Shown here: piece by piece, positions 1 through 64,000 of the stretch
Layout: each line of letters begins with the position of its first letter
Position numbering within the stretch: the stretch's first letter is position 1
Origin: Streptomyces sp. NBC_00569
GTDB taxonomy: Bacteria; Actinomycetota; Actinomycetes; Streptomycetales; Streptomycetaceae
DNA length: 64,000 bases
Direction: 5' to 3'
Assembly: GCF_036345255.1 (NCBI RefSeq)
Contig: NZ_CP107783.1
Span: 8,611,001-8,675,000, forward strand
Translations under genes and position numbers: made by a program
Notes under the pieces: model-generated
What the model saw: the letters and a program-made list of their open reading frames with translations, nothing else
What the model was told of the DNA's origin: nothing
Database searches by the model: none

Positions 1-1524
1 CGCGGTCCCCGCCGGCGCGGTCACGCTCCATGACGTGGTGAGAGCCTTGCCCGTCGGTACGGATCCGGCGCCGGTCGGCGAGGCCGGCCTGACGCTCCAC
101 CCGGAGGGCCCGCTCAGCGCGACGGACACCTGGCGGGCGGGCGTGCGGCCCAGATCGGTGACGGACGTCGTGAGCCGGACGGCCTTGCCGGCTTCGACGA
201 ACGGCGCGCCGCCCAGGCCGAGTTCGACGGCGGGCGGGTTCGCGGCCCACTTGCCGTCGGCGGCCACCCGTACCAGTACGGTCCCGTGCGCGGGCACGGT
301 CGCCGAGATGGTCCCGGCCGTGTTGTAGCTCTTGTGCTGCCACAGGTCGCGCAGCGTGTAGGCGCTCGCTCGCGGCAGGCCGACCGTGTCGGCCGACGTG
401 GCGATCCGCTGCGCGTCGCCCGACTCGTTGAAGAGGGCGACGACGCGGCTGCCGTCCTTCATCTCCTTGGCGACGACCCAGCGCCCGCCCTCGGAGGAGA
501 GCACCGTGCCCTGCTTGCCCAGCGGGTCCTGGTCGACCGCGATGACGTCGCGGTTGCTGAGGATGTCGAGGGTCTCGGCGGAGGCCTTGCGCAGATCGGT
601 GCCGATGAGCAGCGGTGAGGCCATGATGGACCACATCGAGAAGTGCGTGCGGTACTCGGTCGCGGTCATGCCGCCGTTGCCGACCTCGAGCATGTCGGGG
701 TCGTTCCAGTGCCCGGGCCCCGCGTACTGCGCGAGCGGCAGGTTCTGCTTCATCAGGGAGAGCATCGAGCCCCAGCTGTCACTGATGTCACCGGTGGTAC
801 GCCACAGATGGCCGACGTCGGCCGCCCATTCCCACGGTTTGTTGGATCCCCATTCGCAGAGGCTGTAGACGATGGGCCGTCCCGTGGCCTTCAGGGCGTC
901 ACGCATCGTGCGGTAGCGCTGCTTGGCGTCGACGCCCTGGTTGTTGCAGTTGTCGTACTTGAGGTAGTCGACGCCCCAGTCGGCGAACTGCTGGGCGTCG
1001 CTGTACTCGTGACCCAGGCCGCCGGGGAAGCCGATGTCGCTGCACGTCTTGGTGCCGGCGCTCGTGTAGATGCCGAGTTTGAGGCCCTTGGAGTGGACGT
1101 AGTCGGCGACGGCCTTGATGCCGTGGGGGAAGCGCGCGGGGTCCGGCACGAGCTTGCCGTTCGCGTCGCGCTGCGGCAGGGCCCAGCAGTCGTCGAGGTT
1201 GACGTACTGATAGCCCGCGGCCTTGAGGCCCTTGTCGACGAAGATGTCGGCGATGCCCTCGACCATCGCCTCGTTGAACTCGGCGCGGCAGTGCGTCGAG
1301 TTCCAGTTGTTGAAGCCCATGGGCGGGGTCAGCGCGAGCCCGTCGTCGAGCGTGGGCGAGGCATCCTGAGCACTTGCGCCCGGTGATCCGGACGCGCCGG
1401 ATTCCGGCGGGTCGGCGACCGCGGCCGGTGCCGTGACGCCCGCGGCACACAGCAGCCCGGTGGCCAACGCTCCGACGATTCTTCGGCGGATGGTGCGAGA
1501 GGTGCGGGTGGGAAGGTGACGCAT
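1..1524 (-). CDS. Secreted GH27 alpha-galactosidase (3' end beyond window)
   Basis: Secreted glycoside hydrolase of family 27, expected to release terminal alpha-galactosyl residues outside the cell. The visible 508 codons begin with an Arg-rich n-region, a hydrophobic stretch and an APAAVA-type cleavage site (signal peptide about residues 1-37). The TIM barrel follows, with LTPPMGFNNWN near residue 60, the nucleophile motif KYDNCN (Asp191) and the acid/base motif GDISDSW (Asp246). A beta-sandwich and the start of an Ig/NPCBM-type extra domain run off the window edge, so the true length is unknown. The ATG at 1524 is followed directly by the signal peptide. The gene diverges from a sugar ABC transporter, which suggests one galactoside utilisation locus. 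The family call is firm; the natural substrate is inferred. Confidence 0.93.
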   Translation of the reverse strand, partial: MRHLPTRTSRTIRRRIVGALATGLLCAAGVTAPAAVADPPESGASGSPGASAQDASPTLDDGLALTPPMGFNNWNSTHCRAEFNEAMVEGIADIFVDKGLKAAGYQYVNLDDCWALPQRDANGKLVPDPARFPHGIKAVADYVHSKGLKLGIYTSAGTKTCSDIGFPGGLGHEYSDAQQFADWGVDYLKYDNCNNQGVDAKQRYRTMRDALKATGRPIVYSLCEWGSNKPWEWAADVGHLWRTTGDISDSWGSMLSLMKQNLPLAQYAGPGHWNDPDMLEVGNGGMTATEYRTHFSMWSIMASPLLIGTDLRKASAETLDILSNRDVIAVDQDPLGKQGTVLSSEGGRWVVAKEMKDGSRVVALFNESGDAQRIATSADTVGLPRASAYTLRDLWQHKSYNTAGTISATVPAHGTVLVRVAADGKWAANPPAVELGLGGAPFVEAGKAVRLTTSVTDLGRTPARQVSVALSGPSGWSVRPASPTGAGSVPTGKALTTSWSVTAPAGTA

Positions 1525-1600
1525 CGTTACGTTCCTCCGTACTCGCGAAAGGTGGGGTGACGTCATGTTCGCGTCAGTGGCGCGCGTTTACGGTAGGCCG

Positions 1601-1617
1601 TGTTGGACTCTGTTGGA
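1601..1617. repeat. Short direct repeat TGTTGGA, period 10
   Basis: TGTTGGA occurs at 1601-1607 and again at 1611-1617, one helical turn apart, in the spacer between the divergent GH27 gene and the transporter operon. It could be a regulator contact site, but short repeats like this can arise by chance. Confidence 0.3.
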
Positions 1618-1625
1618 AGAGATGC

Positions 1626-1638
1626 GGTAACGGTTGCC
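1626..1638. promoter_or_regulatory. Candidate operator GGTAACGGTTGCC
   Basis: Imperfect palindrome with arms GGTAAC and GTTGCC (5 of 6 positions match) around a central G, in the 209-bp spacer between the divergent GH27 and ABC transporter genes. Its size and A/T-flanked CG centre resemble LacI-family operators, which commonly control such loci. No LacI gene is in the window, so the regulator is unknown. Confidence 0.35.
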
Positions 1639-1733
1639 CGATGTCCCGTCAGAACCCTTGACCATCTCGGGAGTTGGGAGTGGGATCCAACCTCGCGTTC
1701 GGTTGTGTTGGGTTGCGGCCCCAGGAGGGGGAC

Positions 1734-3059
1734 ATGGCACAGTCATCGTTCTACGGTTCTGGTGCGCCCGGGAGCGCGACAGGACATCGGATGTCCCGTC
1801 GGGGTCTCCTGCGGGGTGCGGCGGTGGGCGCCGGTGCGCTCACGCTTCCGGCACTGCTCACCGCGTGCGGGGACGGCCCGGGCGGCGACAAGAAGACCGT
1901 CACCGTGGGGTCCAACTCCTCGGACGAGGTGCCGAAGAAGGCGTTCGCGGCGGCCTTCACGGCGTACGAGAAGAAGTCCGGCAAGAAAGTCGACGTCAAC
2001 ACCACGGATCACAACGAGTTCCAGACGAACATCACGCGCTATCTCCAGGGCACCCCGGACGACGTCTTCATGTGGTTCGCCGGTTACCGCATGCAGTACT
2101 TCGCCGAGAAGGGACTCCTGACGGACATCGACGATGTCTGGAAGGGCTTCAAGGGCTTCTCGCAGGCCCTCAAGGACCAGTCCACGCACGACGGCAAGCA
2201 GTACTTCGTGCCGTACTACTACTACCCGTGGGCCGTCTTCCACCGGAAGAGCCTCTTCGAGAAGCAGGGCTACGAACAGCCCAAGAACTGGGACGACTTC
2301 ATCGCCCTGGCGAAGCAGATGCACAAGGACGGCACCCCGGTCGCGTTCTGCGACAAGGACGGCTGGCCCGCGATGGGCACCTTCGACTACATCAACATGC
2401 GCCTGAACGGATACGACTTCCACAAGGGCCTCATGGCGGGTACGGAAGCCTGGACCGACGCCAAGGTCAAGAAGGTGTTCGACCTCTGGCGCGAACTCAT
2501 GCCGTACTACCAGAAGGGCGCGCTCGGCCGGACCTGGGAGGAGGCCGCTCAAGGCCTGCAGAAGCGCCAGACCGGAATGGCCGTCTTCGGAATGCCGCAC
2601 CCGGGCCAGCAGTTCCCGGAGAACGAACGCTCGGACATCGACTTCTTCGCCTTCCCGGAGATCGACCCCCAGTACGGGCAGGACGCGGTGGAGGCTCCCA
2701 TCGACGGTTTCCTCATCGCGAAGAAGGCCAAGAACGTCGAAGCGGGCAAGGCGCTCCTGAAATACCTCGGCACTCCCGGGGCCGAGGACATCTACCTCGC
2801 CGGCGACCCCAACAACGTCGCCGTGAACGACGGCGCCGACACGTCCAAGTACACCCCGCTGCAGAAGAAGTCGGCCGAACTCGTCTCCGGTGCCCAGCAG
2901 ATATCGCAGTTCATGGACCGCGACACCCGGCCCGACTTCGCGCAGACCGTGATGATCAAGGCGCTCCAGGACTTCATCGGAAATCCGAACGACGTCGACG
3001 GTCTCGTCAACCGGATCGAGCGGCAGAAGAAGGAAATCTTCTCGTCCGCCGTCAGCTGA
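1734..3059 (+). CDS. Sugar ABC transporter substrate-binding lipoprotein
   Basis: Extracellular family 1 solute-binding protein, 441 residues, that captures an oligosaccharide for the downstream permeases. The N-terminus carries a twin-arginine-like motif SRRGLLRG (from residue 21), a hydrophobic stretch and a lipobox LTAC (Cys45), so it is expected to be exported and anchored as a lipoprotein. Start ATG 1734 has an AGGAGGGGG ribosome site just upstream; ATG 1791, 19 codons later, is an alternative that keeps the signal. The mature part has the usual two-lobed SBP layout with a Trp/Tyr-rich ligand region. It is followed 11 bases later by two permease genes. No ATPase gene is nearby, so a shared MsiK-type ATPase probably drives it, as is common in Streptomyces (inference). 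Confidence 0.93.
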   Translation: MAQSSFYGSGAPGSATGHRMSRRGLLRGAAVGAGALTLPALLTACGDGPGGDKKTVTVGSNSSDEVPKKAFAAAFTAYEKKSGKKVDVNTTDHNEFQTNITRYLQGTPDDVFMWFAGYRMQYFAEKGLLTDIDDVWKGFKGFSQALKDQSTHDGKQYFVPYYYYPWAVFHRKSLFEKQGYEQPKNWDDFIALAKQMHKDGTPVAFCDKDGWPAMGTFDYINMRLNGYDFHKGLMAGTEAWTDAKVKKVFDLWRELMPYYQKGALGRTWEEAAQGLQKRQTGMAVFGMPHPGQQFPENERSDIDFFAFPEIDPQYGQDAVEAPIDGFLIAKKAKNVEAGKALLKYLGTPGAEDIYLAGDPNNVAVNDGADTSKYTPLQKKSAELVSGAQQISQFMDRDTRPDFAQTVMIKALQDFIGNPNDVDGLVNRIERQKKEIFSSAVS

Positions 3060-3070
3060 GTAGTGGGGGA

Positions 3071-3994
3071 ATGCGTTCCGTGGCGCTGAAGACCGCGCGG
3101 CGCGCAGGGCGGCGGAGGTCACGGCGATTCACACGCCGTGACCTCGCCGTTCTCGTCGTGCTCCTGGGAATACCCGTACTGCTCGACATCGTCATCATCT
3201 GGGGGCCCACGCTCGCCTCCATCGGCCTGTCCTTCACGTCGTGGGACGGCATCGGCGACATCCACTGGGTCGGTGGAGAGAACTACCGGAACCTCGTCGA
3301 CAACTATCCGCCGTTCTGGCCGGCCGTGCGCCACAACCTCCTGTGGCTCGCCTTTCTCGGCCTGATCGCCACGCCCTTCGGCCTCTTGCTCGCCGTGCTC
3401 ATCGACCGGGGCGTGCGCTTCAGCCGCTTCTACCAGTCGACGCTCTATATGCCGGTCGTGCTCTCACTGGCCGTCGTCGGATTCATGGCGCAACTGATCC
3501 TCGGCACCGACCAGGGTGTCGTCAACACCCTCCTCGACAACCACAAGAACCCGGTCGACTGGCTGGGCGACTCCGACATCAACATCTGGATGATGATGCT
3601 GGCCGCGAGCTGGCGGCACACCGGATACGTGATGATCCTCTATCTCGCCGGCCTCAAATCCGTCGACCCGACCCTGAAAGAAGCCGCGGCGATCGACGGC
3701 GCGAACGCCCGCCAGACCTTTTTCCGCGTCGTCTTCCCGACGCTTCGCCCCGTCAATGTCATCGTCGGCGTCATCACCGTCATCGAGTCGCTGCGCGCCT
3801 TCGACATCGTCTACGCCGTGAACAAGGGCCGCAACGGCCTGGAGCTGCTGTCCGTCCTCATCACGGACAACGTCATCGGCGAGGCCAGCCGCATCGGCTT
3901 CGGCTCGGCCATCGCGGTCGTCCTCCTCACGGTCTCCCTGGGATTCATCGTGACGTTCCTGGTCCAAGAGCTGCGAGGTGCGCGCGACCGATGA
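3071..3994 (+). CDS. Sugar ABC transporter permease (MalF type)
   Basis: Inner-membrane permease, 307 residues, with a basic N-terminal tail and six predicted membrane segments. The cytoplasmic ATPase-docking EAA loop is visible as EAAAIDGANARQTF near residue 215, followed by VVFPTLRP. Start ATG 3071 lies 11 bases after the binding-protein stop, behind a weak GGGGA site. Its stop overlaps the next start in an ATGA junction, showing translational coupling with the partner permease. Confidence 0.93.
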   Translation: MRSVALKTARRAGRRRSRRFTRRDLAVLVVLLGIPVLLDIVIIWGPTLASIGLSFTSWDGIGDIHWVGGENYRNLVDNYPPFWPAVRHNLLWLAFLGLIATPFGLLLAVLIDRGVRFSRFYQSTLYMPVVLSLAVVGFMAQLILGTDQGVVNTLLDNHKNPVDWLGDSDINIWMMMLAASWRHTGYVMILYLAGLKSVDPTLKEAAAIDGANARQTFFRVVFPTLRPVNVIVGVITVIESLRAFDIVYAVNKGRNGLELLSVLITDNVIGEASRIGFGSAIAVVLLTVSLGFIVTFLVQELRGARDR

Positions 3995-4923
3995 CCGCCG
4001 ACATCCGTACGACATCCCCCGCCGCCCGGGGCCGCTCCCTGGCCGGCGGCGACCGGCGCGGTGAACACCCGCGCAGACGCGGCCGGTTCGGGGTGCACAT
4101 CTTCCTCATGGCCGTCTCGCTGGCGTTCCTCGCTCCACTCCTGCTCGCGGTCTACGCCTCCTTGCGGCCCTACGAGGAGACGGCGCAGCACGGCTACTTC
4201 TCCCTGCCCGACCATCTGTCGTTCGACTACTACCGCGAGGCCCTCAGCGACTCGGGGATGGGCGAGTACTTCAAGAACACCCTGATCATCGCGGTCCCGG
4301 CCGTTCTGATCACGCTCTTTCTCGCCTCGTTCGTCGCGTTCGCGGTGTCGCGCATCAAGGTGCGCGGCGGAATCGTGCTCCTGATGTTCTTCACGGCGGG
4401 AAACCTGCTGCCACCCCAGGTGCTCGTCACTCCGCTGTACGTCCTCTTCCTGAAGATTCCGCTGCCCTGGTGGATGTCGGACTCACTGACGATGTACGAC
4501 TCGTACTGGGCAGTGATCATCGTCAACATCGGATTCCAGCTGGGATTCTGTGTCTTCGTCCTGGCGAACTTCATGCGGACGCTTCCCCAGGAGATCCTCG
4601 AAGCGGCGATCGTCGACGGCGCGGGACTGTGGACGCAGTTCTGGCGCATCACGCTGCCACTGTGCCGACCGGCACTCGCGGCGCTCGGCACGCTCGAATT
4701 CACCTGGATCTACAACGACTTCCTCTGGGCCCTGATCTTCATCTCGAACCCCGACAAACTCCCGATCACCTCGTCCCTCAACAACCTCCGCGGCCAATTC
4801 TTCACGGACTACAACTTGCTGGCCGCCGGTTCGGTCCTGGTGGCCCTCCCCACGGTCCTGGTGTTCCTGCTCCTGCAGAGGCACTTCATCGCGGGACTCA
4901 CCCTGGGGTCGAGCAAGGGGTAG
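3991..4923 (+). CDS. Sugar ABC transporter permease (MalG type)
   Basis: Second inner-membrane permease, 310 residues, of the binding-protein-dependent transport family. The EAA loop reads EAAIVDGAGLWTQFWRITLPLCRP near residue 205. The C-terminus ends in HFIAGLTLGSSKG, a typical MalG-type tail. It starts inside the stop of the upstream permease (ATGA), so the two subunits are made in step. The last 44 codons have a diverged second copy at 13187-13325. Confidence 0.93.
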   Translation: MTADIRTTSPAARGRSLAGGDRRGEHPRRRGRFGVHIFLMAVSLAFLAPLLLAVYASLRPYEETAQHGYFSLPDHLSFDYYREALSDSGMGEYFKNTLIIAVPAVLITLFLASFVAFAVSRIKVRGGIVLLMFFTAGNLLPPQVLVTPLYVLFLKIPLPWWMSDSLTMYDSYWAVIIVNIGFQLGFCVFVLANFMRTLPQEILEAAIVDGAGLWTQFWRITLPLCRPALAALGTLEFTWIYNDFLWALIFISNPDKLPITSSLNNLRGQFFTDYNLLAAGSVLVALPTVLVFLLLQRHFIAGLTLGSSKG

Positions 4924-4954
4924 CCGTCTGACCTGGCCCTTCCGGACGCTCAGG

Positions 4955-4982
4955 CCGCCAGAGCATCGACGCCGTCTGGCGG
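4955..4982 (+). terminator. Hairpin after the sugar transporter operon
   Basis: Perfect 8-bp stem CCGCCAGA/TCTGGCGG with a 12-base loop, 31 bases after the MalG-type permease stop. There is no clear T-run, as is usual for Streptomyces terminators. Confidence 0.5.
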
Positions 4983-5115
4983 TTCGGGCCCGTCCGGGGG
5001 CGACGACACGGCCCCTTCAGAGGCACCGCCAGGTCCGGCGGAGTCGACGAGTCAGAGGCCGGGGAGAACCAGGGGAGATCCGTGCTCGCCGCTCGGTGTT
5101 CGTCACCGGGAGGCG

Positions 5116-5358
5116 GTGAGTTCGTGGGGCGCGCTCGTCCGCCTCCTTCTTTGTTGTCGCGGGACGGGGGACCTTCCAGGGCAGCGTCACGGTCTGAGAC
5201 GGGTCGGCGCGGTGGGCCTTGACGCGCTGGGCGAGGTGACGGGTCGGCGCTGGCAGGTGCGGGTGTATGTGAGTGGTCGCGAGCGGGTCCGTGAACGGAC
5301 TGAGCAGGAAGTCGCGGTCCCTGGCGAGCGCTACCCGCTGCAGTTCTGGCCGGCGTGA
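5116..5358 (+). pseudogene. Possible remnant of a small actinobacterial gene
   Basis: An open frame whose second half reads like a real C-terminus: GRRWQVRVYVSGRERVR followed by a YPLQFWPA end. From memory this resembles the RVRV...WPA tail shared by many small unassigned actinobacterial proteins. The first part looks unstructured, so an N-terminal truncation is likely. Nothing else was recognised in the 4924-5401 gap apart from the hairpin at 4955-4982. The function is unknown. Confidence 0.3.
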
Positions 5359-5401
5359 CACCTGTCGGTCCCCGCTGGGGCGGGGACCGGGGAGATGACG
5401 G

Positions 5402-5806
5402 TCAGATGCCAGTGGCGGGTGTGTGACCCCTCGTTGCCGAGATCCCGACTGCGCGGAGTCGCTGCAGTCCCTCGTGTGCGGTGTCGGCGAGGGGCAGAAC
5501 GGTGTCGATGCCGGTGATTTCCAGCAGTCGTCGCACTGCCGACTGCAGGGGCCCGGTGAGGACGAGCGGCCTGGCAAGCGAGGTGTGGTCGGAGAGCGTC
5601 CGGATGAGCTGGTTGAGGAAGGTGCTGTCGGCGAAGGTCACTTCCGACAGATCGAGGAGCGTTGCGTCCGTCGACGTGTCGGACAGCACCTGTGCGAAGA
5701 CTTCCTCGACGTCGGCGAGATTGTGCAGGTCCACGTCGCCGAACGGCGTGATCACCGCCACACGTTCCTGCTGATCAACACGTACTTTCCCGCTGCCTGA
5801 TGTCAT
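5402..5806 (-). CDS. STAS-domain anti-sigma factor antagonist
   Basis: Single-domain STAS protein, 134 residues, of the SpoIIAA/RsbV/BldG class. It binds an anti-sigma factor ATPase when unphosphorylated and so frees the sigma factor. The core motif TFADSTFLNQLI carries the serine expected to be phosphorylated. ATG 5806 is preferred over an ATG 33 bases upstream because the conserved strand V-R-V-D-Q begins soon after it. It is the third gene of a minus-strand run of anti-sigma ATPase, sigma factor and antagonist, but a strong hairpin separates it from the sigma gene. That these three are cognate partners is inferred from neighbourhood. Confidence 0.88.
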   Translation of the reverse strand: MTSGSGKVRVDQQERVAVITPFGDVDLHNLADVEEVFAQVLSDTSTDATLLDLSEVTFADSTFLNQLIRTLSDHTSLARPLVLTGPLQSAVRRLLEITGIDTVLPLADTAHEGLQRLRAVGISATRGHTPATGI

Positions 5807-5835
5807 GCGCAGCACCCTGACACACAGCGTCCGCG

Positions 5836-5883
5836 GCACGCACCCCGCCCTCCGGCACTTGTGGTGGAGGGCGGGGTGCGTGC
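5836..5883 (-). terminator. Perfect 18-bp hairpin between sigma factor and STAS genes
   Basis: Arms 5836-5853 and 5866-5883 are exactly complementary with a 12-base loop. It lies 23 bases after the sigma factor stop and just ahead of the STAS start, so it should end or attenuate sigma transcripts before the antagonist gene. Confidence 0.75.
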
Positions 5884-5905
5884 GTTCACCAAGAGCGGGG
5901 CTGGA

Positions 5906-6769
5906 CTAGTTGCTGGCCATCAGGCCGGTGCGGAGCTTCGCCACCACGCGGGTGATGAGACGGGAGACGTGCATCTGCGAGACACCGAGCGCCTCGCCGA
6001 TCTGCGACTGGGTCTGCTCCTCGACGAAGCGGAGATGGATCAGTGTGCGTTCACGCTCGTCGAGGCCGGCGATGAGGGGGGCCAGGGAATGGAAGTTGTC
6101 GATGAGCTCGTAGGAGTCCTCTTCGAAGCCGATGAAATCGGCCAGCGCGGTGTCGGACTCGTCACCTGCGCTCATCACCGAGGCGTCCAGGGAGGAGGCG
6201 TTGTAGCCGTTGGAGGCCATCTGCGCCTGGGCGACCTCGGACGGTTCCAGCTGCATCAGCTCCGCCAGCTCGGCCGTGGAGGGGTTGCGGCCCAGGCGGG
6301 TGCGCAGCTCCTCGGTGGCCTTGGACAGTTCGATGCGGGCTTCCTGGAGGCGGCGCGGCACGTGCACGGCCCAGCTGGTGTCGCGGAAGAACCGCTTGAT
6401 CTCACCGGTGATGTAGGGGACGGCGAACGTCGCGAACTCGACCTCACGGGTCAGTTCGAACCGGTCGATCGCCTTGATCAGGCCGATCGTGCCGACCTGA
6501 ACGATGTCTTCCATCTCCTCCTGGCCGCGGTGACGGAAGCGGGAAGCCGCGTACTGCACCAGGGAGAGGTTCATCTCGATCAGGCAGTTGCGCACGTACT
6601 GATACTCGTGGGTGCCTTCCTCCAACTGCCCGAGCCGGCCGAAGAATCGCTTGCCGATCTCTCGCGCATCCTTCGGCGCGATGGAAGAGGGGTCGGCGTA
6701 AGCCCGCTCGACGAGGTCCTGCTGAGCCTGAGCGGCCGGGATCGTCTCCTGCGTCGTTACGGTGATCAT
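5906..6769 (-). CDS. SigB/SigF/SigG-family RNA polymerase sigma factor
   Basis: Alternative sigma-70 factor, 287 residues, of the general-stress/sporulation SigB-SigF-SigG group. Region 2 is visible as LVQYAASRFRHRGQEEMEDIVQVGTIGL broken by QEEMED (residues about 75-105) with the region 2.4 stretch FATFAVPYITGEIKR. Region 3 follows around VPRRLQEARIEL, and region 4 carries the helix-turn-helix IGEALGVSQMHVSRL near the C-terminus. The length is normal for the family. The upstream gene encodes an ATPase of the anti-sigma type and the downstream gene a STAS antagonist, so regulation by partner switching is expected. A promoter of the class these factors recognise precedes the nearby csbD-like gene. 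Which of the several Streptomyces paralogues this is cannot be told from sequence reading alone. Confidence 0.93.
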   Translation of the reverse strand: MITVTTQETIPAAQAQQDLVERAYADPSSIAPKDAREIGKRFFGRLGQLEEGTHEYQYVRNCLIEMNLSLVQYAASRFRHRGQEEMEDIVQVGTIGLIKAIDRFELTREVEFATFAVPYITGEIKRFFRDTSWAVHVPRRLQEARIELSKATEELRTRLGRNPSTAELAELMQLEPSEVAQAQMASNGYNASSLDASVMSAGDESDTALADFIGFEEDSYELIDNFHSLAPLIAGLDERERTLIHLRFVEEQTQSQIGEALGVSQMHVSRLITRVVAKLRTGLMASN

Positions 6770-6902
6770 GCACCCGCCCCTTTTGCTTGTTCCGAGCTTG
6801 TCTACCGCTCCCCGTTCTGGCGCGACTACCCGGCGTGGAGACGAACATGCATGCGGAGGCCAGAAGATCCTTCCGGTCGTCCGGTGATGAGCGACCCGTG
6901 CT

Positions 6903-7289
6903 CTACGGCAGGGCGAGGACGGCTGTGATGGTCTTGCCGCCGGGCTGGATGTCGACGGAGACGTGCGAGGCGAGGCGCTGGGTGATCATCCAGCCGAAGC
7001 CGCCGGGCTGTCCGGGGTTGTGGCGTACGAGGTGAGGTGCCGTCCTGCTGTGGTCGCTCACCTGCACCAGCAGGGCTCCGTCCTCGATGCGGGCATCGAA
7101 CCGGGTGAGCCCGCCGCCGTGCAGGATCGCGTTGGACGCCAACTCGCCGGCCACCAGCAGGGCATCCTCACGAAAACGTCTGGCCTGGCCTGAGCGCAGC
7201 CGGCAGGCAGTTTCCACAACCGCCCTGACCTCGGCGCGCGCGTCGTGACAGCCCATCTCCTGGATCCCGGGCGCCGTGTGAGTGGCCAT
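6903..7289 (-). CDS. Anti-sigma factor-type ATPase (RsbW-like HATPase)
   Basis: Small GHKL-fold ATP-binding protein, 128 residues, of the RsbW/SpoIIAB class. The N box reads ELASNAILHG (residues about 50-59) and a Gly-rich lid GQPGGFGWM follows. Proteins of this type bind a sigma factor and phosphorylate a STAS partner. It lies 133 bases upstream of the SigB-type gene on the same strand, so it is the likely cognate anti-sigma factor (inference). A candidate vegetative promoter lies about 100 bases upstream. Confidence 0.88.
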   Translation of the reverse strand: MATHTAPGIQEMGCHDARAEVRAVVETACRLRSGQARRFREDALLVAGELASNAILHGGGLTRFDARIEDGALLVQVSDHSRTAPHLVRHNPGQPGGFGWMITQRLASHVSVDIQPGGKTITAVLALP

Positions 7290-7386
7290 GAAGATCTCAG
7301 CCCCTCTCTGTGTCGTTCTGCGAACTCGTCAATCGGAAGGTGCGCCGTCGTGTTATCGCACCTGCCCGACTCGTCGCACAACACTC

Positions 7387-7415
7387 CCCCTATCCGACCA
7401 AAGGAAGAGCGTCAA
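7387..7415 (-). promoter_or_regulatory. Candidate vegetative promoter for the sigma module
   Basis: On the minus strand TTGACG (7415-7410) is followed after 17 bases by TAGGGG (7392-7387). The -35 box matches the main Streptomyces sigma consensus; the -10 box is partial. It sits about 100 bases upstream of the anti-sigma ATPase start. The rest of the 7290-7698 gap contains only the hairpin at 7600-7639. Confidence 0.4.
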
Positions 7416-7599
7416 CGTTATCCAGTACAAGCACGGCACCTCGGGCACTCTGCCGATACTGGTCCCCATGTGCTGTTCCCGCCTTCCGCGCACGGCATTT
7501 CTGCACGCGGTCGATCCAGCGCGCTCTCCGCGGAATGTTGATGTGCTGTTCGAGCACGTCGGCCTGGCGGACGGCTCATCCTTCGTAGTCGCGCAGAAG

Positions 7600-7639
7600 A
7601 GGGGTGGTCCCCGACCGTCCCAGGTCGGGGGCCACCCCT
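7600..7639 (-). terminator. 17-bp hairpin after small hydrophobic protein gene
   Basis: Arms 7600-7616 and 7623-7639 pair over 17 positions (one G-T) with a 6-base loop. It lies 60 bases downstream of the minus-strand gene ending at 7699. Confidence 0.7.
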
Positions 7640-7698
7640 CAGTCCATCGCCCTGGCGGCAGTGCTGCGTCCGCCCGGGCCGTCTTCAGCCGGCGGTGA

Positions 7699-7869
7699 TC
7701 ACCATCGGTACCAGCGGCCCTTGCGGCCACCGCTCGCCGCCGGACGGATCACGAAGCCGAGCAGCCACAGCACCAGGACGATGACCGCGATCCACCACAG
7801 GGCCTTCAACGCGAAGCCCGCGCCGAAGAGGATCAGAGCCAGAAGAAGAACAAGAATCAGGGGAACCAT
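7699..7869 (-). CDS. Small hydrophobic membrane protein
   Basis: 56-residue protein with two adjacent hydrophobic helices (MVPLILVLLLALILFGAG and ALWWIAVIVLVLWLLGF, split by FALK) and a basic Gly/Arg tail ending GRWYRW. ATG 7869 is chosen over an upstream ATG because a GGAGGTCG ribosome site lies eight bases before it. Proteins of this size and pattern are common in Streptomyces and are annotated only as hydrophobic protein. Its position beside the csbD-like gene suggests a stress setting, but no function is known. Confidence 0.75.
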   Translation of the reverse strand: MVPLILVLLLALILFGAGFALKALWWIAVIVLVLWLLGFVIRPAASGGRKGRWYRW

Positions 7870-7931
7870 CGTTATCGACCTCCTGACCGCCATGTGTCCT
7901 CGTCTCACTCACGCAAACGCATGAAAGACGC

Positions 7932-7956
7932 GTTTGTTTTATAGAGGCAAGGGTAT
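7932..7956 (+). promoter_or_regulatory. SigB-type promoter GTTT-N15-GGGTAT
   Basis: GTTT at 7932-7935 and GGGTAT at 7951-7956 are separated by exactly 15 bases, a full match to the recognition pattern of SigB/SigF/SigG-class factors in Streptomyces (GNNT, 14-16 bases, GGGTAY). It points towards the csbD-like gene, 165 bases downstream, a family known elsewhere as SigB-controlled. Confidence 0.7.
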
Positions 7957-8120
7957 TTGATCGCGCCGTGGCCGCTCGCTGAATTCCCTTGCCCGTACTG
8001 GTCATCGGATGCCGTGGTTATCCATCCGGGAAATTCGCCGCCACTCATGTTTGCGCTGTTGATCCGTGGCCACACGAGCTGACAGCACATGATGTCCAAG
8101 CCAAGGGAGTGTGAGCGGAC

Positions 8121-8294
8121 TTGACTGCCAACGAGAAGGCCAAGGCCAAGACCGAGCAGGTCACGGGCGCCGCCAAGGAGGTCGCGGGACGCACCGTCGG
8201 CAACGAACGTCTGACCGTCGAGGGCCGCGCAGAGCGCAAGAAGGGCGACGCCCGGGAGGCCAAGGAGAAGATCAAGGATGTCGGCAAGCACTAG
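8121..8294 (+). CDS. CsbD-family stress protein
   Basis: 57-residue, Lys/Glu/Ala-rich hydrophilic protein with the CsbD pattern: TANEKAKAKTEQVTGAAKEV, then GRTVGNERLTVEGRAERKKGDAREA and a Lys-rich end. Family members are abundant general-stress proteins of unknown biochemical role. No ATG is available in frame; TTG 8121 follows a GGGAG site (8105-8109) and fits the family N-terminus. A perfect SigB-type promoter lies upstream and a very long hairpin follows the stop. Confidence 0.82.
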   Translation: MTANEKAKAKTEQVTGAAKEVAGRTVGNERLTVEGRAERKKGDAREAKEKIKDVGKH

Positions 8295-8296
8295 CC

Positions 8297-8369
8297 GACC
8301 GGATGACGCGACAGCGGTGGGGCGGACTCCTCGGGAGAGTCCGCCCCACCGCTGTCGCGTCATTCGGTC
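8297..8369. terminator. Very long (33-bp) hairpin between csbD-like and PLD genes
   Basis: Arms 8297-8329 and 8337-8369 pair over 33 positions with a single G-T wobble and a 7-base loop. It starts two bases after the CsbD stop and separates convergent genes, so it is probably a bidirectional terminator. The stem is unusually long. The remaining 8370-8646 stretch has no recognisable gene. Confidence 0.8.
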
Positions 8370-8520
8370 CTCCCCGCCACTCGCTGCGGGGTGGTGACCT
8401 TTGAGAACGAGGAATTCCTCTCGGCCAGGAAGACCAGGCTCTCGCACGTCTCGTCGGGGGAACGCCGTGTGGTCCCTTCCGGGTTTTCGCTCGTGGCGCT
8501 GACAACCCCGCGCAGCGATG

Positions 8521-8542
8521 GGCCCAGTCCAGCAACTGGGCC
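8521..8542 (-). terminator. Candidate terminator for the phospholipase D gene
   Basis: Perfect 8-bp stem GGCCCAGT/ACTGGGCC with a 6-base loop, about 105 bases downstream of the minus-strand PLD gene. Confidence 0.4.
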
Positions 8543-8646
8543 GGGGCTGGGGCACGCTGAGGCCCACGTGCCGGGAAAAGGACTTCAGCCCTCACGGGTG
8601 GTGCAGTCGGCCGGCGTGGGACTGGCGCGGTGGCGGGTCCGGCGGG

Positions 8647-9906
8647 TCAGAGGAAGCGCCGGATGGGTACGACAGCTGCTTCCCTGGCGCGCTGGAGGGT
8701 CGAACGGCGCTTCCAGCGTCCGGGCCTCATGAGCTCGCTGCGCTCGATATCCTCGGTGAAATGGCCATCGAGCGTGGCGGTGAACGTCTGGTCCAGGACG
8801 GCGAGCATGACCTCTTCGTCGTGGTCGAGGGAGCGGCGGTTGAAGTTCGTCGAACCGACCAGGGCCATGGTTCTGTCGATGGTGATGACCTTGGTGTGCA
8901 GCATTGTCGGCTGATACTGGAAGACCTTTACGCCGCACGCGGTGAGGTCTTCGTAGTAGCGCTGGCCGGCCAGCCGGGAGACCCTCTTGTCGGTGTGCGG
9001 GCCCGGGAGCAGGATCTCGATCTCGACGCCGCGGCGTGCGGCGGCGCACAGCAGCTCGATGAAGAACGCATCAGGCGCGAAGTAGGCGGTGGCCAGCCGA
9101 ATCCGTTCCTCCGCAGACTCGATCACCACGCGCAGCAGTGTCTGCATGTCCTGCCAGCCGAAACTGGCCGAGCCTCGCACCACCTGCACGACGGCTTCGC
9201 CCTGCGGGGCGTGGTTGATGAACCGGTCGCGGTCATCGAAGAGTTCGTCATGGCACTCGGCCCAGTTCTGGGCGAAAGCGGCGGCCAGCCCGTCCACGGC
9301 GGGACCGCGCACCTGCACGTGGGTGTCGCGCCATTCGTCCGGAGTGCGGGCGTCGCCGCACCACTCCTCGGCGATACCGACCCCGCCGGTGAACGCGGTC
9401 TCCTCATCGACGACCAGGACCTTGCGGTGACAGCGGTGATTCTGCTTCAGCGGTGACAGATAGAGCGGCTTGCGGAACCAGGCCACCTGCACACCGGCCC
9501 GCTCCATCACCTCCAGCTGATCCTTCTCGATGAGCCGGCTGCCGAAGCCGTCCAGCAGAAGGCGCACCCGCACCCCCTCCCGCGCCCGGTCCGCCAGTGC
9601 GTTGGCGAACCGCTGGGCGATCTCGCCCTTCCAGTACACGAACGTCATCATGTCTACGGTGTGGCGCGCGGAGCGGATGCCGTCCAGCATCGCTGTGAAG
9701 ATCTCGTCGCCGTTGCGCAGCGGGACCAGCGCGTTGCCTTCGGTCGCCGCTACCCCTATGAGTCTCTCCAGCCGACGTCTGGCGCGCCGGGCCCGCTCAT
9801 CAAGGATGGCCTTGATGTCCCCCTCTCCCGCGCTCCCGGAGGAAGATGAGCTGACGATGTCGGTCGTTCCGGTGGGGCCTGCGGGAGCGCTCTGCGTGTG
9901 TGTCAT
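8647..9906 (-). CDS. Phospholipase D / cardiolipin synthase-like protein
   Basis: 419-residue member of the PLD superfamily, acting on phospholipids through a phosphohistidine intermediate. Both catalytic HKD motifs are present: HRKVLVVDE (His160, Lys162) followed by FTGG, and HTKVITIDRT (His337, Lys339) followed by VGSTNFNRRS. The arrangement and length match cardiolipin synthase ClsA/B-type enzymes. There is no N-terminal membrane anchor; the first 45 residues are a Ser/Gly-rich tail. ATG 9906 follows an AGGAAGG site. The stress-gene surroundings suggest a membrane-remodelling role, which is inference. Confidence 0.9.
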   Translation of the reverse strand: MTHTQSAPAGPTGTTDIVSSSSSGSAGEGDIKAILDERARRARRRLERLIGVAATEGNALVPLRNGDEIFTAMLDGIRSARHTVDMMTFVYWKGEIAQRFANALADRAREGVRVRLLLDGFGSRLIEKDQLEVMERAGVQVAWFRKPLYLSPLKQNHRCHRKVLVVDEETAFTGGVGIAEEWCGDARTPDEWRDTHVQVRGPAVDGLAAAFAQNWAECHDELFDDRDRFINHAPQGEAVVQVVRGSASFGWQDMQTLLRVVIESAEERIRLATAYFAPDAFFIELLCAAARRGVEIEILLPGPHTDKRVSRLAGQRYYEDLTACGVKVFQYQPTMLHTKVITIDRTMALVGSTNFNRRSLDHDEEVMLAVLDQTFTATLDGHFTEDIERSELMRPGRWKRRSTLQRAREAAVVPIRRFL

Positions 9907-9995
9907 AGATGCACCTTCCTCGACGATGAGCGGGAGACCAGAAGCAAAGGGCCTGGTCCAGGGATCGCATACCCCACTGTGGGCGGAAGGCGCGC

Positions 9996-10636
9996 ATGGC
10001 AACCGGATCGGTAACGGCACGCGGGCGCCAGGCCCGGCGCGCGGCGAACGGCACGGCAGTTTCGGGCGCAGCTCGTGCGGGCGTCGTGGCCCGTGGGGCC
10101 AGGTCATCCACCCACTCATTGGCGTGCTCTCGCTCAGGATCGCCTTCTCGGACGGAGGTGGTGAGCAGGCAGACCGGGGTGGTGCCATTGCCGCGATCGC
10201 TGAGAAGCTCTTTGGCGCGGTTCCGCTGTGGTTGCTCGGCATAGCGCTGGTGGGGATGGCTGCGTGGCGGCCGACCGAAGCGGCCTTGGGGCAGGCGGGG
10301 CCCGACGGCTGGAAGGCGAGCAAGAGGGCGATGGCCGCAGGCCGCTGCGTCTCTTTCGGATTCGTCGCCTACTCCGTGCTGTCGTACGCGGCCGGGGAGA
10401 AGGGAAGCGGCAGCGGGAGCTTGGACAAGGACGCCCAGGACATCAAGGTCCTGGACTGGCCCGCCGGGCAGTGGATCGTCGGGATCGCGGGTGCGGCGGT
10501 GGCCGGTGCTGGTGCACAGATCGCTGTCAGGGCGGTCACGCACAAGTTCAAGAAGCACCTGAAGATGTCTGATATGTCGCCGAAGACCCGCAAGGTGGTC
10601 AATTCGTTGAACTTCTCCGAGTACCGCTTCGTGTAA
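9996..10636 (+). pseudogene. DUF1206 membrane protein, frameshifted and truncated
   Basis: The start ATG 9996 has a good GGAAGG ribosome site and encodes a typical DUF1206 N-terminus (RRAANGTAVSGAARAGVVARGA). At about 10090-10100 the homology jumps to another frame, continuing HPLIGVLSLRIAF, then GGEQADRGGA and KFKKHLKMSDMS. A five-base surplus around GGGGCCAGGTC explains the shift. Intact DUF1206 proteins carry further repeats of this membrane module, but here the frame ends soon after RKVVNSL, so the C-terminal part is missing too. Both lesions point to a decayed gene. A non-ATG start in the second frame could make a shortened protein, which cannot be excluded. Confidence 0.7.
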
Positions 10637-10758
10637 TTGCCCCACACCTGGCGTTGCTTCTGAGCTCACACCTCCCGGCCTCCAGGTGTCCGCACTCAAG
10701 GGGAGGCTTCACCAGTGCCTCAGGAGGAGGCTCCTGTCGCGGCGGGCGGCGTAGCAAA

Positions 10759-11466
10759 TCAGGGGCGCTTGGCCCGCAGCAACGCGGGAATCCTCTTGCG
10801 GAGACGTTTCGGCGCAGTTTGCTTCCTGGTCGTTTTCCTGGTCTTTGTCTTGGCGTTTGTTTTGGTGCCCGCCGTGGGGCGGGCATCGCTTTTGTGCCAG
10901 GCCCACATCCAGCGGTTCCGGCTCTTCTTGACGGCGGCGTCCCGAGCTGGTTCGTCGGCCGATTCGGTGCGCGGGCGCCACCAGTGGAAGCGGCGCGGAT
11001 GCAACGCTCGGCCGAGCCTGCGGCCGAGGACGAGATACCCGAGGAAGGCGCCCGCCGCGTTGAGGATCACATCGTCGATGTCGAATGCCCGGCCGGCGAC
11101 CAGCAGTCCTTGAGCGATCTCTACGGTGAGCATCACGAACGCCGTCATGAGTACCACTCGGACGAGGCCCCGTGTGCGTGGGAAGATCACCGGCAGCAGG
11201 AATCCGAACGGCACTCCCAGAACGACGTTTCCTCCCACCTGCTTGATCGTGTCTCGCCAGTCAGGCTGGTTGAAGTACAGCCGAATCGAGCTGCCGGGGT
11301 GCAGGTTGGTGTGGGTCAACGGTACTGACGCAGGTGACGGGACGAGTGTGACCTTCGCCAGCGCGACGGCGAACGCCACCATGCAGACGAAACCAACCGC
11401 CATGACAAAGGCGCGTACCAGATTCCAGCCCCATGAGTGTTGCTGCAGGCGAGGTTCGGGTTCCAT
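10759..11466 (-). CDS. VanZ-family membrane protein
   Basis: 235-residue protein with VanZ features: an N-terminal membrane helix, then GNVVLGVPFGFLLPV (residues about 78-92), VEIAQGLL and FDIDDVILNAAGAFLGY. VanZ-type proteins modulate sensitivity to lipoglycopeptides in some hosts, though most chromosomal copies have no known role. The C-terminal 70 residues are a strongly basic Lys/Arg/Thr-rich tail that is absent from the core family. ATG 11466 places the first helix about 15 residues in. Confidence 0.8.
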   Translation of the reverse strand: MEPEPRLQQHSWGWNLVRAFVMAVGFVCMVAFAVALAKVTLVPSPASVPLTHTNLHPGSSIRLYFNQPDWRDTIKQVGGNVVLGVPFGFLLPVIFPRTRGLVRVVLMTAFVMLTVEIAQGLLVAGRAFDIDDVILNAAGAFLGYLVLGRRLGRALHPRRFHWWRPRTESADEPARDAAVKKSRNRWMWAWHKSDARPTAGTKTNAKTKTRKTTRKQTAPKRLRKRIPALLRAKRP

Positions 11467-11639
11467 GCGGCGCCAAGTACCCGGAAGCTGGTGCCGCACA
11501 CGTCGTACGGCCTGATGCGTGCGGCACCGCGTGCGCCCCAACGCGATTCTGGGGGCGTCGGTTCCCCCTGTCGGCGCCGGCAGCCTCGAAGCGTGGCGCC
11601 GACATCAACTTCAGCTCTCCTGGCGGCGCGTGGCGGGAC

Positions 11640-11850
11640 GAGCGACCGGTGGTCGATCAGCGAGGTGATGGCACGCGCCCGCGAGATCGAGGACCTCGGC
11701 TACGCATCGCGTCCTGCGGCGAAGCCGGAGGCAGGGAGTCCTTCCTCCAGACCGACACCCTGCTTGGTGGCACCGAGCGGCTGGCGGTCGGCACCGGCAT
11801 CTCCTCGGCGAGGGGCGGGTTGGCCAAGGTCCGCCCGGGTGGGTGCGCTT
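11640..11850 (+). pseudogene. Luciferase-like monooxygenase (LLM) gene remnant
   Basis: Two stretches of F420/flavin-dependent LLM homology lie in different frames. WSISEVMARAREIEDLGYA reads from 11650, and GEAGGRESFLQTDTLLGGTERLAVGTGISS (two pieces of one family block) reads from 11718 in the next frame. The family normally has 15 bases between the Tyr and this second block and here there are 14, so one base was lost. Neither a start nor the rest of the barrel is present. This remnant is the only recognisable content of the 11467-12079 gap. Confidence 0.6.
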
Positions 11851-12079
11851 GCCGACCCGGGATCCGACGATGCCGGCCCCGGGCCCGGACGACGCACCGT
11901 GCCGGCAACGAGGCCGAGTGCAGACCGATGACGCACGTCCACACCCGACCGCCTGCACCCGGACCCCTCGCGGTGGCGCACGCGGGACCGCGGCAGCGCA
12001 GCCGACTCGGACACTGGGAGTCGTCTGCGCTGTTTCGTCATGTGTGGCTACCGTTCCTTAAGCGCGACATCGTCGTCGC

Positions 12080-12223
12080 TCAGCGACGCCGCAGTCGGTC
12101 GAGCCACGCGCGAGCCTGAGCCTGCTTGCGGGGGTCCGCGGCCGTCCGGCGCGCCGTCGCGATGGCCCGCCGGCCTTGCGGACTGCGGCTGTACTGCTTG
12201 ATCCGGTCGAGAATGCCGGGCAT
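12080..12223 (-). CDS. Small basic conserved protein (47 aa)
   Basis: 47-residue, Arg-rich protein starting MPGILDRIKQYSRSPQGRR and ending WLDRLRRR. The pattern of an amphipathic start, SPQG, then A-x-x-A-x-x-DPR is one I associate with small conserved actinobacterial proteins of unknown role. ATG 12223 has a good GGAGGCGTC ribosome site. A SigB-like promoter lies about 60 bases upstream. Confidence 0.55.
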   Translation of the reverse strand: MPGILDRIKQYSRSPQGRRAIATARRTAADPRKQAQARAWLDRLRRR

Positions 12224-12283
12224 GACGCCTCCAAGGTGTCGTTCGGTAAGAGCCGCCACATCGCGTCGCCGCTCACGTTGCGG

Positions 12284-12308
12284 CTACCCGGGAAGCAGTA
12301 CGGAACAC
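12284..12308 (-). promoter_or_regulatory. Candidate SigB-type promoter GTGT-N15-GGGTAG
   Basis: On the minus strand GTGT (12308-12305) and GGGTAG (12289-12284) are 15 bases apart. It matches the SigB-class pattern except for the last base of the -10 box and directs the 47-residue protein gene. Confidence 0.4.
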
Positions 12309-12352
12309 GAAAGCGGGCACACGGGCGACAACGACTAGGAACAGGAGTTCCC

Positions 12353-12532
12353 ATGTTTGCCATCGCCTCTGCCGTGCTGCTCTTCCTGGCATTCCTGATC
12401 AATGCCGCCGACATCGCGACGAACGACGTCTTCTCGTCCGTGAACGTCATGCTCCTCGGACTCACCGCTCTGGCTCTCCATCTGGCGGGAGCCGGTGGCT
12501 GGGCGCGTACCAGAACGTCGCGTCGACGCTGA
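12353..12532 (+). CDS. Small two-helix membrane protein (59 aa)
   Basis: 59 residues, with two hydrophobic helices (AIASAVLLFLAFLINAAD and VNVMLLGLTALALHLAGAG) and a basic TRTSRRR tail. The start ATG 12353 has a CAGGAG site. The family and function were not recognised. Confidence 0.55.
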   Translation: MFAIASAVLLFLAFLINAADIATNDVFSSVNVMLLGLTALALHLAGAGGWARTRTSRRR

Positions 12533-12650
12533 ACACGTGCTCACACCCCGGTCCTACGCGGTGTGGTGCACGCGCAAGTAGTCGATCATGGTCGGGGTTT
12601 CCCGGGGTACCTGTCTCTCCACGACGTTCACTGACGGACGAGGAGATTCA

Positions 12651-13064
12651 GTGGTGACACGCGAGCCCGACAGCGTGAACAGGTGCGCGTCCCAGGACCA
12701 GTTGCGCACCCCCGCCCGTGGCGGGGGCGATCGCCTGAGCGTGCTGGTGGTCGCCCTCGCGCTGATCGGGGCTGTGTTCTGCGCCGGCCTGCTGCTCTTC
12801 GTGCGCTTCGCCCACTGGGCCGGGGCGCATCCGTTCGCGGGAACCCTCCTCATCGTGCTTGTTGTTCCGGTGCTCTACGTGGCGCTGCGGGCGATGCCCT
12901 GGACACGCGAGCTGCGCCGGGCCGCCCGCGCCGGCATGGCCGAGGCCGACCGTGAGTTGGGGGTGTGTCCAGCCGGTGCGTCGGGCGCGGTGCGAGCGGT
13001 CGAGCACAGCGCTTCGACCCAAAAAGCCCCCTATCGGGCCCGCCCCGGGCGCCCTGGGGAGTGA
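12651..13064 (+). CDS. Putative membrane protein of unknown function
   Basis: 137 residues from GTG 12651 (a GAGGAG site lies five bases before it; GTG 12654 is equally possible). Two membrane helices are visible: LSVLVVALALIGAVFCAGLLL and TLLIVLVVPVLYVALRA (residues about 27-85). The last 40 residues look low-complexity and may be a read-through into non-coding sequence. The family was not recognised. Confidence 0.45.
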   Translation: MVTREPDSVNRCASQDQLRTPARGGGDRLSVLVVALALIGAVFCAGLLLFVRFAHWAGAHPFAGTLLIVLVVPVLYVALRAMPWTRELRRAARAGMAEADRELGVCPAGASGAVRAVEHSASTQKAPYRARPGRPGE

Positions 13065-13186
13065 CTGGGGAGCGGGAGGAATCTCTCCCGGTACCAGCTG
13101 ATAGAACTCAATGGCAAGCAATCGCACCTCTTGATGTCTGGTCAGAGCGCTGCGGCAGGCGACTGGTCTCATCGCCCCAGGCCGGC

Positions 13187-13325
13187 CAACGTTGATGGCC
13201 AATTCTTCACCGACTACAGCTTGCTGGCTGCCGGTTCGGTCCTCGTGGCGCTCCCCACGATCATGGTGTTCCTGCGCCTGCAGAGACACTTCATCGCGGG
13301 ACTCACGCTGGGGTCGAGCAAGGGA
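13187..13325 (+). pseudogene. Fragment of a MalG-type permease, copy of 4782-4920
   Basis: Reads GQFFTDYSLLAAGSVLVALP, then IMVFLRLQRHFIAGL and TLGSSKG, the last 44 codons of the permease ending at 4923. The bases are about 90 percent identical at an offset of exactly 8405. The stop TAG has become CAG, and similarity ends there on the right and near 13187 on the left. There is no start and no body, so it is a non-functional fragment. Confidence 0.85.
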
Positions 13326-13343
13326 CAGCCGGAACCGGCCGCT

Positions 13344-13721
13344 CTAGTTCTGCCGTGTCGCCGCCTCGACGGTCGGGGCCGGGGCGAAGAGGGGCAGCAG
13401 GCCCGTCACCTCCAGCAGGCGCAGCGTCAGGGGGTGGTCGCAGACCAGTCTGAGGCGGCCGCCGCGGGACTCGACGTGGCGGCGGGTGCGCAGGAGGAGG
13501 GTCAGGCCCGAGCAGTCGAGGAACGTCGTGCGGGTCAGGTCGATGACCACGGTGGCAGCCGGGCCCGCTGCCACCGTCTCGAGCAGGGCGACGGAGCCCT
13601 GGAGCGTCACGATGTCGACCTCGCCGCGCAGTTCGACGACGACGCAGTCACCGGTCTCGTAGACCACCGCAGGCGCCGGGGGCGTGCCCGTGCCGCCGCG
13701 GCGATGTTCACCCTGTCGCAT
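13344..13721 (-). CDS. STAS-domain anti-sigma factor antagonist
   Basis: 125-residue single STAS domain. The motif TTFLDCSGLTLLL (residues about 66-78) holds the Ser expected to be phosphorylated by an RsbW-type kinase. The N-terminal 20 residues are a flexible Gly/Pro-rich tail. It is separate from the sigma module at 5.4-7.3 kb; its partner is unknown, with the HATPase at 49.0 kb one of many possible candidates. Confidence 0.85.
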   Translation of the reverse strand: MRQGEHRRGGTGTPPAPAVVYETGDCVVVELRGEVDIVTLQGSVALLETVAAGPAATVVIDLTRTTFLDCSGLTLLLRTRRHVESRGGRLRLVCDHPLTLRLLEVTGLLPLFAPAPTVEAATRQN

Positions 13722-13782
13722 GGATCCCCTCGGCCGCGCGGGCCCACCTCATGGGGAGAGCGCTCCCGTACACCGTCCGGAG

Positions 13783-14013
13783 TCAGCTCTGGGAGTGCGG
13801 CCGGCGGGCGGCCTGGCGCAGGGTCTTCTGTACGTCGTGCCGGTTCAGGCTCTGTTCCTGCGCGAACGCCGTGACCGCGGCCTCGACCTTGGCCGCCGCC
13901 TCGAACCAGGCCTCCTGCTGTGCCTGGCGCTCCCCTTCGTCGAGGTGCTCCAGAGTGCGGCCCTTGTCGTCGGCGTCGTGCTGCATGCGAATCAACTCTT
14001 CGGGAAGGTCCAC
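13783..14013 (-). CDS. Small hydrophilic protein of unknown function
   Basis: 76 residues from GTG 14013, the start that begins the conserved-looking segment VDLPEELIRMQHDADDKGR. The protein is Gln/Glu/Ala-rich and probably all-helical, ending in SLNRHDVQKTLRQAARRPH. I associate this pattern with small uncharacterised Streptomyces proteins. An upstream extension to ATG 14130 is possible but looks non-coding. Confidence 0.55.
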   Translation of the reverse strand: MDLPEELIRMQHDADDKGRTLEHLDEGERQAQQEAWFEAAAKVEAAVTAFAQEQSLNRHDVQKTLRQAARRPHSQS

Positions 14014-14161
14014 GGAGCGGATCCTAAGCGGCCCTCGCGGCTCGTTCGCGGACCTCGGTGACGTGCGCGAGGCGTACGCGAGGCGCGCCCCCATCAGGTG
14101 CTGGTTTCCGGCGCACGCTGTTGCGGGCAAGCCTCAGGGGGCCGACGGAGGAGGGGGAACC

Positions 14162-15232
14162 GTGATCGTCTGGATCAACGGTGCTTTCGGTGCGGGGAAG
14201 TCCGCCACCGCACGGGAACTGATCGAGCTGATCCCGAATAGCACGCTCTTCGACCCCGACGTGATCGGCGGGGAACTGGCGCGGCTGCTGCCCGCCAAGC
14301 ACCTGGCCGAGGTGACCGACATCCAGGACCTGCGGATCTGGCGGCGCCTCGTCGTCGACACGGCGGCCGCGCTGCTCGCCGAGGTGGGCGGCGTTCTCGT
14401 CGTCCCGGCGACCCTGCTCAGGCAGGAGTACCGCGACGAGATCTTCGGCGGTCTCGCCGCCCGCAGGATCCCCGTACGCCATGTGCTTCTCGCCCCGGCC
14501 GAAACGATCCTGCGCGAGCGAACGGCCCGCCGCGAGACACGGCCCGACTCGCCCGACGGCGAGATACGCGAGACAGCCGAGACAGGCGAGATGGGCGTCC
14601 GGCAGTGGCCCTACGAGCACATCGAGGCCTACGGCACGGCGCTGGCCACCTGGCTCGCCGCCGACGCCCACCCCGTCGACACCAGCGCACTGAGTGCGTA
14701 CGAAGCGGCCGTCCGCATCGCCGACGCCGTGCGCACCGGCGCCGTCGAGCCCTGCGACATCGTGCAGACACCCGAGCCCACGGGGGAGACCGTCGCCGCG
14801 GGCGTACTGCTCTTCGACGAGGACGACCGCGTCCTGCTCGTCGACCCCACGTACAAGGCCGGCTGGGAGTTCCCCGGCGGTGTCGTGGAACCCGGGGAAG
14901 CTCCCGCCAGGGCCGGGGTCCGGGAGGTCGCCGAGGAGACCGGGATACAGCTCCCCGAGCTGCCCGGGCTGCTCGTCGTCGACTGGGAGGCGCCCGCACC
15001 CCCCGCGTACGGCGGCCTGCGGCTGCTCTTCGACGGCGGGCGCCTCGACGGCGCCGAGGCCCGCCGCATGATCCTTCCGGGTCCGGAACTGCGCGGCTGG
15101 CGGTTCGTCACCGAGCAGGAGGCCGCCGGACTCATGCCTCCGGTGCGGTACGAGCGCCTGCGCTGGGCGCTGCGAGCCCGCGAGCGCGGCGCCGCCCTCT
15201 ACCTGGAGGCCGGAGTGCCGGTGGGCAGCTGA
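14162..15232 (+). CDS. P-loop ATPase/kinase fused to a Nudix hydrolase
   Basis: 356-residue two-domain protein. Residues 1-200 form a P-loop nucleotide-binding domain with Walker A NGAFGAGKS (Lys13) and FDPDVIG, resembling TmrB/chloramphenicol-phosphotransferase-type small-molecule kinases. Residues about 205-350 form a Nudix domain with the complete box GGVVEPGEAPARAGVREVAE, then ETGI (from residue 239), which hydrolyses nucleoside diphosphate-linked compounds. GTG 14162 follows a strong GGAGGAGGGGGA site. The two activities may act on one nucleotide-like substrate, or the kinase part may confer resistance; both are inference. Confidence 0.85.
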   Translation: MIVWINGAFGAGKSATARELIELIPNSTLFDPDVIGGELARLLPAKHLAEVTDIQDLRIWRRLVVDTAAALLAEVGGVLVVPATLLRQEYRDEIFGGLAARRIPVRHVLLAPAETILRERTARRETRPDSPDGEIRETAETGEMGVRQWPYEHIEAYGTALATWLAADAHPVDTSALSAYEAAVRIADAVRTGAVEPCDIVQTPEPTGETVAAGVLLFDEDDRVLLVDPTYKAGWEFPGGVVEPGEAPARAGVREVAEETGIQLPELPGLLVVDWEAPAPPAYGGLRLLFDGGRLDGAEARRMILPGPELRGWRFVTEQEAAGLMPPVRYERLRWALRARERGAALYLEAGVPVGS

Positions 15233-15246
15233 CGCCGTACGGGTGA

Positions 15247-15984
15247 CTAGGCGGCGTCCAGGCGCGCGGCCACCGCGCGCCGGACCGCCGCCGACCCGCT
15301 CGTCACGGGGTCGCCGTGCCCGAAGCACGCCACGTCGGAGTCGAGCGAGGCCAGGGTGCGGAGGGACTCGACGGACCGGCGGCGGTCGAGGTTGAACACA
15401 CCCGGCATGACCTGCCCGTCCAGCGGGGAGGCGGCCACGGCGTCACCCGTGAACAGCACACCGTGGTGGGGAAGATGGAGCGCGATGCTGCCGTCCGTGT
15501 GCCCGGGCACCGCGACGACGCGGGCGCCGCCGCCGAAGTCGAGCGTCTCACCGCCCGCCAACTCCCGTACTTCACGCGGCAGTACAGGGTCCGTCGGCGG
15601 GGGCGGGAGTAGCTTCAGGGCCTCGGCGTGCAGCGGGCGCTCCCAGTCCTCGAACTCCGGTGCAGGACCCGTCCGTTCACCGCGTACGAACGGCGCGTCG
15701 AGCCGGTGCGCGTACACCACCGCCCCGCTGAGCGCCGCGAACTCACCCGCGCCGCCCGCGTGGTCCTCGTGGAAGTGTGTCAGGACGATCCGGCGCACCT
15801 CGCGCGGATGCCGGCCCAGCGCGCGGACGGCGTCGGCGATCGCCGCCCCGGCGCCGGCCGCCCCCGCGTCCACCAGCGTCAACTCGTCCCCGTCGTCCCA
15901 CAGATAGGCCTGCCCCACCGGGAAGCGCAACAGGTGCAGGCGGGGGACGACCTCGATCACATCGGTGATGGCGTAGATGCTCAT
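15247..15984 (-). CDS. Metallo-beta-lactamase fold hydrolase
   Basis: 245-residue MBL-fold protein, normally binding two zinc ions. The metal motif is LTHFHEDHAGG (His70, His72, Asp74, His75), with further ligands in VPGHTDGS, FTGDAV and FGHGDP. The fold includes hydrolases of thioesters, lactones and RNA, and nothing here fixes the substrate. Convergent with the P-loop/Nudix gene, with 14 bases between stops. Confidence 0.88.
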   Translation of the reverse strand: MSIYAITDVIEVVPRLHLLRFPVGQAYLWDDGDELTLVDAGAAGAGAAIADAVRALGRHPREVRRIVLTHFHEDHAGGAGEFAALSGAVVYAHRLDAPFVRGERTGPAPEFEDWERPLHAEALKLLPPPPTDPVLPREVRELAGGETLDFGGGARVVAVPGHTDGSIALHLPHHGVLFTGDAVAASPLDGQVMPGVFNLDRRRSVESLRTLASLDSDVACFGHGDPVTSGSAAVRRAVAARLDAA

Positions 15985-16027
15985 ACGCCGACCGTAGGGA
16001 CGGGCGGCTGTCCGGGCGACATGGCTA

Positions 16028-16058
16028 CGCCCCGGGCAGAAGGGTTCCGCCCGGGGCG
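16028..16058 (-). terminator. 10-bp hairpin after the M20 dipeptidase gene
   Basis: Stem CGCCCCGGGC/GCCCGGGGCG with an 11-base loop, 20 bases after the dipeptidase stop. Confidence 0.65.
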
Positions 16059-16077
16059 AAGGTGGCGGCTGCGCGGC

Positions 16078-17436
16078 TCAGATCGCGGCGTAGTTCTGGA
16101 GGAACAGGGCCTCGGCGACCGAGAGGCGCTCCAGCTCCTGCGGCGACACGCTCTCGTTCACCGCGTGGATCTGCGCCTCGGGCTCGCTCAGGCCGATCAG
16201 CAGGATCTCCGCCTCCGGGTACAGCGACGCCAGCGTGTTGCACAGCGGGATCGAGCCGCCCTGGCCCGCGTACTGCATCTCCTGGCCGTCGTAGGCGACG
16301 CTCATCGCCTCCGTCATGGCCGCGTACGCCGGGCTGTCGGTGTTCGCGCGGAACGCCTGGCCCTGTCCGATCTGTTCGACCTGGACGCGGGCACCCCACG
16401 GGGTGTGCGACTCGACGTGCGCGACGAGGAGCTTCGTCGCCTCCACGGCGTCCGTGCCCGGCGGCACCCGCAGGCTGATCAGGGCGCGCGCCCCGGCCTG
16501 CACGGACGGCGTAGCGCCGACGACGGGCGGGCAGTCGATGCCGAGGACGGTGACGGCGGGGCGGGCCCAGATGCGGTCGGCGACGGTGCCCGAACCGATC
16601 AGCTCGACACCGTCGATGACCTTGGCGTCCTTGCGGAACTGGCCCTCGTCGTACTGGAGACCGTCCCACGCGGCGTCGGTCGCGAGACCGTCGACCGTCG
16701 TCGAGCCGTCCTCCGCGCGCAGCGAGTCGAGGATCCGCACCAGCGCCGCGAGCGCGTCCGGGGCCGCGCCGCCGAACTGTCCCGAGTGCAGGTTGCCCCC
16801 GAGCGTGTCGACCCGGACCCTGATGAGCGTCATGCCGCGCAGCGTCGACGTGGCCGTCGGCAGGCCGACCCGGAAGTTGCCCGCGTCACCGATGACGATC
16901 GTGTCCGCCTTCAGCAGCTCCGGGTGCTGCTCGGCGTACCGCTCGAGACCGCCCGTGCCCTGCTCCTCGGAACCTTCGGCGATCACCTTGACGTTCACCG
17001 GGACGCCGCCGTTGGCCTTGAGCGCCCGCACCGCGAGCAGGTGCATCAGGACCCCGCCCTTGCAGTCCGCGGCGCCGCGCCCGTACCAGCGGCCGTCCTC
17101 GCGCTCCGTCAGCTCGAACGGCGGAGTGACCCACGCCGACTCGTCCAGCGGCGGCTGCACGTCGTAGTGCGCGTACAGGAGAACGGTCGGCGCGCCCTCG
17201 GGGCCCGGCAGGAAACCGTAGACCGACTGCGTCCCGTCCGGGGTGTCGAGCAGCGCGACGTCCTGGAAGCCCTCGGCGCGCAGCGCGTGCGCCACCCAGC
17301 TCGCGGCGCCCTCGCTCTCGCTCTTCGGGAACTGGTCGAAGTCCGCCACCGACTTGAACGCCACCAGTTCGGCGAGCTCGGTCCGGGCCCCGGGCATGAG
17401 CGAGGCGACGGTCTCGGCGATCGGATTCGGTGACAT
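16078..17436 (-). CDS. M20-family metallo-dipeptidase
   Basis: 452-residue zinc peptidase of the M20 (CNDP-like) group that cleaves dipeptides or related amides in the cytoplasm. Metal-site motifs are LLYAHYDVQPP (His near residue 90), GRGAADCKGG with the bridging Asp, and EGSEEQGTGG with the catalytic Glu. The dimerisation/lid domain lies in the middle and the C-terminus carries GGSIPLCNTL. ATG 17436 has a GAGGAGCG site. It diverges from the flavoprotein gene at 17648. Confidence 0.92.
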   Translation of the reverse strand: MSPNPIAETVASLMPGARTELAELVAFKSVADFDQFPKSESEGAASWVAHALRAEGFQDVALLDTPDGTQSVYGFLPGPEGAPTVLLYAHYDVQPPLDESAWVTPPFELTEREDGRWYGRGAADCKGGVLMHLLAVRALKANGGVPVNVKVIAEGSEEQGTGGLERYAEQHPELLKADTIVIGDAGNFRVGLPTATSTLRGMTLIRVRVDTLGGNLHSGQFGGAAPDALAALVRILDSLRAEDGSTTVDGLATDAAWDGLQYDEGQFRKDAKVIDGVELIGSGTVADRIWARPAVTVLGIDCPPVVGATPSVQAGARALISLRVPPGTDAVEATKLLVAHVESHTPWGARVQVEQIGQGQAFRANTDSPAYAAMTEAMSVAYDGQEMQYAGQGGSIPLCNTLASLYPEAEILLIGLSEPEAQIHAVNESVSPQELERLSVAEALFLQNYAAI

Positions 17437-17647
17437 GGGAACGCTCCTCGTAGGTGCGACGTTGCACGTGTGTATACGTATGCGGCTTTCGCACGCGTCC
17501 GTGCGGGTCCGCCGTCGGCTGGTGTGCGTGAGCGTTTCGTGCACAGGGCATGCAGCGCCGATCCTCCCACAGGGGGTCGGCAGGACACCGCCGTAGGATG
17601 CCTGGGAAAGGTGCGGCAGGCGGCTGGATCGGGAGCAGTAGACCATC

Positions 17648-18943
17648 GTGAGCAGCGAGAACTCGGCGGGCGGCAACGGTACGGGCGAGCACGCGGCGGA
17701 CGCCGGTGGCGGCGGGCAGGTGTGGGACGTCGTCATCGTGGGCGCCGGTCCCGCGGGCGCCTCCGCCGCCTACGCGGCAGCGGTCGCCGGACGCAGCGTC
17801 CTCCTTCTGGAGAAGGCGGAACTGCCCCGGTACAAGACATGCGGCGGCGGCATCATCGGCCCCTCCAGGGACGCGCTGCCCCCGGGGTTCGAGCTGCCGT
17901 TCCGGGACAGGATCGACGCGGTGACGTTCTCCCTCGACGGGAAGTTCACCCGCACCCGGCGCTCCCGGCACATGCTGTTCGGCCTGGTGAACCGCGCCGA
18001 CTTCGACCACCAGCTCGTCGAGCACGCCCAGAAGGCGGGCGCCGAACTGCGCACGGGGGCGACGGTCTCGCGGGTCGAGCAGCACGGCTCGGCCGTGCCC
18101 GACCGTCGCACGGTCGCCGTGATCCTCCAGGGCGGCGAGACGGTCCTGGCCCGCGCCGTCGTCGGGGCGGACGGCAGTGCCAGCCGCATAGGGGCTCATG
18201 TCGGGGTGAAGCTCGACCAGGTCGACCTCGGCCTCGAGGCGGAGATTCCCGTGCCCGAGACGGTCGCCGAGGACTGGAAGGGCCGCGTCCTCATCGACTG
18301 GGGCCCGATGCCCGGCAGTTACGGCTGGGTTTTCCCCAAGGGGGACACCCTGACCGTCGGAGTGATCTCGGCGCGGGGCGAGGGTGCCGCCACCAAGCGG
18401 TACTTGGAGGACTTCATCGCCCGGCTCGGCCTCGCCGGCTTCGAACCGTCGGTCTCCTCCGGCCATCTGACGCGCTGCCGCGCCGACGACTCGCCACTCT
18501 CGCGCGGCCGCGTACTCGTCTGCGGTGACGCGGCGGGACTTCTCGAACCGTGGACCCGCGAGGGCATCTCGTTCGCGCTGCGCTCCGGTCGTCTCGCGGG
18601 GGAGTGGGCGGTCCGCGTCTCCGAGGCGCACGACGCGGTGGACGCGCGCCGGCAGGCTCTGAACTACGCGTTCGCGGTCAAGGCGGGTCTCGGGGTCGAG
18701 ATGAGCGTCGGCAAGCGGATGCTGACGGTCTTCGAGCGCAGGCCCGGTGTGCTGCATGCGGCGATCACCGGGTTCCGGCCCGCGTGGAAGGCGTTCGCCC
18801 GCATCACCCGCGGTTCGACGACGCTGGGCGAGATCGTCAGGACGTACCCGATGGCCGGTCGCGTCCTGAGCCGTCTGGACCGGCCGGCCGCGCCGGTCGC
18901 GCCGTCGGTCGACGACGATCCGGAGGCTACTTCTCGACCGTGA
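17648..18943 (+). CDS. Geranylgeranyl reductase-family FAD protein
   Basis: 431-residue FAD-dependent oxidoreductase of the geranylgeranyl reductase family, which saturates isoprenoid double bonds. The dinucleotide-binding motif VVIVGAGPAGASAAY is at about residues 28-42 after a Gly-rich tail, followed by the family's CGGGI segment. The second FAD motif is VCGDAAGLLEPWTREGIS. GTG 17648 is used. Its 3' end overlaps the convergent nitroreductase gene by 17 bases. The substrate (menaquinone side chain, polyprenols or lipids) cannot be decided. Confidence 0.88.
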   Translation: MSSENSAGGNGTGEHAADAGGGGQVWDVVIVGAGPAGASAAYAAAVAGRSVLLLEKAELPRYKTCGGGIIGPSRDALPPGFELPFRDRIDAVTFSLDGKFTRTRRSRHMLFGLVNRADFDHQLVEHAQKAGAELRTGATVSRVEQHGSAVPDRRTVAVILQGGETVLARAVVGADGSASRIGAHVGVKLDQVDLGLEAEIPVPETVAEDWKGRVLIDWGPMPGSYGWVFPKGDTLTVGVISARGEGAATKRYLEDFIARLGLAGFEPSVSSGHLTRCRADDSPLSRGRVLVCGDAAGLLEPWTREGISFALRSGRLAGEWAVRVSEAHDAVDARRQALNYAFAVKAGLGVEMSVGKRMLTVFERRPGVLHAAITGFRPAWKAFARITRGSTTLGEIVRTYPMAGRVLSRLDRPAAPVAPSVDDDPEATSRP

Positions 18944-19409
18944 TGAGGAAGACCGGGTGGTCCGGTGCGGCGGCGGTCAGCTCTTCGTCGGTCGACTTGG
19001 CGGTGATGCCCTGGAAGTACTGGTTGACCTCCCAGCCCCACTTCTCCAGGTAGCTGCGCAGGATCGGCAGCTTCTCGCTGTCGGGCACCTCGGTCGCGGT
19101 GAACGTACGGACCTTGCGCCCGACGCGCAGCTCGCCGGCTTCGGCGACGCGCATGTTGCGCACCCACTGGGAGTGCCCGCGCGCCGAGACGATGTACTGC
19201 GCGTCCTCGTACGTGTGCGGGTTGACCGGGATGCGCTGCATCTGGCCGCTCTTGCGGCCGCGCACGGAGAGTTCGGCGGACCCCATCAGGCTGACGCCGT
19301 GCCGCGCGAGCCAGCCGATCACGCCGTTCAGCCGGACGTTGAGGCGGCTGCCCTTCAGGTAGTAGGGGCTGGGGGAGGACGACGAGCCGGACTGGGCGTT
19401 CGCGGTCAT
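18927..19409 (-). CDS. Deazaflavin (F420)-dependent nitroreductase-type protein
   Basis: 160-residue member of the F420-binding Ddn/nitroreductase family with the split beta-barrel fold. Typical elements are LMGSAELSVRGRKSGQMQRIPV (residues about 41-62), YIVSARGHSQWVRNMR and ELRVGRKV. These proteins reduce quinones or xenobiotics with F420H2. It diverges from a TetR gene, and two matching operator-like sites lie between them, so repression by that TetR is likely. Confidence 0.87.
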   Translation of the reverse strand: MTANAQSGSSSSPSPYYLKGSRLNVRLNGVIGWLARHGVSLMGSAELSVRGRKSGQMQRIPVNPHTYEDAQYIVSARGHSQWVRNMRVAEAGELRVGRKVRTFTATEVPDSEKLPILRSYLEKWGWEVNQYFQGITAKSTDEELTAAAPDHPVFLITVEK

Positions 19410-19472
19410 GGGGTTCTCCTGGGTGTGGGTGGCGCGGTGTGAGCGCCGCTGGAGTCGGTCTCGATCTCGGTT

Positions 19473-19491
19473 GCGAGAGCACTGCTCTCGC
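19473..19491. promoter_or_regulatory. TetR operator candidate 1
   Basis: Perfect inverted repeat GCGAGAGC-ACT-GCTCTCGC, about 65 bases upstream of the nitroreductase start. Its core AGAGC-NNT-GCTCT recurs at 19529-19541. Confidence 0.6.
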
Positions 19492-19528
19492 TTGAGATCA
19501 GTGTGCACGAGATCGGTGATCCAAAGCA

Positions 19529-19541
19529 AGAGCGGTGCTCT
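19529..19541. promoter_or_regulatory. TetR operator candidate 2
   Basis: Inverted repeat AGAGC-GGT-GCTCT, sharing the arms and spacer length of the site at 19473-19491. The centres are 53 bp apart, about five helical turns. Confidence 0.55.
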
Positions 19542-19582
19542 CTTTTCTGTTCGCCGTCGCCGAGGGCGCTGCTCACCACTGT

Positions 19583-19658
19583 GTGCACTGCTCCCAAATG
19601 AGTGCACCGATCCGTAACGCGTGCATCGATCCGGAACGTGTGCACTGCTCCGAAGTCG
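19583..19658. repeat. Four 19-bp tandem repeats in A-B-B-A order
   Basis: Units begin at 19583, 19602, 19621 and 19640, exactly 19 bp apart. All start GTGCA and have TCC at unit positions 10-12. The outer two share GTGCACTGCTCC and the inner two share GTGCA-Y-CGATCCG-K-AACG. The period is not a multiple of three, so it is not coding. The array ends 15 bases before the TetR ATG, so it covers that gene's promoter or leader. Confidence 0.75.
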
Positions 19659-19673
19659 TGGGACACTGCCCGT

Positions 19674-20408
19674 ATGAGCACCGCACGAGGAGCCAGGGCC
19701 AGGGCACGGGAAGAAGTCACCGCCGCCATCAAGGACGAGGCCCGCAGACAGCTCGCGGCCGAGGGCGCGGCCAAGCTGTCCCTGCGCGCCGTGGCGCGCG
19801 AGCTGGGCATGGTCTCCTCGGCGCTCTACCGCTACTTCCCCAGCCGCGACGACCTCCTGACGGCGCTCATCATCGACGCGTACGACTCCATCGGCGAGGC
19901 GGCCGAGCAGGCGGACGCCGCCCTGCTCAAGAAGGCGTCGAAGAGCACCGACAGCAAGGCGGGAAGCATCGCGCCGGTACGCCGCTGGGTCACCGTCAGC
20001 GAAGCCGTCCGCGCCTGGGCGCTCGCCCACCCGCACGAGTACGCGCTCATCTTCGGCTCGCCCGTGCCCGGATACACCGCGCCGATGACAACCGTCCCGG
20101 CGGCGTCGCGCGTCGGTCTGCTGTTCTTCGGCATCGTCCGCGACGCCTATCAGGGCCGCGGGATCGCGGAGCCGCCGCTCCCCGAGGAGCTGCGACCCGA
20201 GGCCGAGCGGCTGGGCGCCGACCTGGCCCCCGACCTGCCGCCCGCCGTGGTGGCCGCGCTCGTCGCCGCCTGGGCGCAGCTGTTCGGCCTGATCGGCTTC
20301 GAGCTGTTCGGTCAGTTCAACCGGGTCGTGGAGGACCGTGCCACCTTCTTCACGCACGCCGCGACGCAGCTCGCCCACGGCGTGGGCCTGGTGCTGCCCC
20401 GGGAATGA
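19674..20408 (+). CDS. TetR-family transcriptional regulator
   Basis: 244-residue one-component repressor. The N-terminal helix-turn-helix reads LSLRAVARELGMVSSALYRY (residues about 36-55), followed by FPSRDDLLTALI. The C-terminal ligand domain contains GFELFGQFNRVVED, as in TetR proteins with a WHG-type C-domain. ATG 19674 is the start that gives the family N-terminus. The intergenic region carries paired AGAGC/GCTCT palindromes and a 19-bp array, the likely binding targets. Confidence 0.9.
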   Translation: MSTARGARARAREEVTAAIKDEARRQLAAEGAAKLSLRAVARELGMVSSALYRYFPSRDDLLTALIIDAYDSIGEAAEQADAALLKKASKSTDSKAGSIAPVRRWVTVSEAVRAWALAHPHEYALIFGSPVPGYTAPMTTVPAASRVGLLFFGIVRDAYQGRGIAEPPLPEELRPEAERLGADLAPDLPPAVVAALVAAWAQLFGLIGFELFGQFNRVVEDRATFFTHAATQLAHGVGLVLPRE

Positions 20409-20550
20409 CATGCCTCCGCCCCGGAGTGAATGTCGTGCCCCGGGCGCGCCGCGCGCCGCCCGAACCGCGTCGCGTACTCCCCGCGGAGTAGGTGCGGTCA
20501 CCACGCCCGGCTGACGCCCGCGACGGCGTGCGGCGTCTAGCGTTGCGGTC

Positions 20551-21846
20551 ATGGATGAGCAGCACGTACGCGGGGCCGGCGGCCCGCCCCGGACCTGGGC
20601 GGGTCCGCCGCACCTCGGGCGCTACGGGCCGCCCTGGACGGCGAAAGGCGTCGCCCGGCGCGGTCGGTTCGGGCCGCCCTGGTGGGGAGCCTCGGGGCAG
20701 GAAGGGCCGCGCTGGCCCTGGCGGTCCACCGTCCTGATCACCGCGTTCGTCCTCGTCGGCTCGACCTTCGCGGCACACGCCCAGACCGGTCGGGCCGACC
20801 TCGACGTGTTCGCCCGCGTGCTGCTGCTCGCGGGCGGCGTTCTCCTGCTGTGGCGCCAGCGGTACCCGGTCCTGGTGGCCTTCGGCACGGCGGCCTGCGC
20901 AACGCTCTACCTCGGCGCGGGCTACGCGTACGGTCCGGTCTTCATCACCGTGGCGGTGGGCTGTTACGCCGCGATCGTCGCGGGGCACCGCAGAGCCGCG
21001 TGGGCGGCGGTCGGCTTGTTCTGGGTGGGGCATGTCCTCGTGGCGCACTGGCTGTACGCGTATCTGCCGCCGTCGGGGGACGAGGCGGCGTCCTGGGGGC
21101 AGGAGGGTTTCATCGCCGCGTGGGTCCTGGCGATCGTCGCCTTCTCCGAGCTGGTCAAAACGCGTCGCGAGCAGTGGGCGAAGGAGCGCGCCGAGCGCGA
21201 GAAGGCCGCCGAGCGGCGCGCGGACGAGGAGCGCCTGCGGATCGCGCGGGAGCTGCACGACGTGCTCGCGCACTCCATCTCGGTCATCAACGTCCAGGCG
21301 GGCGTGGGTCTGGCGCTGCTCGACTCCGACCCCGAGCAGGCGCGTACCGCCCTCACCACCATCAAGTCCGCGAGCAAGGAGGCGCTGGGCGAGGTCCGCC
21401 AGGTCCTCGACACGCTCCGGACCCCGGGCGACGCGCCGCGCGCCCCGGCCCCGGGCCTCGACCGGCTCCCGGAACTCGTGGAGCAGGCCGCGAGCGCGGG
21501 CCTCGGCGTCGACATCGCCACGGAAGGATCCCGCGCGGCGCTGCCGCCCGGAGCCGACCTCGCCGCGTTCCGCATCGTGCAGGAGGCGCTCACCAACGTC
21601 GTACGGCATTCGGAGTCGCGCAACGCGCGCGTAGAGGTGCGGTACACCGGGACCGCGCTGTCCCTGCGCATCGACGACGACGGGCCGGCGAGCCACGAGG
21701 CGGCCGGCGGCAGCGGGAACGGCCTGGCGGGAATGCGTGAGCGGGCCGCCGCGCTGGGTGGCACGATCGAGGCGGGACCGCGGCCCGACGGCGGCTTCCG
21801 GGTGCTCGCCGAACTGCCCTTCACGCCGACGGAGGAGAACCGTTGA
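20551..21846 (+). CDS. Two-component sensor histidine kinase (NarL/DesK type)
   Basis: 431-residue membrane histidine kinase. A 50-residue Gly/Pro/Trp-rich cytoplasmic tail precedes several membrane helices (residues about 57-205). The HisKA_3 phosphoacceptor segment reads RIARELHDVLAHSISV (His236), and a HATPase domain shows EALTNVVRHS and GNGLAGMRERAAALGG. Its stop overlaps the response-regulator start in a TTGA junction, so the two are a coupled pair. The signal is unknown. Confidence 0.92.
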   Translation: MDEQHVRGAGGPPRTWAGPPHLGRYGPPWTAKGVARRGRFGPPWWGASGQEGPRWPWRSTVLITAFVLVGSTFAAHAQTGRADLDVFARVLLLAGGVLLLWRQRYPVLVAFGTAACATLYLGAGYAYGPVFITVAVGCYAAIVAGHRRAAWAAVGLFWVGHVLVAHWLYAYLPPSGDEAASWGQEGFIAAWVLAIVAFSELVKTRREQWAKERAEREKAAERRADEERLRIARELHDVLAHSISVINVQAGVGLALLDSDPEQARTALTTIKSASKEALGEVRQVLDTLRTPGDAPRAPAPGLDRLPELVEQAASAGLGVDIATEGSRAALPPGADLAAFRIVQEALTNVVRHSESRNARVEVRYTGTALSLRIDDDGPASHEAAGGSGNGLAGMRERAAALGGTIEAGPRPDGGFRVLAELPFTPTEENR

Positions 21847-22508
21847 TCCGCGTACTGCTCGCCGACGACCAGTCGCTCGTCCGCGCCGGATTCCGGGCGC
21901 TGCTCGACGCGCAGAGCGACATCGAGGTCGCGGGGGAAGCCTCCGACGGCGACGAGGCGGTGCGCCTCGTACGCGAACTGCGGCCCGACGTCGTCCTGAT
22001 GGACATCCGGATGCCGGTCCTCGACGGGCTCGCCGCGACCCGCCGCATCAGCGACGACGCCGCGCTGGAAGCCGTGAAGGTGGTCATGCTGACCACCTTC
22101 GAACTGGACGAGTACGTCTTCGAGGCGATCCGCGCCGGAGCCTCCGGGTTTCTCGTCAAGGACACCGAGCCCGAGGAACTGCTGCGCGCCGTAAGGGCGG
22201 TGGTGCAAGGCGACGCGCTGCTCTCGCCGGGGGTGACCCGTCGCCTGATCGCGGAGTTCGCGGCGCGCTCCAAGGAGCCCGCGGCCGCCGGGTCGCTCGG
22301 GCAGCTCACCGAGCGCGAGCGTGAGGTGATGGCGCTGGTCGGCATCGGCCTGTCGAACGAGGAGATCGCCCGCCGCCTCGTCGTCAGCCCGCTCACCGCG
22401 AAGACGCACGTGAGCCGCACGATGGTGAAGCTCGGCGCGCGTGACCGGGCCCAACTGGTCGTCCTCGCCTACGAGTCGGGCCTGGTGAGGCCCGGCTGGC
22501 TCGGGTGA
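21843..22508 (+). CDS. NarL/LuxR-family response regulator
   Basis: 221-residue DNA-binding response regulator. The receiver domain shows the acidic pair DD at residues 8-9, the phospho-acceptor Asp54 in LMDIRMP, and VKDTEPEE for the conserved Lys. The LuxR helix-turn-helix contains LTEREREVMALVGIGLSNEE and TAKTHVSRTMVKLGARDRAQ. The start is TTG 21843, overlapping the kinase stop. It is followed by a long hairpin shared with the convergent exporter gene. Confidence 0.93.
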   Translation: MIRVLLADDQSLVRAGFRALLDAQSDIEVAGEASDGDEAVRLVRELRPDVVLMDIRMPVLDGLAATRRISDDAALEAVKVVMLTTFELDEYVFEAIRAGASGFLVKDTEPEELLRAVRAVVQGDALLSPGVTRRLIAEFAARSKEPAAAGSLGQLTEREREVMALVGIGLSNEEIARRLVVSPLTAKTHVSRTMVKLGARDRAQLVVLAYESGLVRPGWLG

Positions 22509-22539
22509 GCGGACACGCGTCGCTGATACGCGCCACTGA

Positions 22540-22590
22540 CACGCGGGTGCGCCCGGCGGCAGGGGACTGCCGGCCGGGCGCACCCGCGTG
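22540..22590. terminator. 23-bp hairpin between response regulator and MFS genes
   Basis: Arms 22540-22562 and 22567-22590 pair over 23 positions with one bulged G and a GGGA tetraloop. It is placed between convergent genes and is probably bidirectional. Confidence 0.8.
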
Positions 22591-22596
22591 CGGTCA

Positions 22597-22672
22597 GGTC
22601 GAGCGTGTGGGCTCGGGTCGAGCACCCGTGGGTGGGTCGAGGTTCAGTGGGCCGGTCGAGGGATCCGTGGTT
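22597..22672. repeat. Four 19-bp tandem repeats beginning GGTCGAG
   Basis: Units start at 22597, 22616, 22635 and 22654, exactly 19 bp apart. Each begins GGTCGAG, and the second half of each contains TGG or TGGG. The array fills the space from the terminator hairpin to the stop codon of the MFS gene. The period equals that of the different array at 19583-19658. Confidence 0.75.
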
Positions 22673-24213
22673 CAGTCGTGGACCGCGACGCGTTCCGTGC
22701 GCGCGGCGTCCGACCCCTCCAGTACCGACTCCTCCCGCACCGAGTCCTTGTGCACCGACTCCTCCTCCCGCACCGACTTCGCGATCAGGACCGTGCTCTG
22801 CGGACGCCGTGTCCGCAGCCCGGTGAGGGTGATCAGCAGGCCCGCCAGCGCGATCGCGGTGACGACGACGAGACCGGGCCGGAAGCTGTCGAGGACGGCC
22901 TGCGGGGACGAGCCCTCGCCGGAGTTCGCGGTGACGACGGCCGTCACGACGGCGAGGAAGATGGCGCCGCCGACCTGCACGGAGGTGTTGAGCAGCCCCG
23001 AGACCATGCCCTGTTCGTCGTCGTGGACGCCGTTGGTGGCCTGGATGTTGAGCGAGGGGAACACCAGGGCGCAGGCCGCGCCGATCAGGAGCATCGTCGG
23101 CAGGATGACGGACGCGTAGACCGGGTCGAGGTTGATGCGCAGGAACAGCGCGTAGCCGATCACCATGAAGGTGAAGCCGGCCGCGATGAGGCGCGGGGTG
23201 CCGAACCGGTCGACGATCGCGCCGACCTTCGTCGAGGAGAGCGCCACGAGGGCGCCCGCCGGCAGGAACGCCAGCGCGGTGTGCAGCGCGGACCAGCCGA
23301 GCAGGGACTGCATGTACAGGGTGACCAGGAACTGGAAGCCGACGTACGAGCCGAAGAACGCCATCGCGCCGAGCTGCGCCCTGATCTGTGGGCCGGAGCG
23401 CAGCACTCCGAGGCGGATCAGCGGGCCCGGGGAGCGGCGCTCGATGGAGACGAAGACCGCGAGCAGTACGGCGACGGCCAGGAAGGACAGCAGGGTGCGG
23501 GCCGAGGCCCAGCCCGCCTCCGGCGCCTGGACGACGGTGAACACGAGGAGCAGCATCGACGCGGTGCCGGTGATGGCGCCGGGGATGTCGTAGCCGCGGT
23601 GGTTCTTCTCGCGCTCGCTGTGCGGGATGAGCTTGATGCCGACGAGCAGCGCGATCACTGCGATCGGCGCGGGCAGCAGCATGGTCAGGCGCCAGCTGGC
23701 TTCGGTGAGCAGTCCGGACAGGACGAGGCCCATGGAGAAGCCGGTGGCGGCGCAGGTCGTGTAGATGGAGAGCGCGCGGTTGCGCAGCGGACCCTCGGCG
23801 AACGTCGTGGTGATGATGGACAGGCCGGCCGGCGCGGTGAACGCGGCGCTGAGGCCCTTGATGAAGCGGCTGGCGATCAGGAGCGGCCCGGAGTCGACGA
23901 GTCCGCCGAGCAGGGACGCGAGGGCGAAGACGCCGAGGGCGATCAGGAACACCCGGCGCCGGCCGAGCAGGTCGGCCGCGCGGCCGCCGAGCAGCAGCAG
24001 GCCGCCGTAGCCGAGGATGTAGCCGCTGACGATCCATTGCAGTGTCGACGTCGACAGGTCGAGCTCCGAGCCGATGGACGGCAGGGCGACTCCGACCATC
24101 GACACATCGAGTGCGTCGAGGAACATCGCGGCGCAGAGGACGAGCAGTGTGCCCCACAGACGGGGGGACCAACGCTCCTGGGACGCAGGGGTGTTGGCGA
24201 GCGGAGAGGTCAT
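22672..24213 (-). CDS. MFS drug exporter (DHA2/EmrB type)
   Basis: 513-residue major facilitator with about 14 membrane helices, the size of DHA2 proton-coupled drug exporters. Motifs include LDVSMVGVALPSIG in helix 1, GGRAADLLGRRRVF for motif A, and SRFIKGLSAAFTAPAGLS for the antiporter region. The C-terminal tail after the last helix is hydrophilic, rich in Glu, Arg and Ser (EEESVHKDSVREESV). ATG 24213 is followed directly by the N-terminal tail. It diverges from a MarR gene, the usual repressor of such pumps. Confidence 0.92.
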   Translation of the reverse strand: MTSPLANTPASQERWSPRLWGTLLVLCAAMFLDALDVSMVGVALPSIGSELDLSTSTLQWIVSGYILGYGGLLLLGGRAADLLGRRRVFLIALGVFALASLLGGLVDSGPLLIASRFIKGLSAAFTAPAGLSIITTTFAEGPLRNRALSIYTTCAATGFSMGLVLSGLLTEASWRLTMLLPAPIAVIALLVGIKLIPHSEREKNHRGYDIPGAITGTASMLLLVFTVVQAPEAGWASARTLLSFLAVAVLLAVFVSIERRSPGPLIRLGVLRSGPQIRAQLGAMAFFGSYVGFQFLVTLYMQSLLGWSALHTALAFLPAGALVALSSTKVGAIVDRFGTPRLIAAGFTFMVIGYALFLRINLDPVYASVILPTMLLIGAACALVFPSLNIQATNGVHDDEQGMVSGLLNTSVQVGGAIFLAVVTAVVTANSGEGSSPQAVLDSFRPGLVVVTAIALAGLLITLTGLRTRRPQSTVLIAKSVREEESVHKDSVREESVLEGSDAARTERVAVHD

Positions 24214-24233
24214 GCGGAGCAGACTACATGCGT

Positions 24234-24254
24234 ATGCATTGACTGCAAGTGCAT
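24234..24254. promoter_or_regulatory. Candidate MarR operator
   Basis: Inverted repeat ATGCA-N11-TGCAT in the 87-bp spacer between the MFS and MarR genes. Additional TGCA copies at about 24244 and 24265 give an A/T-rich cluster unlike its surroundings. Confidence 0.45.
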
Positions 24255-24300
24255 TTAATTCCGATGCAACAATGCCCGTCTTTTCTGCTACGGTGCGGTC

Positions 24301-24705
24301 ATGGCGGCGAAAAAGGCCGAGCCCGGCCTCGTGGATCAGTGGCGGGACATCCTTGCGGTGCATGCGCGCACCATGTGCGAGCTCGATCGTGAGCTGCATC
24401 GGCACGGCCTGGGCGCCAGCGACTTCGAGGTGCTCGACGTCCTGGCCGACAGTACGGCGGAGGACGGCAGTTCCTCCTTCCGCGTGCAGGAGATCGCCGC
24501 TCAGGTCCACCTCAGCCAGAGTGCCCTGTCGCGCCTGATCGGCCGCCTGGAGAAGGACGGCCTCCTGGAGCGCGGCATGTGCCCCGAGGACCGCCGCGGC
24601 GTACGGGTCTGCCTCACGCGGAAGGGCCGCGACCTGCACACGGAGGTCCGGCCGCTGCAGCGCGCGGTACTGGGGCGGATGCTCGCCGATCGCGCCCAGG
24701 GCTGA
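24301..24705 (+). CDS. MarR-family transcriptional regulator
   Basis: 134-residue winged-helix repressor. The recognition region reads VQEIAAQVHLSQSALSRLIG (residues about 61-80), and the wing is RGMCPEDRRGVRVCLTRKGR. Cys residues near 26 and 97 might sense thiol-reactive compounds, but this is speculative. It diverges from the MFS exporter with operator-like sequences between them, so it probably represses the pump and itself. Confidence 0.9.
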   Translation: MAAKKAEPGLVDQWRDILAVHARTMCELDRELHRHGLGASDFEVLDVLADSTAEDGSSSFRVQEIAAQVHLSQSALSRLIGRLEKDGLLERGMCPEDRRGVRVCLTRKGRDLHTEVRPLQRAVLGRMLADRAQG

Positions 24706-24730
24706 TTTCCCCGGGCGGCCCGGCCCGTCG

Positions 24731-25468
24731 TCAGCTCCAGGTGACCCCCGAGCGCTCCCGCCACAGTGCGGCCAGTGACGCGTCGCCGGTGAGGCCCGGG
24801 AACGGCAGCCGGTTCCACAGCGACAGATAGAGCCGCGCCGCGGGCCCCGACAGCTCACAGTCGGCCTCGCCCGCCCCGTCCCGCTCGGTGACCGGCGGCT
24901 CCTGCGAGATCCGTACGGTCCACGACCGGCCGGTGTCGGTGGCCCGCACGCGCAGCAGGCGAGGGGTGTCCGACCGCACCTTGCTCCGGCCGCGCGCATG
25001 GAAGCCGAGCAGCAGTTCCTCGATGCCGTCGACCGCGAACTCCGCGGGGATGACGCCGGGCCTACCGGCCAGCGCGGACTCCGCGTCCACCCGGTGGACG
25101 GTCGTCTCGTGCGCCTGCCGCCGCGCCCAGAACGCCAGCGGCGACGGTGCGGGCAGGAACGTCCAGCACTCCACGTCGGGCCGGGCCCCGGCGAGCGTTC
25201 CGACGAGCCGGCCGTGGCCCTCACGGAACCAGGCGATGAGCTCCGCGCCGTCCAGATCCGGCAGACCGGCGTCGGGGTGGTACGAGGTGTGCCCCTCGGC
25301 GACGAACGCCGTGGCCCAGCGGTGCACCATGCCCACGTGTCGCAGAAGGTCCCGTACGGCCCAGCCCGGGCAGGTCGGCACCTTGGCGTCGGTCCCCGCC
25401 GTCTCGGCGGCGCCGGCGAGGAGGCGGCCCTCCTCGTCGAGCGTCTCTATGTGTTCGGCAGTCTCCAT
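24731..25468 (-). CDS. Maleylpyruvate isomerase-fold (mycothiol-dependent) protein
   Basis: 245-residue protein with the DinB-like four-helix domain of mycothiol-dependent maleylpyruvate isomerases: KVPTCPGWAVRDLLRHVGMVH (residues about 29-49) and RRQAHETTVHRVDAE, with His residues that bind metal in the family. The C-terminal SCP2-like half follows. Such proteins transfer or use mycothiol, the actinobacterial thiol. The exact reaction is unknown. Convergent with the MarR gene. Confidence 0.82.
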   Translation of the reverse strand: METAEHIETLDEEGRLLAGAAETAGTDAKVPTCPGWAVRDLLRHVGMVHRWATAFVAEGHTSYHPDAGLPDLDGAELIAWFREGHGRLVGTLAGARPDVECWTFLPAPSPLAFWARRQAHETTVHRVDAESALAGRPGVIPAEFAVDGIEELLLGFHARGRSKVRSDTPRLLRVRATDTGRSWTVRISQEPPVTERDGAGEADCELSGPAARLYLSLWNRLPFPGLTGDASLAALWRERSGVTWS

Positions 25469-25532
25469 GGCGGGAGTCTGCCCGATGGGACCTGGCTGGA
25501 ATACGTCCTTGCGGATGCTCGTCGCGCGCGGG

Positions 25533-26750
25533 TCAGGAGACGGCCGCGCGCCGGGTCGCGAAGCCGATCAGGGCGGCGACGCCCGCCAGTACGGCCACGC
25601 TGGTCAGCGCGGCGGGGAGCGAGAACCAGTCCGCCATGAAGCCGATCATCGGCGGTCCGAGGAGCATGCCGCCGTAGCCGAGCGTGGACGCGGCGGCGAC
25701 GCCGGTCGGTCCTGCCAGGGCGCCCGCGCGTTCGACCGCCACGGGGAAGATGTTGGCGAGGCCGAGACCCGTGACGGCGAAGCCGAGGAGGGCCAGCCAC
25801 ACGGTGGGGGCGAGCGAGCCGAGCAGCATGCCGGCCGCGCCGGTGGCGCCGCCGAACACCAGCGTGCGTGTCCTGCCCAGGCGTTCGAGCAGCGTCGTCC
25901 CGCTGATCCGGCCGATGGTCATGGCCAGGGCGAAGCAGGAATAGCCTGCCGCGGCCACTCCGGGAGGGGCGTGCAGGTCCTCCTCCAGGTGCAGGGCGCC
26001 CCAGTCCGCGAGCGCGCCCTCCCCGTACGCGGTGCACAGGGCGATGAGGCCGAAGACGAGGACGAGCCCGCGCACGCGCCCGGCGGGTCGCTGGGGCGCC
26101 GATGCGGGCTCGTTCCGTGCGCGGCCGTGGTCGTCCGGGGCCGTGGGCGCGTCGTGGCGCAGGAGTGTGGGGCCGACGGCGGCCGTGACGAGCAGGCCGA
26201 TGACGGTGAGGGCGAGGAGGTGCCGGGTGGGGGAGACGTGGCCCGCGACCAGGCCGCCGAGCCCGGCGCCGAGCATGCCGCCGAGACTGAACGCCGCGTG
26301 GAAGCTCGGCATGACGGGGCGGCGCAGGGCTGCGACGAGATCGACCGCGGCACTGTTCATCGCCACGTTGATCCCGCCGTAGGCGGCGCCGAACACGAGC
26401 AGGACCAGGCCGAGGGTGAGTGCCGAGTGGGTGAGCGGGGGCAGCGCGACGCTCAGCGCCAGGAGCACGCCGCTCACCACGGTCACCGGATGACTGCCGA
26501 AGCGCCTGCACAGGCGCCCCGTGAGCATCATCGTGATCACGGCCCCCGCGGAGACGCCGAGGAGCGCGAGCCCGAGCGTGCTCGCCGAAGCGCCGGTCTG
26601 CTCCTTCACGGCGGGGATGCGTACGACCCATCCCGCGAAGATGAAGCCGTCGAGCGCGAAGAAGATCGTGAGCGCGATACGCAGGCGGGTGAGGGACGCG
26701 GTCCGCGGGCTGTCGTCCTTGACGGCCCGGAGTTTGTTTAGTGTCGGCAC
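25533..26750 (-). CDS. MFS transporter
   Basis: About 405 residues and 12 membrane helices of the major facilitator superfamily. Visible features are FFALDGFIFAGWVVRIPAVK in the first helix, GRLCRRFGSHPV as motif A and the paired half at GRISGTTLLERLGRTR. The pattern resembles the sugar/xenobiotic-type MFS proteins with short N-termini. GTG 26750 is chosen so that the first helix begins about 30 residues in; GTG 26810 is possible and neither has a clear ribosome site. It follows the DeoR terminator, so it has its own promoter. Confidence 0.85.
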   Translation of the reverse strand: MPTLNKLRAVKDDSPRTASLTRLRIALTIFFALDGFIFAGWVVRIPAVKEQTGASASTLGLALLGVSAGAVITMMLTGRLCRRFGSHPVTVVSGVLLALSVALPPLTHSALTLGLVLLVFGAAYGGINVAMNSAAVDLVAALRRPVMPSFHAAFSLGGMLGAGLGGLVAGHVSPTRHLLALTVIGLLVTAAVGPTLLRHDAPTAPDDHGRARNEPASAPQRPAGRVRGLVLVFGLIALCTAYGEGALADWGALHLEEDLHAPPGVAAAGYSCFALAMTIGRISGTTLLERLGRTRTLVFGGATGAAGMLLGSLAPTVWLALLGFAVTGLGLANIFPVAVERAGALAGPTGVAAASTLGYGGMLLGPPMIGFMADWFSLPAALTSVAVLAGVAALIGFATRRAAVS

Positions 26751-26839
26751 AAAGTCAGGGTAGGGCGCCACCCCGGCCGGGGACAAGACGGTTCGCGGCG
26801 TGACGGCCACGACATCCGCCGGACCGGCGCACGGAAAAC

Positions 26840-26875
26840 GGCTGCGGCCCCACCCGTCCGGGAGGGGCCGCAGCC
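26840..26875 (-). terminator. 12-bp hairpin after DeoR regulator gene
   Basis: Perfect stem GGCTGCGGCCCC/GGGGCCGCAGCC with a 12-base loop, 29 bases beyond the DeoR stop. Confidence 0.75.
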
Positions 26876-26903
26876 AGGAGAACCGTAGGTGTGGCTCGGG
26901 GTG

Positions 26904-27683
26904 TCACACCGCGAGGACCTTGACCCCCGCCTCCTCGAAGCGCTCCACCGTCGCCGCGTCCACGGCGCTGTCGGTGACCAGGGTGCCGATCCGCTCCGTC
27001 GAGCAGATCCGCGCGAACGCGCGCTGGCCCAGCTTGCTGGAGTCCGCCGCGACGACGACGCGCTCCGCCCGCTCGCACAGCAGCCGGTTGATGGCCGCCT
27101 CCGCCTCGTCGTGCGCCGCGGCGCCGTGTGCGACGTCGAAACCGACGACACCGAGCACGGCCGTGTCGATCGTGATCTGGCTCAGCACGCCGTCCGCGAG
27201 TGGGCCGATGAGCTCGTACGACTGCGGCCGGGCGACCCCGCCCGTCACCACGATCTTGAACTGGGGCCGTACGGCGAGCTCGTTGGCGATGTTCAGCGCG
27301 TTCGTGACGATCGTGAGGGCCGGGGAGCCGGAGGCGAGGTCGGGGCGGACCGCGAGTGCGCGCGCCACCTCGGTCGTCGTCGTGCCGCCGGTCAGACCGA
27401 CCGCCTCGCCCGGCGTGATCAGCTCGGCGACGGCCTTGGCGATCCGCTCCTTCTCGGAGGCGTTGCGCGCGGTCTTGTAGCGCAGGGGCAACTCGTAGGA
27501 GACGCCGTGGACGACGGCGCCGCCCCGGGTGCGTACGAGCATCTGCTGCTCGGCGAGCTGGTCGAAGTCGCGCCGGATCGTGGCCGCGGACACCCCCAGT
27601 TCGGCCGCCGCCTCCTCGACATCCAGGCGCCCCCGCTCCACGAGCAGTTCCAGCAGGGACTTCCAGCGGGCGTCGCGGGACAT
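26904..27683 (-). CDS. DeoR-family sugar-phosphate-responsive repressor (AgaR-like)
   Basis: 259-residue regulator. The N-terminal HTH is VEEAAAELGVSAATIRRDFD (residues about 21-40) with the DeoR signature continuing QLAEQQMLVRTRGGAV. The C-terminal sugar-phosphate-binding domain has GLTGGTTTTEVARAL, TNALNIANELA and VVAADSSKLGQRAFA. ATG 27683 gives the standard family start behind a GGAGGCC site. It diverges from SIS-isomerase and aldolase genes, with an 8-bp inverted repeat between, so it probably represses that pathway in the absence of an amino-sugar phosphate. Confidence 0.9.
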   Translation of the reverse strand: MSRDARWKSLLELLVERGRLDVEEAAAELGVSAATIRRDFDQLAEQQMLVRTRGGAVVHGVSYELPLRYKTARNASEKERIAKAVAELITPGEAVGLTGGTTTTEVARALAVRPDLASGSPALTIVTNALNIANELAVRPQFKIVVTGGVARPQSYELIGPLADGVLSQITIDTAVLGVVGFDVAHGAAAHDEAEAAINRLLCERAERVVVAADSSKLGQRAFARICSTERIGTLVTDSAVDAATVERFEEAGVKVLAV

Positions 27684-27739
27684 CCGCGGCCTCCAATCGT
27701 CGTTCTCCGGTGACCCTAGCGCACTACCTGATGCTTGGT

Positions 27740-27779
27740 TATGCTCGAAAGGTATCGAATTCTTGCAGGAACGAGCATA
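27740..27779. promoter_or_regulatory. Candidate DeoR operator TATGCTCG-N24-CGAGCATA
   Basis: Perfect 8-bp inverted repeat with 24 bases between arms, in the spacer of the divergent DeoR and SIS genes. A related ATGCTTG lies just before the left arm. A spread-out layout is usual for DeoR-family sites. Confidence 0.5.
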
Positions 27780-27791
27780 CGCTCGGCGGGA

Positions 27792-27827
27792 CCGGTCGAG
27801 CGCGACGCATGCGACGTGCTCGACCGG
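27792..27827 (+). promoter_or_regulatory. Leader hairpin upstream of the SIS isomerase gene
   Basis: Stem CCGGTCGAGC/GCTCGACCGG with a 16-base loop, 36 bases before the SIS start. It could terminate or attenuate transcription from the divergent promoter region. Confidence 0.4.
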
Positions 27828-27862
27828 CCCACGGACACGACACATCAGGGAGTGGGCACGGC

Positions 27863-28747
27863 ATGAGCCATGTCGAGAACGAGCTGAACAGCCAGCCGGA
27901 GTGCTGGACGCGCGCGGCGGGTCTGGCCGCGGGCGAGGCCGCCAAGCTGCCCGCGCCGGGGGAGCGCGTCGCGATCGTGGGCTGCGGCACCTCGTGGTTC
28001 ATGGCGCAGGCCTTCGCCGCGCTGCGCGAGCAGTCCGGGCAGGGCGAGACCGACGCGTTCGCGGCCTCGGAGTTCCCGGCAGGGCGCCCCTACGACCGCC
28101 TCATCGCGCTGTCCCGGTCCGGCACGACGACCGAGGTCGTCGAGCTGCTGGCCGCGGTCAAGGGCCGCGTCCGGACGACCGCCGTCATCGGTGACCCGAA
28201 CACACCGATCGTCTCCGCCGCCGACGACGTGATCGTCCTCGACTTCGCCGACGAGCGGTCCGTCGTCCAGACCCGCTTCGCGACGACGGCGCTCACGCTC
28301 CTGCGCGCCCACCTCGGCCTGCACACCGAGCAGGCGGTCGCCGACGCGCGCACCGCGCTGGAGACTCCGCTGCCCGAAGGCCTCGTGGAGTGCGGCCAGT
28401 TCAGCTTCCTGGGACGCGGCTGGACCGTCGGTCTCGCGAACGAGGCCGCCCTGAAGATGCGCGAGGCGTCCCTGTCGTGGACCGAGGCGTACCCCGCGAT
28501 GGAGTACCGCCACGGCCCCATCAGCGTCACCACCGCGGGCACCGCCACCTGGATGATCGGCACGGCGCCCGAGGGGCTCGCCGAGCAGGTGGCCGGCACC
28601 GGCGCGCTCTGGATCGAGGGCGGCCTCGACCCGCTGGCCGAACTCGTGCGCGCGCAGCGCCTCGCCGTGGCCGTCGCGGCCGCCCGCGGACTCGACCCCG
28701 ACCAGCCGCGCCACCTCACCCGCTCGGTGATCCTCACCGCCGGCTGA
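27863..28747 (+). CDS. SIS-domain sugar-phosphate isomerase/deaminase (AgaS-like)
   Basis: 294-residue protein with two SIS modules like the isomerase half of GlmS. Sugar-phosphate contacts are VGCGTSWFMAQ (residues about 39-49), LSRSGTTTEVVE (Ser-Gly-Thr loop) and LGRGWTVGLANEAALKMREA. YPAMEYRHGPIS matches the catalytic-lid region. AgaS proteins convert galactosamine-6-phosphate to tagatose-6-phosphate. Its partner aldolase gene follows at 40 bases. No glutaminase domain is present, so it is not a full GlmS. Confidence 0.85.
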   Translation: MSHVENELNSQPECWTRAAGLAAGEAAKLPAPGERVAIVGCGTSWFMAQAFAALREQSGQGETDAFAASEFPAGRPYDRLIALSRSGTTTEVVELLAAVKGRVRTTAVIGDPNTPIVSAADDVIVLDFADERSVVQTRFATTALTLLRAHLGLHTEQAVADARTALETPLPEGLVECGQFSFLGRGWTVGLANEAALKMREASLSWTEAYPAMEYRHGPISVTTAGTATWMIGTAPEGLAEQVAGTGALWIEGGLDPLAELVRAQRLAVAVAAARGLDPDQPRHLTRSVILTAG

Positions 28748-28786
28748 CCGTCGACCGAGCTTCCGAGCCTTCCGAAAGGAGGGGCT

Positions 28787-29638
28787 GTGCCCCTCGCAGC
28801 AACCGGCGCGCTCGTCGCCGAGGCCACCGCGGCGCGTACCGCGGTGGCCGCGTTCAACGTCATCACCCTGGAGCACATCGAGGCCGTCGTGGCGGGCGCC
28901 GAGGCCGCGAACGCGCCGGTGATCCTCCAGGTCAGCGAGAACGCCGTGCGGTACCGCTACGGGCGCCTGCTGCCCCTCGCGAGGGCCGCGGCCGCCACCG
29001 CGGAGGCGGCCGCGGTGCCCGTGGCGCTCCACCTCGACCACGTCCAGAGCGACGAGCTGCTCCGCCAGGCCGCGGACGCCGGGTTCAGCTCCGTGATGTA
29101 CGACGCGGCCCGGCTCCCCTACGACGAGAACCTCGCTGCCACCCGCGCGGCCGCCGACTGGGGGCACGCCAACGGGCTCTGGGTCGAGGCCGAGCTCGGG
29201 GAGGTCGGCGGCAAGGACGGCTCCGCGCCGCTCGACGCCCACGCGCCGGGTGCCCGCACCGACCCCGGGGAGGCCCGCGCCTACGTGACGGACTCGGGCG
29301 TCGACGCCCTCGCCGTGGCGATCGGCTCCTCGCACGCCATGACCACCCGCACCGCGACGCTCGACCACGACCTCCTCAAGCAGCTCTCGGAGGGCCTCGA
29401 CGTACCGCTGGTCCTGCACGGTTCCTCCGGTGTCGGTGACGACGAACTCTCGCAGGCCGTCCGGGGCGGCATCGCCAAGGTGAACGTCGGCACGGCCCTG
29501 AACATAGCGATGACGGCGGCCATCCGGGAGTTCCTGGCCGCACATCCCGACGCCGTCGACTCCCGCAAGTACCTGAGCGTGGGCCGCGAGGCGATGGCCC
29601 GCACGGTGACGGAGCTGGTCGAGGTGATGCGCCGCTGA
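28787..29638 (+). CDS. Class II (zinc) ketose-bisphosphate aldolase
   Basis: 283-residue aldolase of the fructose/tagatose-bisphosphate class II family. Zn and substrate motifs are VALHLDHVQSDEL (His and Asp near residue 85), GLWVEAELGEVGGKDG, AIGSSHAM and LHGSSGVGDDEL, and KVNVGTALN. GTG 28787 has an AAAGGAGGGG site. Neighbouring the AgaS-like isomerase, it most resembles the tagatose-bisphosphate aldolase role (GatY/KbaY/AgaY), cleaving the sugar to dihydroxyacetone phosphate and glyceraldehyde 3-phosphate. A dedicated tagatose-6-phosphate kinase is not seen nearby. Confidence 0.88.
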   Translation: MPLAATGALVAEATAARTAVAAFNVITLEHIEAVVAGAEAANAPVILQVSENAVRYRYGRLLPLARAAAATAEAAAVPVALHLDHVQSDELLRQAADAGFSSVMYDAARLPYDENLAATRAAADWGHANGLWVEAELGEVGGKDGSAPLDAHAPGARTDPGEARAYVTDSGVDALAVAIGSSHAMTTRTATLDHDLLKQLSEGLDVPLVLHGSSGVGDDELSQAVRGGIAKVNVGTALNIAMTAAIREFLAAHPDAVDSRKYLSVGREAMARTVTELVEVMRR

Positions 29639-29655
29639 CCCGTCCCCCGCTCCCG

Positions 29656-29687
29656 CCCCGGTACGCGGAAGACACCTCGTACCGGGG
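29656..29687 (+). terminator. 9-bp hairpin after the aldolase gene
   Basis: Perfect stem CCCCGGTAC/GTACCGGGG with a 14-base loop, between the aldolase stop and the AlkB start. Confidence 0.6.
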
Positions 29688-29698
29688 ACAATGGGGCC

Positions 29699-30415
29699 AT
29701 GGCCGGCCAGCACGAACCGCACGCGCCCCCGCTCTTCCCGGTGCACCGGGAGCGCCGGGAGATCGCCCCCGGCGCCGTGCACGTGCCCGGCTGGCTCGAT
29801 GCCGAGGCCCGGCGCGCACTCGTCGAAGCCTGCCGCGGCTGGGCCACCGGGCCCGTGCCGATGCGCCACACGCGGCTGCCGGGCGGCGGCGTGATGTCCG
29901 TCCAGACCGTGTGCGTCGGATGGCACTGGCAGCCCTACCGCTACACGCGTACGGCATCCGATGTGAACGGCGCGCAGGTGGCCCACTTCCCCGACTGGCT
30001 GAAGGAGTTGGGCAGACGCGCGCTCGTCGACGCCTACGAGAACGACACGGCCGGTGACGGCTACGACCCCGACACGGCACTGATCAACTTCTACGACGGC
30101 GCCGCCACCATGGGCATGCACCAGGACAAGGACGAGCGCGCCCGGGAACCCGTCGTCTCGCTCAGCGTCGGCGACACCTGCGTCTTCCGGCTGGGCAACA
30201 CCGAGAACCGCGGCAGACCGTACGAGGACGTGGAGCTGGTCTCCGGGGACCTGCTGGTCTTCGGAGGACCGTCGCGGCTCGCCTTCCACGGGGTGCCGAA
30301 GGTGTACCCCGGCACCGGCGACCCGGCCACCGGGCTCTCCAGAGGCCGCCTGAATCTCACGATGCGCGTCACCGGACTCGCCGGACCGCCCTGCGCACCC
30401 TCCGCACGGGGGTGA
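29699..30415 (+). CDS. alkB: AlkB-type 2-oxoglutarate/Fe(II) dioxygenase
   Basis: 238-residue DNA/RNA repair dioxygenase that removes alkyl groups from bases by oxidation. The iron triad is complete: His141 and Asp143 in GMHQDKDE, and His197 in AFHGVPKV. The 2-oxoglutarate-binding Arg region reads RLNLTMRVT, and NFYDGAATMG precedes the triad as in E. coli AlkB. ATG 29699 begins a short variable tail. The neighbours are sugar-metabolism genes, so it is probably a separate transcription unit. Confidence 0.92.
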   Translation: MAGQHEPHAPPLFPVHRERREIAPGAVHVPGWLDAEARRALVEACRGWATGPVPMRHTRLPGGGVMSVQTVCVGWHWQPYRYTRTASDVNGAQVAHFPDWLKELGRRALVDAYENDTAGDGYDPDTALINFYDGAATMGMHQDKDERAREPVVSLSVGDTCVFRLGNTENRGRPYEDVELVSGDLLVFGGPSRLAFHGVPKVYPGTGDPATGLSRGRLNLTMRVTGLAGPPCAPSARG

Positions 30416-30484
30416 GTTCACCCGCAGGGGCTGTGGCGTTCACCGGATACGATGCGACACGGTGATCAGGGCGAGGAGTTGCTG

Positions 30485-31747
30485 ATGCGTGGCAAGGCGG
30501 CCTCCGGGGCCGGGGGGCAGACGGCGGGCGAGGCGGAGGGTTCCGCGCGTGCGCCCCGTCTCGAGCGGGGCCGTGGTGCTCTCGGCCCGGCGCTCGAACT
30601 CGTGCACACCGGCCGCGCGCCGACCCGCGCCGTCCTCACCGCCGAACTGGGGGTGACCCGGGCCACGGCGGGCGCGGTCGCCGCCGAGCTGGAAGCGCTC
30701 GGGCTGATCAGGATCGACGCGAAGCCGAGCGCCGCGGCGGGGTCGCAGGGGCGTCCCTCGCACCGGCTGTCCGTCGCCGAGGACGGGCCCGTGGCGCTCG
30801 CCGCGCAGGTGCACGCGGACGGTTACCGCGCGGCCCTCGTGGGCCTCGGAGGCCGTATCGTCGCCACCACGCCCGGCTGCGAGATCATCGACCCGGACCC
30901 GGCGCAGGTACTCGGCTCGGTCGTGGAGGCCGGCGCCCAACTCCTGCGCGAGACCGGCCGCCACTGCGTCGGCGCGGGGCTCGCCGTGCCGTCGGCGGTG
31001 GCCGAGCCCGACGGCACCGCCCTCAACCCGCTCCACCTCGCCTGGCCCGCGGGCTCGCCCGTCCGCGAGATCTTCGCCGAGCGCGTACGGGAGGCGGGCA
31101 TCGGGCGGCCGGCGTTCGCCGCGAACGACGTCAACCTCGCCGCCCTCGCCGAGCACCGCCACGGCGCGGGCCGCGGCGCCCGCGACCTGCTGTGCGTCGC
31201 CACCGGCCACCGCGGGGTCGGCGGCGCGCTCGTCCTCGACGGGCGTCTGCACACCGGCAGTTCGGGCCTCGCCCTGGAGGTCGGACACCTCACCGTGAAC
31301 CCCGAGGGCCGGCCCTGCTACTGCGGCAGCCGCGGCTGCCTCGACGTGGAGACCGACCCGCTGGCCCTGCTCGACGCTGCGGGCCGCGAACCGGGCCCCG
31401 ACGGCTCCCTGCTCCAGCAGGCCCGTGACCTGATCGTCGGCAGCCTCGACGACCCGAAGGTGCGGATGGCCACCGAGGCCCTGATCGACCGTCTCGGACT
31501 CGGCCTCGCGGGCCTGGTGAACATCCTCAACCCCGACCGCATCATCCTGGGCGGCCTGCACCGGGCACTCCTCGACGCGGACCCGGACCGCCTGCGGGCC
31601 GTCGTCGCGGACCGCAGCCTGTGGGGCCGCAGCGGGGGCGTCCCCATCCTGGCGTGCACCCTCGACCACAACAGCCTGGTCGGAGCAGCCGAGTTGGCGT
31701 GGCAGCCGGTCCTCGACGACCCGCTCTCGGCGCTGGGCCTCGCCTGA
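30485..31747 (+). CDS. ROK-family transcriptional regulator
   Basis: 420-residue protein with an N-terminal winged HTH (ELGVTRATAGAVAAELEALG, residues about 54-73) followed by a ROK sugar-kinase-like domain. Typical elements are AANDVNLAALAEHRHG with the catalytic-type Asp, GSSGLALEVGHLTV, and the zinc motif CYCGSRGCLDVE. The CxCGxxGCxE motif has Asp for Glu at its last place. ATG 30485 is chosen for its GAGGAG site over ATG 30452. It probably represses sugar genes, possibly the adjacent aga-like locus (inference). Confidence 0.88.
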   Translation: MRGKAASGAGGQTAGEAEGSARAPRLERGRGALGPALELVHTGRAPTRAVLTAELGVTRATAGAVAAELEALGLIRIDAKPSAAAGSQGRPSHRLSVAEDGPVALAAQVHADGYRAALVGLGGRIVATTPGCEIIDPDPAQVLGSVVEAGAQLLRETGRHCVGAGLAVPSAVAEPDGTALNPLHLAWPAGSPVREIFAERVREAGIGRPAFAANDVNLAALAEHRHGAGRGARDLLCVATGHRGVGGALVLDGRLHTGSSGLALEVGHLTVNPEGRPCYCGSRGCLDVETDPLALLDAAGREPGPDGSLLQQARDLIVGSLDDPKVRMATEALIDRLGLGLAGLVNILNPDRIILGGLHRALLDADPDRLRAVVADRSLWGRSGGVPILACTLDHNSLVGAAELAWQPVLDDPLSALGLA

Positions 31748-31810
31748 CGCGCGGGAGACCAGGCGCACCCCAGTTGGTCCTGGCGGGCTTGACCGTGCAC
31801 AATCACCGCC

Positions 31811-32302
31811 ATGATCGGTGAATCGGCCCGGAATTACCTGGCCTCGGTGGAGAGCCGCCTCCAGGCGGACGGCTGCGCGACGCGCTGGGAGGACTGGTTC
31901 GGTGTGCCCGTCCTCGTGGGGCGGCGGGCCGACTTCCGGATGCGCTGGATGGCCACCAACCTGTACCTGTTCACCGTCGCCGCCGCCGTGCCCGAGATCA
32001 CGCCGCAGAGCGTCGACGCGTTCACCTCGCAGGTCCTGACGTACGCGAAGAAGAACAAGGGCGGCCTCCCGGTCGGCCTGCAGACCGGCCTCGCGGCCTT
32101 CCCCGTCCTCGTCAGCGAGCGCGTCGACCCGGCCGCCATGGCCTGGGCCGAACAGCAGCAGCGCAACCGCTTCGCCTGCTTCGCGCGCCCGGTCGTCGTG
32201 GACAGCGCTCAGCGCTACGTCGGTTTCTACCGCGGCAAGCCGGCCATCGGCCGCGTCTACGCCTCCCACCTCATCGACAAGGGCAACCGCTACTTCAACT
32301 GA
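31811..32302 (+). CDS. Conserved protein of unknown function
   Basis: 163-residue soluble protein with no membrane segment or known motif. Conserved-looking segments are DWFGVPVLVGRRADFRMRWM, GLPVGLQTGLAAFPVLVSER and ASHLIDKGNRYF. I have seen similar Streptomyces proteins carrying doubtful names such as levansucrase; there is no glycosyl hydrolase motif here to support that. It ends exactly where the IS200/IS605 remnant begins, and its last residues look native. Confidence 0.7.
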   Translation: MIGESARNYLASVESRLQADGCATRWEDWFGVPVLVGRRADFRMRWMATNLYLFTVAAAVPEITPQSVDAFTSQVLTYAKKNKGGLPVGLQTGLAAFPVLVSERVDPAAMAWAEQQQRNRFACFARPVVVDSAQRYVGFYRGKPAIGRVYASHLIDKGNRYFN

Positions 32303-32316
32303 TTCTTGCGAGGAAT

Positions 32317-32337
32317 CCCGTGGCTTTAGCCATCGGG
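32317..32337. repeat. IS left-end hairpin
   Basis: CCCG-TGGC-TTTA-GCCA-T-CGGG: a stem with one bulged T, the same design as the right-end hairpin at 33072-33090. TnpA of this family recognises such subterminal hairpins. Confidence 0.7.
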
Positions 32338-32404
32338 TGGAATCGCATCCTGTGGCGGCGCTCCGGAGCGGCGCATTGCCGTCCCGGCGGAGCCGGGGTG
32401 TTGC

Positions 32405-32706
32405 TCAGCCGGGACGTTTCTGGTTCTCGATGTACTCCTTGACCACCTGTAGTGGGGCGCCCCCGGCGGAGGCGGCGAATTATGACGGTGACCAGAAGTG
32501 TTCGCCCCACAGGTGGCGGTGGATGAGCTCCGGGTACTCCTTGCGCAGCAGGCGGGCGGAGACGCCCTTGAGCGAGCCGACCATCCGGGACAGAGCGATC
32601 TGCGGGGGATAGTGCACGAGCAGGTGGACATGGTCCGCCTCGCCGTTGAATTCGGTCAGCTCGGCCCGGAAGTCGCCGCACACCTCGGCCGTGATGAGCG
32701 GGCACG
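32405..32706 (-). pseudogene. tnpA: tnpA (Y1 HUH transposase) remnant
   Basis: The 3' two thirds of an IS200/IS605 Y1 transposase. The HUH metal motif is intact in GEADHVHLLVHYPP, followed by RMVGSLKGVSARLLRKEYPE and GEHFWSPS. The next codon is TAA (complement of 32480-32482) where the family has TAC for Tyr. Reading through it restores FAASAGGAPLQVVKEYIENQ and the stop at 32405. The YIENQ holding the catalytic Tyr and metal-binding Gln thus lies behind the premature stop. The 5' part is also deleted. Confidence 0.85.
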
Positions 32707-33019
32707 GCTCAGGAAGCCCCAATGCGTCACGCTGCACTCCTGGTCCTTCCATCAGCTCGGCGCCTTCATCGCCTACAAGGCGAAAAGAGCCGGGGTCCCG
32801 CTGGTGCACGTCGATCCGGCGTACACCAGCCAGGAATGCTCCCAGTGTCATCACACCGACAGACGCAACCGGCCCTCGCAGGCCCGGTTCGCGTGCCAGG
32901 TCTGCGGCTTCGTTGAGCACGCGGATCTGAACTCGTCCCACAACATCGCCGCACGCGGCTGGTGGACGTGGGTTCGCGGGGCTGAGTCGCAGGCCCCTGC
33001 GCTCACCCTCATCGCGTGA
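32702..33019 (+). pseudogene. tnpB: tnpB C-terminal remnant (zinc finger and last RuvC part)
   Basis: Only the last 105 codons of a TnpB RNA-guided nuclease remain, starting around ARLRKPQ and HSWSFHQLGAFIAYKAKRAG. The four-Cys zinc finger is complete: CSQC and CQVC around residues of DRRNRPSQARFA. The final RuvC Asp is in HADLNSSHNIAARG. The RuvC I and II regions and the guide-binding lobe are missing, so it cannot be an active nuclease. The 3' end and right element end could still produce an omega-RNA-like transcript. Confidence 0.85.
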
Positions 33020-34001
33020 GCGCTGGATGCAGCCGGGCCTCATCATCGCCAGTGATGACCCGAGCAGCAAGCCCGGGCTTCAGCCTCGGGTAGTTGACCG
33101 GGTAGTCGTCACGGACACCGGGCGTCGCGCCCGCTCTGCCGAGGCCCACCGCGAGCACCCCACGCGCCAGATCGCCTCCCGAGTGGTGCCCGACGGCGAG
33201 CAGTTCGCGCAGAGCGGGTTCCAACGAGCCGTCCCCGCTCACTGCCCGCAGGAACGCGTGGGCCTGCGGCACGCATTCGCCGCGCACCGCGTGCCGCAGG
33301 AGTGCCGCCGAGAGCAGTGGTGTGCGCAGGGTCGCGTCCGCGACCGCCTCCGAGAGCGGTGCGAGAGGGCCTCCCCACGCTCGGCTCGCCAGCAGCGCGC
33401 CGCACAGGATGTCGTCACCGGACGGGGTGAGCCCCGGGCCGAGGCCGACCAGCGCGCGGGCGGCCCGCCGGACTTCGCCCGCGTCATCGGTGTGCAGGGC
33501 GTGGCGCAGGTCGGTCAGACGGGGCGCCAGCGGGGGCGGCAGGGGGTGCGCCGACGCGTCGAGCAGCGCCGCCACCCGCCCGAGGCGGGCGGGGTCCGGT
33601 GGGGAGGAGGCGTCCTGGACACGGGGCGGTGTCCAGGACGCCTCCGGTTCGAAGCGAACGGGCCCGATGACTACGCGGCCTGCCCCGAAGCCGGCCCGCG
33701 GTGTGTCGAGGTCCAACGGCCGGTCCGCCGACGAGAAGGGCAGCACGAGCGCGTTCGGCAGGAGGATCGCGTCCCGGGTCACCACGGCGAGCGCGGGCAA
33801 CTCCTGGTCTCCGGTGGCGAGATGGACCGCGTGGCGGGTGGCGGCGACGACGCGGGCCGGCCGGGGCGGACCGTGCAGCAGCGGGGCGACGGCCGTGCTG
33901 ATGGTGCCGAGGTGCGTGTGACGGACGGTGCCGAGGTGTACCTGCTCGGGGCGGGTCACCTCAGCCCGTGCGGATGCCCCGCCGGCCGCCGTGCCCGTCA
34001 T
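33009..34001 (-). CDS. DUF2877 protein, AllH-like oxamate carbamoyltransferase subunit
   Basis: 330 codons. The DUF2877 core is clear: ALVGLGPGLTPSGDDILCG (residues about 187-205) and GHHSGGDLARGVLAVGLG. The E. coli relative YlbF (AllH) forms oxamate carbamoyltransferase with FdrA (AllF) and YlbE (AllG). ATG 34001 overlaps the stop of the DUF1116 gene in an ATGA junction, so the subunits are translationally coupled. The last about 30 codons (from NYPRLKPG) read through the right end of the IS remnant, so the native C-terminus has been replaced by a short element-derived tail. The catalytic-type motifs lie upstream of this, so activity may survive. Confidence 0.85.
   Translation of the reverse strand: MTGTAAGGASARAEVTRPEQVHLGTVRHTHLGTISTAVAPLLHGPPRPARVVAATRHAVHLATGDQELPALAVVTRDAILLPNALVLPFSSADRPLDLDTPRAGFGAGRVVIGPVRFEPEASWTPPRVQDASSPPDPARLGRVAALLDASAHPLPPPLAPRLTDLRHALHTDDAGEVRRAARALVGLGPGLTPSGDDILCGALLASRAWGGPLAPLSEAVADATLRTPLLSAALLRHAVRGECVPQAHAFLRAVSGDGSLEPALRELLAVGHHSGGDLARGVLAVGLGRAGATPGVRDDYPVNYPRLKPGLAARVITGDDEARLHPALTR
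33072..33090. repeat. IS right-end hairpin
   Basis: CCCG-GGC-TTCA-GCC-T-CGGG, with the same loop and bulged T as the left-end hairpin, followed by TAGTTGAC, the likely element tip. Confidence 0.7.
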
Positions 34002-35431
34002 TCCCCGGGCTCCGGGGGCACGTCGAAGGCGCTCAGCGCGTCCGTGAAGCAGCGCATCGGGGCGTGGGTGAGGCCGGCGCCGATCTGGCCGATGCCCGGT
34101 TCGCGGTGGGCGATGCCCGTGGTGATGACCGGTTCGAGGCCCGTGTCGACGACCTTGCGGATGTCGAGGCCGACGGGGCTGCCGACGAAGTCGAGGCCGG
34201 GGAGGCGGTAGTCGCGGTGTCGGCCGACGGTGAGCGTCGCCATCTCCTGGCTGACGCGACGGGCCCCCTCGGGGGTGCCGCCCACGAAGCCGACGATCGC
34301 CGGCGCGGCGGCCAGCGCGAATCCGCCCAGGCCGTGCATCTCGGTGATGGCGCTGTCACCGATGTCCGGGTTGGCGTCGGCGGGCCCGTATCCGGCGAAG
34401 TAGAGGCCGTCCACGGGGGCGGCGGGTGCCGTGAACCAGGCGTCGCCGAGGCCGCTGACGCGGATGCCGACATCGACCCCGTTGCGCGCGAAGGCGGTGA
34501 CGACCGTGGAGTGCGGCACGCCGTGCCCGGCCAGCAGCGCCAACTTGCTCGCGGCCATCGAGAAGTTGAGGAACCAGTAGTTGTTGTCGCGCAGGAAGTC
34601 CAGCGCCTCGATCCCGCCGAGTTCCGCGTGCCGGGCGAGCGCGGCGGAGAGCTCGCGGGTGAGCAGGGCGCTCGCGGCGGTGTTGCGGCTGTGGCACTCG
34701 TCGCCCATCTGAAGGGCCTGTGCGGTGACCGACCGCAGGTTGACCGGCTCGGCCAGCGAGCCGATCGCCGCCCGCAGCGCGGGGCCGAGGCGCTCTCCCA
34801 TCCAGCGCAGCCGCTTCATCACGTCGTCGCCGAGCGCGCCGTAGCGCAGGCAGCGGCCCTGCCCCTCGTTGAGGTTGGAGTAGGCCCGCAGTCCCGTGGC
34901 CTCGTCCTCCACGACGAGCAGGGGCATGGACGCGGAGATGACGCCCGCCATCGGGCCGACGGCGTCGTGGTGATGGCAGGGGGCGAAGCGGATGGCTCCC
35001 GTGTCGGCGAGTGCTTCCGCGTCCGGTGCCGTCGTGGCCCAGCCCTCCAGGAGCGCGGCGCCGACGACGGCGGCCCGCATCGGGCCGCACATGCGCTGCC
35101 ACTCGATCGGCGGTCCGGCGTGCAACAGGAGCTTCTCCTGGGCCAGTTCAGGGATGAGTTCCCCGGCCGGGCGGACGTCGGTCCACTGTGGCACGACGCC
35201 GAGTATCCGCTCGAGTGCTTCGGCGTTGGCCGCCTCGACGGCCGGGTGCGCGACCAGGCGGGCGAGCCTGCCGCCGAGTTCCGGATCACCGTGGGCCGGG
35301 GGTCGCCAGTCGACCGCCGTCACCGTCGCCCCCGCGGACCGCGGCGGCCCGGCGAACGCGTCGACACCGACGTTCACGACGTGCGGTACGCCGGTCAGGA
35401 GGCCCTGCGCGGGCGCGGCCTGTGCGGTCAT
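33998..35431 (-). CDS. DUF1116 protein, AllG-like oxamate carbamoyltransferase subunit
   Basis: 477-residue DUF1116 protein, the family of E. coli YlbE (AllG) and YahG. Conserved stretches include APCHHHDAVGPMAGVISASM (residues about 150-169), GQGRCLRYGALGDDVMKRL, GDECHSRNTAASALL and NNYWFLNFSMAASKLAL. In the E. coli complex this is probably the main catalytic subunit. ATG 35431 overlaps the FdrA stop (ATGA) and its own stop overlaps the DUF2877 start, so three subunits form one coupled operon. Assignment as a carbamoyltransferase comes from gene order and homology; the acceptor substrate is unknown. Confidence 0.88.
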   Translation of the reverse strand: MTAQAAPAQGLLTGVPHVVNVGVDAFAGPPRSAGATVTAVDWRPPAHGDPELGGRLARLVAHPAVEAANAEALERILGVVPQWTDVRPAGELIPELAQEKLLLHAGPPIEWQRMCGPMRAAVVGAALLEGWATTAPDAEALADTGAIRFAPCHHHDAVGPMAGVISASMPLLVVEDEATGLRAYSNLNEGQGRCLRYGALGDDVMKRLRWMGERLGPALRAAIGSLAEPVNLRSVTAQALQMGDECHSRNTAASALLTRELSAALARHAELGGIEALDFLRDNNYWFLNFSMAASKLALLAGHGVPHSTVVTAFARNGVDVGIRVSGLGDAWFTAPAAPVDGLYFAGYGPADANPDIGDSAITEMHGLGGFALAAAPAIVGFVGGTPEGARRVSQEMATLTVGRHRDYRLPGLDFVGSPVGLDIRKVVDTGLEPVITTGIAHREPGIGQIGAGLTHAPMRCFTDALSAFDVPPEPGE

Positions 35432-37005
35432 GCGGTCTCTCCGATCCGGGAGGATGAGGCGGCGGCGGAGCCGGGGGCGGCGGATGCGAGAGTCAAGTCG
35501 CCATCGATGGAGAGGAGTTCGGCGCACACCCGTGCGGCGCTCGTGCTGCTGTCGACGACGTACGCACCCGCGTCCCGCAGAATCCGCTGCTGTGCGGTGA
35601 GCCCCTGCGGGTCGTCGTCGGTGCCCACGACGAACGCGATCACCGGCGGGGAGTCGTCAGGAGCCTCGGCCAGGGCCTCGGCGAGAGCCGCTGCCGGATC
35701 AGGCGCCGCGCCGTGTCCGATGACCACGTCGAGGACGACCGCGGCGCTCCGTGGGTCCGCGAGTGCTGCTCGCAGATACGCCGTGCGCACCGTGGGGTCG
35801 ATCATCGGGTGGGGGCGCCCGGCGGTGAACTCGTCGTCGCCCAGGTCGAGTACGAGATGCCGGTCCGGCAGACGTGGGGCGGCGCCCGGCACCGGCGGGG
35901 GAGCGGTGCGGGTGATGTCACCGAGCGCCGGGCCGAGCAGCAGGGCCGCCTCATGGGCGAACGTGCCTCCCGCGTACAGGGCCCGCAGCAGGCGGCGCGG
36001 CGGAGCGGGGGCGGGCAGCTTGGGCAGCTCCTCCCCCGGCGGCAGCGCTCCGCCGACGGCAAGGGAAGCCGCGGACCGCGCTGCCTCCGAGAGAGTGGGC
36101 GCGAGCGTCACGCCGGCCGGGGCGGGGGCGGTCCCGTCCGTGCCGAGGAAGCAGGCCACCACCGGTTTCCCCAACGCGCCCGCGTGCCGCAGCAGTTGCC
36201 CGGCCACGTGAGGCGCGGGCGGTTTGGACACGAGGACGATGACCTCCGTGGCGGGGTCCGCGGCCAGGGCGTCGAGCCCGGCCCGCATCGTCGGCCCGCC
36301 CACGTCCGCGCTCACGTCGCGGCTGCCCGTGCCGATCACATGGCTGACCCCCGAGCCCAGGGAGTGCAGCAGACTCGACACCTGTTGCAGTCCCGTACCG
36401 GAGGCCCCGACCAGGCCGACGCAGCCCGCCCGCACCTCGTTGGCGAAGCCGAGGGGGATGCCGCCGATGACGGCGGTACCGCAGTCCGGGCCCATGACGA
36501 GCAGCCCGCGGCGGGCGGCCTCGCGCTTCAGGAGCACCTCCTGCTCGATCGGCACGTGATCGCTGAAGACGAAGGCGTGCATGCCCAGGCGCAGCGCCTT
36601 GAGCGCCTCGGCGGCCGCGTACGGTCCGGGGGTGGAGATCAGCGCGAGGCTCGCGCCGGCGGGGGCGCCGGCGAGCGAGCGCACCGGGGGCCCGGCGTCC
36701 GCACCGGCCTCCGGTCCTGCGCCCGGTCCCTCGCCGGGACCGGACAGGGCATCGATCACCAGGGCGAGGGCGGTGTCCACCGCGTCGGGTTCGCCGCGGA
36801 CGGCGACGAGCAGGTCGTTGGGTCCGGCGTCGTGGCCCGGGCTGGTCAGCAGCCCCGACCGCGCGAGGACGTCGCGGTTGGCGGGTGTGCCCATCACGAG
36901 GCTGATGGTTTCGACGCCCGGCGGTTCGGCCAGGCGGGCGGCGACCCTCATGAGGGCGACGGAGTCGGCGTAGAGATCCTTGTGCACGGCGTTTCGCAGC
37001 ACCAT
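35428..37005 (-). CDS. fdrA: FdrA-family acyl-CoA synthetase-like subunit (AllF-like)
   Basis: 525-residue protein with the succinyl-CoA-synthetase-like layout of FdrA. The N-terminus MVLRNAVHKDLYADSVALM is typical. CoA-ligase-type elements are FSDHVPIEQEVLLKREA, MGPDCGTAVIGGIPLGFAN and VGASGTGLQQVSSLLHS (residues about 165-240), followed by GTGSRDVSADVGG. In E. coli, FdrA (AllF) acts with AllG and AllH to transfer a carbamoyl group to phosphate. It lies 133 bases after PucR on the same strand and is coupled to the next gene. Confidence 0.9.
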   Translation of the reverse strand: MVLRNAVHKDLYADSVALMRVAARLAEPPGVETISLVMGTPANRDVLARSGLLTSPGHDAGPNDLLVAVRGEPDAVDTALALVIDALSGPGEGPGAGPEAGADAGPPVRSLAGAPAGASLALISTPGPYAAAEALKALRLGMHAFVFSDHVPIEQEVLLKREAARRGLLVMGPDCGTAVIGGIPLGFANEVRAGCVGLVGASGTGLQQVSSLLHSLGSGVSHVIGTGSRDVSADVGGPTMRAGLDALAADPATEVIVLVSKPPAPHVAGQLLRHAGALGKPVVACFLGTDGTAPAPAGVTLAPTLSEAARSAASLAVGGALPPGEELPKLPAPAPPRRLLRALYAGGTFAHEAALLLGPALGDITRTAPPPVPGAAPRLPDRHLVLDLGDDEFTAGRPHPMIDPTVRTAYLRAALADPRSAAVVLDVVIGHGAAPDPAAALAEALAEAPDDSPPVIAFVVGTDDDPQGLTAQQRILRDAGAYVVDSSTSAARVCAELLSIDGDLTLASAAPGSAAASSSRIGETA

Positions 37006-37138
37006 GGCTCCGACTCTAGGCAGCGGCCCGCCCCTCGCAGCATGGCTCGAAGTGCCAGAACCGGACGGGGAATTACCGGCAACGGGTGACAGTGACCCGC
37101 CTTCGCGGGGGTCGGCGTCAGCCGTGCGGAGGGCACGC

Positions 37139-38755
37139 TCAGCGCCGGTCGCGCGCGGAGAGCAACCGGTGGGCGTGGACGGCCAGTTCGGTCTGGAGTC
37201 GGGCTGTCGGCCGGCGTTCGAGACCGCCGGTGAGGCGGTCGATCTGGCGCAGTCGATAGCGCAGGGTGTTGTAGTGGACGTGCAGCCGCGCGGCGGTGGC
37301 CACGCCGTTGCGGTCGTGGAGGAGGTAGACGCCGAGGGTCTCGACGAGGCTGCCCTCGTGCTCGGCGTCATGGGCGAGCAGCGGGCCGAGCGCGTCGTCG
37401 ACGAGGGCCGCGAGCTCCGTCGCGGGCAGCTGGCCGAGGAGCCGGTACACCCCCAGGTCCGCATGGCCGCGGACGAAGTCTGGGCCGTGCAGTTCGCGGC
37501 CGAGCGTCAGGGTCTGAGCCGCTTCCTCGTAGCTGTGGTGGTAGTCGGTGAAGTCGTCCCGGACGGTTCCGGCGGCGACCGCCACGTCCCAGTCGGGGTG
37601 TGCGGCGGTGACAGCCGCGTGCAGGGCCTGACATCGGCCGTTGAGGGACGGCCCCGGTTCCATCAGCAGGACGAGTCCGCTCTGACTGCCCCAGATGATC
37701 GCGCCGGGCCCGGCCGCCGACCGCACAAGGGGCAACAGCCGCTCCTCCAGAGCGAGTTCGGTGTCGGTGGGGCCGCCGGTGCCGGTGGAGGCGACCTCGA
37801 CGAGGACGACCGCACGGGGCAGGCGCAGGTTCCAGCCCATGGCCGCCGCGCGGCGCGCGGTCTCGGCGCGGTCGCGCGGCGGCCGTGAGACCAGTTCCAT
37901 CAGGAGCAGCGTGCGGTAGCGCTGCTGGCGGCTGGCCAGGGCGCGTTCCTGGGCGGCGATGGTGGCCGCGACGGTCGTGGCGTGCTCGAGCGCCATCCGT
38001 TGATGAGTGTCGAGCTCATGAGGGGAAGGCGAGGCAGCCCCGGCCTCGTGATCCGCGGCCGGGGCGTCGTCCCGCCACAGGGCCACGGCGCCGCTCGCGC
38101 CGGTGCCCGTCTCGATGGCGCGCTCGGCGGCGGGCGGGACGTCGGAGGGCGGGGAGCCCGCGGAGGCCAGGATCCACCCGTGCTCGTCGAGCACGGCGGC
38201 CGCGCAACCGGACAGTTCGAGGAGTACGTTCATGAGCTCCTGGTAGGAGCCTCCGTCGAGGGCCACCGCCGTGAGCCGTTCATGGATGGCGCGCGAACGC
38301 TCCAACTCCAGGGCCTGACGGTTCAGTACGGTGCCCAGCACCTCGGACAGGATGTCGTTGAACATGACGGCACCCGGCAACTCGACGACGGGGAAGCCGA
38401 GTTCGTCCGCCACCGCCAGCATCACCGGCGGCAACGCGGGCAGATAGGGACCGACCTTCACGGCCAGGGCGGCGAGGCCGCGCTCGGCGAGTACGGGGAT
38501 CAGGTCGCTCAGCGCCTCGGCGTCGTCACGGACGGCGTAGGCGGTGGTCAGCAGCAGTTCGCCGCCGCGCATCCAGCGCACGATGTCGGGAACTTCCATG
38601 ATGTTGACGACGCGGATACGGCGGCCGCGGCCGCGGGCCCCGGCGACGAGTCGTGCGCCGCTGAGGCAGGGCAGGGCCAGTGCCTCGCTCACGGTCAGCC
38701 CGGGGGAGAGGCCGTAGGGGACGGTCGGGGCGGTACCGATACCGATGCCTGTCAT
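37139..38755 (-). CDS. PucR-family transcriptional regulator
   Basis: 538-residue regulator of the purine/nitrogen catabolism type. An N-terminal PucR domain (SGARLVAGARGRGRRIRVVN then EVPDIVRWMRGGELLLTTAY, residues about 32-73) is followed by a central GGDEF-like region. The C-terminal HTH_30 reads TLGVYLLHDRNGVATAARLH and VHYNTLRYRLRQIDRLTG. PucR activates allantoin/purine genes in Bacillus. Its position at the junction of the two divergent arms, next to fdrA and carbamate kinase, makes it the probable activator of the whole cluster. A repeated CGCG-N-GTAAC lies just upstream. Confidence 0.9.
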   Translation of the reverse strand: MTGIGIGTAPTVPYGLSPGLTVSEALALPCLSGARLVAGARGRGRRIRVVNIMEVPDIVRWMRGGELLLTTAYAVRDDAEALSDLIPVLAERGLAALAVKVGPYLPALPPVMLAVADELGFPVVELPGAVMFNDILSEVLGTVLNRQALELERSRAIHERLTAVALDGGSYQELMNVLLELSGCAAAVLDEHGWILASAGSPPSDVPPAAERAIETGTGASGAVALWRDDAPAADHEAGAASPSPHELDTHQRMALEHATTVAATIAAQERALASRQQRYRTLLLMELVSRPPRDRAETARRAAAMGWNLRLPRAVVLVEVASTGTGGPTDTELALEERLLPLVRSAAGPGAIIWGSQSGLVLLMEPGPSLNGRCQALHAAVTAAHPDWDVAVAAGTVRDDFTDYHHSYEEAAQTLTLGRELHGPDFVRGHADLGVYRLLGQLPATELAALVDDALGPLLAHDAEHEGSLVETLGVYLLHDRNGVATAARLHVHYNTLRYRLRQIDRLTGGLERRPTARLQTELAVHAHRLLSARDRR

Positions 38756-38776
38756 GCACAGTCACTATGCGACAGC

Positions 38777-38807
38777 CGCGAGTAACCTGTAATACCCCGC
38801 GCGTAAC
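38777..38807. promoter_or_regulatory. Direct repeat CGCG(A/C)GTAAC, period 21: PucR site candidate
   Basis: CGCGAGTAAC (38777-38786) and CGCGCGTAAC (38798-38807) differ at one position and lie two helical turns apart in the divergent promoter region between pucR and the carbamate kinase gene. Confidence 0.45.
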
Positions 38808-38917
38808 TTCCATGTTTCCCTCTGTGGTTGGGGACGCCCCTTGTCAGCGGGTGTCAACGGCGGACGGCTCATCCTGGCGTCCGGTGCCCATGACCGGCTC
38901 GGCACGCCTCTCTTACG

Positions 38918-39958
38918 GTGACCCGCATGACTCCCCGAGCCGTGCCGAGGACAGCGGTGGTCGCCATCGGCGGCAACGCGCTGCTGCGCGGTGGCACCCA
39001 CGCCACCGTCGCCGAACAGGTCGAGGCCGCGCGCCGGCTCGCGTCGCCCGTGGTGACGCTGGCCGACACGGGGTGGCGGGTCGTGGTCACCCACGGCAAC
39101 GGCCCCCAGGTCGGATTCATCAAGCGCCGCGCGGATCTCGCGGCAGCCCTGGCCCCCGAACTGCCCGCCCTCGGCCTCGACATGTGCGTGGCCGGCTCTC
39201 AGGGCGGCCTCGGATACATCCTGGCGACCGCGATCGCGAGCCGCCTCAGGTCGCTCGGGCGCGCCGACGACCGGGTCGCCGCCCTGATCACCCACACCGT
39301 GGTGGACGCGCACGACGAGGCGTTCAGCCACCCGACCAAACCCATCGGAGCCTTCTATCCGGCAGCCAGAGCACGGGAGTTGGCGGATCTTCACGACTGG
39401 ACAGTGGCGGAGGAGGGCGAGCGGGGCTGGCGCCGCGTGGTCCCGTCGCCCCGGCCGCGCCGGGTCCTCGAGACGCAGTCCGTACGGGCACTGTCCTCGG
39501 CAGGATTCACGGTGATCGCGGCCGGTGGCGGTGGGATCCCTCTCGTGGAAGGCGACGACGGTGGCTACCAGGGCGTCGAAGCCGTCATCGACAAGGATCT
39601 GACCTCGGCGCATCTCGCGGCGGAACTCGGCGCGGACCTGCTGGTCATCACCACCGCTGTCGAACGCGTAGCCGTCGACTACGGCCGGCCCACGCAGCGC
39701 TTCCTGGACCGGCTGACCTGCGCCGAGGCCGAACGGCTCCTGGCCCAGGGCCAGTTCCCGCCGGGCAGCATGGGCCCCAAGATCAGTGCCGCCCTCGACT
39801 TCCTGCGCGGCGCCCCCGGCCGCCAGGTGCTCATCACCTCACCGCAGCAGCTGGGCGCCGCCCTCGACGGACACGGCGGCACCTGGCTCGACAGCGACCC
39901 GGCGCGGACCACCGAAGAACCCCTCAACGGCACCGTCACGGCAGGGAGGCCGCAGTGA
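38918..39958 (+). CDS. arcC: Carbamate kinase (ArcC/AllK family)
   Basis: 346 residues (from GTG 38918; ATG 38927 is equally possible). It makes ATP from carbamoyl phosphate and ADP. Family motifs are AIGGNALL (residues about 17-24), THGNGPQVGFIKRRAD, AGSQGGLGY, the DKDLTSAHLA nucleotide loop, and FPPGSMGPKISAAL. In E. coli AllK follows the AllFGH genes in the same pathway. Here it heads the opposite arm of the divergent cluster, and its stop overlaps the next start (GTGA). It shows that the pathway ends in carbamoyl phosphate. Confidence 0.92.
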   Translation: MTRMTPRAVPRTAVVAIGGNALLRGGTHATVAEQVEAARRLASPVVTLADTGWRVVVTHGNGPQVGFIKRRADLAAALAPELPALGLDMCVAGSQGGLGYILATAIASRLRSLGRADDRVAALITHTVVDAHDEAFSHPTKPIGAFYPAARARELADLHDWTVAEEGERGWRRVVPSPRPRRVLETQSVRALSSAGFTVIAAGGGGIPLVEGDDGGYQGVEAVIDKDLTSAHLAAELGADLLVITTAVERVAVDYGRPTQRFLDRLTCAEAERLLAQGQFPPGSMGPKISAALDFLRGAPGRQVLITSPQQLGAALDGHGGTWLDSDPARTTEEPLNGTVTAGRPQ

Positions 39959-41019
39959 TTCTCGAAGCGGGACAAGGCCCGATCGACGGCACGCACTATC
40001 TGCGAGCCACACCGGAGACCGTCGGCTGGGGGCGGCTGCCGTGCCGCACCACGGCGCCGGCGCTCACGATCGACTCCGGCGACAGCGTCACCTTCGACAC
40101 CGTCTCGCACGAGGGCATCCTGGAGGACCAGGGGCGCGACCCGGCGGCCTTCTTCGGGCGGTACGGCATCGCCGCGACCGAAGTGCTCTCCGACGCACGC
40201 CTGCTGGCGAAGTCCCCGCCGCCACGGGACCCGGACGAGGACGGCCCCCATGTCGTCAGCGCGCCCGTCCACATCAGGGGCGCCGAGCCGGGTGACCTCC
40301 TCAAGGCCGAAGTGCTGTCCCTGCACCGGCGTGCCGACTACGGCGTCATCTCCAGCAGGCACGGCCGTGGCGCCCTGCCGGGCGAATTCGCCCGCACGGC
40401 ACCGGAGTTCACCCTCTGCGAGGTGGAGCGCGCCGACGGCCGGGACGTCGGCGTGATCCGCTACGCCGAGGGCCGGGCGGCCCGGTTCCCGCTGCGGCCC
40501 TTCATGGGCATCATGGGCGTGGCCACCGACACGGACGGATCGCAGCACTCGGTGCCGCCGGGACGGCACGGCGGCAACCTGGACATCAAGGAACTCGAGA
40601 CGCGCTCCGCGCTGTATCTGCCCGTACAGGCGGCCGGGGCGGGCTTCTACACCGGAGATCCGCACTACGCCCAGGGCAACGGCGAAGTCGCCCTCACCGC
40701 CCTGGAGGCGCCGCTGCGCGCCACGTTCCGGCTCACCCTCCTCAAGGGCGCACGGGCCCGCGCGGCGGCCGCGACCCTCACGCACCCCTTCGGCGAGACC
40801 GACCGGCACTGGATCCCCGTGGGGCTGCACGAGGACCTGGACGAGGCGATGCGGGAAGCGGTCCGCGCCGCCGTCCGCTTCCTCACGGACCGCTTCGGCA
40901 TGGACGGGCCGTCCGCGTACGCCTACCTGAGCGCGGCGGCGGACTTCGAGATCTCGCAGGTCGTCGACCAGGTCCAGGGAGTGCACTGCCTCATCCGCAA
41001 GGCGGACTTCCCTGACTGA
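39955..41019 (+). CDS. Acetamidase/formamidase-family amidase
   Basis: 354-residue member of the FmdA/AmdA family, which releases ammonia from small amides. Conserved elements are SGDSVTFDTVSHEG (residues about 40-53), ISSRHGRGALPGEF, FMGIMGVATD, RHGGNLDIKELETRSALYLP and GDPHYAQGNGEV, where His/Asp residues form the metal site. GTG 39955 overlaps the kinase stop, so the two are coupled. In this cluster it may remove the amide nitrogen of a pathway intermediate. Its real substrate is unknown. Confidence 0.9.
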   Translation: MILEAGQGPIDGTHYLRATPETVGWGRLPCRTTAPALTIDSGDSVTFDTVSHEGILEDQGRDPAAFFGRYGIAATEVLSDARLLAKSPPPRDPDEDGPHVVSAPVHIRGAEPGDLLKAEVLSLHRRADYGVISSRHGRGALPGEFARTAPEFTLCEVERADGRDVGVIRYAEGRAARFPLRPFMGIMGVATDTDGSQHSVPPGRHGGNLDIKELETRSALYLPVQAAGAGFYTGDPHYAQGNGEVALTALEAPLRATFRLTLLKGARARAAAATLTHPFGETDRHWIPVGLHEDLDEAMREAVRAAVRFLTDRFGMDGPSAYAYLSAAADFEISQVVDQVQGVHCLIRKADFPD

Positions 41020-41121
41020 TCCGGTCCGATCCAGCCCGATCGCGATCGCGGCTGACTCTGCCTGCCGCGTACGCCGGCCCCCCCGCATCCGCCCCCGCCC
41101 CTCCACTCACCGGGAGCTCGC

Positions 41122-42372
41122 ATGCCTCAACTGATACTGCGTCAAGCACGCGTCGAAGACGCCCGGTCGCTCAGCGACGTGGTGATCGACGGCGGCCGGG
41201 TGCGAGCCGTCGGGGACGCCTCGGGCCAGGACGCCGACGAGGTGATCGACTGCGCGGGCCGGGTCGTCCTGCCCGGCTTCGTCGAACCCCATCTGCATCT
41301 CGACAAGGCCCTTTTGGACGGCGTACGAAGCAACCCCGACGGCACCCTCGCCGGAGCGATCGCGGTCACCGGCGAACTGAAGAGCGCGTTCACGCACGAG
41401 GACGTACTGGCTCGTGCGCGGCGCGTCCTGGAGGCGGCGGTCCTCAACGGCACGACGGTGATCCGCGCCCATCCGGACGTGGACCCGATCGCCGGGCTGC
41501 TCGGCGTCGAGGTCCTGCTCCGACTCCGCGCGGAGTACGCGGGCATGGTGGACCTCCAGATCGTGGCGTTCCCGCAGGAGGGGATCCTGCGGTCGCCCGG
41601 CACCGAGAAGCTGCTGATCGCGGCACTGGCGGCGGGCGCCGACGTGGTGGGCGGCTGCACCTACAACGAGGCCACCCTGGACGACTGCCGCCGCCACGTC
41701 GAGCTCGTGCTCGACCTCGCCGCCCAGCACGGGGTGCCGGCCGATCTGCACGCGGACTTCGCCGACGACGCGTCCGACCCCCGGTACGCGCTCGCCGAGT
41801 TCATCGCCGGCCAGACCGCGCGCCGGGGCCTGGGCGGCCGGGTGGCGCTCGGCCATATGACCTCACTCGGCGGCCGGGAGCCCGCGGACCGGGCGCGGGC
41901 GATGGCGGCCCTCGCCGACGCGGGCGTCGCCGTCGTGCCGCTCCCGGCGACCGACCTGCACCTCGGCGGGCGACGGGACACCCGGGCGGTCCGGCGGGGG
42001 GTCGCCCCGGTCCGCGAACTGTGGGACCACGGCGTGCTCGCCGCCTGCTCCTCCAACAACATCCGCAACGCCTTCACCCCGTTCGGACGCGCGGACCCCC
42101 TGGACACGGCGCTCCTGCTGGCGCAGACCGGCCATCTGTCCGGGTCCGACGACCTCCACCGGGTGCTGCGCATGGTCACGCACGACGCGGCCCGGGTCGT
42201 CGGCGTCGCCGACGACTACGGCGTACGGCCGGGCGCCCGCGCCGACCTGGTGGTGCTGGACACGCAGGTCTACGACGACATCGTCCTGGACCGGCCCGAA
42301 CGCGCCCATGTCGTCAAGGCGGGGAAGGTGGTGGCCCGCACGGTCAGGACCAGCGAACTCCTCGTCCACTGA
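41122..42372 (+). CDS. Cytosine deaminase-like amidohydrolase
   Basis: 416-residue TIM-barrel amidohydrolase of the CodA/AtzC group. The first metal motif is FVEPHLHLDKALL (residues about 53-65), then RAHPDVD, DLHADFADD and LGHMTS. Where CodA-like enzymes have the metal/catalytic Asp (SDNIRD pattern), this protein reads SSNNIRNAFTPFG, with Asn. A similar Asn form exists in some family members as far as I recall, so it is probably a subfamily trait rather than damage. A role in opening a cyclic ureide or pyrimidine-like ring, or in deamination, is inferred from the cluster. Confidence 0.88.
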   Translation: MPQLILRQARVEDARSLSDVVIDGGRVRAVGDASGQDADEVIDCAGRVVLPGFVEPHLHLDKALLDGVRSNPDGTLAGAIAVTGELKSAFTHEDVLARARRVLEAAVLNGTTVIRAHPDVDPIAGLLGVEVLLRLRAEYAGMVDLQIVAFPQEGILRSPGTEKLLIAALAAGADVVGGCTYNEATLDDCRRHVELVLDLAAQHGVPADLHADFADDASDPRYALAEFIAGQTARRGLGGRVALGHMTSLGGREPADRARAMAALADAGVAVVPLPATDLHLGGRRDTRAVRRGVAPVRELWDHGVLAACSSNNIRNAFTPFGRADPLDTALLLAQTGHLSGSDDLHRVLRMVTHDAARVVGVADDYGVRPGARADLVVLDTQVYDDIVLDRPERAHVVKAGKVVARTVRTSELLVH

Positions 42373-42462
42373 ACCTCCTTCTCCCCTCGCACCCCCATCA
42401 GCCCCCCACACGCCCCCGCACGGCACCGCGCTCTGCCATCCGACTCCAGCAGAGGAATCCCC

Positions 42463-43053
42463 ATGCGCGAACGCCTCTCTCACGAAATCGTTGCCTCCGT
42501 ACTCGCCGGACTGACGGCGTTCATCGGAGGGACCGCGCTCCATCTCCCGCCCTGGGCGATCTTCATCTCGTGGGCGGCCGTCTTCGCGCTCGGAGGGCCG
42601 AGCTGGGCGAACGCCCGCAGGCTGTGGTGCACGATGCCCGCCGGCTCCGCCTTCGCCCTGATCATCGTGCTGATCGACCAGCACGCGGGCACGGCCTTCG
42701 GCGACAGCCAGTTCGCCCGGAACGTGGTGCTCGCCCTGGTGATCATGGTCGTCAACACCGTCCTGATGTACACGGGCCGCATCAAGGCGTTCTCGCTGGT
42801 TCCCGGCATGTTCCTCGGCTTCGCCAGCTACTTCGCCACGTTCTTCGGCGGCTTCGGCTACAAGCCGGGCAACATCTGGGCGGCGTGGGTGTGCGTGGTC
42901 GCGATGAACGCGCTCGGGCCGGTCTTCGCCTATCTGTCCAACCGGCTCATGTACCCGGTCCTCTCGCCGGTGCCGACGTCGGTCGTGGCGTCCGCCGGCC
43001 CCGTGCACCACGACGGCCGCACACCGTCGGCCGGAAGCACACAGGCCGAGTGA
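42463..43053 (+). CDS. DUF1097-family membrane protein
   Basis: 196-residue inner-membrane protein with about five hydrophobic helices (residues about 9-155) of the DUF1097 type. FFGGFGYKPGNIWAAWVCVV and RNVVLALVIMVVNTVLMYTG are typical. A hydrophilic His/Ser tail follows. Last gene of the plus arm of the carbamoyl cluster. It may carry or sense the pathway substrate, but no transport activity has been assigned to this family. A 90-base gap separates it from the amidohydrolase gene. Confidence 0.82.
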   Translation: MRERLSHEIVASVLAGLTAFIGGTALHLPPWAIFISWAAVFALGGPSWANARRLWCTMPAGSAFALIIVLIDQHAGTAFGDSQFARNVVLALVIMVVNTVLMYTGRIKAFSLVPGMFLGFASYFATFFGGFGYKPGNIWAAWVCVVAMNALGPVFAYLSNRLMYPVLSPVPTSVVASAGPVHHDGRTPSAGSTQAE

Positions 43054-43062
43054 GGCCGTCCG

Positions 43063-43983
43063 TCACCTCCCGGGCAGCCGCTCCACCGCGAACGCCCTGC
43101 CCGGGTTGTGGACGAGGATCCGGTCCACCAGCGCTTCGCCCAGGGCCAGTTCGAGGCGAGGACGGACGCGGCGCAGCAGATACGGCATCCCGGGCCCACC
43201 GCTCACCGAGCGCGCTCCGGCGGTCGTCGTGTCGCCGCCGAGCAGAAGCCGGTCGCCGTACCCCGCGTCGGCGAGCGCCGCCATCGCGTCCGGCATCCGC
43301 CAGTCCGTCGCGTGATTGGCGCGCGACGGCCCGTCGAAGGCGAGGTACGCGCCGGACTCGGCGGCCTGCCGGTGCACGGCGAAGTCGGGGGAGCGGTTGA
43401 GGTGCCCGAGCACGACCCGCTCCGGCGCCACCCCCAACTCCCCGCACAGCAGGTCGAGTACGTCGAGTACACCTGTCCCCAGCTCGTGGTGGACGGCGAT
43501 CGGTGCGCCCGTCGCGTGATGGGCCTCGGCGGCGGCCCGCATCGTCCACACCGCGTGGCCGTCGAGGGCGTGGAAGCCGCCCGCGACCTTGATGAGGCCG
43601 GCCCGCACACCGCTGTCGCCGATCCCCTCGGTGAGTTCCCGCACGAACACGCCGGCGAGGACGGGGCGCAGCCGGGCGAGCAACTCCGGCGGGTAGTGGG
43701 CGGCCTGGTGGAGTCCCGTCGCGGCCACGATGCGTACGCCCGTCGTGGTCGACAGTCCGGGCAGCAGCTCGGCCCGGCGTCCGAGCCCGTGCGGTGTCCA
43801 CTGGACGACCGCGCCGCCGCCCGCATCCCGGTAGGCGCGCAGTTCCGCCTCGGCGGCGGCCGTGTCGTCGAGTTCCTGGCCGGGGAGCAGAGAGCTGCGG
43901 AAGAAGAGGTGGTCGTGCGCGTCGCACACGCCGAGTTCCTCCGGAGGCACGTCCCCGAGCACGGTCCGAACGGTCGCGGTCAC
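43063..43983 (-). CDS. Phosphotriesterase-family (PHP) metallohydrolase
   Basis: 306-residue amidohydrolase-superfamily protein of the phosphotriesterase group. The binuclear metal ligands can be assigned: DAHDHLFF (HxH), Lys in LIKVAGG, HHELGTG, VLGHLNRSPD and the Asp of GGDTTT. Many members are lactonases rather than phosphotriesterases. GTG 43983 overlaps the DUF4865 stop (GTGA), so the two are coupled. The stop lies 9 bases from that of the convergent DUF1097 gene. Confidence 0.88.
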   Translation of the reverse strand: MTATVRTVLGDVPPEELGVCDAHDHLFFRSSLLPGQELDDTAAAEAELRAYRDAGGGAVVQWTPHGLGRRAELLPGLSTTTGVRIVAATGLHQAAHYPPELLARLRPVLAGVFVRELTEGIGDSGVRAGLIKVAGGFHALDGHAVWTMRAAAEAHHATGAPIAVHHELGTGVLDVLDLLCGELGVAPERVVLGHLNRSPDFAVHRQAAESGAYLAFDGPSRANHATDWRMPDAMAALADAGYGDRLLLGGDTTTAGARSVSGGPGMPYLLRRVRPRLELALGEALVDRILVHNPGRAFAVERLPGR

Positions 43984-44564
43984 CACTGCCTCCCCCGGGG
44001 GAGCCGGTCGCGCTCGGGGGCGCTCAGGTGCAGCACCTCGTAGAGATCGCCCGGCGTGTCGGGCGACGCGTGGTCCCAGAGGGAGAAGGTGAGCAGCTCC
44101 CAGTGGCGTGGGTCGACGGCGACGGCCGCGCACACCGCCCCGTCCTGCCCGGCGACGCGGGCCGCGTCGCGCACGGCGGCGTCCGTCAGGTCGGCGAGCG
44201 GAGCCTGTCCGGTGAGGGGTGTCCGGCGGCGTACCGCGCTCCTCGGGGTGGACTGTGAGGCCGGGCCCTCCACGTACGCGAGTCCGGCCCAGTGCTGCAC
44301 CTCGGGCCGCCCGAAGTCGTCCACGATCCCCTGGAATCCGGGCCCCCACAGGAACGAGTTCATGCCCTGAGGGGTGTTCCACAGGTAGCACGGCGCGTAC
44401 TGGTTCACGGGTGACCCGGCGACACCGCGCTCCCGCATCAGATAGGCCTTGAGGCCGAGTCCGGGGAAGGCGTCGAGGAGGTGCCCCCTGTCCTCCACCC
44501 GCTTGCGGATGATGCCCATGTCGTAGTCGGCGGGCAGCGTGATCTCGTACTGCATCGCGTGCAC
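43980..44564 (-). CDS. DUF4865-family protein
   Basis: 194-residue protein of the DUF4865 family. The N-terminus MQYEITLPADYDMGIIRKRV and the block YAPCYLWNTPQGMNSFLWGP, then GFQGIVDDFGRP (residues about 59-90) are characteristic. The alpha+beta layout resembles monooxygenase-like ABM folds, but no cofactor site is evident. GTG 44564 follows GAGGAG. It lies between a TetR gene and the phosphotriesterase gene, all on one strand, which suggests a small inducible detoxification operon (inference). Confidence 0.82.
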   Translation of the reverse strand: MHAMQYEITLPADYDMGIIRKRVEDRGHLLDAFPGLGLKAYLMRERGVAGSPVNQYAPCYLWNTPQGMNSFLWGPGFQGIVDDFGRPEVQHWAGLAYVEGPASQSTPRSAVRRRTPLTGQAPLADLTDAAVRDAARVAGQDGAVCAAVAVDPRHWELLTFSLWDHASPDTPGDLYEVLHLSAPERDRLPRGRQW

Positions 44565-44583
44565 GGTCGTGTCTCTCCTCGGC

Positions 44584-45144
44584 TCAGGCGGCGGGTGCGA
44601 GCAGCGAAAGCAGTCCGCGCACCCCCGCGTCGAAGGCGGCGGGCGAGCCCGACGCGCGGGCGAGGACGTAGCCGCCCTGGACCGTCGCGACGATCGTCGC
44701 CGCGATTTCCTCGGCGTCCAGCGAAGGCGCGAACTCGCCCTGTTCCTTGCCCTCTTCGACGATCTCCGCGAGCTGCTCCCGCAGCCAGTCGATCGTGTCG
44801 TCGACCGGTGCGCGCAGCGCGTCGCTCGCGATCACGTCCGGGTCCATCGTGAGCCGGCCGATCGGGCAGCCCCGCAGTACATCGCGCTCGCGCCGCAGGT
44901 AGGCCTCGACGCGGGCGTACGCGGAACCGCCGCCGTCGAACGACTGCGCGGCGGTGGCCCGCATCTCCTGCGCCGTGCGCTCGATCGCGGCGAGCGCGAG
45001 GTCCTGCTTGCCGCCGAAGTGGTGGTACATGCTGCCCTGCCCCGCGTCGGCGCGCTGCTGGATCGCCTTGGGGCTCGTGCCCACGTAACCCCGCTCCCAC
45101 AGGAGCTCACGAGTGGACTCGATCAACCGGTCCGAAGTGCTCAT
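44584..45144 (-). CDS. TetR-family transcriptional regulator
   Basis: 186-residue repressor. The HTH reads VGTSPKAIQQRADAGQGSMY (residues about 21-40) followed by HHFGGKQDLALAAIERTA. The C-domain has the TetR_C YjdC-type pattern RDVLRGCPIGRL, where the Cys could sense reactive compounds. ATG 45144 lies only 7 bases from a 22-bp near-palindrome, the likely autoregulatory operator. It probably controls the two genes downstream on the same strand. Confidence 0.9.
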   Translation of the reverse strand: MSTSDRLIESTRELLWERGYVGTSPKAIQQRADAGQGSMYHHFGGKQDLALAAIERTAQEMRATAAQSFDGGGSAYARVEAYLRRERDVLRGCPIGRLTMDPDVIASDALRAPVDDTIDWLREQLAEIVEEGKEQGEFAPSLDAEEIAATIVATVQGGYVLARASGSPAAFDAGVRGLLSLLAPAA

Positions 45145-45151
45145 AAAGCCA

Positions 45152-45173
45152 CTGTACATACTAGTAGGTACAG
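45152..45173. promoter_or_regulatory. 22-bp near-perfect palindrome, TetR operator candidate
   Basis: CTGTAC-A-TACTAGTA-G-GTACAG: 20 of 22 positions are self-complementary. It is A/T-rich compared with its surroundings and lies just upstream of the TetR start. Confidence 0.75.
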
Positions 45174-45327
45174 ACGTCGAGAGTGCGGAGAGTAGGCGGA
45201 AGAGGGCCCCGTACTCCCGTGGGGGTACGTGCGCTGCCGCTGGCTGTACGACGACTTCGACCCCCCTTCGGAGCGAGTCTCGAGTCATCGACAAGACGTG
45301 AGCACGTGTTCCGAGGAGATGAGTCTC

Positions 45328-45609
45328 ATGCAGACCCTGGCCGACTGGGACGGCGGGCCCGGCCCGTGGATCCTGTTCTTCCCCCTGATCTGGGCGGCCG
45401 TCGTCATCGGCGTCGTCACGCTGTTGCGCCGCACCGTGTGGCGCGGACGCCGCCGTGGCGGCCCCTGGCGGCCCGCCGCCGACGAGAACTCGCCCCTCAC
45501 CGTGCTCGGCCGGCGCTTCGCCGCGGGTGAGATCGACGAGGACGAGTACTGGCGCCGGAGCTCCGTCCTGAACGAGGAGTTCGGCCGTTCCAAGGGCGGT
45601 GCGGCATGA
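45328..45609 (+). CDS. SHOCT-domain membrane protein
   Basis: 93-residue protein with one membrane helix (WILFFPLIWAAVVIGVVTLL, residues about 13-32), a basic linker and a C-terminal SHOCT domain (VLGRRFAAGEIDEDEYWRRS). ATG 45328 is ten bases after GAGGAG. Its stop overlaps the ABC ATPase start (ATGA), so it is co-translated with the exporter and may be an accessory part of it. Confidence 0.82.
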   Translation: MQTLADWDGGPGPWILFFPLIWAAVVIGVVTLLRRTVWRGRRRGGPWRPAADENSPLTVLGRRFAAGEIDEDEYWRRSSVLNEEFGRSKGGAA

Positions 45610-46394
45610 CCACCGCCACACGCACCCGGACCGCGGCCCGGGTCGTCGACGCCGTGAAGGTCTACGGCAGTGGCGACACCGCGGTCCGGGCCCTGGACGG
45701 TGTGAGCGTCGGCTTCGAGGCCGGGAGGTTCACCGCGATCATGGGTCCTTCCGGCTCCGGCAAGTCCACGCTGATGCACTGCGCGGCGGGCCTCGACACC
45801 CTCAGCGCCGGCTCCGCCCTCATCGGGGACACCGACCTGAGCGACCTCGACGACCGCCGCCTGACCCTGCTGCGCCGCGACCGGATCGGCTTCGTGTTCC
45901 AGGCCTTCAACCTGGTGCCGACGCTGACGGTCGCGGAGAACATCACCCTGCCGAGGGACCTCGCGGGCGCGAAGGACGACGCCGCTTCCAGGGAGTGGAT
46001 CGACGCCCTCGTCGACATCGTCGGACTGCGCGACCGGCTGCACCACCGGCCGTCCGAACTCTCCGGCGGACAGCAGCAGCGCGTCGCCGTGGCCCGGGCC
46101 TTCGCCGGCCGCCCCGACGTCGTCTTCGCCGACGAGCCCACCGGCAACCTCGACTCGCGCTCCGGCGAGGAGGTGCTCGGGCTCCTCGGCCGCGCCGTAC
46201 GGGAGATGGACCGCACGGTCGTCATGGTCACCCACGACCCGGTGGCCGCGGCCCACGCCGACGAGGTCGTCTTCCTCGCCGACGGTCGCCTCGTCGACCG
46301 GATGCGGACACCGACCCCGGACAAGGTCCTCGACCGCATGAAGGCCTTCGACGCGGCCGGTGGCGCACGACATGCGGGGGAGGCGCCGTCATGA
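45606..46394 (+). CDS. ABC exporter ATPase (MacB/LolD type)
   Basis: 262-residue ATP-binding subunit. Walker A is IMGPSGSGKSTLMHC (residues about 43-57), the Q loop FQAFNLVPTLTVAEN, the signature LSGGQQQRVAVARA, Walker B VVFADEPTGNLDSR, and the H loop MVTHDP. The pattern is that of the LolD/MacB group, which works with FtsX-type permeases in export or envelope remodelling. It is coupled on both sides by ATGA overlaps. Confidence 0.94.
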   Translation: MTTATRTRTAARVVDAVKVYGSGDTAVRALDGVSVGFEAGRFTAIMGPSGSGKSTLMHCAAGLDTLSAGSALIGDTDLSDLDDRRLTLLRRDRIGFVFQAFNLVPTLTVAENITLPRDLAGAKDDAASREWIDALVDIVGLRDRLHHRPSELSGGQQQRVAVARAFAGRPDVVFADEPTGNLDSRSGEEVLGLLGRAVREMDRTVVMVTHDPVAAAHADEVVFLADGRLVDRMRTPTPDKVLDRMKAFDAAGGARHAGEAPS

Positions 46395-48961
46395 GCTCCC
46401 TGAGCACGTCCGCGCGCCTGAGCCTGTCGTCGCTGCGCGCCCACAAGCGGCGCTTCGCCGGCACCTTCCTGGCCGTCCTGCTCGGCGTCGCGTTCCTCGC
46501 CGGCACGCTCGTCATGGGTGACACCCTGCGCGCCAGCTTCGACACCATGTTCGGCAACGCGTCGAGCGGTACGGACGCCGTCGTCCGCAGCACGAACGTG
46601 ATCACGACCCCCGGCGAGAGCCAGGGCACCCGGCAGCCCGTCGCCGCGTCGCTCGCGAAGAAGCTGGCGGTCACCCCGGGCGTCGCCGCCGCCGTCCCCG
46701 GCATCCAGGGCGCGGGCCAGCTCGTCGGCAGCGACGGCAAGGCGATCGGCGGCCAGGGCCCGCCCACCCTCGCGGGCAACTGGATCGACGACCCCGGACT
46801 CAACCCCTACCGCCTGGCCGAAGGACACACCCCTTCGAAGGCCGGCGAGGTCGTCGTCAACCGGGGAGCCGCCAAGAAGGGCGACCTCGAGATCGGCGAC
46901 ACCACGACCCTGCGCACCCCCGATCCCGTCAGGGTGACGATCGTCGGCCTCGCGACCTTCGGCGGCGAGGACGGCATGGCGCAGGTGACGTACACCGGCA
47001 TGACGCAGGCCGACGCGGAGAAGTACCTCACGCCGAGGCCCGGCGAGGCCGCGTCCATCCAGGTGCGGGCCGGCCCCGGCACCAGCCAGCGGGAACTCGT
47101 CGACGAGCTGACTCCCGTACTGCCCAAGGGAGTCGAGGCCATCACCGGCGAGGCGTCGGCGCAGGAGAACACCGACATGATCTCCGGCCAGTTCCTGACC
47201 CTCTTCACCACCTTCCTCCTCGTGTTCTCCGGCATCGCCCTGCTCGTGGCGACCTTCTCGATCCACAACACGTTCGCGATCGTCGTCGCCCAGCGCACCC
47301 GTGAGAACGCGCTCCTGCGCGCCCTCGGCGCCTCCCGCCGCCAGGTCACCGCCACGACGCTCGTCGAGGCGAGCGCCGTCGCCGTCCTCGCCTCGGTCGC
47401 CGGTCTCGTCGGCGGCATCGGCATCGCGGCCGGGCTCCAGGCGCTGTTCCCCGCCATCGGCTTCCCGTTCCCCGACGGCGCTCTCGTGATCAGCGGCCTG
47501 TCCATGCTGCTCCCGCTCGCCGTGGGCATCCTCGTCTGTCTCGGCTCCGCGCTCCTGCCCGCCGTACGGGCCGGCCGCACCGCACCCCTCGCGGCCCTGC
47601 GCGAGACGGCCGTCGACCAGTCGGGTGCCTCGCGCCGCCGCGCCGTCATCGGTATCGCGCTCGGCGTCGTGGCGGTCGCCGTCACCCTGGTCGGAGTCCT
47701 CGCCTCGCCGTCCGTCCAACTCGCGGGCCTCGGCGGCGTGCTGATCCTCGTCGCGTTCGTGGTGCTCGGTCCGGTCGCTTCGTCGCGCGCCGTACGTGTC
47801 CTCGGCAGCCCCCTCGACAAGCTGCGCGGTGTCACCGGCGGTCTCGCCCGGCGCAACGCCCTGCGCAGCCCGAGGCGCACCGCGGCCACCGCGAGCGCCC
47901 TGATGATCGGTGTCGCCGTCGTCTCCCTGTTCACCGTCTTCGGCGCCTCGCTGAAGGCGACCATGGACCAGACGGTGTCCCGCTCCTTCGCCGGCGACAT
48001 CGCCGTGTCGGCCCCGTCGTTCGGCGCGGGCGGCAGCGGCCTCAGCCCGAAGCTCGCCCCGGCCCTCGCCGGACAGCCGCAGGTCGCGACCGCCGTCGGC
48101 CTGGGCAAGGGCGTCGCGGAGGTCGACGGCGAGGGCCGGGCCCTGACCGTCACCGACCCGGCCGCGCTCGCCAGGTCCTTCGACCTGGGCACCGTCCGCG
48201 GCTCGCTCGACGACCTCGGCACGGACGGCATCGCCGTCACCCGGGAGGAGGCCGACAAGCAGCACCTCCGGCCGGGGAGCACCGCCCGCCTGGCCTTCAC
48301 CGACGGCAAGCGGCAGAACTTCACCGTCCGCGCGGTCTACGGCCGGTCGGAGCTCGCCGGGGACTACGTCATCACGCGCCGGGCCTGGGCCCCGCACCGC
48401 GCCCAGGACTCCGACACCCTGATCGCCGTCACTTTCAAGGACGGCGTGAGCACGGCCGACGGCAAGGCCGCCGTCTCCAAGGTCGCGGCGGCGTACGGGC
48501 ATCCGGAGGTGCAGACCCGCGACGAGTACGCGCAGTCGTCCGCCGGCGGCATCGACATGATGCTGACCCTGGTCTACGCGCTGCTGGCCCTCGCGGTGCT
48601 GATCGCTCTGCTCGGCATCGCCAACACCCTCACCCTGGCCGTCCACGAACGCACCCGCGAACTGGGCCTGTTGAGGGCCGTCGGCCAGACCCGCGCCCAG
48701 CTGCGGGCCATGGTCCGGTGGGAGTCCGTCCTGGTCGCCGCGTTCGGTACCGCGGGTGGTCTGGTGCTCGGCGGATTCCTCGGCTGGGTCCTGGTCGAGG
48801 CGTCGGACGGGGCGAGCGACAGCGCGTTCGCGTTCGCCCTGCCCCCGCTCCAGCTCGTCGTCGTCGCCCTGGTGGGCCTCGCCGCCGGAGCGCTCGCGGG
48901 CCTGCGCCCGGCCCGCCGCGCCGCACGGCTCGACGTGCTGCGGGCCATCGCCACAGAGTGA
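46391..48961 (+). CDS. FtsX-type ABC permease
   Basis: 856-residue permease with two FtsX modules, the usual layout in actinobacteria. One membrane helix follows the N-terminus (residues about 27-47), then a large extracytoplasmic domain, three helices (about 275-390), a second extracytoplasmic domain (from about residue 520) and three final helices. NTFAIVVAQRTRENALLRAL and NTLTLAVHERTRELGLLRAV mark the two FtsX coupling helices. It works with the preceding ATPase, without a separate HlyD-like adaptor. The substrate is unknown. Confidence 0.93.
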   Translation: MSSLSTSARLSLSSLRAHKRRFAGTFLAVLLGVAFLAGTLVMGDTLRASFDTMFGNASSGTDAVVRSTNVITTPGESQGTRQPVAASLAKKLAVTPGVAAAVPGIQGAGQLVGSDGKAIGGQGPPTLAGNWIDDPGLNPYRLAEGHTPSKAGEVVVNRGAAKKGDLEIGDTTTLRTPDPVRVTIVGLATFGGEDGMAQVTYTGMTQADAEKYLTPRPGEAASIQVRAGPGTSQRELVDELTPVLPKGVEAITGEASAQENTDMISGQFLTLFTTFLLVFSGIALLVATFSIHNTFAIVVAQRTRENALLRALGASRRQVTATTLVEASAVAVLASVAGLVGGIGIAAGLQALFPAIGFPFPDGALVISGLSMLLPLAVGILVCLGSALLPAVRAGRTAPLAALRETAVDQSGASRRRAVIGIALGVVAVAVTLVGVLASPSVQLAGLGGVLILVAFVVLGPVASSRAVRVLGSPLDKLRGVTGGLARRNALRSPRRTAATASALMIGVAVVSLFTVFGASLKATMDQTVSRSFAGDIAVSAPSFGAGGSGLSPKLAPALAGQPQVATAVGLGKGVAEVDGEGRALTVTDPAALARSFDLGTVRGSLDDLGTDGIAVTREEADKQHLRPGSTARLAFTDGKRQNFTVRAVYGRSELAGDYVITRRAWAPHRAQDSDTLIAVTFKDGVSTADGKAAVSKVAAAYGHPEVQTRDEYAQSSAGGIDMMLTLVYALLALAVLIALLGIANTLTLAVHERTRELGLLRAVGQTRAQLRAMVRWESVLVAAFGTAGGLVLGGFLGWVLVEASDGASDSAFAFALPPLQLVVVALVGLAAGALAGLRPARRAARLDVLRAIATE

Positions 48962-48991
48962 CGTGGCCCGTGCCGTGAGCAGGGGTGGTCA

Positions 48992-49025
48992 CCGCCCGGT
49001 CAGCCGACAACGGCCGACCGGGCGG
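48992..49025. terminator. Hairpin between FtsX permease and HATPase genes
   Basis: Outer stem CCGCCCGGTC/GACCGGGCGG plus an inner GCC/GGC pairing across an A-C mismatch. It lies between convergent genes and overlaps the stop end of the HATPase gene. Confidence 0.65.
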
Positions 49026-49518
49026 GAGCATGTCGGGCCGTGCGGCGGTCCACCGAGGAGTCCAGCTCGGGGATGGCGTCCGGCATCCGGTACTCGGGAA
49101 TCGGCGGCAGCGGCATCGCCGCCGACGGCGCGGGGAGCGTGAACCACACGACCTTGCCGTGCTCGCCCTGCGGCCGCGCGCCCCAGCTCTCGCTGACCGC
49201 GGCGACCAGGGCGAGGCCCCGGCCGCAGGTCGCGAGCGGGTCGGCCTCGCAGGGTTGCGGCAGGTGCGGGTCGTGGTCGTGCACGGACACCGTGAGGCGG
49301 TCGAGCAGCAGCTCGATCTCGACGGTGCACATCTTGTCGGGACCCGCGTGCCGGTGGACGTTGGTCAGCAGCTCGGTCACGCCGAGCATCGCCTCGTCTA
49401 TCAGCGGGTCCAGATGCCAGTAGCGCAACTGCGCCGATACGATTCTGCGGACCTGGCGGATCCGCGACGGCAGGGCCTGGAGCTCCACCGTGCAATGCCT
49501 GCTTGGGTGGGTGATCAC
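49000..49518 (-). CDS. RsbW-like HATPase anti-sigma/regulatory protein
   Basis: 172-residue GHKL-fold ATP-binding protein. The N box is ELLTNVHRHAG (residues about 49-59), VHDHDPHLP replaces the usual G1 box, and the glycine-rich CGRGLALVAAVSE follows. The C-terminal 45 residues are a Pro/Arg-rich tail. Streptomyces genomes encode dozens of such proteins, which phosphorylate STAS partners or bind sigma factors. No partner gene is adjacent. Confidence 0.85.
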   Translation of the reverse strand: MITHPSRHCTVELQALPSRIRQVRRIVSAQLRYWHLDPLIDEAMLGVTELLTNVHRHAGPDKMCTVEIELLLDRLTVSVHDHDPHLPQPCEADPLATCGRGLALVAAVSESWGARPQGEHGKVVWFTLPAPSAAMPLPPIPEYRMPDAIPELDSSVDRRTARHAPARSAVVG

Positions 49519-49729
49519 GGCTGCGACTCCCCGAATTGAAGGTCCGGAAGAAGGCGGAGTACCGATCCAGCAGTGGGCCGCGTTGACAGCCGGGGCCCGC
49601 CTGCTGCGTGTCCGGCGGGCTGGTTCGCAGCGTTATCGCCGGTAAACCCTGAGTAGTGATGTGTGACCAGAGTGACTCAGGGGGTGCGAGCCTGCAACTC
49701 GCGCACGCAGTCCCCCAGTACGCGGCCGG

Positions 49730-50074
49730 CTACGTCAGCCGGCCGCGCGCCCTGCGCACCGCCTCGAGGAACCGGCGCGTCGTGGGCGGCCCGTTCTCGC
49801 CGACGAGACGGGGCACCGCGTCGCCGGGTTGGTGATCGGCGCCGAGTTTCAGCAGGTAGCGCCTGCCGGCGACATCGGCGAGGGCCCGGTCGCCGGGCGC
49901 GAACCAGGCCTTGCCGGCCCGGACTTCCTGAAGCGGCGCGCTGTCGATCTCGCTGCCGTAACTGGTGAGCAGTTCGAGACGGCCGCCCTTGATGCGGACC
50001 TCGCCCGCCCGGGTGAGCGAGCGAAGGAGTCGCCCTATGCGCACACCCGTCGCCGTGAACTCCGGCTCCGCCAT
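49730..50074 (-). CDS. Small conserved protein of unknown function
   Basis: 114-residue soluble protein with FTATGVRIGRLLRSLTRAGE, then IKGGRLELLTSYGSEIDSAP, and a beta-rich middle (KAWFAPGDRALADVAGRRYL). ATG 50074 fits the compositional start. The family was not recognised. Upstream, 50075-50380 has no gene but holds a small hairpin and direct repeats. Confidence 0.6.
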   Translation of the reverse strand: MAEPEFTATGVRIGRLLRSLTRAGEVRIKGGRLELLTSYGSEIDSAPLQEVRAGKAWFAPGDRALADVAGRRYLLKLGADHQPGDAVPRLVGENGPPTTRRFLEAVRRARGRLT

Positions 50075-50253
50075 GTCGTCCGCCCCCTTGGTGTGTGGTC
50101 TCACCGGCCCCGCGGTGCAGTCTGCCCGCACGAAGGCGTCCGCACCAGTGCGTGAGGCAGTGCGCCCGGCAGGGGAAGGGCCGACTCACGCCTTTGTTCC
50201 TCCGCACGCCTGTTCCTGCCCTGGGGCAGGTGTTCCTTTGAGTTGCCCAAAGG

Positions 50254-50293
50254 GGTGTTTATGCAGGTGAGAAGCGTGCGGAAGGTGTTTATG
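50254..50293 (+). repeat. Direct repeat GGTGTTTATG, period 30
   Basis: GGTGTTTATG occurs at 50254-50263 and 50284-50293, upstream of the cysteine desulfhydrase gene. A 6-bp hairpin CCTTTG/CAAAGG (50235-50253) directly precedes the first copy. Possible regulator site or promoter elements. Confidence 0.4.
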
Positions 50294-50380
50294 ATCGGGG
50301 CGTCCGACCGGTCACAAAGGCGACGGCCGGGTGTGGACGGCGTCGAACCGGCGCGCGGAACGACGCCAAGGAGCCATGCG

Positions 50381-51535
50381 GTGAGCACCCCTCAGCAGGA
50401 CCAGTCAGCCGGGACCCAAGGGCAGGACCCGGCGGCCACGCTGGACGTGGACCACACGGACGCCGCGTACCGAAGCTGGCTCAAAGAAGCCGTACGAAAG
50501 GTGCAGGCCGATGCCAACCGGTCGGCCGACACCCACCTCCTGCGTTTCCCGCTCCCCGAGGAGTGGGGCATCGACCTCTATCTGAAGGACGAGTCGACGC
50601 ACATCACGGGAAGCCTGAAGCACCGGCTCGCCCGCTCGCTGTTCCTCTACGGCCTGTGCAACGGATGGATCCGGCCCGGCCGCCCCGTCATCGAGGCGTC
50701 CAGCGGCTCGACCGCCGTCTCCGAGGCCTACTTCGCGAAGCTCATCGGGGTGCCCTTCATCGCCGTGATGCCGCGCACCACCAGCCCCGAGAAGATCCGC
50801 CTGATCGAATTCCACGGCGGCCGGTGCCACTTCGTCGACGACTCGCGCACGATGTACGAGGAGTCGGCGGCGCTCGCGGTCGACACGGGCGGGCACTACA
50901 TGGACCAGTTCACGTACGCCGAGCGGGCCACGGACTGGCGGGGCAACAACAACATCGCGGAGTCGATCTACCGGCAGCTGGAGCTGGAGCGCTACCCGGA
51001 GCCCACCTGGATCGTCGCCACCGCCGGCACCGGAGGCACCTCCGCGACCATCGCCCGGTACGTCCACTACATGCAGCACGACACCCGCATCTGCGTCGCG
51101 GACCCGGAGAACTCCTGTTTCTTCGAGGGCTGGACGACCGGGGACCCGGACGTCACCTGCGACTGCGGCTCCCGCATCGAGGGCATCGGCAGGCCCCGCA
51201 TGGAGCCGAGCTTCGTGCCCGGCGCGATCGACCGCATGATGAAGGTGCCGGACGCGGCGAGCGTCGCCGCCGTGCGCGCCCTGGAGGGGGCGATCGGCCG
51301 CAAGGCGGGCGGATCGACGGGCACGGGCCTGTGGAGCGCACTGAAGATCGTCGCCGAGATGGTGGCCGAGGGCAGGACCGGCAGCGTCGTCACGCTGCTG
51401 TGCGACCCGGGGGACCGCTACCTCGACAAGTACTACTCCGACCAGTGGCTGGCCCACCAGGGTCTGGACATCGCGCCGTACACGCGGGCCATCGAGACGC
51501 TGCTCGCGACGGGAGTCTGGCCGAGCGCCGACTGA
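50381..51535 (+). CDS. PLP-dependent cysteine synthase-fold enzyme (Cds1-like cysteine desulfhydrase)
   Basis: 384-residue fold-type II PLP enzyme. The Lys that binds PLP is in [14 protein letters not shown] (near residue 86), and the substrate loop reads [31 protein letters not shown] holds the phosphate, and the C-terminal [14 protein letters not shown] is typical. The extra segment [13 protein letters not shown] is shared with the Cds1 group, shown in mycobacteria to break cysteine into sulfide, pyruvate and ammonia. GTG 50381 has an AAGGAG site six bases before it. Confidence 0.85.
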
Positions 51536-51549
51536 GGACCCGGGCCGCT

Positions 51550-52047
51550 CTAACTCGCCCTGGAATCCCGGGAGTTCGCCGCGATCCTCCGGTCGAGCGC
51601 GGCCACGGCGTCACGGAACGCGCGGCCGAGTCCGGCCCGGCCGAGGCGCAGGCCCGCGCGGAACGCGGCGACCCCGTCCGCGGCGAACGTCCACTGCACC
51701 CGCGTCCCGCCGGCGCCCGACGGCGTGAGCCGCCACTCCTCGACCAGGGCGCGTATCCCCGGCGCATTGGTCTCGTCCACCCGGTACGCGTACACCTCGT
51801 CGGGGTCGGCCGTGAGGATGGTCTCCCGCATGCGCGTACCGCCCCTGAGCCGGACCTCGCGCCCCGCGCCGTCGTCCGTCGGGCGGGCGAGCGTCACGGC
51901 GGAGAACCACTCGGGCCAGCCCGTCACGTCCTCGGCGAGCGCCCGGAACACCGCCTGCGGAGGCGCGGACACCTCTCGGGCGAAGACCAGGCGCAGCGGC
52001 GCGGACTCGGTGAACTCGAGCCCCACGGGCTTCAGTCGGCGTGCCAT
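51550..52047 (-). CDS. SRPBCC (polyketide cyclase/dehydrase-like) protein
   Basis: 165-residue START/SRPBCC-fold protein, a hydrophobic-pocket domain. FAREVSAPPQAVFRALAEDV, then GWPEWFSAVTLAR (residues about 22-55) is the family start, and the C-terminal helix is GLGRAFRDAVAALDRRI. Ligand unknown. Convergent with the Cds1-like gene. Confidence 0.82.
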   Translation of the reverse strand: MARRLKPVGLEFTESAPLRLVFAREVSAPPQAVFRALAEDVTGWPEWFSAVTLARPTDDGAGREVRLRGGTRMRETILTADPDEVYAYRVDETNAPGIRALVEEWRLTPSGAGGTRVQWTFAADGVAAFRAGLRLGRAGLGRAFRDAVAALDRRIAANSRDSRAS

Positions 52048-52113
52048 GGACCTTCAGCCCCCAAGCGGAATCGGGCGGTTGACCGGGCAGGGGTCACCAT
52101 AGCTGGCGAACCG

Positions 52114-52941
52114 TCAGATGTCTGTACCTGTTCCGGGCTCGCCCGCGATGACGAGCCGCAGCTCCTCGGAGACCTCGGCGCGCGCGTCCGCGGGCAGCCC
52201 CGCGTCCGTGACGAGCGTGTCCACCTGGTCGAGCGAGGCGAACGAACTCAGGCCCACCGTCCCCCACTTGGTGTGGTCGGCGACCACGACGACCCGGCGC
52301 GCGGACTGCACGAGCCGCCGGTTCGTCTCCGCCTCCGCCAGGTTCGGCGTCGACAGGCCGGCCTCCAGCGATATGCCGTGCACACCGAGGAACAGCACGT
52401 CGAAGTGGAGCGCCGCGATGGCCTGGTCCGCGACGGGCCCCACGAGCGAGTCCGAAGGTGTCCGCACGCCGCCCGTGAGGACGACGGTCGCCGCGCCCTG
52501 GCGCTGGCCCGACGAGCGCTGCGCGCCGTGGAACACGTCCGCCACCCGTACCGAGTTGGTCACCACGGTCAGGTCCGGCACATCGAGGAGGTGGTGGGCC
52601 AGCGCGTACGTCGTGGTGCCGCCGGACAGCGCGATGGCCGTGCCCGGCACCGCCAGGGCCGCGGCGGTCCGCGCGATGTCCTCCTTGGCGCTGAGCTCCA
52701 GACCCGACTTCGCCTCGAAGCCCGGCTCGTGCGTGCTCGCCTCGACCACGGGGACCGCGCCGCCGTGCACCTTCTCCAGGACACCCTGCCGGGCGAGCGC
52801 GTCGAGATCGCGGCGGACCGTCATGTCGGAGACGCCCAGCTTGCGAGTGAGCTCGTTGACCCTGACGCCGCCACGGCGCCTGACCTCGTCGAGGATCAGG
52901 GCCCGGCGCTGCTCCGCGAGGAGGTTCTGATTCTCGCTCAC
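52114..52941 (-). CDS. DeoR-family transcriptional regulator
   Basis: 275-residue regulator. The HTH reads VNELTRKLGVSDMTVRRDLD (residues about 28-47), then ALARQGVLEKVHGGAV. The sugar-phosphate domain shows ALSGGTTTYALAHHL, TNSVRVADVF, GVRTPSDSLVGP and VVADHTKWGTVGLSSFA. The regulated genes are not obvious: neither neighbour is a sugar gene, so its targets may be elsewhere. Confidence 0.88.
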   Translation of the reverse strand: MSENQNLLAEQRRALILDEVRRRGGVRVNELTRKLGVSDMTVRRDLDALARQGVLEKVHGGAVPVVEASTHEPGFEAKSGLELSAKEDIARTAAALAVPGTAIALSGGTTTYALAHHLLDVPDLTVVTNSVRVADVFHGAQRSSGQRQGAATVVLTGGVRTPSDSLVGPVADQAIAALHFDVLFLGVHGISLEAGLSTPNLAEAETNRRLVQSARRVVVVADHTKWGTVGLSSFASLDQVDTLVTDAGLPADARAEVSEELRLVIAGEPGTGTDI

Positions 52942-53157
52942 GTCCTGTCGGATCCCTTCGCCTCGTCACAGCCGTCCATGGTCGCCACATCCTCGCACGC
53001 GCCGCCGACAGCCGTGCGACTGCCCGCTCGTGCCCGCCGTATGGCGCGCGGTCGCACGGATGGAGGAGATTCGGTGAGGAGGGATGCGTAGCGCGGTCGT
53101 GAGCGGGGATTCTGATTCCGGCACCACACGCGCACGTCAATCGGGGGATGCTGAACG

Positions 53158-55497
53158 GTGGAGCGTGACACGGCGGACGAGACCGCCCTCGAACTTCTGG
53201 TCCACGGCGTAGGGGGCACCACCCCCGAGGCGATGCTCGGCGACCCGCGCACGGTCCGGGTGTCCGGCGACGACACGGCCGCGGTGTACCGCCGCGCCGA
53301 CGACGCCGACGCGGAGCAACGCCCCGACGACTACCGGGGCAAGCCCGTCCCGGAGGCGTACGTCTGGTGCAACCTCACGTCCGGCAACGGCTCGCGCGCC
53401 TTATGGCTGTTGCTGCTGCCGTTCATGGTCGTCAACCTCGCCCACTGGATGCGCCCCAACGCCCACCGCCGCACACGGACCGTGCGCGCCTACGGCCTCC
53501 TGGTGCGGCTCGTGGGGCTCAGCCTCACCGTCCTCCTGGTCGCCGCCGCCTGCGAGGTGGCGCTCGATCTGTTGGCCTGGCAGTGCGCCGGCACGCACGC
53601 GTGCGCCCAGGGACGTTCCTGGCTGGGCTTCCTGTCGGTCGACGCGCACGGACACGGCGGCTGGTGGAGCCAGCCCGGCCGCCGCCTCGCCCTCGCCGCG
53701 GCCGTCCCGGCCGCCCTCGTCGGCCTCCTGTGGTACCTCTCCCACCGCACCTGGGGCGCGTACGAGTCCCAGCAGCCGCTGCCTCACCAGCCCGACCCCG
53801 AGGAGGAGGCGCCGACCAATGCGCTCGGCAGGCCGGGGTTCTGGTACGGACGCCGTCTCGTCGCCCGCCTGCGCGCCGCGCACACCGCCGCGGGCCTGCT
53901 CACGGTGGCGGCCGCCGTCGGCACCTCGGCCGCCCGCTTCGACCGCGGGAGCGGCGGACCCGTTCTCCTCGACGTGCTCGGCAGGATCCTCGACGGCGCA
54001 CTCGTCGTGGGCACCGGCATCGTCGTCTGGGTGGTGTGCCGCAGGGGCCGCAGCGAGAACATCGTCGACCGCACGCTCGACCGGACCCTCGTCCGCCTCC
54101 TGCCCGCGGCCGCCCTGGCCCTCCTGCTGCTCACGTTCCTGTACGCGGGCTGGTCACGCCCCGAGTGGCGGTCGCACGGACGCCTGCCCGGAGACGCGAC
54201 GTTCGGCGGGATCGTCCTCGTCCAGGGCGCGGTGGTCGTGGCGCTCGCCGTGGTCGCCCACGCCATCCACCGCCGCGCTCGCGACTCCCGTGCGGCCCTG
54301 CGCGGCCTCGGCGGACCCGCGACCGCGATGCTCGCCTGCGCCCTGGGCGGTGTGATGTCCGGGGGAGTGTCCCAGCGCGTCGCCGACTGGCTGGACGGCT
54401 CCGGCACGCCGGGAGCCGACGGCACCATCGACGGACCGCCGGTCCTGCTGTCCTGGCAGGCCTCCGTGATCCCGCCCCTGCTGATCGTCGTCGCCGTGGT
54501 GTGCGCCGTACTCGCCCAGCGCACCATCCGGCTCAAGCGCCGTGAGACGGCCACCGTCGCGACCGACTACCCGGGGGAGCCCGAGGACGCCGCCCGCACC
54601 AGCCGCATCGCGGGCACGCGCGCGCGTGCCGCCCTCACCGACCAGGCGCCCATGATCATCGGCGCGGTCTCGACGGTGACACTCCTCCTGGGTGCGGGAG
54701 CGCTCATCGGCGCGTGGGCGACCCACCAGGTCCCGGGCGAGGCCGCACAGGGCACGTACGACATCGTGGAAGGCGCCGCGCAGACCGCGCAGGCGATGGG
54801 CTCCTGGCTCATCGGACTCGGCTTCATACTCTTCGTCACCTGGGGAAGGCGCGCCTACCGCGACGCGTCAGCCCGCCGCACGATCGGCATCCTGTGGGAC
54901 GTCGGCACGTTCTGGCCACGCGCCGCGCACCCCTTCGCGCCGCCCTGTTACGCCGAGCGCGCCGTGCCCGACCTGACCTGGCGCATGGCCACCTGGACCC
55001 GCGCCACGGGCGGCCGCCTCGTCCTGTCGGGGCACTCCCAGGGCAGCGTCCTCGCCGCCGCGGCCGCCTGGCAGCTGCATCCCACCGTCCGCCGACGCGT
55101 CGCCCTGCTCACCTACGGCTCGCCTCTGGAGCGGCTCTACGGGCGCTGGTTCCCGGCGCACTTCGGTCCCGCCGCGCTCGGCGCCCTGCACCGCCAGGTC
55201 GACTGCTGGCGCAACCTGCACCGCACCACCGACCCGATCGGCGGACCCGTCCGGCTGCCCGGCGAGGACGGCCCCCAGGTCGACCACCCGGCGCTGAAGG
55301 ACCCGCTCGCCTACGGCCGTACCGAGCAACACCCGCTGCCCGCACCGATCCTGGGCCACTCCGACTACCAGGCCGATCCCGTTTTCGCCGAGGAACGGGC
55401 CCGCCTCCTCGCCAGGCTGCGCCCCGAGGTCCCGGGGCCACGCCCGGACGGCGAGCCCGCCGCGCCTCAGGGCAGCTCGGGCAGGTCGTCCTCGTAG
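53158..55497 (+). CDS. Large integral membrane protein with alpha/beta-hydrolase signature
   Basis: 779-residue protein. The first block LELLVHGVGGTTPEAMLGDP (residues about 11-30) resembles the oxyanion strand of lipases. About ten hydrophobic helices occupy residues 80-580. The C-terminal cytoplasmic part has a lipase box LSGHSQGSVLAAAAAW (Ser about residue 626) and TYGSPLERLYGRWFP, with a possible His in YGRTEQHPLP or LGHSDYQ. So the hydrolase domain seems split around a large membrane insertion. The start is GTG 53158. The 3' end overlaps the convergent AAA gene by 31 bases. Substrate unknown; similar proteins are seen in Streptomyces only as hypothetical. Confidence 0.75.
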   Translation: MERDTADETALELLVHGVGGTTPEAMLGDPRTVRVSGDDTAAVYRRADDADAEQRPDDYRGKPVPEAYVWCNLTSGNGSRALWLLLLPFMVVNLAHWMRPNAHRRTRTVRAYGLLVRLVGLSLTVLLVAAACEVALDLLAWQCAGTHACAQGRSWLGFLSVDAHGHGGWWSQPGRRLALAAAVPAALVGLLWYLSHRTWGAYESQQPLPHQPDPEEEAPTNALGRPGFWYGRRLVARLRAAHTAAGLLTVAAAVGTSAARFDRGSGGPVLLDVLGRILDGALVVGTGIVVWVVCRRGRSENIVDRTLDRTLVRLLPAAALALLLLTFLYAGWSRPEWRSHGRLPGDATFGGIVLVQGAVVVALAVVAHAIHRRARDSRAALRGLGGPATAMLACALGGVMSGGVSQRVADWLDGSGTPGADGTIDGPPVLLSWQASVIPPLLIVVAVVCAVLAQRTIRLKRRETATVATDYPGEPEDAARTSRIAGTRARAALTDQAPMIIGAVSTVTLLLGAGALIGAWATHQVPGEAAQGTYDIVEGAAQTAQAMGSWLIGLGFILFVTWGRRAYRDASARRTIGILWDVGTFWPRAAHPFAPPCYAERAVPDLTWRMATWTRATGGRLVLSGHSQGSVLAAAAAWQLHPTVRRRVALLTYGSPLERLYGRWFPAHFGPAALGALHRQVDCWRNLHRTTDPIGGPVRLPGEDGPQVDHPALKDPLAYGRTEQHPLPAPILGHSDYQADPVFAEERARLLARLRPEVPGPRPDGEPAAPQGSSGRSSS

Positions 55498-57875
55498 AGC
55501 AGGGTCAGGTCGTCCGTGCTCGGTTCGGCGAGCTGGGCGACCCGGCCCGCGTGGCGCTCCACCATCGACTCGAAGGTCTGCCGCGCCGTGCGGCCGTTGC
55601 CGAACGCGGGCCCCTTCGGGAGCGCCGTGAAGTGCTTCAGAAGTGCTTCGGCCGCGCCCTCGCCGAGCCGGTACTCGTGCTCGTCGGCCTGCTGCTCCAC
55701 GATCCGCAGCAGCTCTTCGGGCAGGTAGTCGGAGAAGGTGATGGTCCGTGAGAAACGAGACGCCACACCGGGGTTGACCGAGAGGAAGCGCTCCATCTCG
55801 GAGGTGTAGCCCGCGACGATCACCACGACGGAGTCGCGCTGGTCCTCCATCAGCTTCACCAGCGTGTCGATCGCCTCACGCCCGAAGTCGCGGCCGGAGT
55901 CCTCGGGGGACAGGGCGTACGCCTCGTCGATGAACAGCACGCCGCCGGTGGCCCGTTGAAAGGCTTCTTGCGTGCGGATGGCGGTCGAGCCGATGTGCTC
56001 GCCGACCAGGTCGACCCGGGACACCTCGACGAGATGGCCCTTCTCCAGGACGCCCAGTGAGGCGAGGATCTCCCCGTACAGGCGAGCCACCGTCGTCTTG
56101 CCGGTACCGGGGGAGCCCGTGAACACCAAGTGCCGCCTGACGGAAGCCGCTTTGAGGCCCGCCTGCTGCCGGCGCCGGCCGACCTCGATCATGTCCGTGA
56201 GGGCACGCACCTCGCGCTTGACGCTTTCCAGACCCACCAGGGTGTCGAGTTCACCGAGGACATCCGTCGATGTACGGGCCGTGGCAGATGTCTGCGTGTC
56301 GGGTGCCACGGCACGCTGGTCGGGCAGCGCGCTGAGCAGTCCCACGGTCTGCGTGGCCTTCTGGACGCCCGGCGCCGGGGCGGCGGCCTGCCCGGCGGAG
56401 CGCACCCCGCCGCTCTCGTCGCTGGTGCAGTCCTCGGCCACGGGACCGTCCTCGGCGAATTCGTAACCCCCGCGCGAACACCGTTCCGTACGGCACTTCT
56501 TGAGGGTCGTACGGCAGCCGTCGATGATGTGGAAGCCGTAGCCCTCGCTGCCCGTGACGCGGCAGCCGTGGAAGCTGCCCCGGCCCCCGGCCGACACATA
56601 GAAGCCGGCCTCGGCAGGCGAGGTGACCGTGCAGCGTTCGATCGTCGGGTCGGCGCCCTTGGTGACGATCACGCCGGTCTGGACGGCGTCCACCGTGCAG
56701 TTGGCGAGGGTGCCCCCGCTCCCGTGATCACGGAACCAGGCACCCGTCGCGGCCTCCCGGATCCGGCAGTCGTCCAGCTGGGCCGTGGCGCCGTCGCTCA
56801 CCGACACGGCCGTGTTGCGGACTTGGGAGAGATCGCTGTCGACGACGTCCACGCGGGAACCCCGGTCCAGGACGAACAGCGCGTCCGGCACGTCGTGCAC
56901 CCGGCACGCGTCGAGCACGGCGGTCGCGCCGTCGCTCACCCACACCGCCGGATAGTCGCCCGTACTGTCGTGGATCTCGCACTGGTTGGCGTCCACGCGC
57001 GTGCCCGGGTCCCACACGGACAGGCCGTTGCGCCCGAACCGGCGCACCGTCGAGCGCGTCAGCGTCAGGACCGACCGGGAGCGCAGATCGATCGCGTTCT
57101 CCGGGATGTCGTGGATACGGCAGTCGGCGAGGGTGAGCACCGCGTCCGTGTCGAGCGTGACGCCGTCCGCCGTGGTGCGGTGCACATCGCAGTCCGTCAG
57201 GTGCGCCGACGCACGCCCCGTGATCTGCACGCCGGTGCCCTTGACCTCGTACACCTCGCAGCCGACGGCCTCCAGGCCGCTGTGCTCGCCGGTGACGGAC
57301 AGTCCGGAACCCGACGCGTGATGCACCCGGCAGCGCTCCAGCCGAGGGTGCGCGCCGCCGCGTACGGCCACTCCGGCCTGACCCGCCGAGACGACCTCGC
57401 ACTCCTCGAAGACACCGCCCCCGCCGTCGAGCACGGCGATGCCGATCCCTCCGGGGTTGTCGACGGTGCAGCGGCGCACCGTGGGCCGCGCGCCGCCCCG
57501 CACCTCTATGCCGGCCGCGGAGCGCGTGACGATGCGCAGATCGCAGAGCTCGGGAGCGCCTTCCTCCACGAGGAGTGCGGGGGCCGCCGAATCCTGCCCC
57601 TCGACATGCAGATCGAGGACGGTCGCGGACGCGCGCACCGTGAGCGGCACCCCGTCGATGGGAGCGATCCGCACGGATCCGGGCGAGCCCTCCGGACCAC
57701 GCAGCGTCACCGCGCGCTCCACGACGAGGTTCTCTCTGTACGTTCCCGACGCCACGGTCAGCACGTCGCCGTCACCCGCGGCCTCCAGGGCCGCGGCGAG
57801 CGATGCGTACTCCCCAGTGCGGCGCCGCCACCGCGACGTGCCGGTGTGCGTCACCTGGACCGTGCCCTGTGCCAT
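55467..57875 (-). CDS. Right-handed beta-helix repeat protein fused to a CbxX/EccA-type AAA ATPase
   Basis: 802-residue fusion. Residues about 20-480 form a right-handed parallel beta-helix of about 20 rungs, recognisable from repeats such as VLDACRVHD, LDDCRIREA and IERCTVTSPAEAGFYVS, with a Cys at a fixed place in each rung. After a linker, residues about 535-800 are an AAA ATPase of the CbxX/CfqX class: Walker A FTGSPGTGKTTVARLY, Walker B GGVLFIDEAYALS, sensor and Arg finger region NPGVASRFSRTI. That class includes RuBisCO activase CbbX and the type VII secretion ATPase EccA. Here the beta-helix takes the place of EccA's TPR half. No ESX genes are in view, so the client is unknown. Confidence 0.87.
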   Translation of the reverse strand: MAQGTVQVTHTGTSRWRRRTGEYASLAAALEAAGDGDVLTVASGTYRENLVVERAVTLRGPEGSPGSVRIAPIDGVPLTVRASATVLDLHVEGQDSAAPALLVEEGAPELCDLRIVTRSAAGIEVRGGARPTVRRCTVDNPGGIGIAVLDGGGGVFEECEVVSAGQAGVAVRGGAHPRLERCRVHHASGSGLSVTGEHSGLEAVGCEVYEVKGTGVQITGRASAHLTDCDVHRTTADGVTLDTDAVLTLADCRIHDIPENAIDLRSRSVLTLTRSTVRRFGRNGLSVWDPGTRVDANQCEIHDSTGDYPAVWVSDGATAVLDACRVHDVPDALFVLDRGSRVDVVDSDLSQVRNTAVSVSDGATAQLDDCRIREAATGAWFRDHGSGGTLANCTVDAVQTGVIVTKGADPTIERCTVTSPAEAGFYVSAGGRGSFHGCRVTGSEGYGFHIIDGCRTTLKKCRTERCSRGGYEFAEDGPVAEDCTSDESGGVRSAGQAAAPAPGVQKATQTVGLLSALPDQRAVAPDTQTSATARTSTDVLGELDTLVGLESVKREVRALTDMIEVGRRRQQAGLKAASVRRHLVFTGSPGTGKTTVARLYGEILASLGVLEKGHLVEVSRVDLVGEHIGSTAIRTQEAFQRATGGVLFIDEAYALSPEDSGRDFGREAIDTLVKLMEDQRDSVVVIVAGYTSEMERFLSVNPGVASRFSRTITFSDYLPEELLRIVEQQADEHEYRLGEGAAEALLKHFTALPKGPAFGNGRTARQTFESMVERHAGRVAQLAEPSTDDLTLLYEDDLPELP

Positions 57876-57990
57876 GGCTTTGCCGTGCCCCCACCTCGTC
57901 GTACGCGGGTCCTCGCTGCGATCCCCGCGGCGAAGGTGGGTCAACCGTAGCGTGCGCGCGGCCGCTGAGTTGACCGGAGCGGAAGGCCGC

Positions 57991-58605
57991 TCAGCTGCCG
58001 GTCCCTGTCCTGCCCCAGTCCGGGCCCGCCTTGTCCCAGGCGCGGTCCCAACGGTCGTACCGGCGGCGGACCATGCGCCACACGATCAGGCGCCGGGCGC
58101 ACTCGACGAGCCCCGCCGTTGCCGCCGCGGTCCCGAATCCGGCCAGCGCGGCGTGAGTTGTCGCCGTCGCGTTGTCCAGCGGGCGGCCCACGACCTGACC
58201 CGTGCGGTCGACCCACAGCGGGAACCGGTCGCCCGGGTGCGGGGTCGTGAGGCTCGACAGGACGCGGCCCGTGCGGTGGGCGCCGTCGGGTGCCTTCCAG
58301 TCGGCGACGACCCTGCTGTGGGCGTCTCTCGCCGTGGATGTCTCGGGGTCGGAGTCCAGTGGCGGCTGGGCCAGCTTCCGTACGACCGTGGCGGGAACTT
58401 CCCGTCGGTTCTTGTGCTGTTCCTGTACCGCCTGCATCAAGGCGCCCTGTGCCAGGGATCCCGTCGCGACGCCGATGATCGGTGCGACAACGACGATGAG
58501 CAGCACCGCCACCAGCGCGACCCAGGCCTCGGCGAGGTCGGTCGCGCGGCGCAGCGGATTGTGCCGCCACCGCCAGAGTCCGGCGATTGCCCGCACAGCC
58601 AGCAC
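57991..58605 (-). CDS. Rv1733c-like membrane protein
   Basis: 204-residue protein with two membrane helices, VALVAVLLIVVVAPIIGVAT (residues about 29-48) and a second near TTHAALAGFGTAAATAGLVE (about 148-167), enclosing an extracytoplasmic domain with FPLWVDRTGQVV. The N-terminus RWRHNPLRRATDLAEAWVAL matches the Rv1733c pattern. Family members are common in Streptomyces and of unknown function. Confidence 0.85.
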   Translation of the reverse strand: MLAVRAIAGLWRWRHNPLRRATDLAEAWVALVAVLLIVVVAPIIGVATGSLAQGALMQAVQEQHKNRREVPATVVRKLAQPPLDSDPETSTARDAHSRVVADWKAPDGAHRTGRVLSSLTTPHPGDRFPLWVDRTGQVVGRPLDNATATTHAALAGFGTAAATAGLVECARRLIVWRMVRRRYDRWDRAWDKAGPDWGRTGTGS

Positions 58606-58769
58606 CCCCTTCCGCGTCCGTCTTAACCGTGAACGGCACGGCTCACGCGCGGGTGGGACGAAGAGAGAGCGAAATCACCCCACTCGACGAAGCTCTCCGC
58701 CTGTCCCCGCTTTTCCATTGTGCTCCAACGACCGTGATCCGGCGCGGGGTTCCCCGCGCGGCCGGGGCG

Positions 58770-59594
58770 TCAGGCCAGGATCGTGATCGCGTCACCGATC
58801 CGGACCGTCCCGGTCGTCTCCGGGACCAGGTTCGTCCCGAAACACAGCTGGTCACCGAAGCGGCGGTGGCGGGCGAGCGTCCGCAAGGGCTCCTTGCCAC
58901 GCTCCGAAGTCGACTGGTTCGTGGTGGTCACCACGCAGCGGCCGCACTTCTTGGTGATACGGAACGTGACGGAGCCGATGGCGATGCGTGACCAGTCGTC
59001 CTCCGCCCAGGGCGCGGTGCCGTCCACCACGACGTTCGGCCGGAAGCGGTTCATGGGCAACGGGCCCTCGTCCGCGTGATCACCCTGCGCGATGAGGGAG
59101 TTGAGGGCGTCCAGGGAGGACAGGGTGGTGAGCAGCAGCGGATACCCGTCGGCGAAGCTGACCGTCTCGCCCGGCTTCGCGTACTCGGGGTCGACGGGCC
59201 GTCGCGTCGCCGGGTCGTCGAGGTGGAGGAGCCGCACGTCGGCCTCCAGATACGCGCTCCACCAGGCGTGCGCCGCGTCGTCGGCGAGTACGGCCTCGAC
59301 CTTGTCCCCGAAGATGTTCACCGTGGTCGTCCCGGCGGGCCGGGGCACCGGCACGGTCAGGGGCGCGCGGCCGGGTGCCGACATGCGCAGGCCGTCGCCG
59401 TCCGGGGTCTCGGCCGAAGCGAGCGCGAGCCGCGGGTGCTGGCGCTGGGTGACGACCTTGCCCGAGGCGTCGATGAGCACCCACCGGCGGTCTCCTGCAA
59501 GACCCCACGGTTCCACGGCCGCCTCGCGCGGCGCGCGCCCCCGAACCGATTTCAGTGGGTGTATGTGGATCGAACGAAGCGAGGCATTCGGCAT
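58770..59594 (-). CDS. MOSC-domain protein with MOSC_N beta-barrel
   Basis: 274-residue protein with the N-terminal MOSC barrel (RSIHIHPLKSVRG, then GLAGDRRWVLID, residues about 7-41) and the C-terminal MOSC domain (RFRPNVVVDG, CGRCVVTTTNQ with the conserved Cys, and GTVRIGD). Relatives of MCSC/mARC transfer sulfur to, or hold, the molybdenum cofactor and may reduce N-hydroxylated compounds. Single gene, with no molybdenum enzyme nearby. Confidence 0.9.
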   Translation of the reverse strand: MPNASLRSIHIHPLKSVRGRAPREAAVEPWGLAGDRRWVLIDASGKVVTQRQHPRLALASAETPDGDGLRMSAPGRAPLTVPVPRPAGTTTVNIFGDKVEAVLADDAAHAWWSAYLEADVRLLHLDDPATRRPVDPEYAKPGETVSFADGYPLLLTTLSSLDALNSLIAQGDHADEGPLPMNRFRPNVVVDGTAPWAEDDWSRIAIGSVTFRITKKCGRCVVTTTNQSTSERGKEPLRTLARHRRFGDQLCFGTNLVPETTGTVRIGDAITILA

Positions 59595-59639
59595 GGGGCC
59601 ATCCTGCCAGCAGGCACGGACAGCCCCATGTCCGGGAGA

Positions 59640-60080
59640 TCAGTAACCGCGGTACTGCTGACGGTTGTACGGATCCTCGTAGGGCGCGGCAGGGCGGGGC
59701 GCCGCGGGGCGCATGGCCTCGTAGCCGGTGCCGGGCGCCGGACGCTGCTGCTGCTGTTGCTGCGGCTGCTGCATGCCCGCGTAGCCGCGAGGCCCGGAGG
59801 CCTGCTGCGGGATGTACGGCGCCGGCGCGTGCTGGAGAGGCGCCTGCTGCGGGGCCGGGTAACCGTACTGGGGCATCGGTGCGGAGGGCGCGGCCGGCAG
59901 CGCGGGAAGCGCGGACGGGAGCGCGGGCAGATGACTGCCGGTGTCGTACATGGCAGGAACCCGGATCGGGGCGATCTGGGGTGTGCCCCGCTCTGCGACG
60001 AGGGAGTCGTAGATCGGAGTGTCCGGGAAGGACGGCGCGGAGTAGTAACCGCCGCCATAGGTGGAGCGGGGGGAGGTCAT
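59640..60080 (-). CDS. Pro/Gln/Tyr-rich low-complexity protein
   Basis: 146-residue protein with a conserved-looking start (MTSPRSTYGGGYYSAPSFPD, then TPIYDSLVAERGTPQIAPIR) and a low-complexity Pro/Ala/Gln part containing a Gln run (QQPQQQQQQ), ending NRQQYRGY. ATG 60080 has a GGGGAGGTC site overlapping. I have seen this N-terminus as a conserved Streptomyces domain of unknown function. No fold or role can be given. Confidence 0.72.
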   Translation of the reverse strand: MTSPRSTYGGGYYSAPSFPDTPIYDSLVAERGTPQIAPIRVPAMYDTGSHLPALPSALPALPAAPSAPMPQYGYPAPQQAPLQHAPAPYIPQQASGPRGYAGMQQPQQQQQQRPAPGTGYEAMRPAAPRPAAPYEDPYNRQQYRGY

Positions 60081-60340
60081 GGCACATAAGTTAAGCCCAC
60101 GATGTGCTGGTTGGGGAGACCGATAAGAGGGTTGTTTTGCGTGTCGGCAGTGACTCGAGATCCCCAATGCGAGCGAACTTGGCAAAATCGGTCGTCGTTC
60201 AGCGTTCGGATCGTGTAAAGGCGAGTTCTCCGTGGGTTACCGGCGGTTGGCCAGTGATCATCGAACGCGTGCCCCTGTGCCGCTTTCGGTCGCGGAGAAT
60301 AGGTTGACCAGGAAGCCGGAGATCTCTGTTGGGGGCGGAC

Positions 60341-61618
60341 ATGCCAATGTCTAAAGGTTCGAATGTCGTCGTGCCGGCGCCGGCCGTGCGGATCGAATTG
60401 GGGTGGCGTTCAGGCGCGGGGGTGCCCGACGCGGACGCCTCCGCGCTGTTGCTCGTCGCCGGAAAGGTCCGGTCGGACGCGGACTTCGTCTTCTACAACC
60501 AGCCGGCGCACGCCTCGGGAGCCGTACGGCACGAGGGCAAGCGGAGCGCGGACGGCCAGGTGACCGACACGATCTCGGTCGACCTCGCGCGCGTGGAGCC
60601 CGCGATCGAGAACGTGGTGCTCGCCGCGTCCGCGGACGGCGGCACGTTCGGGCAGGTCCCCGGGCTGTACATCAGAGTTCTCGACGCGGCGGACGGCGCC
60701 GAGATCGCGCGCTACGACAGCGCCGACGCGAGCGTCGAGACCGCCTTCGTCCTCGGCGAGCTCTACCGGCGCCAGGGCGCCTGGAAGTTCCGCGCCGTCG
60801 GCCAGGGGTACGGCACGGGTCTGGCGGGCCTCGCCGGCGACTACGGGATCACGGTCGACGAACCCCAGACCCCCGCGCCGACACCCGCACCCACGCCCGC
60901 AGTCACGCCCGCCCCCGCACCGCCGGTCGCGGCCCCCGTCACCGCGCCGCCGCCCCCGGCCGCACCCCCGCAGCAGCCCGTCCGCCTGACCAAGGTGACG
61001 CTCACCAAGGCGGCTCCTTCCGTCTCCCTGGCCAAGCAGGGCGGTACGTCGGGCTCGATGCGCGTGAACCTCAACTGGGAGGTGCGCAAGCAGTTCAAGG
61101 GGTGGGGCAGCAAGCTGGGCCGCGCCGTCGCGCAGCACGCGGACCTCGACCTGGACCTGTGCGCCCTCTACGAACTCACCGACGGCCGCAAGGGTGTCGT
61201 CCAGGCGCTGGGCAACGCCTTCGGCGCCCTCGACCGCCCGCCGTACATCCACCTCGACGGCGACGACCGCACAGGTGCCGTCTCCAGCGGCGAGAACCTG
61301 ACGATCAACCTCGACCACAAGGCCGAGCTGCGGCGCGTCCTCATCTTCGTCACCATCTACGAAGGCGCCCGCAGCTTCGCCGACCTGCACGCGACCGTCA
61401 CGCTCCAGCCCCAGTTCGGCGCGGCCGTCGACTTCTCCCTGGACGAGTGCACGGTCCCGTCGACGGTGTGCGCCCTCGCGCTGATCACCAACACGGGCAG
61501 TGACCTGACCGTGCAGCGCGAGGCCCGCTACCTCGTGCCTGAGCGCGGTGTGAGCCCGCAGCGCACCCTCGACCACGCCTACGGGTGGGGCATGAACTGG
61601 ACGCCCGGCAGAAAGTAG
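60341..61618 (+). CDS. Two-domain TerD-family (tellurium-resistance-type) protein
   Basis: 425 residues. An N-terminal TerD domain ([65 protein letters not shown]) is joined by a 50-residue Pro/Ala/Thr linker to a C-terminal TerD-like domain ([39 protein letters not shown]). TerD domains bind calcium through Asp-rich loops, here DLDLDL and DGDDRTG. The start is ATG 60341 or 60347. Lacks other ter genes around it. Upstream 60081-60340 shows no clear element. Confidence 0.88.
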
Positions 61619-61631
61619 CCGCCCCGGTCGC

Positions 61632-62807
61632 CTACTGCCGCTCCGGCGCGGGGTCCGGCCTGGAATACGTACGCCCCTTCCAGGCCGCACCCCGCCCCCT
61701 GTAGTGCTGCACGGCGGAGTCGACCGTCATGAGGAGATACAGGAACGCGGTGCCCGGCAACAGCGGCGCCGGCCACAGCGGCTGCGCGTAGTAACGCAGC
61801 ATCGGGACGTACGTCGCCGTCATCAGCAGCCAGGCGAGCCCGCCGAGCAGCGCGGCGAGCCCATGGCCCGTGGCGAGTCCGGCGACGAGCGCGACCGGCG
61901 GCGCCAGATAGACGAGCGCGAGCCCGGCCACGGTCCCGGCGAGGAGCAGCGGGTTGTGCCGCAGCTGCGCGTAGGCGCTGCGCGACACCATCCGCCACAG
62001 GTCGCCGAGCCTCGGGTAGGGGCGCACGCTGTCGACGCGATCGGCGAGGCCCAGCCAGATGTGCCCTCCGGAGCCTTTCACCGCCCGGGCGAGCGCGACG
62101 TCGTCGATGACGGCGTGCCGGATCGAGTCGGGGATCGCGGCACGGTCGGCAGCTTCGGCGCTCAGCAGCACGCAGCCGCCGGCCGCGGCCGCCGTGCGCG
62201 AGCCCTTCGTCGAGATCCAGCGGAACGGGTACAGCTGGGCGAAGAAGTACACGAAGGCCGGGACGACGAGCCGCTCCCACACGCTCTCCACGCGCAGCCG
62301 CGCCATCAGCGAGACGAGGTCGAACCCGCCTGTACGCGCCGCGGCCACCAGCTCCCTCAGGCTGTCGGGCTCATGCGCGATGTCGGCGTCGGTGAGAAGC
62401 AGGAACTCGGGGTCACGCGCGCGTGCCAGGCCGATGCCGTGCCGCACCGCCCACAGCTTGCCGGTCCAGCCCGCCGGCGGCTCGCCCGGCGAGTCGACCG
62501 TGAGCGGCAGCCCGCCGTGGCGCCGGGCCAGCTCCCGGGCCAGCGTTCCGGTGCCGTCCGTGCTGCCGTCGTCGATCAGGAAGATCTCGGCGCGCCCCGG
62601 ATAGTCCTGCGCCAGCAGCGAGGGCAGGCTCTTCGGAAGCACGGCCGCCTCGTCCCGCGCGGGGACGACGACACACACCGAGGGCCACTCCGAAGGGTCC
62701 GTGCGCGGGGGCAGGCGCAGATCCGTGCGCCAGAAGAAGCCCTGCCCGACCAGCAGCCACACCCACGCGGCCAGTGATGCTGCGGTGACCCACACAACGG
62801 CGTCCAT
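61632..62807 (-). CDS. HpnB-like family 2 glycosyltransferase
   Basis: 391-residue membrane glycosyltransferase. The GT-A domain shows VCVVVPARDEAAVLPKSLPS, IFLIDDGSTDGTG, LLTDADIAHEPD (the DxD-type site) and DDVALARAVKGSGG. Helices at both ends anchor it in the membrane. The order and length match HpnB of hopanoid clusters. No other hopanoid gene is present, so the name is tentative. ATG 62807 fits the family N-terminus; ATG 62849 is possible. Confidence 0.82.
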   Translation of the reverse strand: MDAVVWVTAASLAAWVWLLVGQGFFWRTDLRLPPRTDPSEWPSVCVVVPARDEAAVLPKSLPSLLAQDYPGRAEIFLIDDGSTDGTGTLARELARRHGGLPLTVDSPGEPPAGWTGKLWAVRHGIGLARARDPEFLLLTDADIAHEPDSLRELVAAARTGGFDLVSLMARLRVESVWERLVVPAFVYFFAQLYPFRWISTKGSRTAAAAGGCVLLSAEAADRAAIPDSIRHAVIDDVALARAVKGSGGHIWLGLADRVDSVRPYPRLGDLWRMVSRSAYAQLRHNPLLLAGTVAGLALVYLAPPVALVAGLATGHGLAALLGGLAWLLMTATYVPMLRYYAQPLWPAPLLPGTAFLYLLMTVDSAVQHYRGRGAAWKGRTYSRPDPAPERQ

Positions 62808-62865
62808 CCGCCGCAGTCTGCCCCACCGCACCCTTGGTGTGAGGGCCATCGTCTATGGTTTCCGG

Positions 62866-63654
62866 GTGAAGATCGCGCTGATGGACTCGGGAATCGGACT
62901 CATCGCGGCCGCCGCCGCGGTACGGCGCCTGCGGCCCGACGCCGACCTCGTCCTGTCCTCCGACCCCGACGGAATGCCCTGGGGGCCGCGCAGCGTGCAG
63001 GACGTCACCGAGCGGGCCCTGGCCGTGGCCGAGGCCGCCGCGGAGCACCGCCCCGAGGCGCTGATCGTGGCGTGCAACACCGCCTCGGTCCATGCCCTGC
63101 CGGCCCTGCGGGCCCGCCTCGAACCCGGCATCCCGGTCATCGGTACGGTCCCCGCGATCAAGCCGGCCGCCGCCGGCGCCGGACCCGTCGCCATCTGGGC
63201 CACTCCCGCCACCACCGGAAGCCCCTACCAGCGGGGACTGATCCGGGACTTCGCGGACGGGGTCGAGGTCACCGAGGTGCCCTGCCCGGGCCTCGCCGAC
63301 GCCGTGCAGCACGCGGACGAGGACGCCATCGACAGGACGATCGCGGCCGCCGCCGCGCTCACCCCGACCGGTGTAAGGGCCGTAGTCCTGGGCTGCACCC
63401 ATTACGAACTCGTGGCGGAACGCATCCGCGCCGCCGTCCAGCAGCCCGGCGTGCCGCCGCTCGTCCTGCACGGCAGCGCCGGGGCCGTCGCCGCGCAGAC
63501 ACTGCGCAGGATCGGCGCCGGGCCCGACGCCGAGAGCGGTGCGCAGGGCTCCCTCACCGTCATCCTCAGCGGCCGCACCTCCGCGCTGCCGCCCGCCGCA
63601 CTCGCGTACGCGGAGGGCCGGCTGCTCCAGGCTGCCGTCAGCCACGCACAGTGA
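62866..63654 (+). CDS. Glutamate racemase-like Asp/Glu racemase family protein
   Basis: 262 residues. It has the two catalytic Cys positions of PLP-free racemases, Cys70 in ACNTAS and Cys177 in LGCTHYELVA, together with MDSGIGLIAAAAAVR and the PEALIVACN strand. Glutamate racemase makes D-glutamate for peptidoglycan. The N-terminus says MDSGIGL, where MurI has FDSGVGG, so it may be a divergent second copy. GTG 62866 is used. Confidence 0.85.
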   Translation: MKIALMDSGIGLIAAAAAVRRLRPDADLVLSSDPDGMPWGPRSVQDVTERALAVAEAAAEHRPEALIVACNTASVHALPALRARLEPGIPVIGTVPAIKPAAAGAGPVAIWATPATTGSPYQRGLIRDFADGVEVTEVPCPGLADAVQHADEDAIDRTIAAAAALTPTGVRAVVLGCTHYELVAERIRAAVQQPGVPPLVLHGSAGAVAAQTLRRIGAGPDAESGAQGSLTVILSGRTSALPPAALAYAEGRLLQAAVSHAQ

Positions 63655-63759
63655 CGGCGGAGCCCGGATTCCGGGCACGGCCCAGGCGCCCCGGGGCCTT
63701 GCGCAATCACTCTCCGATGCACAGTGCCTTCGCTGCGGAACATGAGTAGTCTCAATTCC

Positions 63760-64000
63760 ATGAGGGACCACTCCGGTAGTGAGGGGCGCGCGTCCGTCGC
63801 CCCCGAGATCTGGACAGGCCGTGCACGCAATCGCGTGCAGTGGCTGGCAGCGCTGGGCGGCGCCGCGTGTGTGGCGCTCGGCATCGAGCTCGCCGTGGCC
63901 TCCCAGTGGACCTCCGGTATCGCCGCGCTGGTGATGTCGGTGGTCGGCTGCATCGCCGCGGGTCTTCTGATCCTGTTCGGGACCCTTGCCTTCGTCCATG
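63760..64000 (+). CDS. Membrane protein, truncated by window edge
   Basis: The first 80 codons from ATG 63760. Two hydrophobic helices are visible: LAALGGAACVALGIELAV and IAALVMSVVGCIAAGLLILF. The rest is beyond the window and the family cannot be judged. Confidence 0.6.
   Translation, partial: MRDHSGSEGRASVAPEIWTGRARNRVQWLAALGGAACVALGIELAVASQWTSGIAALVMSVVGCIAAGLLILFGTLAFVH

Follow-up and report, generated by a model that had tools for sequence, protein, structure and literature searches.

A divergent cluster of eight genes in Streptomyces sp. NBC_00569 probably encodes a PucR-controlled oxalurate catabolic unit, which would convert oxalurate, a purine-waste compound, to oxalate with a gain of ATP. 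We infer each reaction of this route from directly observed gene identities, conservation, exchanges of partner genes and active-site changes. A CodA/AtzC-like amidohydrolase would generate oxalurate from a cyclic compound, in the simplest case parabanic acid; the AllFGH complex would split oxalurate by phosphorolysis (with Pi) into oxamate and carbamoyl phosphate; carbamate kinase would convert the latter to ATP, CO2 and ammonia; and a protein of the acetamidase/formamidase (FmdA) family would hydrolyze oxamate to oxalate and NH3, in place of the HpxW of Klebsiella. A DUF1097 protein may transport substrate or product across the membrane, this role and the parabanic acid step being the most tentative parts of the scheme. 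The feeding of carbamoyl phosphate to the kinase, already proposed in an earlier sequence-only reading of this DNA, is kept as the natural reading.

Organization of the cluster

All coordinates are positions within the window, i.e., the whole 64-kb stretch of DNA analysed. All eight proteins score above the Pfam cut-offs of their named families, and the divergent layout previously described is borne out in positions, strands and family matches. The minus strand carries the genes of the oxamate carbamoyltransferase subunit homologs AllH (DUF2877; 33009..34001; PF11392, 78.7 bits, cut-off 25), AllG (DUF1116; 33998..35431, ATG at 35431; PF06545, 287.5 bits, cut-off 27) and AllF (FdrA; 35428..37005, ATG at 37005; NF004760, 440.5 bits, cut-off 433), and that of the PucR-family regulator (37139..38755; PF07905, PF13556 and PF17853, each above cut-off). 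The ATGA overlaps claimed among AllF, AllG and AllH are present in the sequence (AllF/AllG and AllG/AllH); the PucR and AllF genes do not overlap. The plus strand carries the genes of carbamate kinase (ArcC/AllK-like; 38918..39958; PRK12352, 340 bits, cut-off 266), the FmdA-family protein (39955..41019; PF03069, 101.4 bits, cut-off 27), the amidohydrolase (41122..42372; PF07969, 120 bits) and the DUF1097 membrane protein (42463..43053; above the Pfam cut-off). Judged from the coordinates, the ArcC and FmdA-family genes overlap by 4 bases.

ArcC more likely starts at the ATG at 38927, because this codon is kept in the aligned relatives except L028, whose aligned stretch stops short of it. The divergent intergenic region (38756..38926) contains two conserved blocks, CACTATGCG and GCGT(A/T)ACTTCC, both kept in seven aligned regions (the window and six relatives), and is likely to hold the promoters and a putative regulator site. 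No RNA elements were found in the window at the gathering threshold, nor tandem repeats at 32-44 kb. The adjacent genes for a phosphotriesterase-family protein and DUF4865 (43063-44564) accompany the cluster solely in its closest relatives (L025 and the single genome of L010/L026) and are thus not core to it.

Conservation and exchange of partner genes

The survey covered 121 AllG loci, these being stretches fetched around a subset of AllG matches (L001, L002 and L004 left out), many of which end at contig ends; L010 and L026 lie on one contig, as do L009 and L031. Open reading frames were called with a simple GC-based script, so some gene ends are wrong; in L032, tblastn recovered AllB- and AllC-like genes that the script had overlooked. 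The AllG tree omits L004, L009, L011, L015 and L026, and both trees were built by a quick method with SH-aLRT support only. The co-occurrence search proposed along with the sequence-only reading confirmed that the gene set is conserved together: of the 80 named AllG loci, 8 had matches to all eight proteins, and these belong without exception to Streptomyces and reach down to 70% AllG identity. Several of the eight genes are in pieces in L031. AllG is present in only 9 of 199 members of the genus. One genome (G103) has a locus without AllH (L012) and a second AllFGH locus that includes it (L008).

The partners of AllFGH are exchanged between loci. A GGT/HpxW-family gene occurs in 2 of the 109 AllG loci that lack FmdA. 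In one of them, from an Amycolatopsis of the same AllG clade (L032), the GGT-family gene follows AllH, and its product is nearly as close to 2nlz (348) as to 5HFT (210 + 161), the latter of which we take to be HpxW. Genes for AllB-like (185 bits) and AllC-like (154 bits) proteins lie upstream of AllF in this locus, which ties the AllG clade to purine breakdown. The other, from an alphaproteobacterium (L090), combines AllH and an AllG that groups with the E. coli clade (97* in the quick tree) with an amidohydrolase of the window's type, termed here the Asn type after its metal site (see below); the best structure match of its GGT-family protein is 5HFT (339 + 268 bits; next 248). No AllF is encoded near this AllG and AllH, AllF copies being found on other contigs. 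In the rest of these two genomes there is no close FmdA, the best matches being partial ones of 31-38%. Two genomes without AllG, and without AllF above the cut-off (G247 and G907), have an Asn-type amidohydrolase (63-64%), an FmdA (47-49%) and an HpxZY-type amidase encoded in a region of about 8 kb. In Pseudonocardia acaciae (L035), AllFGH and ArcC are accompanied by the amidohydrolase and DUF1097, but the stretch has neither FmdA nor GGT, and the amidohydrolase is absent from the Amycolatopsis stretch, hence neither partner is obligatory.

The AllFGH complex and carbamate kinase

AllF shares 41% identity over 509 amino acids with E. coli FdrA, AllG 49% over 459 amino acids with YlbE, and AllH 35% over 131 amino acids with YlbF; AllG also resembles the solved structure 3clq. 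The two features by which we recognize an oxamic transcarbamylase are both present, i.e., AllF, AllG and AllH homologs encoded together and a catabolic carbamate kinase (by the PRK12352 score given above) linked to them. The kinase matches solved carbamate kinases (E 9e-70) and scores under the arcC equivalog cut-off (313 vs 358). To judge from gene content, AllFGH most likely works on oxalurate as a plain oxamate carbamoyltransferase, because its partners swap with HpxZY- and HpxW-type genes, which are part of oxalurate/oxamate breakdown. The same swaps speak against the pyrimidine- or triazine-type substrate that had been suggested for the cluster. That idea would fit other AllFGH loci better: a ring-opening enzyme of the cyanuric acid hydrolase/barbiturase family (AtzD/TrzD) is encoded in 17 of the 121 AllG loci, an association for which literature searches found no report.

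The FmdA-family protein as a predicted oxamate amidohydrolase

The FmdA-family protein meets PF03069 and falls far under the NCBIfam formamidase equivalog cut-off (70 vs 500 bits). We predict that it is an oxamate amidohydrolase, a new role for this family, from the linkage of its clade to an HpxZY-type amidase and to uricase operons. Of the 394 genomes searched, 85 matched, and 32 actinobacterial loci were hand-picked, non-randomly, from the better-scoring matches. Among these, 17 encode an HpxZ-HpxY-type amidase (>200 bits), in 14 cases on the same strand as FmdA and within 800 bases of it, and 11 contain uricase, HIUase or OHCU decarboxylase genes; throughout the 121 AllG loci, HpxZY-type amidase scores do not exceed 122 bits. 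The HpxZY label derives from family models, not from comparison with Klebsiella HpxY; of four amidases examined, three have an HpxZ match below the cut-off (59-82 vs 135 bits) and the fourth only an AtzH-like match, also below it (20.6 vs 27). The HpxZY-type amidase is missing from the other 15 of the 32 loci, and one FmdA branch adjoins a hydantoinase A-type gene (common to 6 of 8 loci; identified in L126), hence the family may have several substrates. In two loci without AllG (L123 and L132), FmdA is accompanied by ordinary CodA-like amidohydrolases. Oxalate degradation via oxalyl-CoA decarboxylase was considered for the host and rejected, no match in its genome exceeding the cut-off (best 250 vs 739).

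The Asn-type amidohydrolase and the DUF1097 protein

The description of the amidohydrolase as CodA-like holds for its fold and fails for its catalytic residues. The structural model (pLDDT 93) has cytosine deaminase and AtzC as its closest folds, and the three His metal ligands, Gln156 and His246 of CodA are kept; at the aligned positions, however, Glu217 is replaced by Phe and the metal-binding Asp313 by Asn, on which grounds a cytosine deaminase identity was rejected. Equivalents of AtzC Lys65 and Asn304 are present (the Lys of HLDK and the second Asn of SSNN), while the AtzC metal ligand Asp303 is again Asn and His219 is Phe, with an Asp one position before; these residues, taken from the accessible part of PMC4577212, were matched through the CodA alignment, not by direct alignment to AtzC. 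According to Table 2 of that source, the AtzC D303N variant is still active. The signature [ST]NN[IVL]RNAFTP[FY]G occurs in 15 of 15 window-type sequences, from 12 genomes.

We propose that this enzyme may form oxalurate out of a cyclic compound, for example parabanate, which arises by oxidation of urate and of guanine. The cyclic ureide postulated previously is thereby retained as a compound that the amidohydrolase may open or convert upstream of AllFGH, but not as one of pyrimidine or triazine type, given the HpxZY/HpxW swaps. A literature search found no report joining parabanic acid, oxaluric acid and an amidohydrolase.

The DUF1097 protein is possibly an organic-anion carrier or channel. 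Its predicted structure is of low confidence, and Foldseek found nothing similar to it at E <= 0.001; ALMT channels head the VIA list, which serves as a lead only.

Alternative explanations

The cluster could instead finish allantoin degradation, with allantoinase and allantoicase encoded elsewhere producing ureidoglycolate and some dehydrogenase oxidizing it to oxalurate. Allantoin-specific genes had been noted as absent nearby, and this stands: tblastn of the E. coli proteins found no match to AllC, AllD or AllE in the whole 64-kb window, and AllB hit only the amidohydrolase itself (42 bits), hence an E. coli-type allantoin operon with linked AllB, AllC, AllD and AllE is absent. Allantoin genes elsewhere on the chromosome had been named as the case that would undo the original proposal, and here the evidence is divided. 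The same chromosome encodes, together at 2.798-2.800 Mb, both allantoinase (630 bits against a cut-off of 358) and allantoicase, the regulator is of the PucR type, and the AllB- and AllC-like genes in L032 led us to give this explanation more weight. Against it, the host genome has no match to the AllD family (PF02615), which the same search finds in E. coli, B. subtilis, C. glutamicum and M. jannaschii; the amidohydrolase would be left without a role; and any AllG at all is as rare in the genus as stated above. A dehydrogenase unrelated to AllD could bridge the gap between ureidoglycolate and oxalurate. Taken together, the host searches weaken the allantoin-operon reading, and we consider an allantoin source unlikely.

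Action of the complex on an analogue of oxalurate, for instance ureidomalonate formed when the barbiturate ring is opened, which would yield carbamoyl phosphate and malonamate, the latter hydrolyzed by the FmdA-family amidase, appears improbable. Ureidomalonate and oxalurate have the N-carbamoyl amide group in common, and some of the AtzD/TrzD-containing AllG loci also encode a related amidohydrolase. However, the amidohydrolases examined beside AtzD (L024, L092 and L097) keep the metal Asp where the window type has Asn, the fetched window-type stretches contain no AtzD gene, and the window-type partners swap with HpxZY- and HpxW-type genes; no paper linking ureidomalonate with carbamoyl phosphate was found in a literature search. 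The hydantoinase A-type neighbor and the FmdA genes of L123 and L132 would suit yet another cyclic ureide or hydantoin, on which FmdA and the amidohydrolase would both act upstream of AllFGH, the complex using some N-carbamoyl product. This we hold to be very improbable, as it leaves unexplained the pairing of FmdA with HpxZY-type amidase in uricase operons, as well as the GGT-family genes.

Relation to known pathways and significance

The oxalurate unit that we favor has partial counterparts elsewhere. The Klebsiella hpxWXYZ genes form the oxalurate branch from oxalurate through oxamate to oxalate, the same route as predicted for the window, which has the phosphorolytic AllFGH for HpxYZ and the FmdA-family protein (PF03069) for HpxW, a GGT-family protein of the same predicted role. 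An oxalurate pathway of Streptococcus/Enterococcus faecalis, reportedly described by Tigier and Grisolia (1965) and Vander Wauven (1986), pairs oxamate transcarbamylase with carbamate kinase as in the window, and a report title mentions induction by parabanic acid. The host is an actinomycete, which we take to be aerobic.

As far as the accessible parts of the sources go, HpxW is the Klebsiella oxamate amidohydrolase (PMC5270733) and HpxY has been named oxalurate amidohydrolase (PMC12625717). The E. coli AllFGH enzyme has been purified as oxamic transcarbamylase (PMC11326118); compared with the allFGHK genes described there, the window likewise links AllF, AllG, AllH and carbamate kinase homologs, lacks linked allC, allD, allE and allantoinase, and adds the FmdA-family protein, the Asn-type amidohydrolase, DUF1097 and PucR in an actinomycete host. 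The allFGHK genes of nitrifiers, as presented in the accessible part of PMC12625717, also occur without upstream purine genes; they adjoin biuret/triuret genes, with biuH, trtA, atzF and others as partners and neither an FmdA-family protein nor an Asn-type amidohydrolase. The claim that such a pathway would be new holds insofar as literature searches, which reached some sources only in part, found none in Streptomyces, but it would be a variation on the known oxalurate pathway and not wholly new.

A more far-reaching proposal, doubtful at present, would make the Asn-type amidohydrolase a hydrolase of parabanate (imidazolidinetrione) and the FmdA-family protein an oxamate amidohydrolase of a second, unrelated kind, so that parabanate would be mineralized to oxalate in an aerobe, with energy saved as ATP. 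To our knowledge, no parabanate hydrolase has previously been tied to a gene. The favored oxalurate scheme offers candidate functions for two unassigned groups, a PF03069 clade (as oxamate amidohydrolase) and the CodA/AtzC-like clade whose metal site has the unusual Asn. If that scheme is true, oxamate, the dead-end product in E. coli, would be metabolized further, and the energy-saving transcarbamylase and the hydrolytic HpxZY-type amidase would be interchangeable modules of one pathway.

Results

The genome of Streptomyces sp. NBC_00569 is a single contig of 10.3 Mb, with the window at 8,611,001-8,675,000. All eight genes named in the sequence-only reading are present in the window, each above its family's Pfam cut-off: AllH, AllG, AllF and PucR on the minus strand, and carbamate kinase (ArcC), an FmdA-family amidase, a CodA/AtzC-like amidohydrolase and DUF1097 on the plus strand. 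The ATGA overlaps claimed for the minus-strand genes are seen at AllF/AllG and AllG/AllH, and a 4-base overlap joins ArcC to the FmdA-family gene. PucR and ArcC are divergent, and an alignment of seven Streptomyces regions shows conserved blocks in the DNA between them. At the cluster's left edge (window 32480-33070) are partial matches to an IS200-type transposase and a TnpB-type C-terminal (TNB) domain on opposite strands. After the cluster, phosphotriesterase-family and DUF4865 genes follow on the minus strand (window 43063-44564), an adjacency kept in the closest relatives only.

Few members of the genus carry AllG (9 of 199 genomes). Scanning genome contigs turned up 228 relatives of the window-type AllG, and the gene set does co-occur beyond this strain: 8 of the best 80 loci of the 228 match all eight proteins, all from Streptomyces (L025-L031 and L034, the L031 genes being in pieces). 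The L033 locus ends early at a contig boundary, L032 (Amycolatopsis jejuensis) and L035 (Pseudonocardia acaciae) hold partial sets, and genome G103 has seven of the eight genes in rearranged order, without AllH at that locus. Window-type loci make up a single 13-row branch of the AllG tree (support 100; here and for the other AllG and FmdA groupings, quick-method SH-aLRT only). Streptomyces G059 keeps AllG alone, interrupted: the copy (L011:9427-10653, 82% identity) has a stop within the aligned stretch, and no other cluster protein finds a match in the 20-kb stretch L011. The AllG of L049, on a contig labelled as a Klebsiella pneumoniae MAG, groups with a betaproteobacterial AllG (100), so this contig may have been misbinned.

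AllF, AllG and AllH share 41%, 49% and 35% identity with the E. coli proteins. Work described in PMC11326118 purified the E. coli complex and determined its kinetics using carbamoyl phosphate and oxamate; the reaction ascribed to it in the cell is oxalurate cleavage, and oxamate is a dead end. The E. coli transferase operon adjoins allE, allC and allD. AllC, AllD and AllE have no match anywhere in the window. PF02615, the AllD family, is missing from the host genome, the same search being positive in 4 of 14 control genomes. Allantoinase and allantoicase, by contrast, are encoded in this genome, at 2.80 Mb. The host also has another, distant AllFGH locus (L003, C1:691000-710900), where AllH (L003:6437-7375) is accompanied by a carbamate kinase-like gene, a PRK05985-type amidohydrolase and two permeases of the NCS1 type; the AllG of this locus sits on a long separate branch.

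The amidohydrolase is nearest, by fold and sequence, to cytosine deaminase and AtzC. It retains three His ligands, the Gln and the second-shell His, and has AtzC-like Lys and Asn residues; CodA Glu217 is replaced by Phe and the metal ligand Asp313 by Asn in 15 of 15 window-type rows from 12 genomes. Asn also occupies the metal position in L090, while related amidohydrolases adjacent to AtzD (L024, L092, L097) retain Asp. An Asp303Asn variant of AtzC is still active (PMC4577212), so Asn need not mean a dead enzyme. The simplest cyclic precursor of oxalurate is parabanate, a candidate substrate. The transferase was reportedly induced by parabanic acid, going by the title of a 1965 study.

DUF1097 is predicted to be a membrane protein with six helices, and its weak model resembles ALMT anion channels. 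In L034 an NCS1-type permease lies between PucR and AllF. Each of these hints at most at transport.

The FmdA-family protein belongs to PF03069, yet it scores 70 bits vs 500 for the formamidase model. In the FmdA tree, the 12 sequences linked to AllFGH cluster together (support 88) inside a wider clade. Among 32 FmdA loci chosen from closer actinobacterial relatives, 17 have a PRK08310-related (HpxZY-type) amidase nearby, in 14 on the same strand within 800 bases; it was not found in the other 15. Three of four amidases examined match HpxZ ("oxalurate catabolism protein") at the N-terminus, below the model cut-off; in the fourth, the match is AtzH-like and weak. Uricase, HIUase or OHCU decarboxylase genes occur in 11 of the 32 loci and an allantoinase-like gene above 200 bits in 10. 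One FmdA branch adjoins a hydantoinase A-type gene; a second (L123, L133, L150, L154) has an HpxZY-type amidase nearby, together with a BiuH/RutB-like isochorismatase hydrolase. In none of 121 AllG loci does the HpxZY-type amidase reach 200 bits. HpxY is named oxalurate amidohydrolase in the text and oxamate carbamoyltransferase in a figure legend of PMC12625717, and the Klebsiella oxamate step is assigned to HpxW in PMC5270733. By analogy, given this company of HpxZY-type amidase and purine genes, the FmdA-family protein seems to occupy the HpxW slot, a predicted role.

Two of 109 AllG loci without FmdA carry a gamma-glutamyltranspeptidase (GGT)-family gene, immediately after AllH in L032 and beside the amidohydrolase in L090. 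The L090 protein matches 5HFT, which we take to be Klebsiella HpxW, at 339 and 268 bits (two chains), the next GGT-family structure being 2nlz at 248; the PDB listing describes 5HFT as gamma-glutamyltranspeptidase only. The structure assignment is less clear-cut for L032. The L090 AllG groups with that of E. coli (97), and AllF lies on other contigs of that genome. AllB-like (185 bits) and AllC-like (154 bits) genes stand just upstream of AllF in L032 (L032:5725-8337), followed by AllFGH, the GGT-family gene, PucR and ArcC; this ties the window-type AllG clade to purine breakdown, and the L032 cluster is possibly an allantoin-to-oxalate unit without AllD. Both FmdA and GGT are missing from the L035 stretch. 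In genomes G247 and G907, which lack AllG and show no AllF above cut-off, about 8 kb nevertheless bring together a window-kind amidohydrolase (63-64%, SSNNIRNAF signature), FmdA (47-49%) and the HpxZY-type amidase. In L211 there is also an NMT1-type binding protein.

Discussion

Around one amidohydrolase, then, AllFGH and the HpxZY-type amidase seem interchangeable, as do FmdA and a GGT-family protein. The compounds common to the swapped partners are oxalurate and oxamate, hence a variant oxalurate pathway is favoured over an unrelated carbamoyl-phosphate pathway.

Rings of the pyrimidine or triazine type may be relevant at other AllFGH loci. The ring-opening enzyme AtzD/TrzD (PF09663) is encoded in 17 of 121 AllG loci (L020, L022-L024, L051, L068, L072, L092, L094, L097, L165, L167, L169, L170, L172-L174), from the window's phylum, Rokubacteria, Bacillota, Proteobacteria and Myxococcota, and the nearest solved structure to the L092 AtzD is cyanuric acid amidohydrolase. 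This points to another AllFGH pathway, whose substrates would be pyrimidine- or triazine-like rings. Literature on AllFGH with FmdA-family, HpxZ or AtzD partners was not found among sources that leave subscription papers mostly uncovered.

The cluster is real, conserved and biologically sensible. It is best read as a variant form of the known oxalurate pathway in which two enzymes receive new assignments, all of its reactions being predicted.
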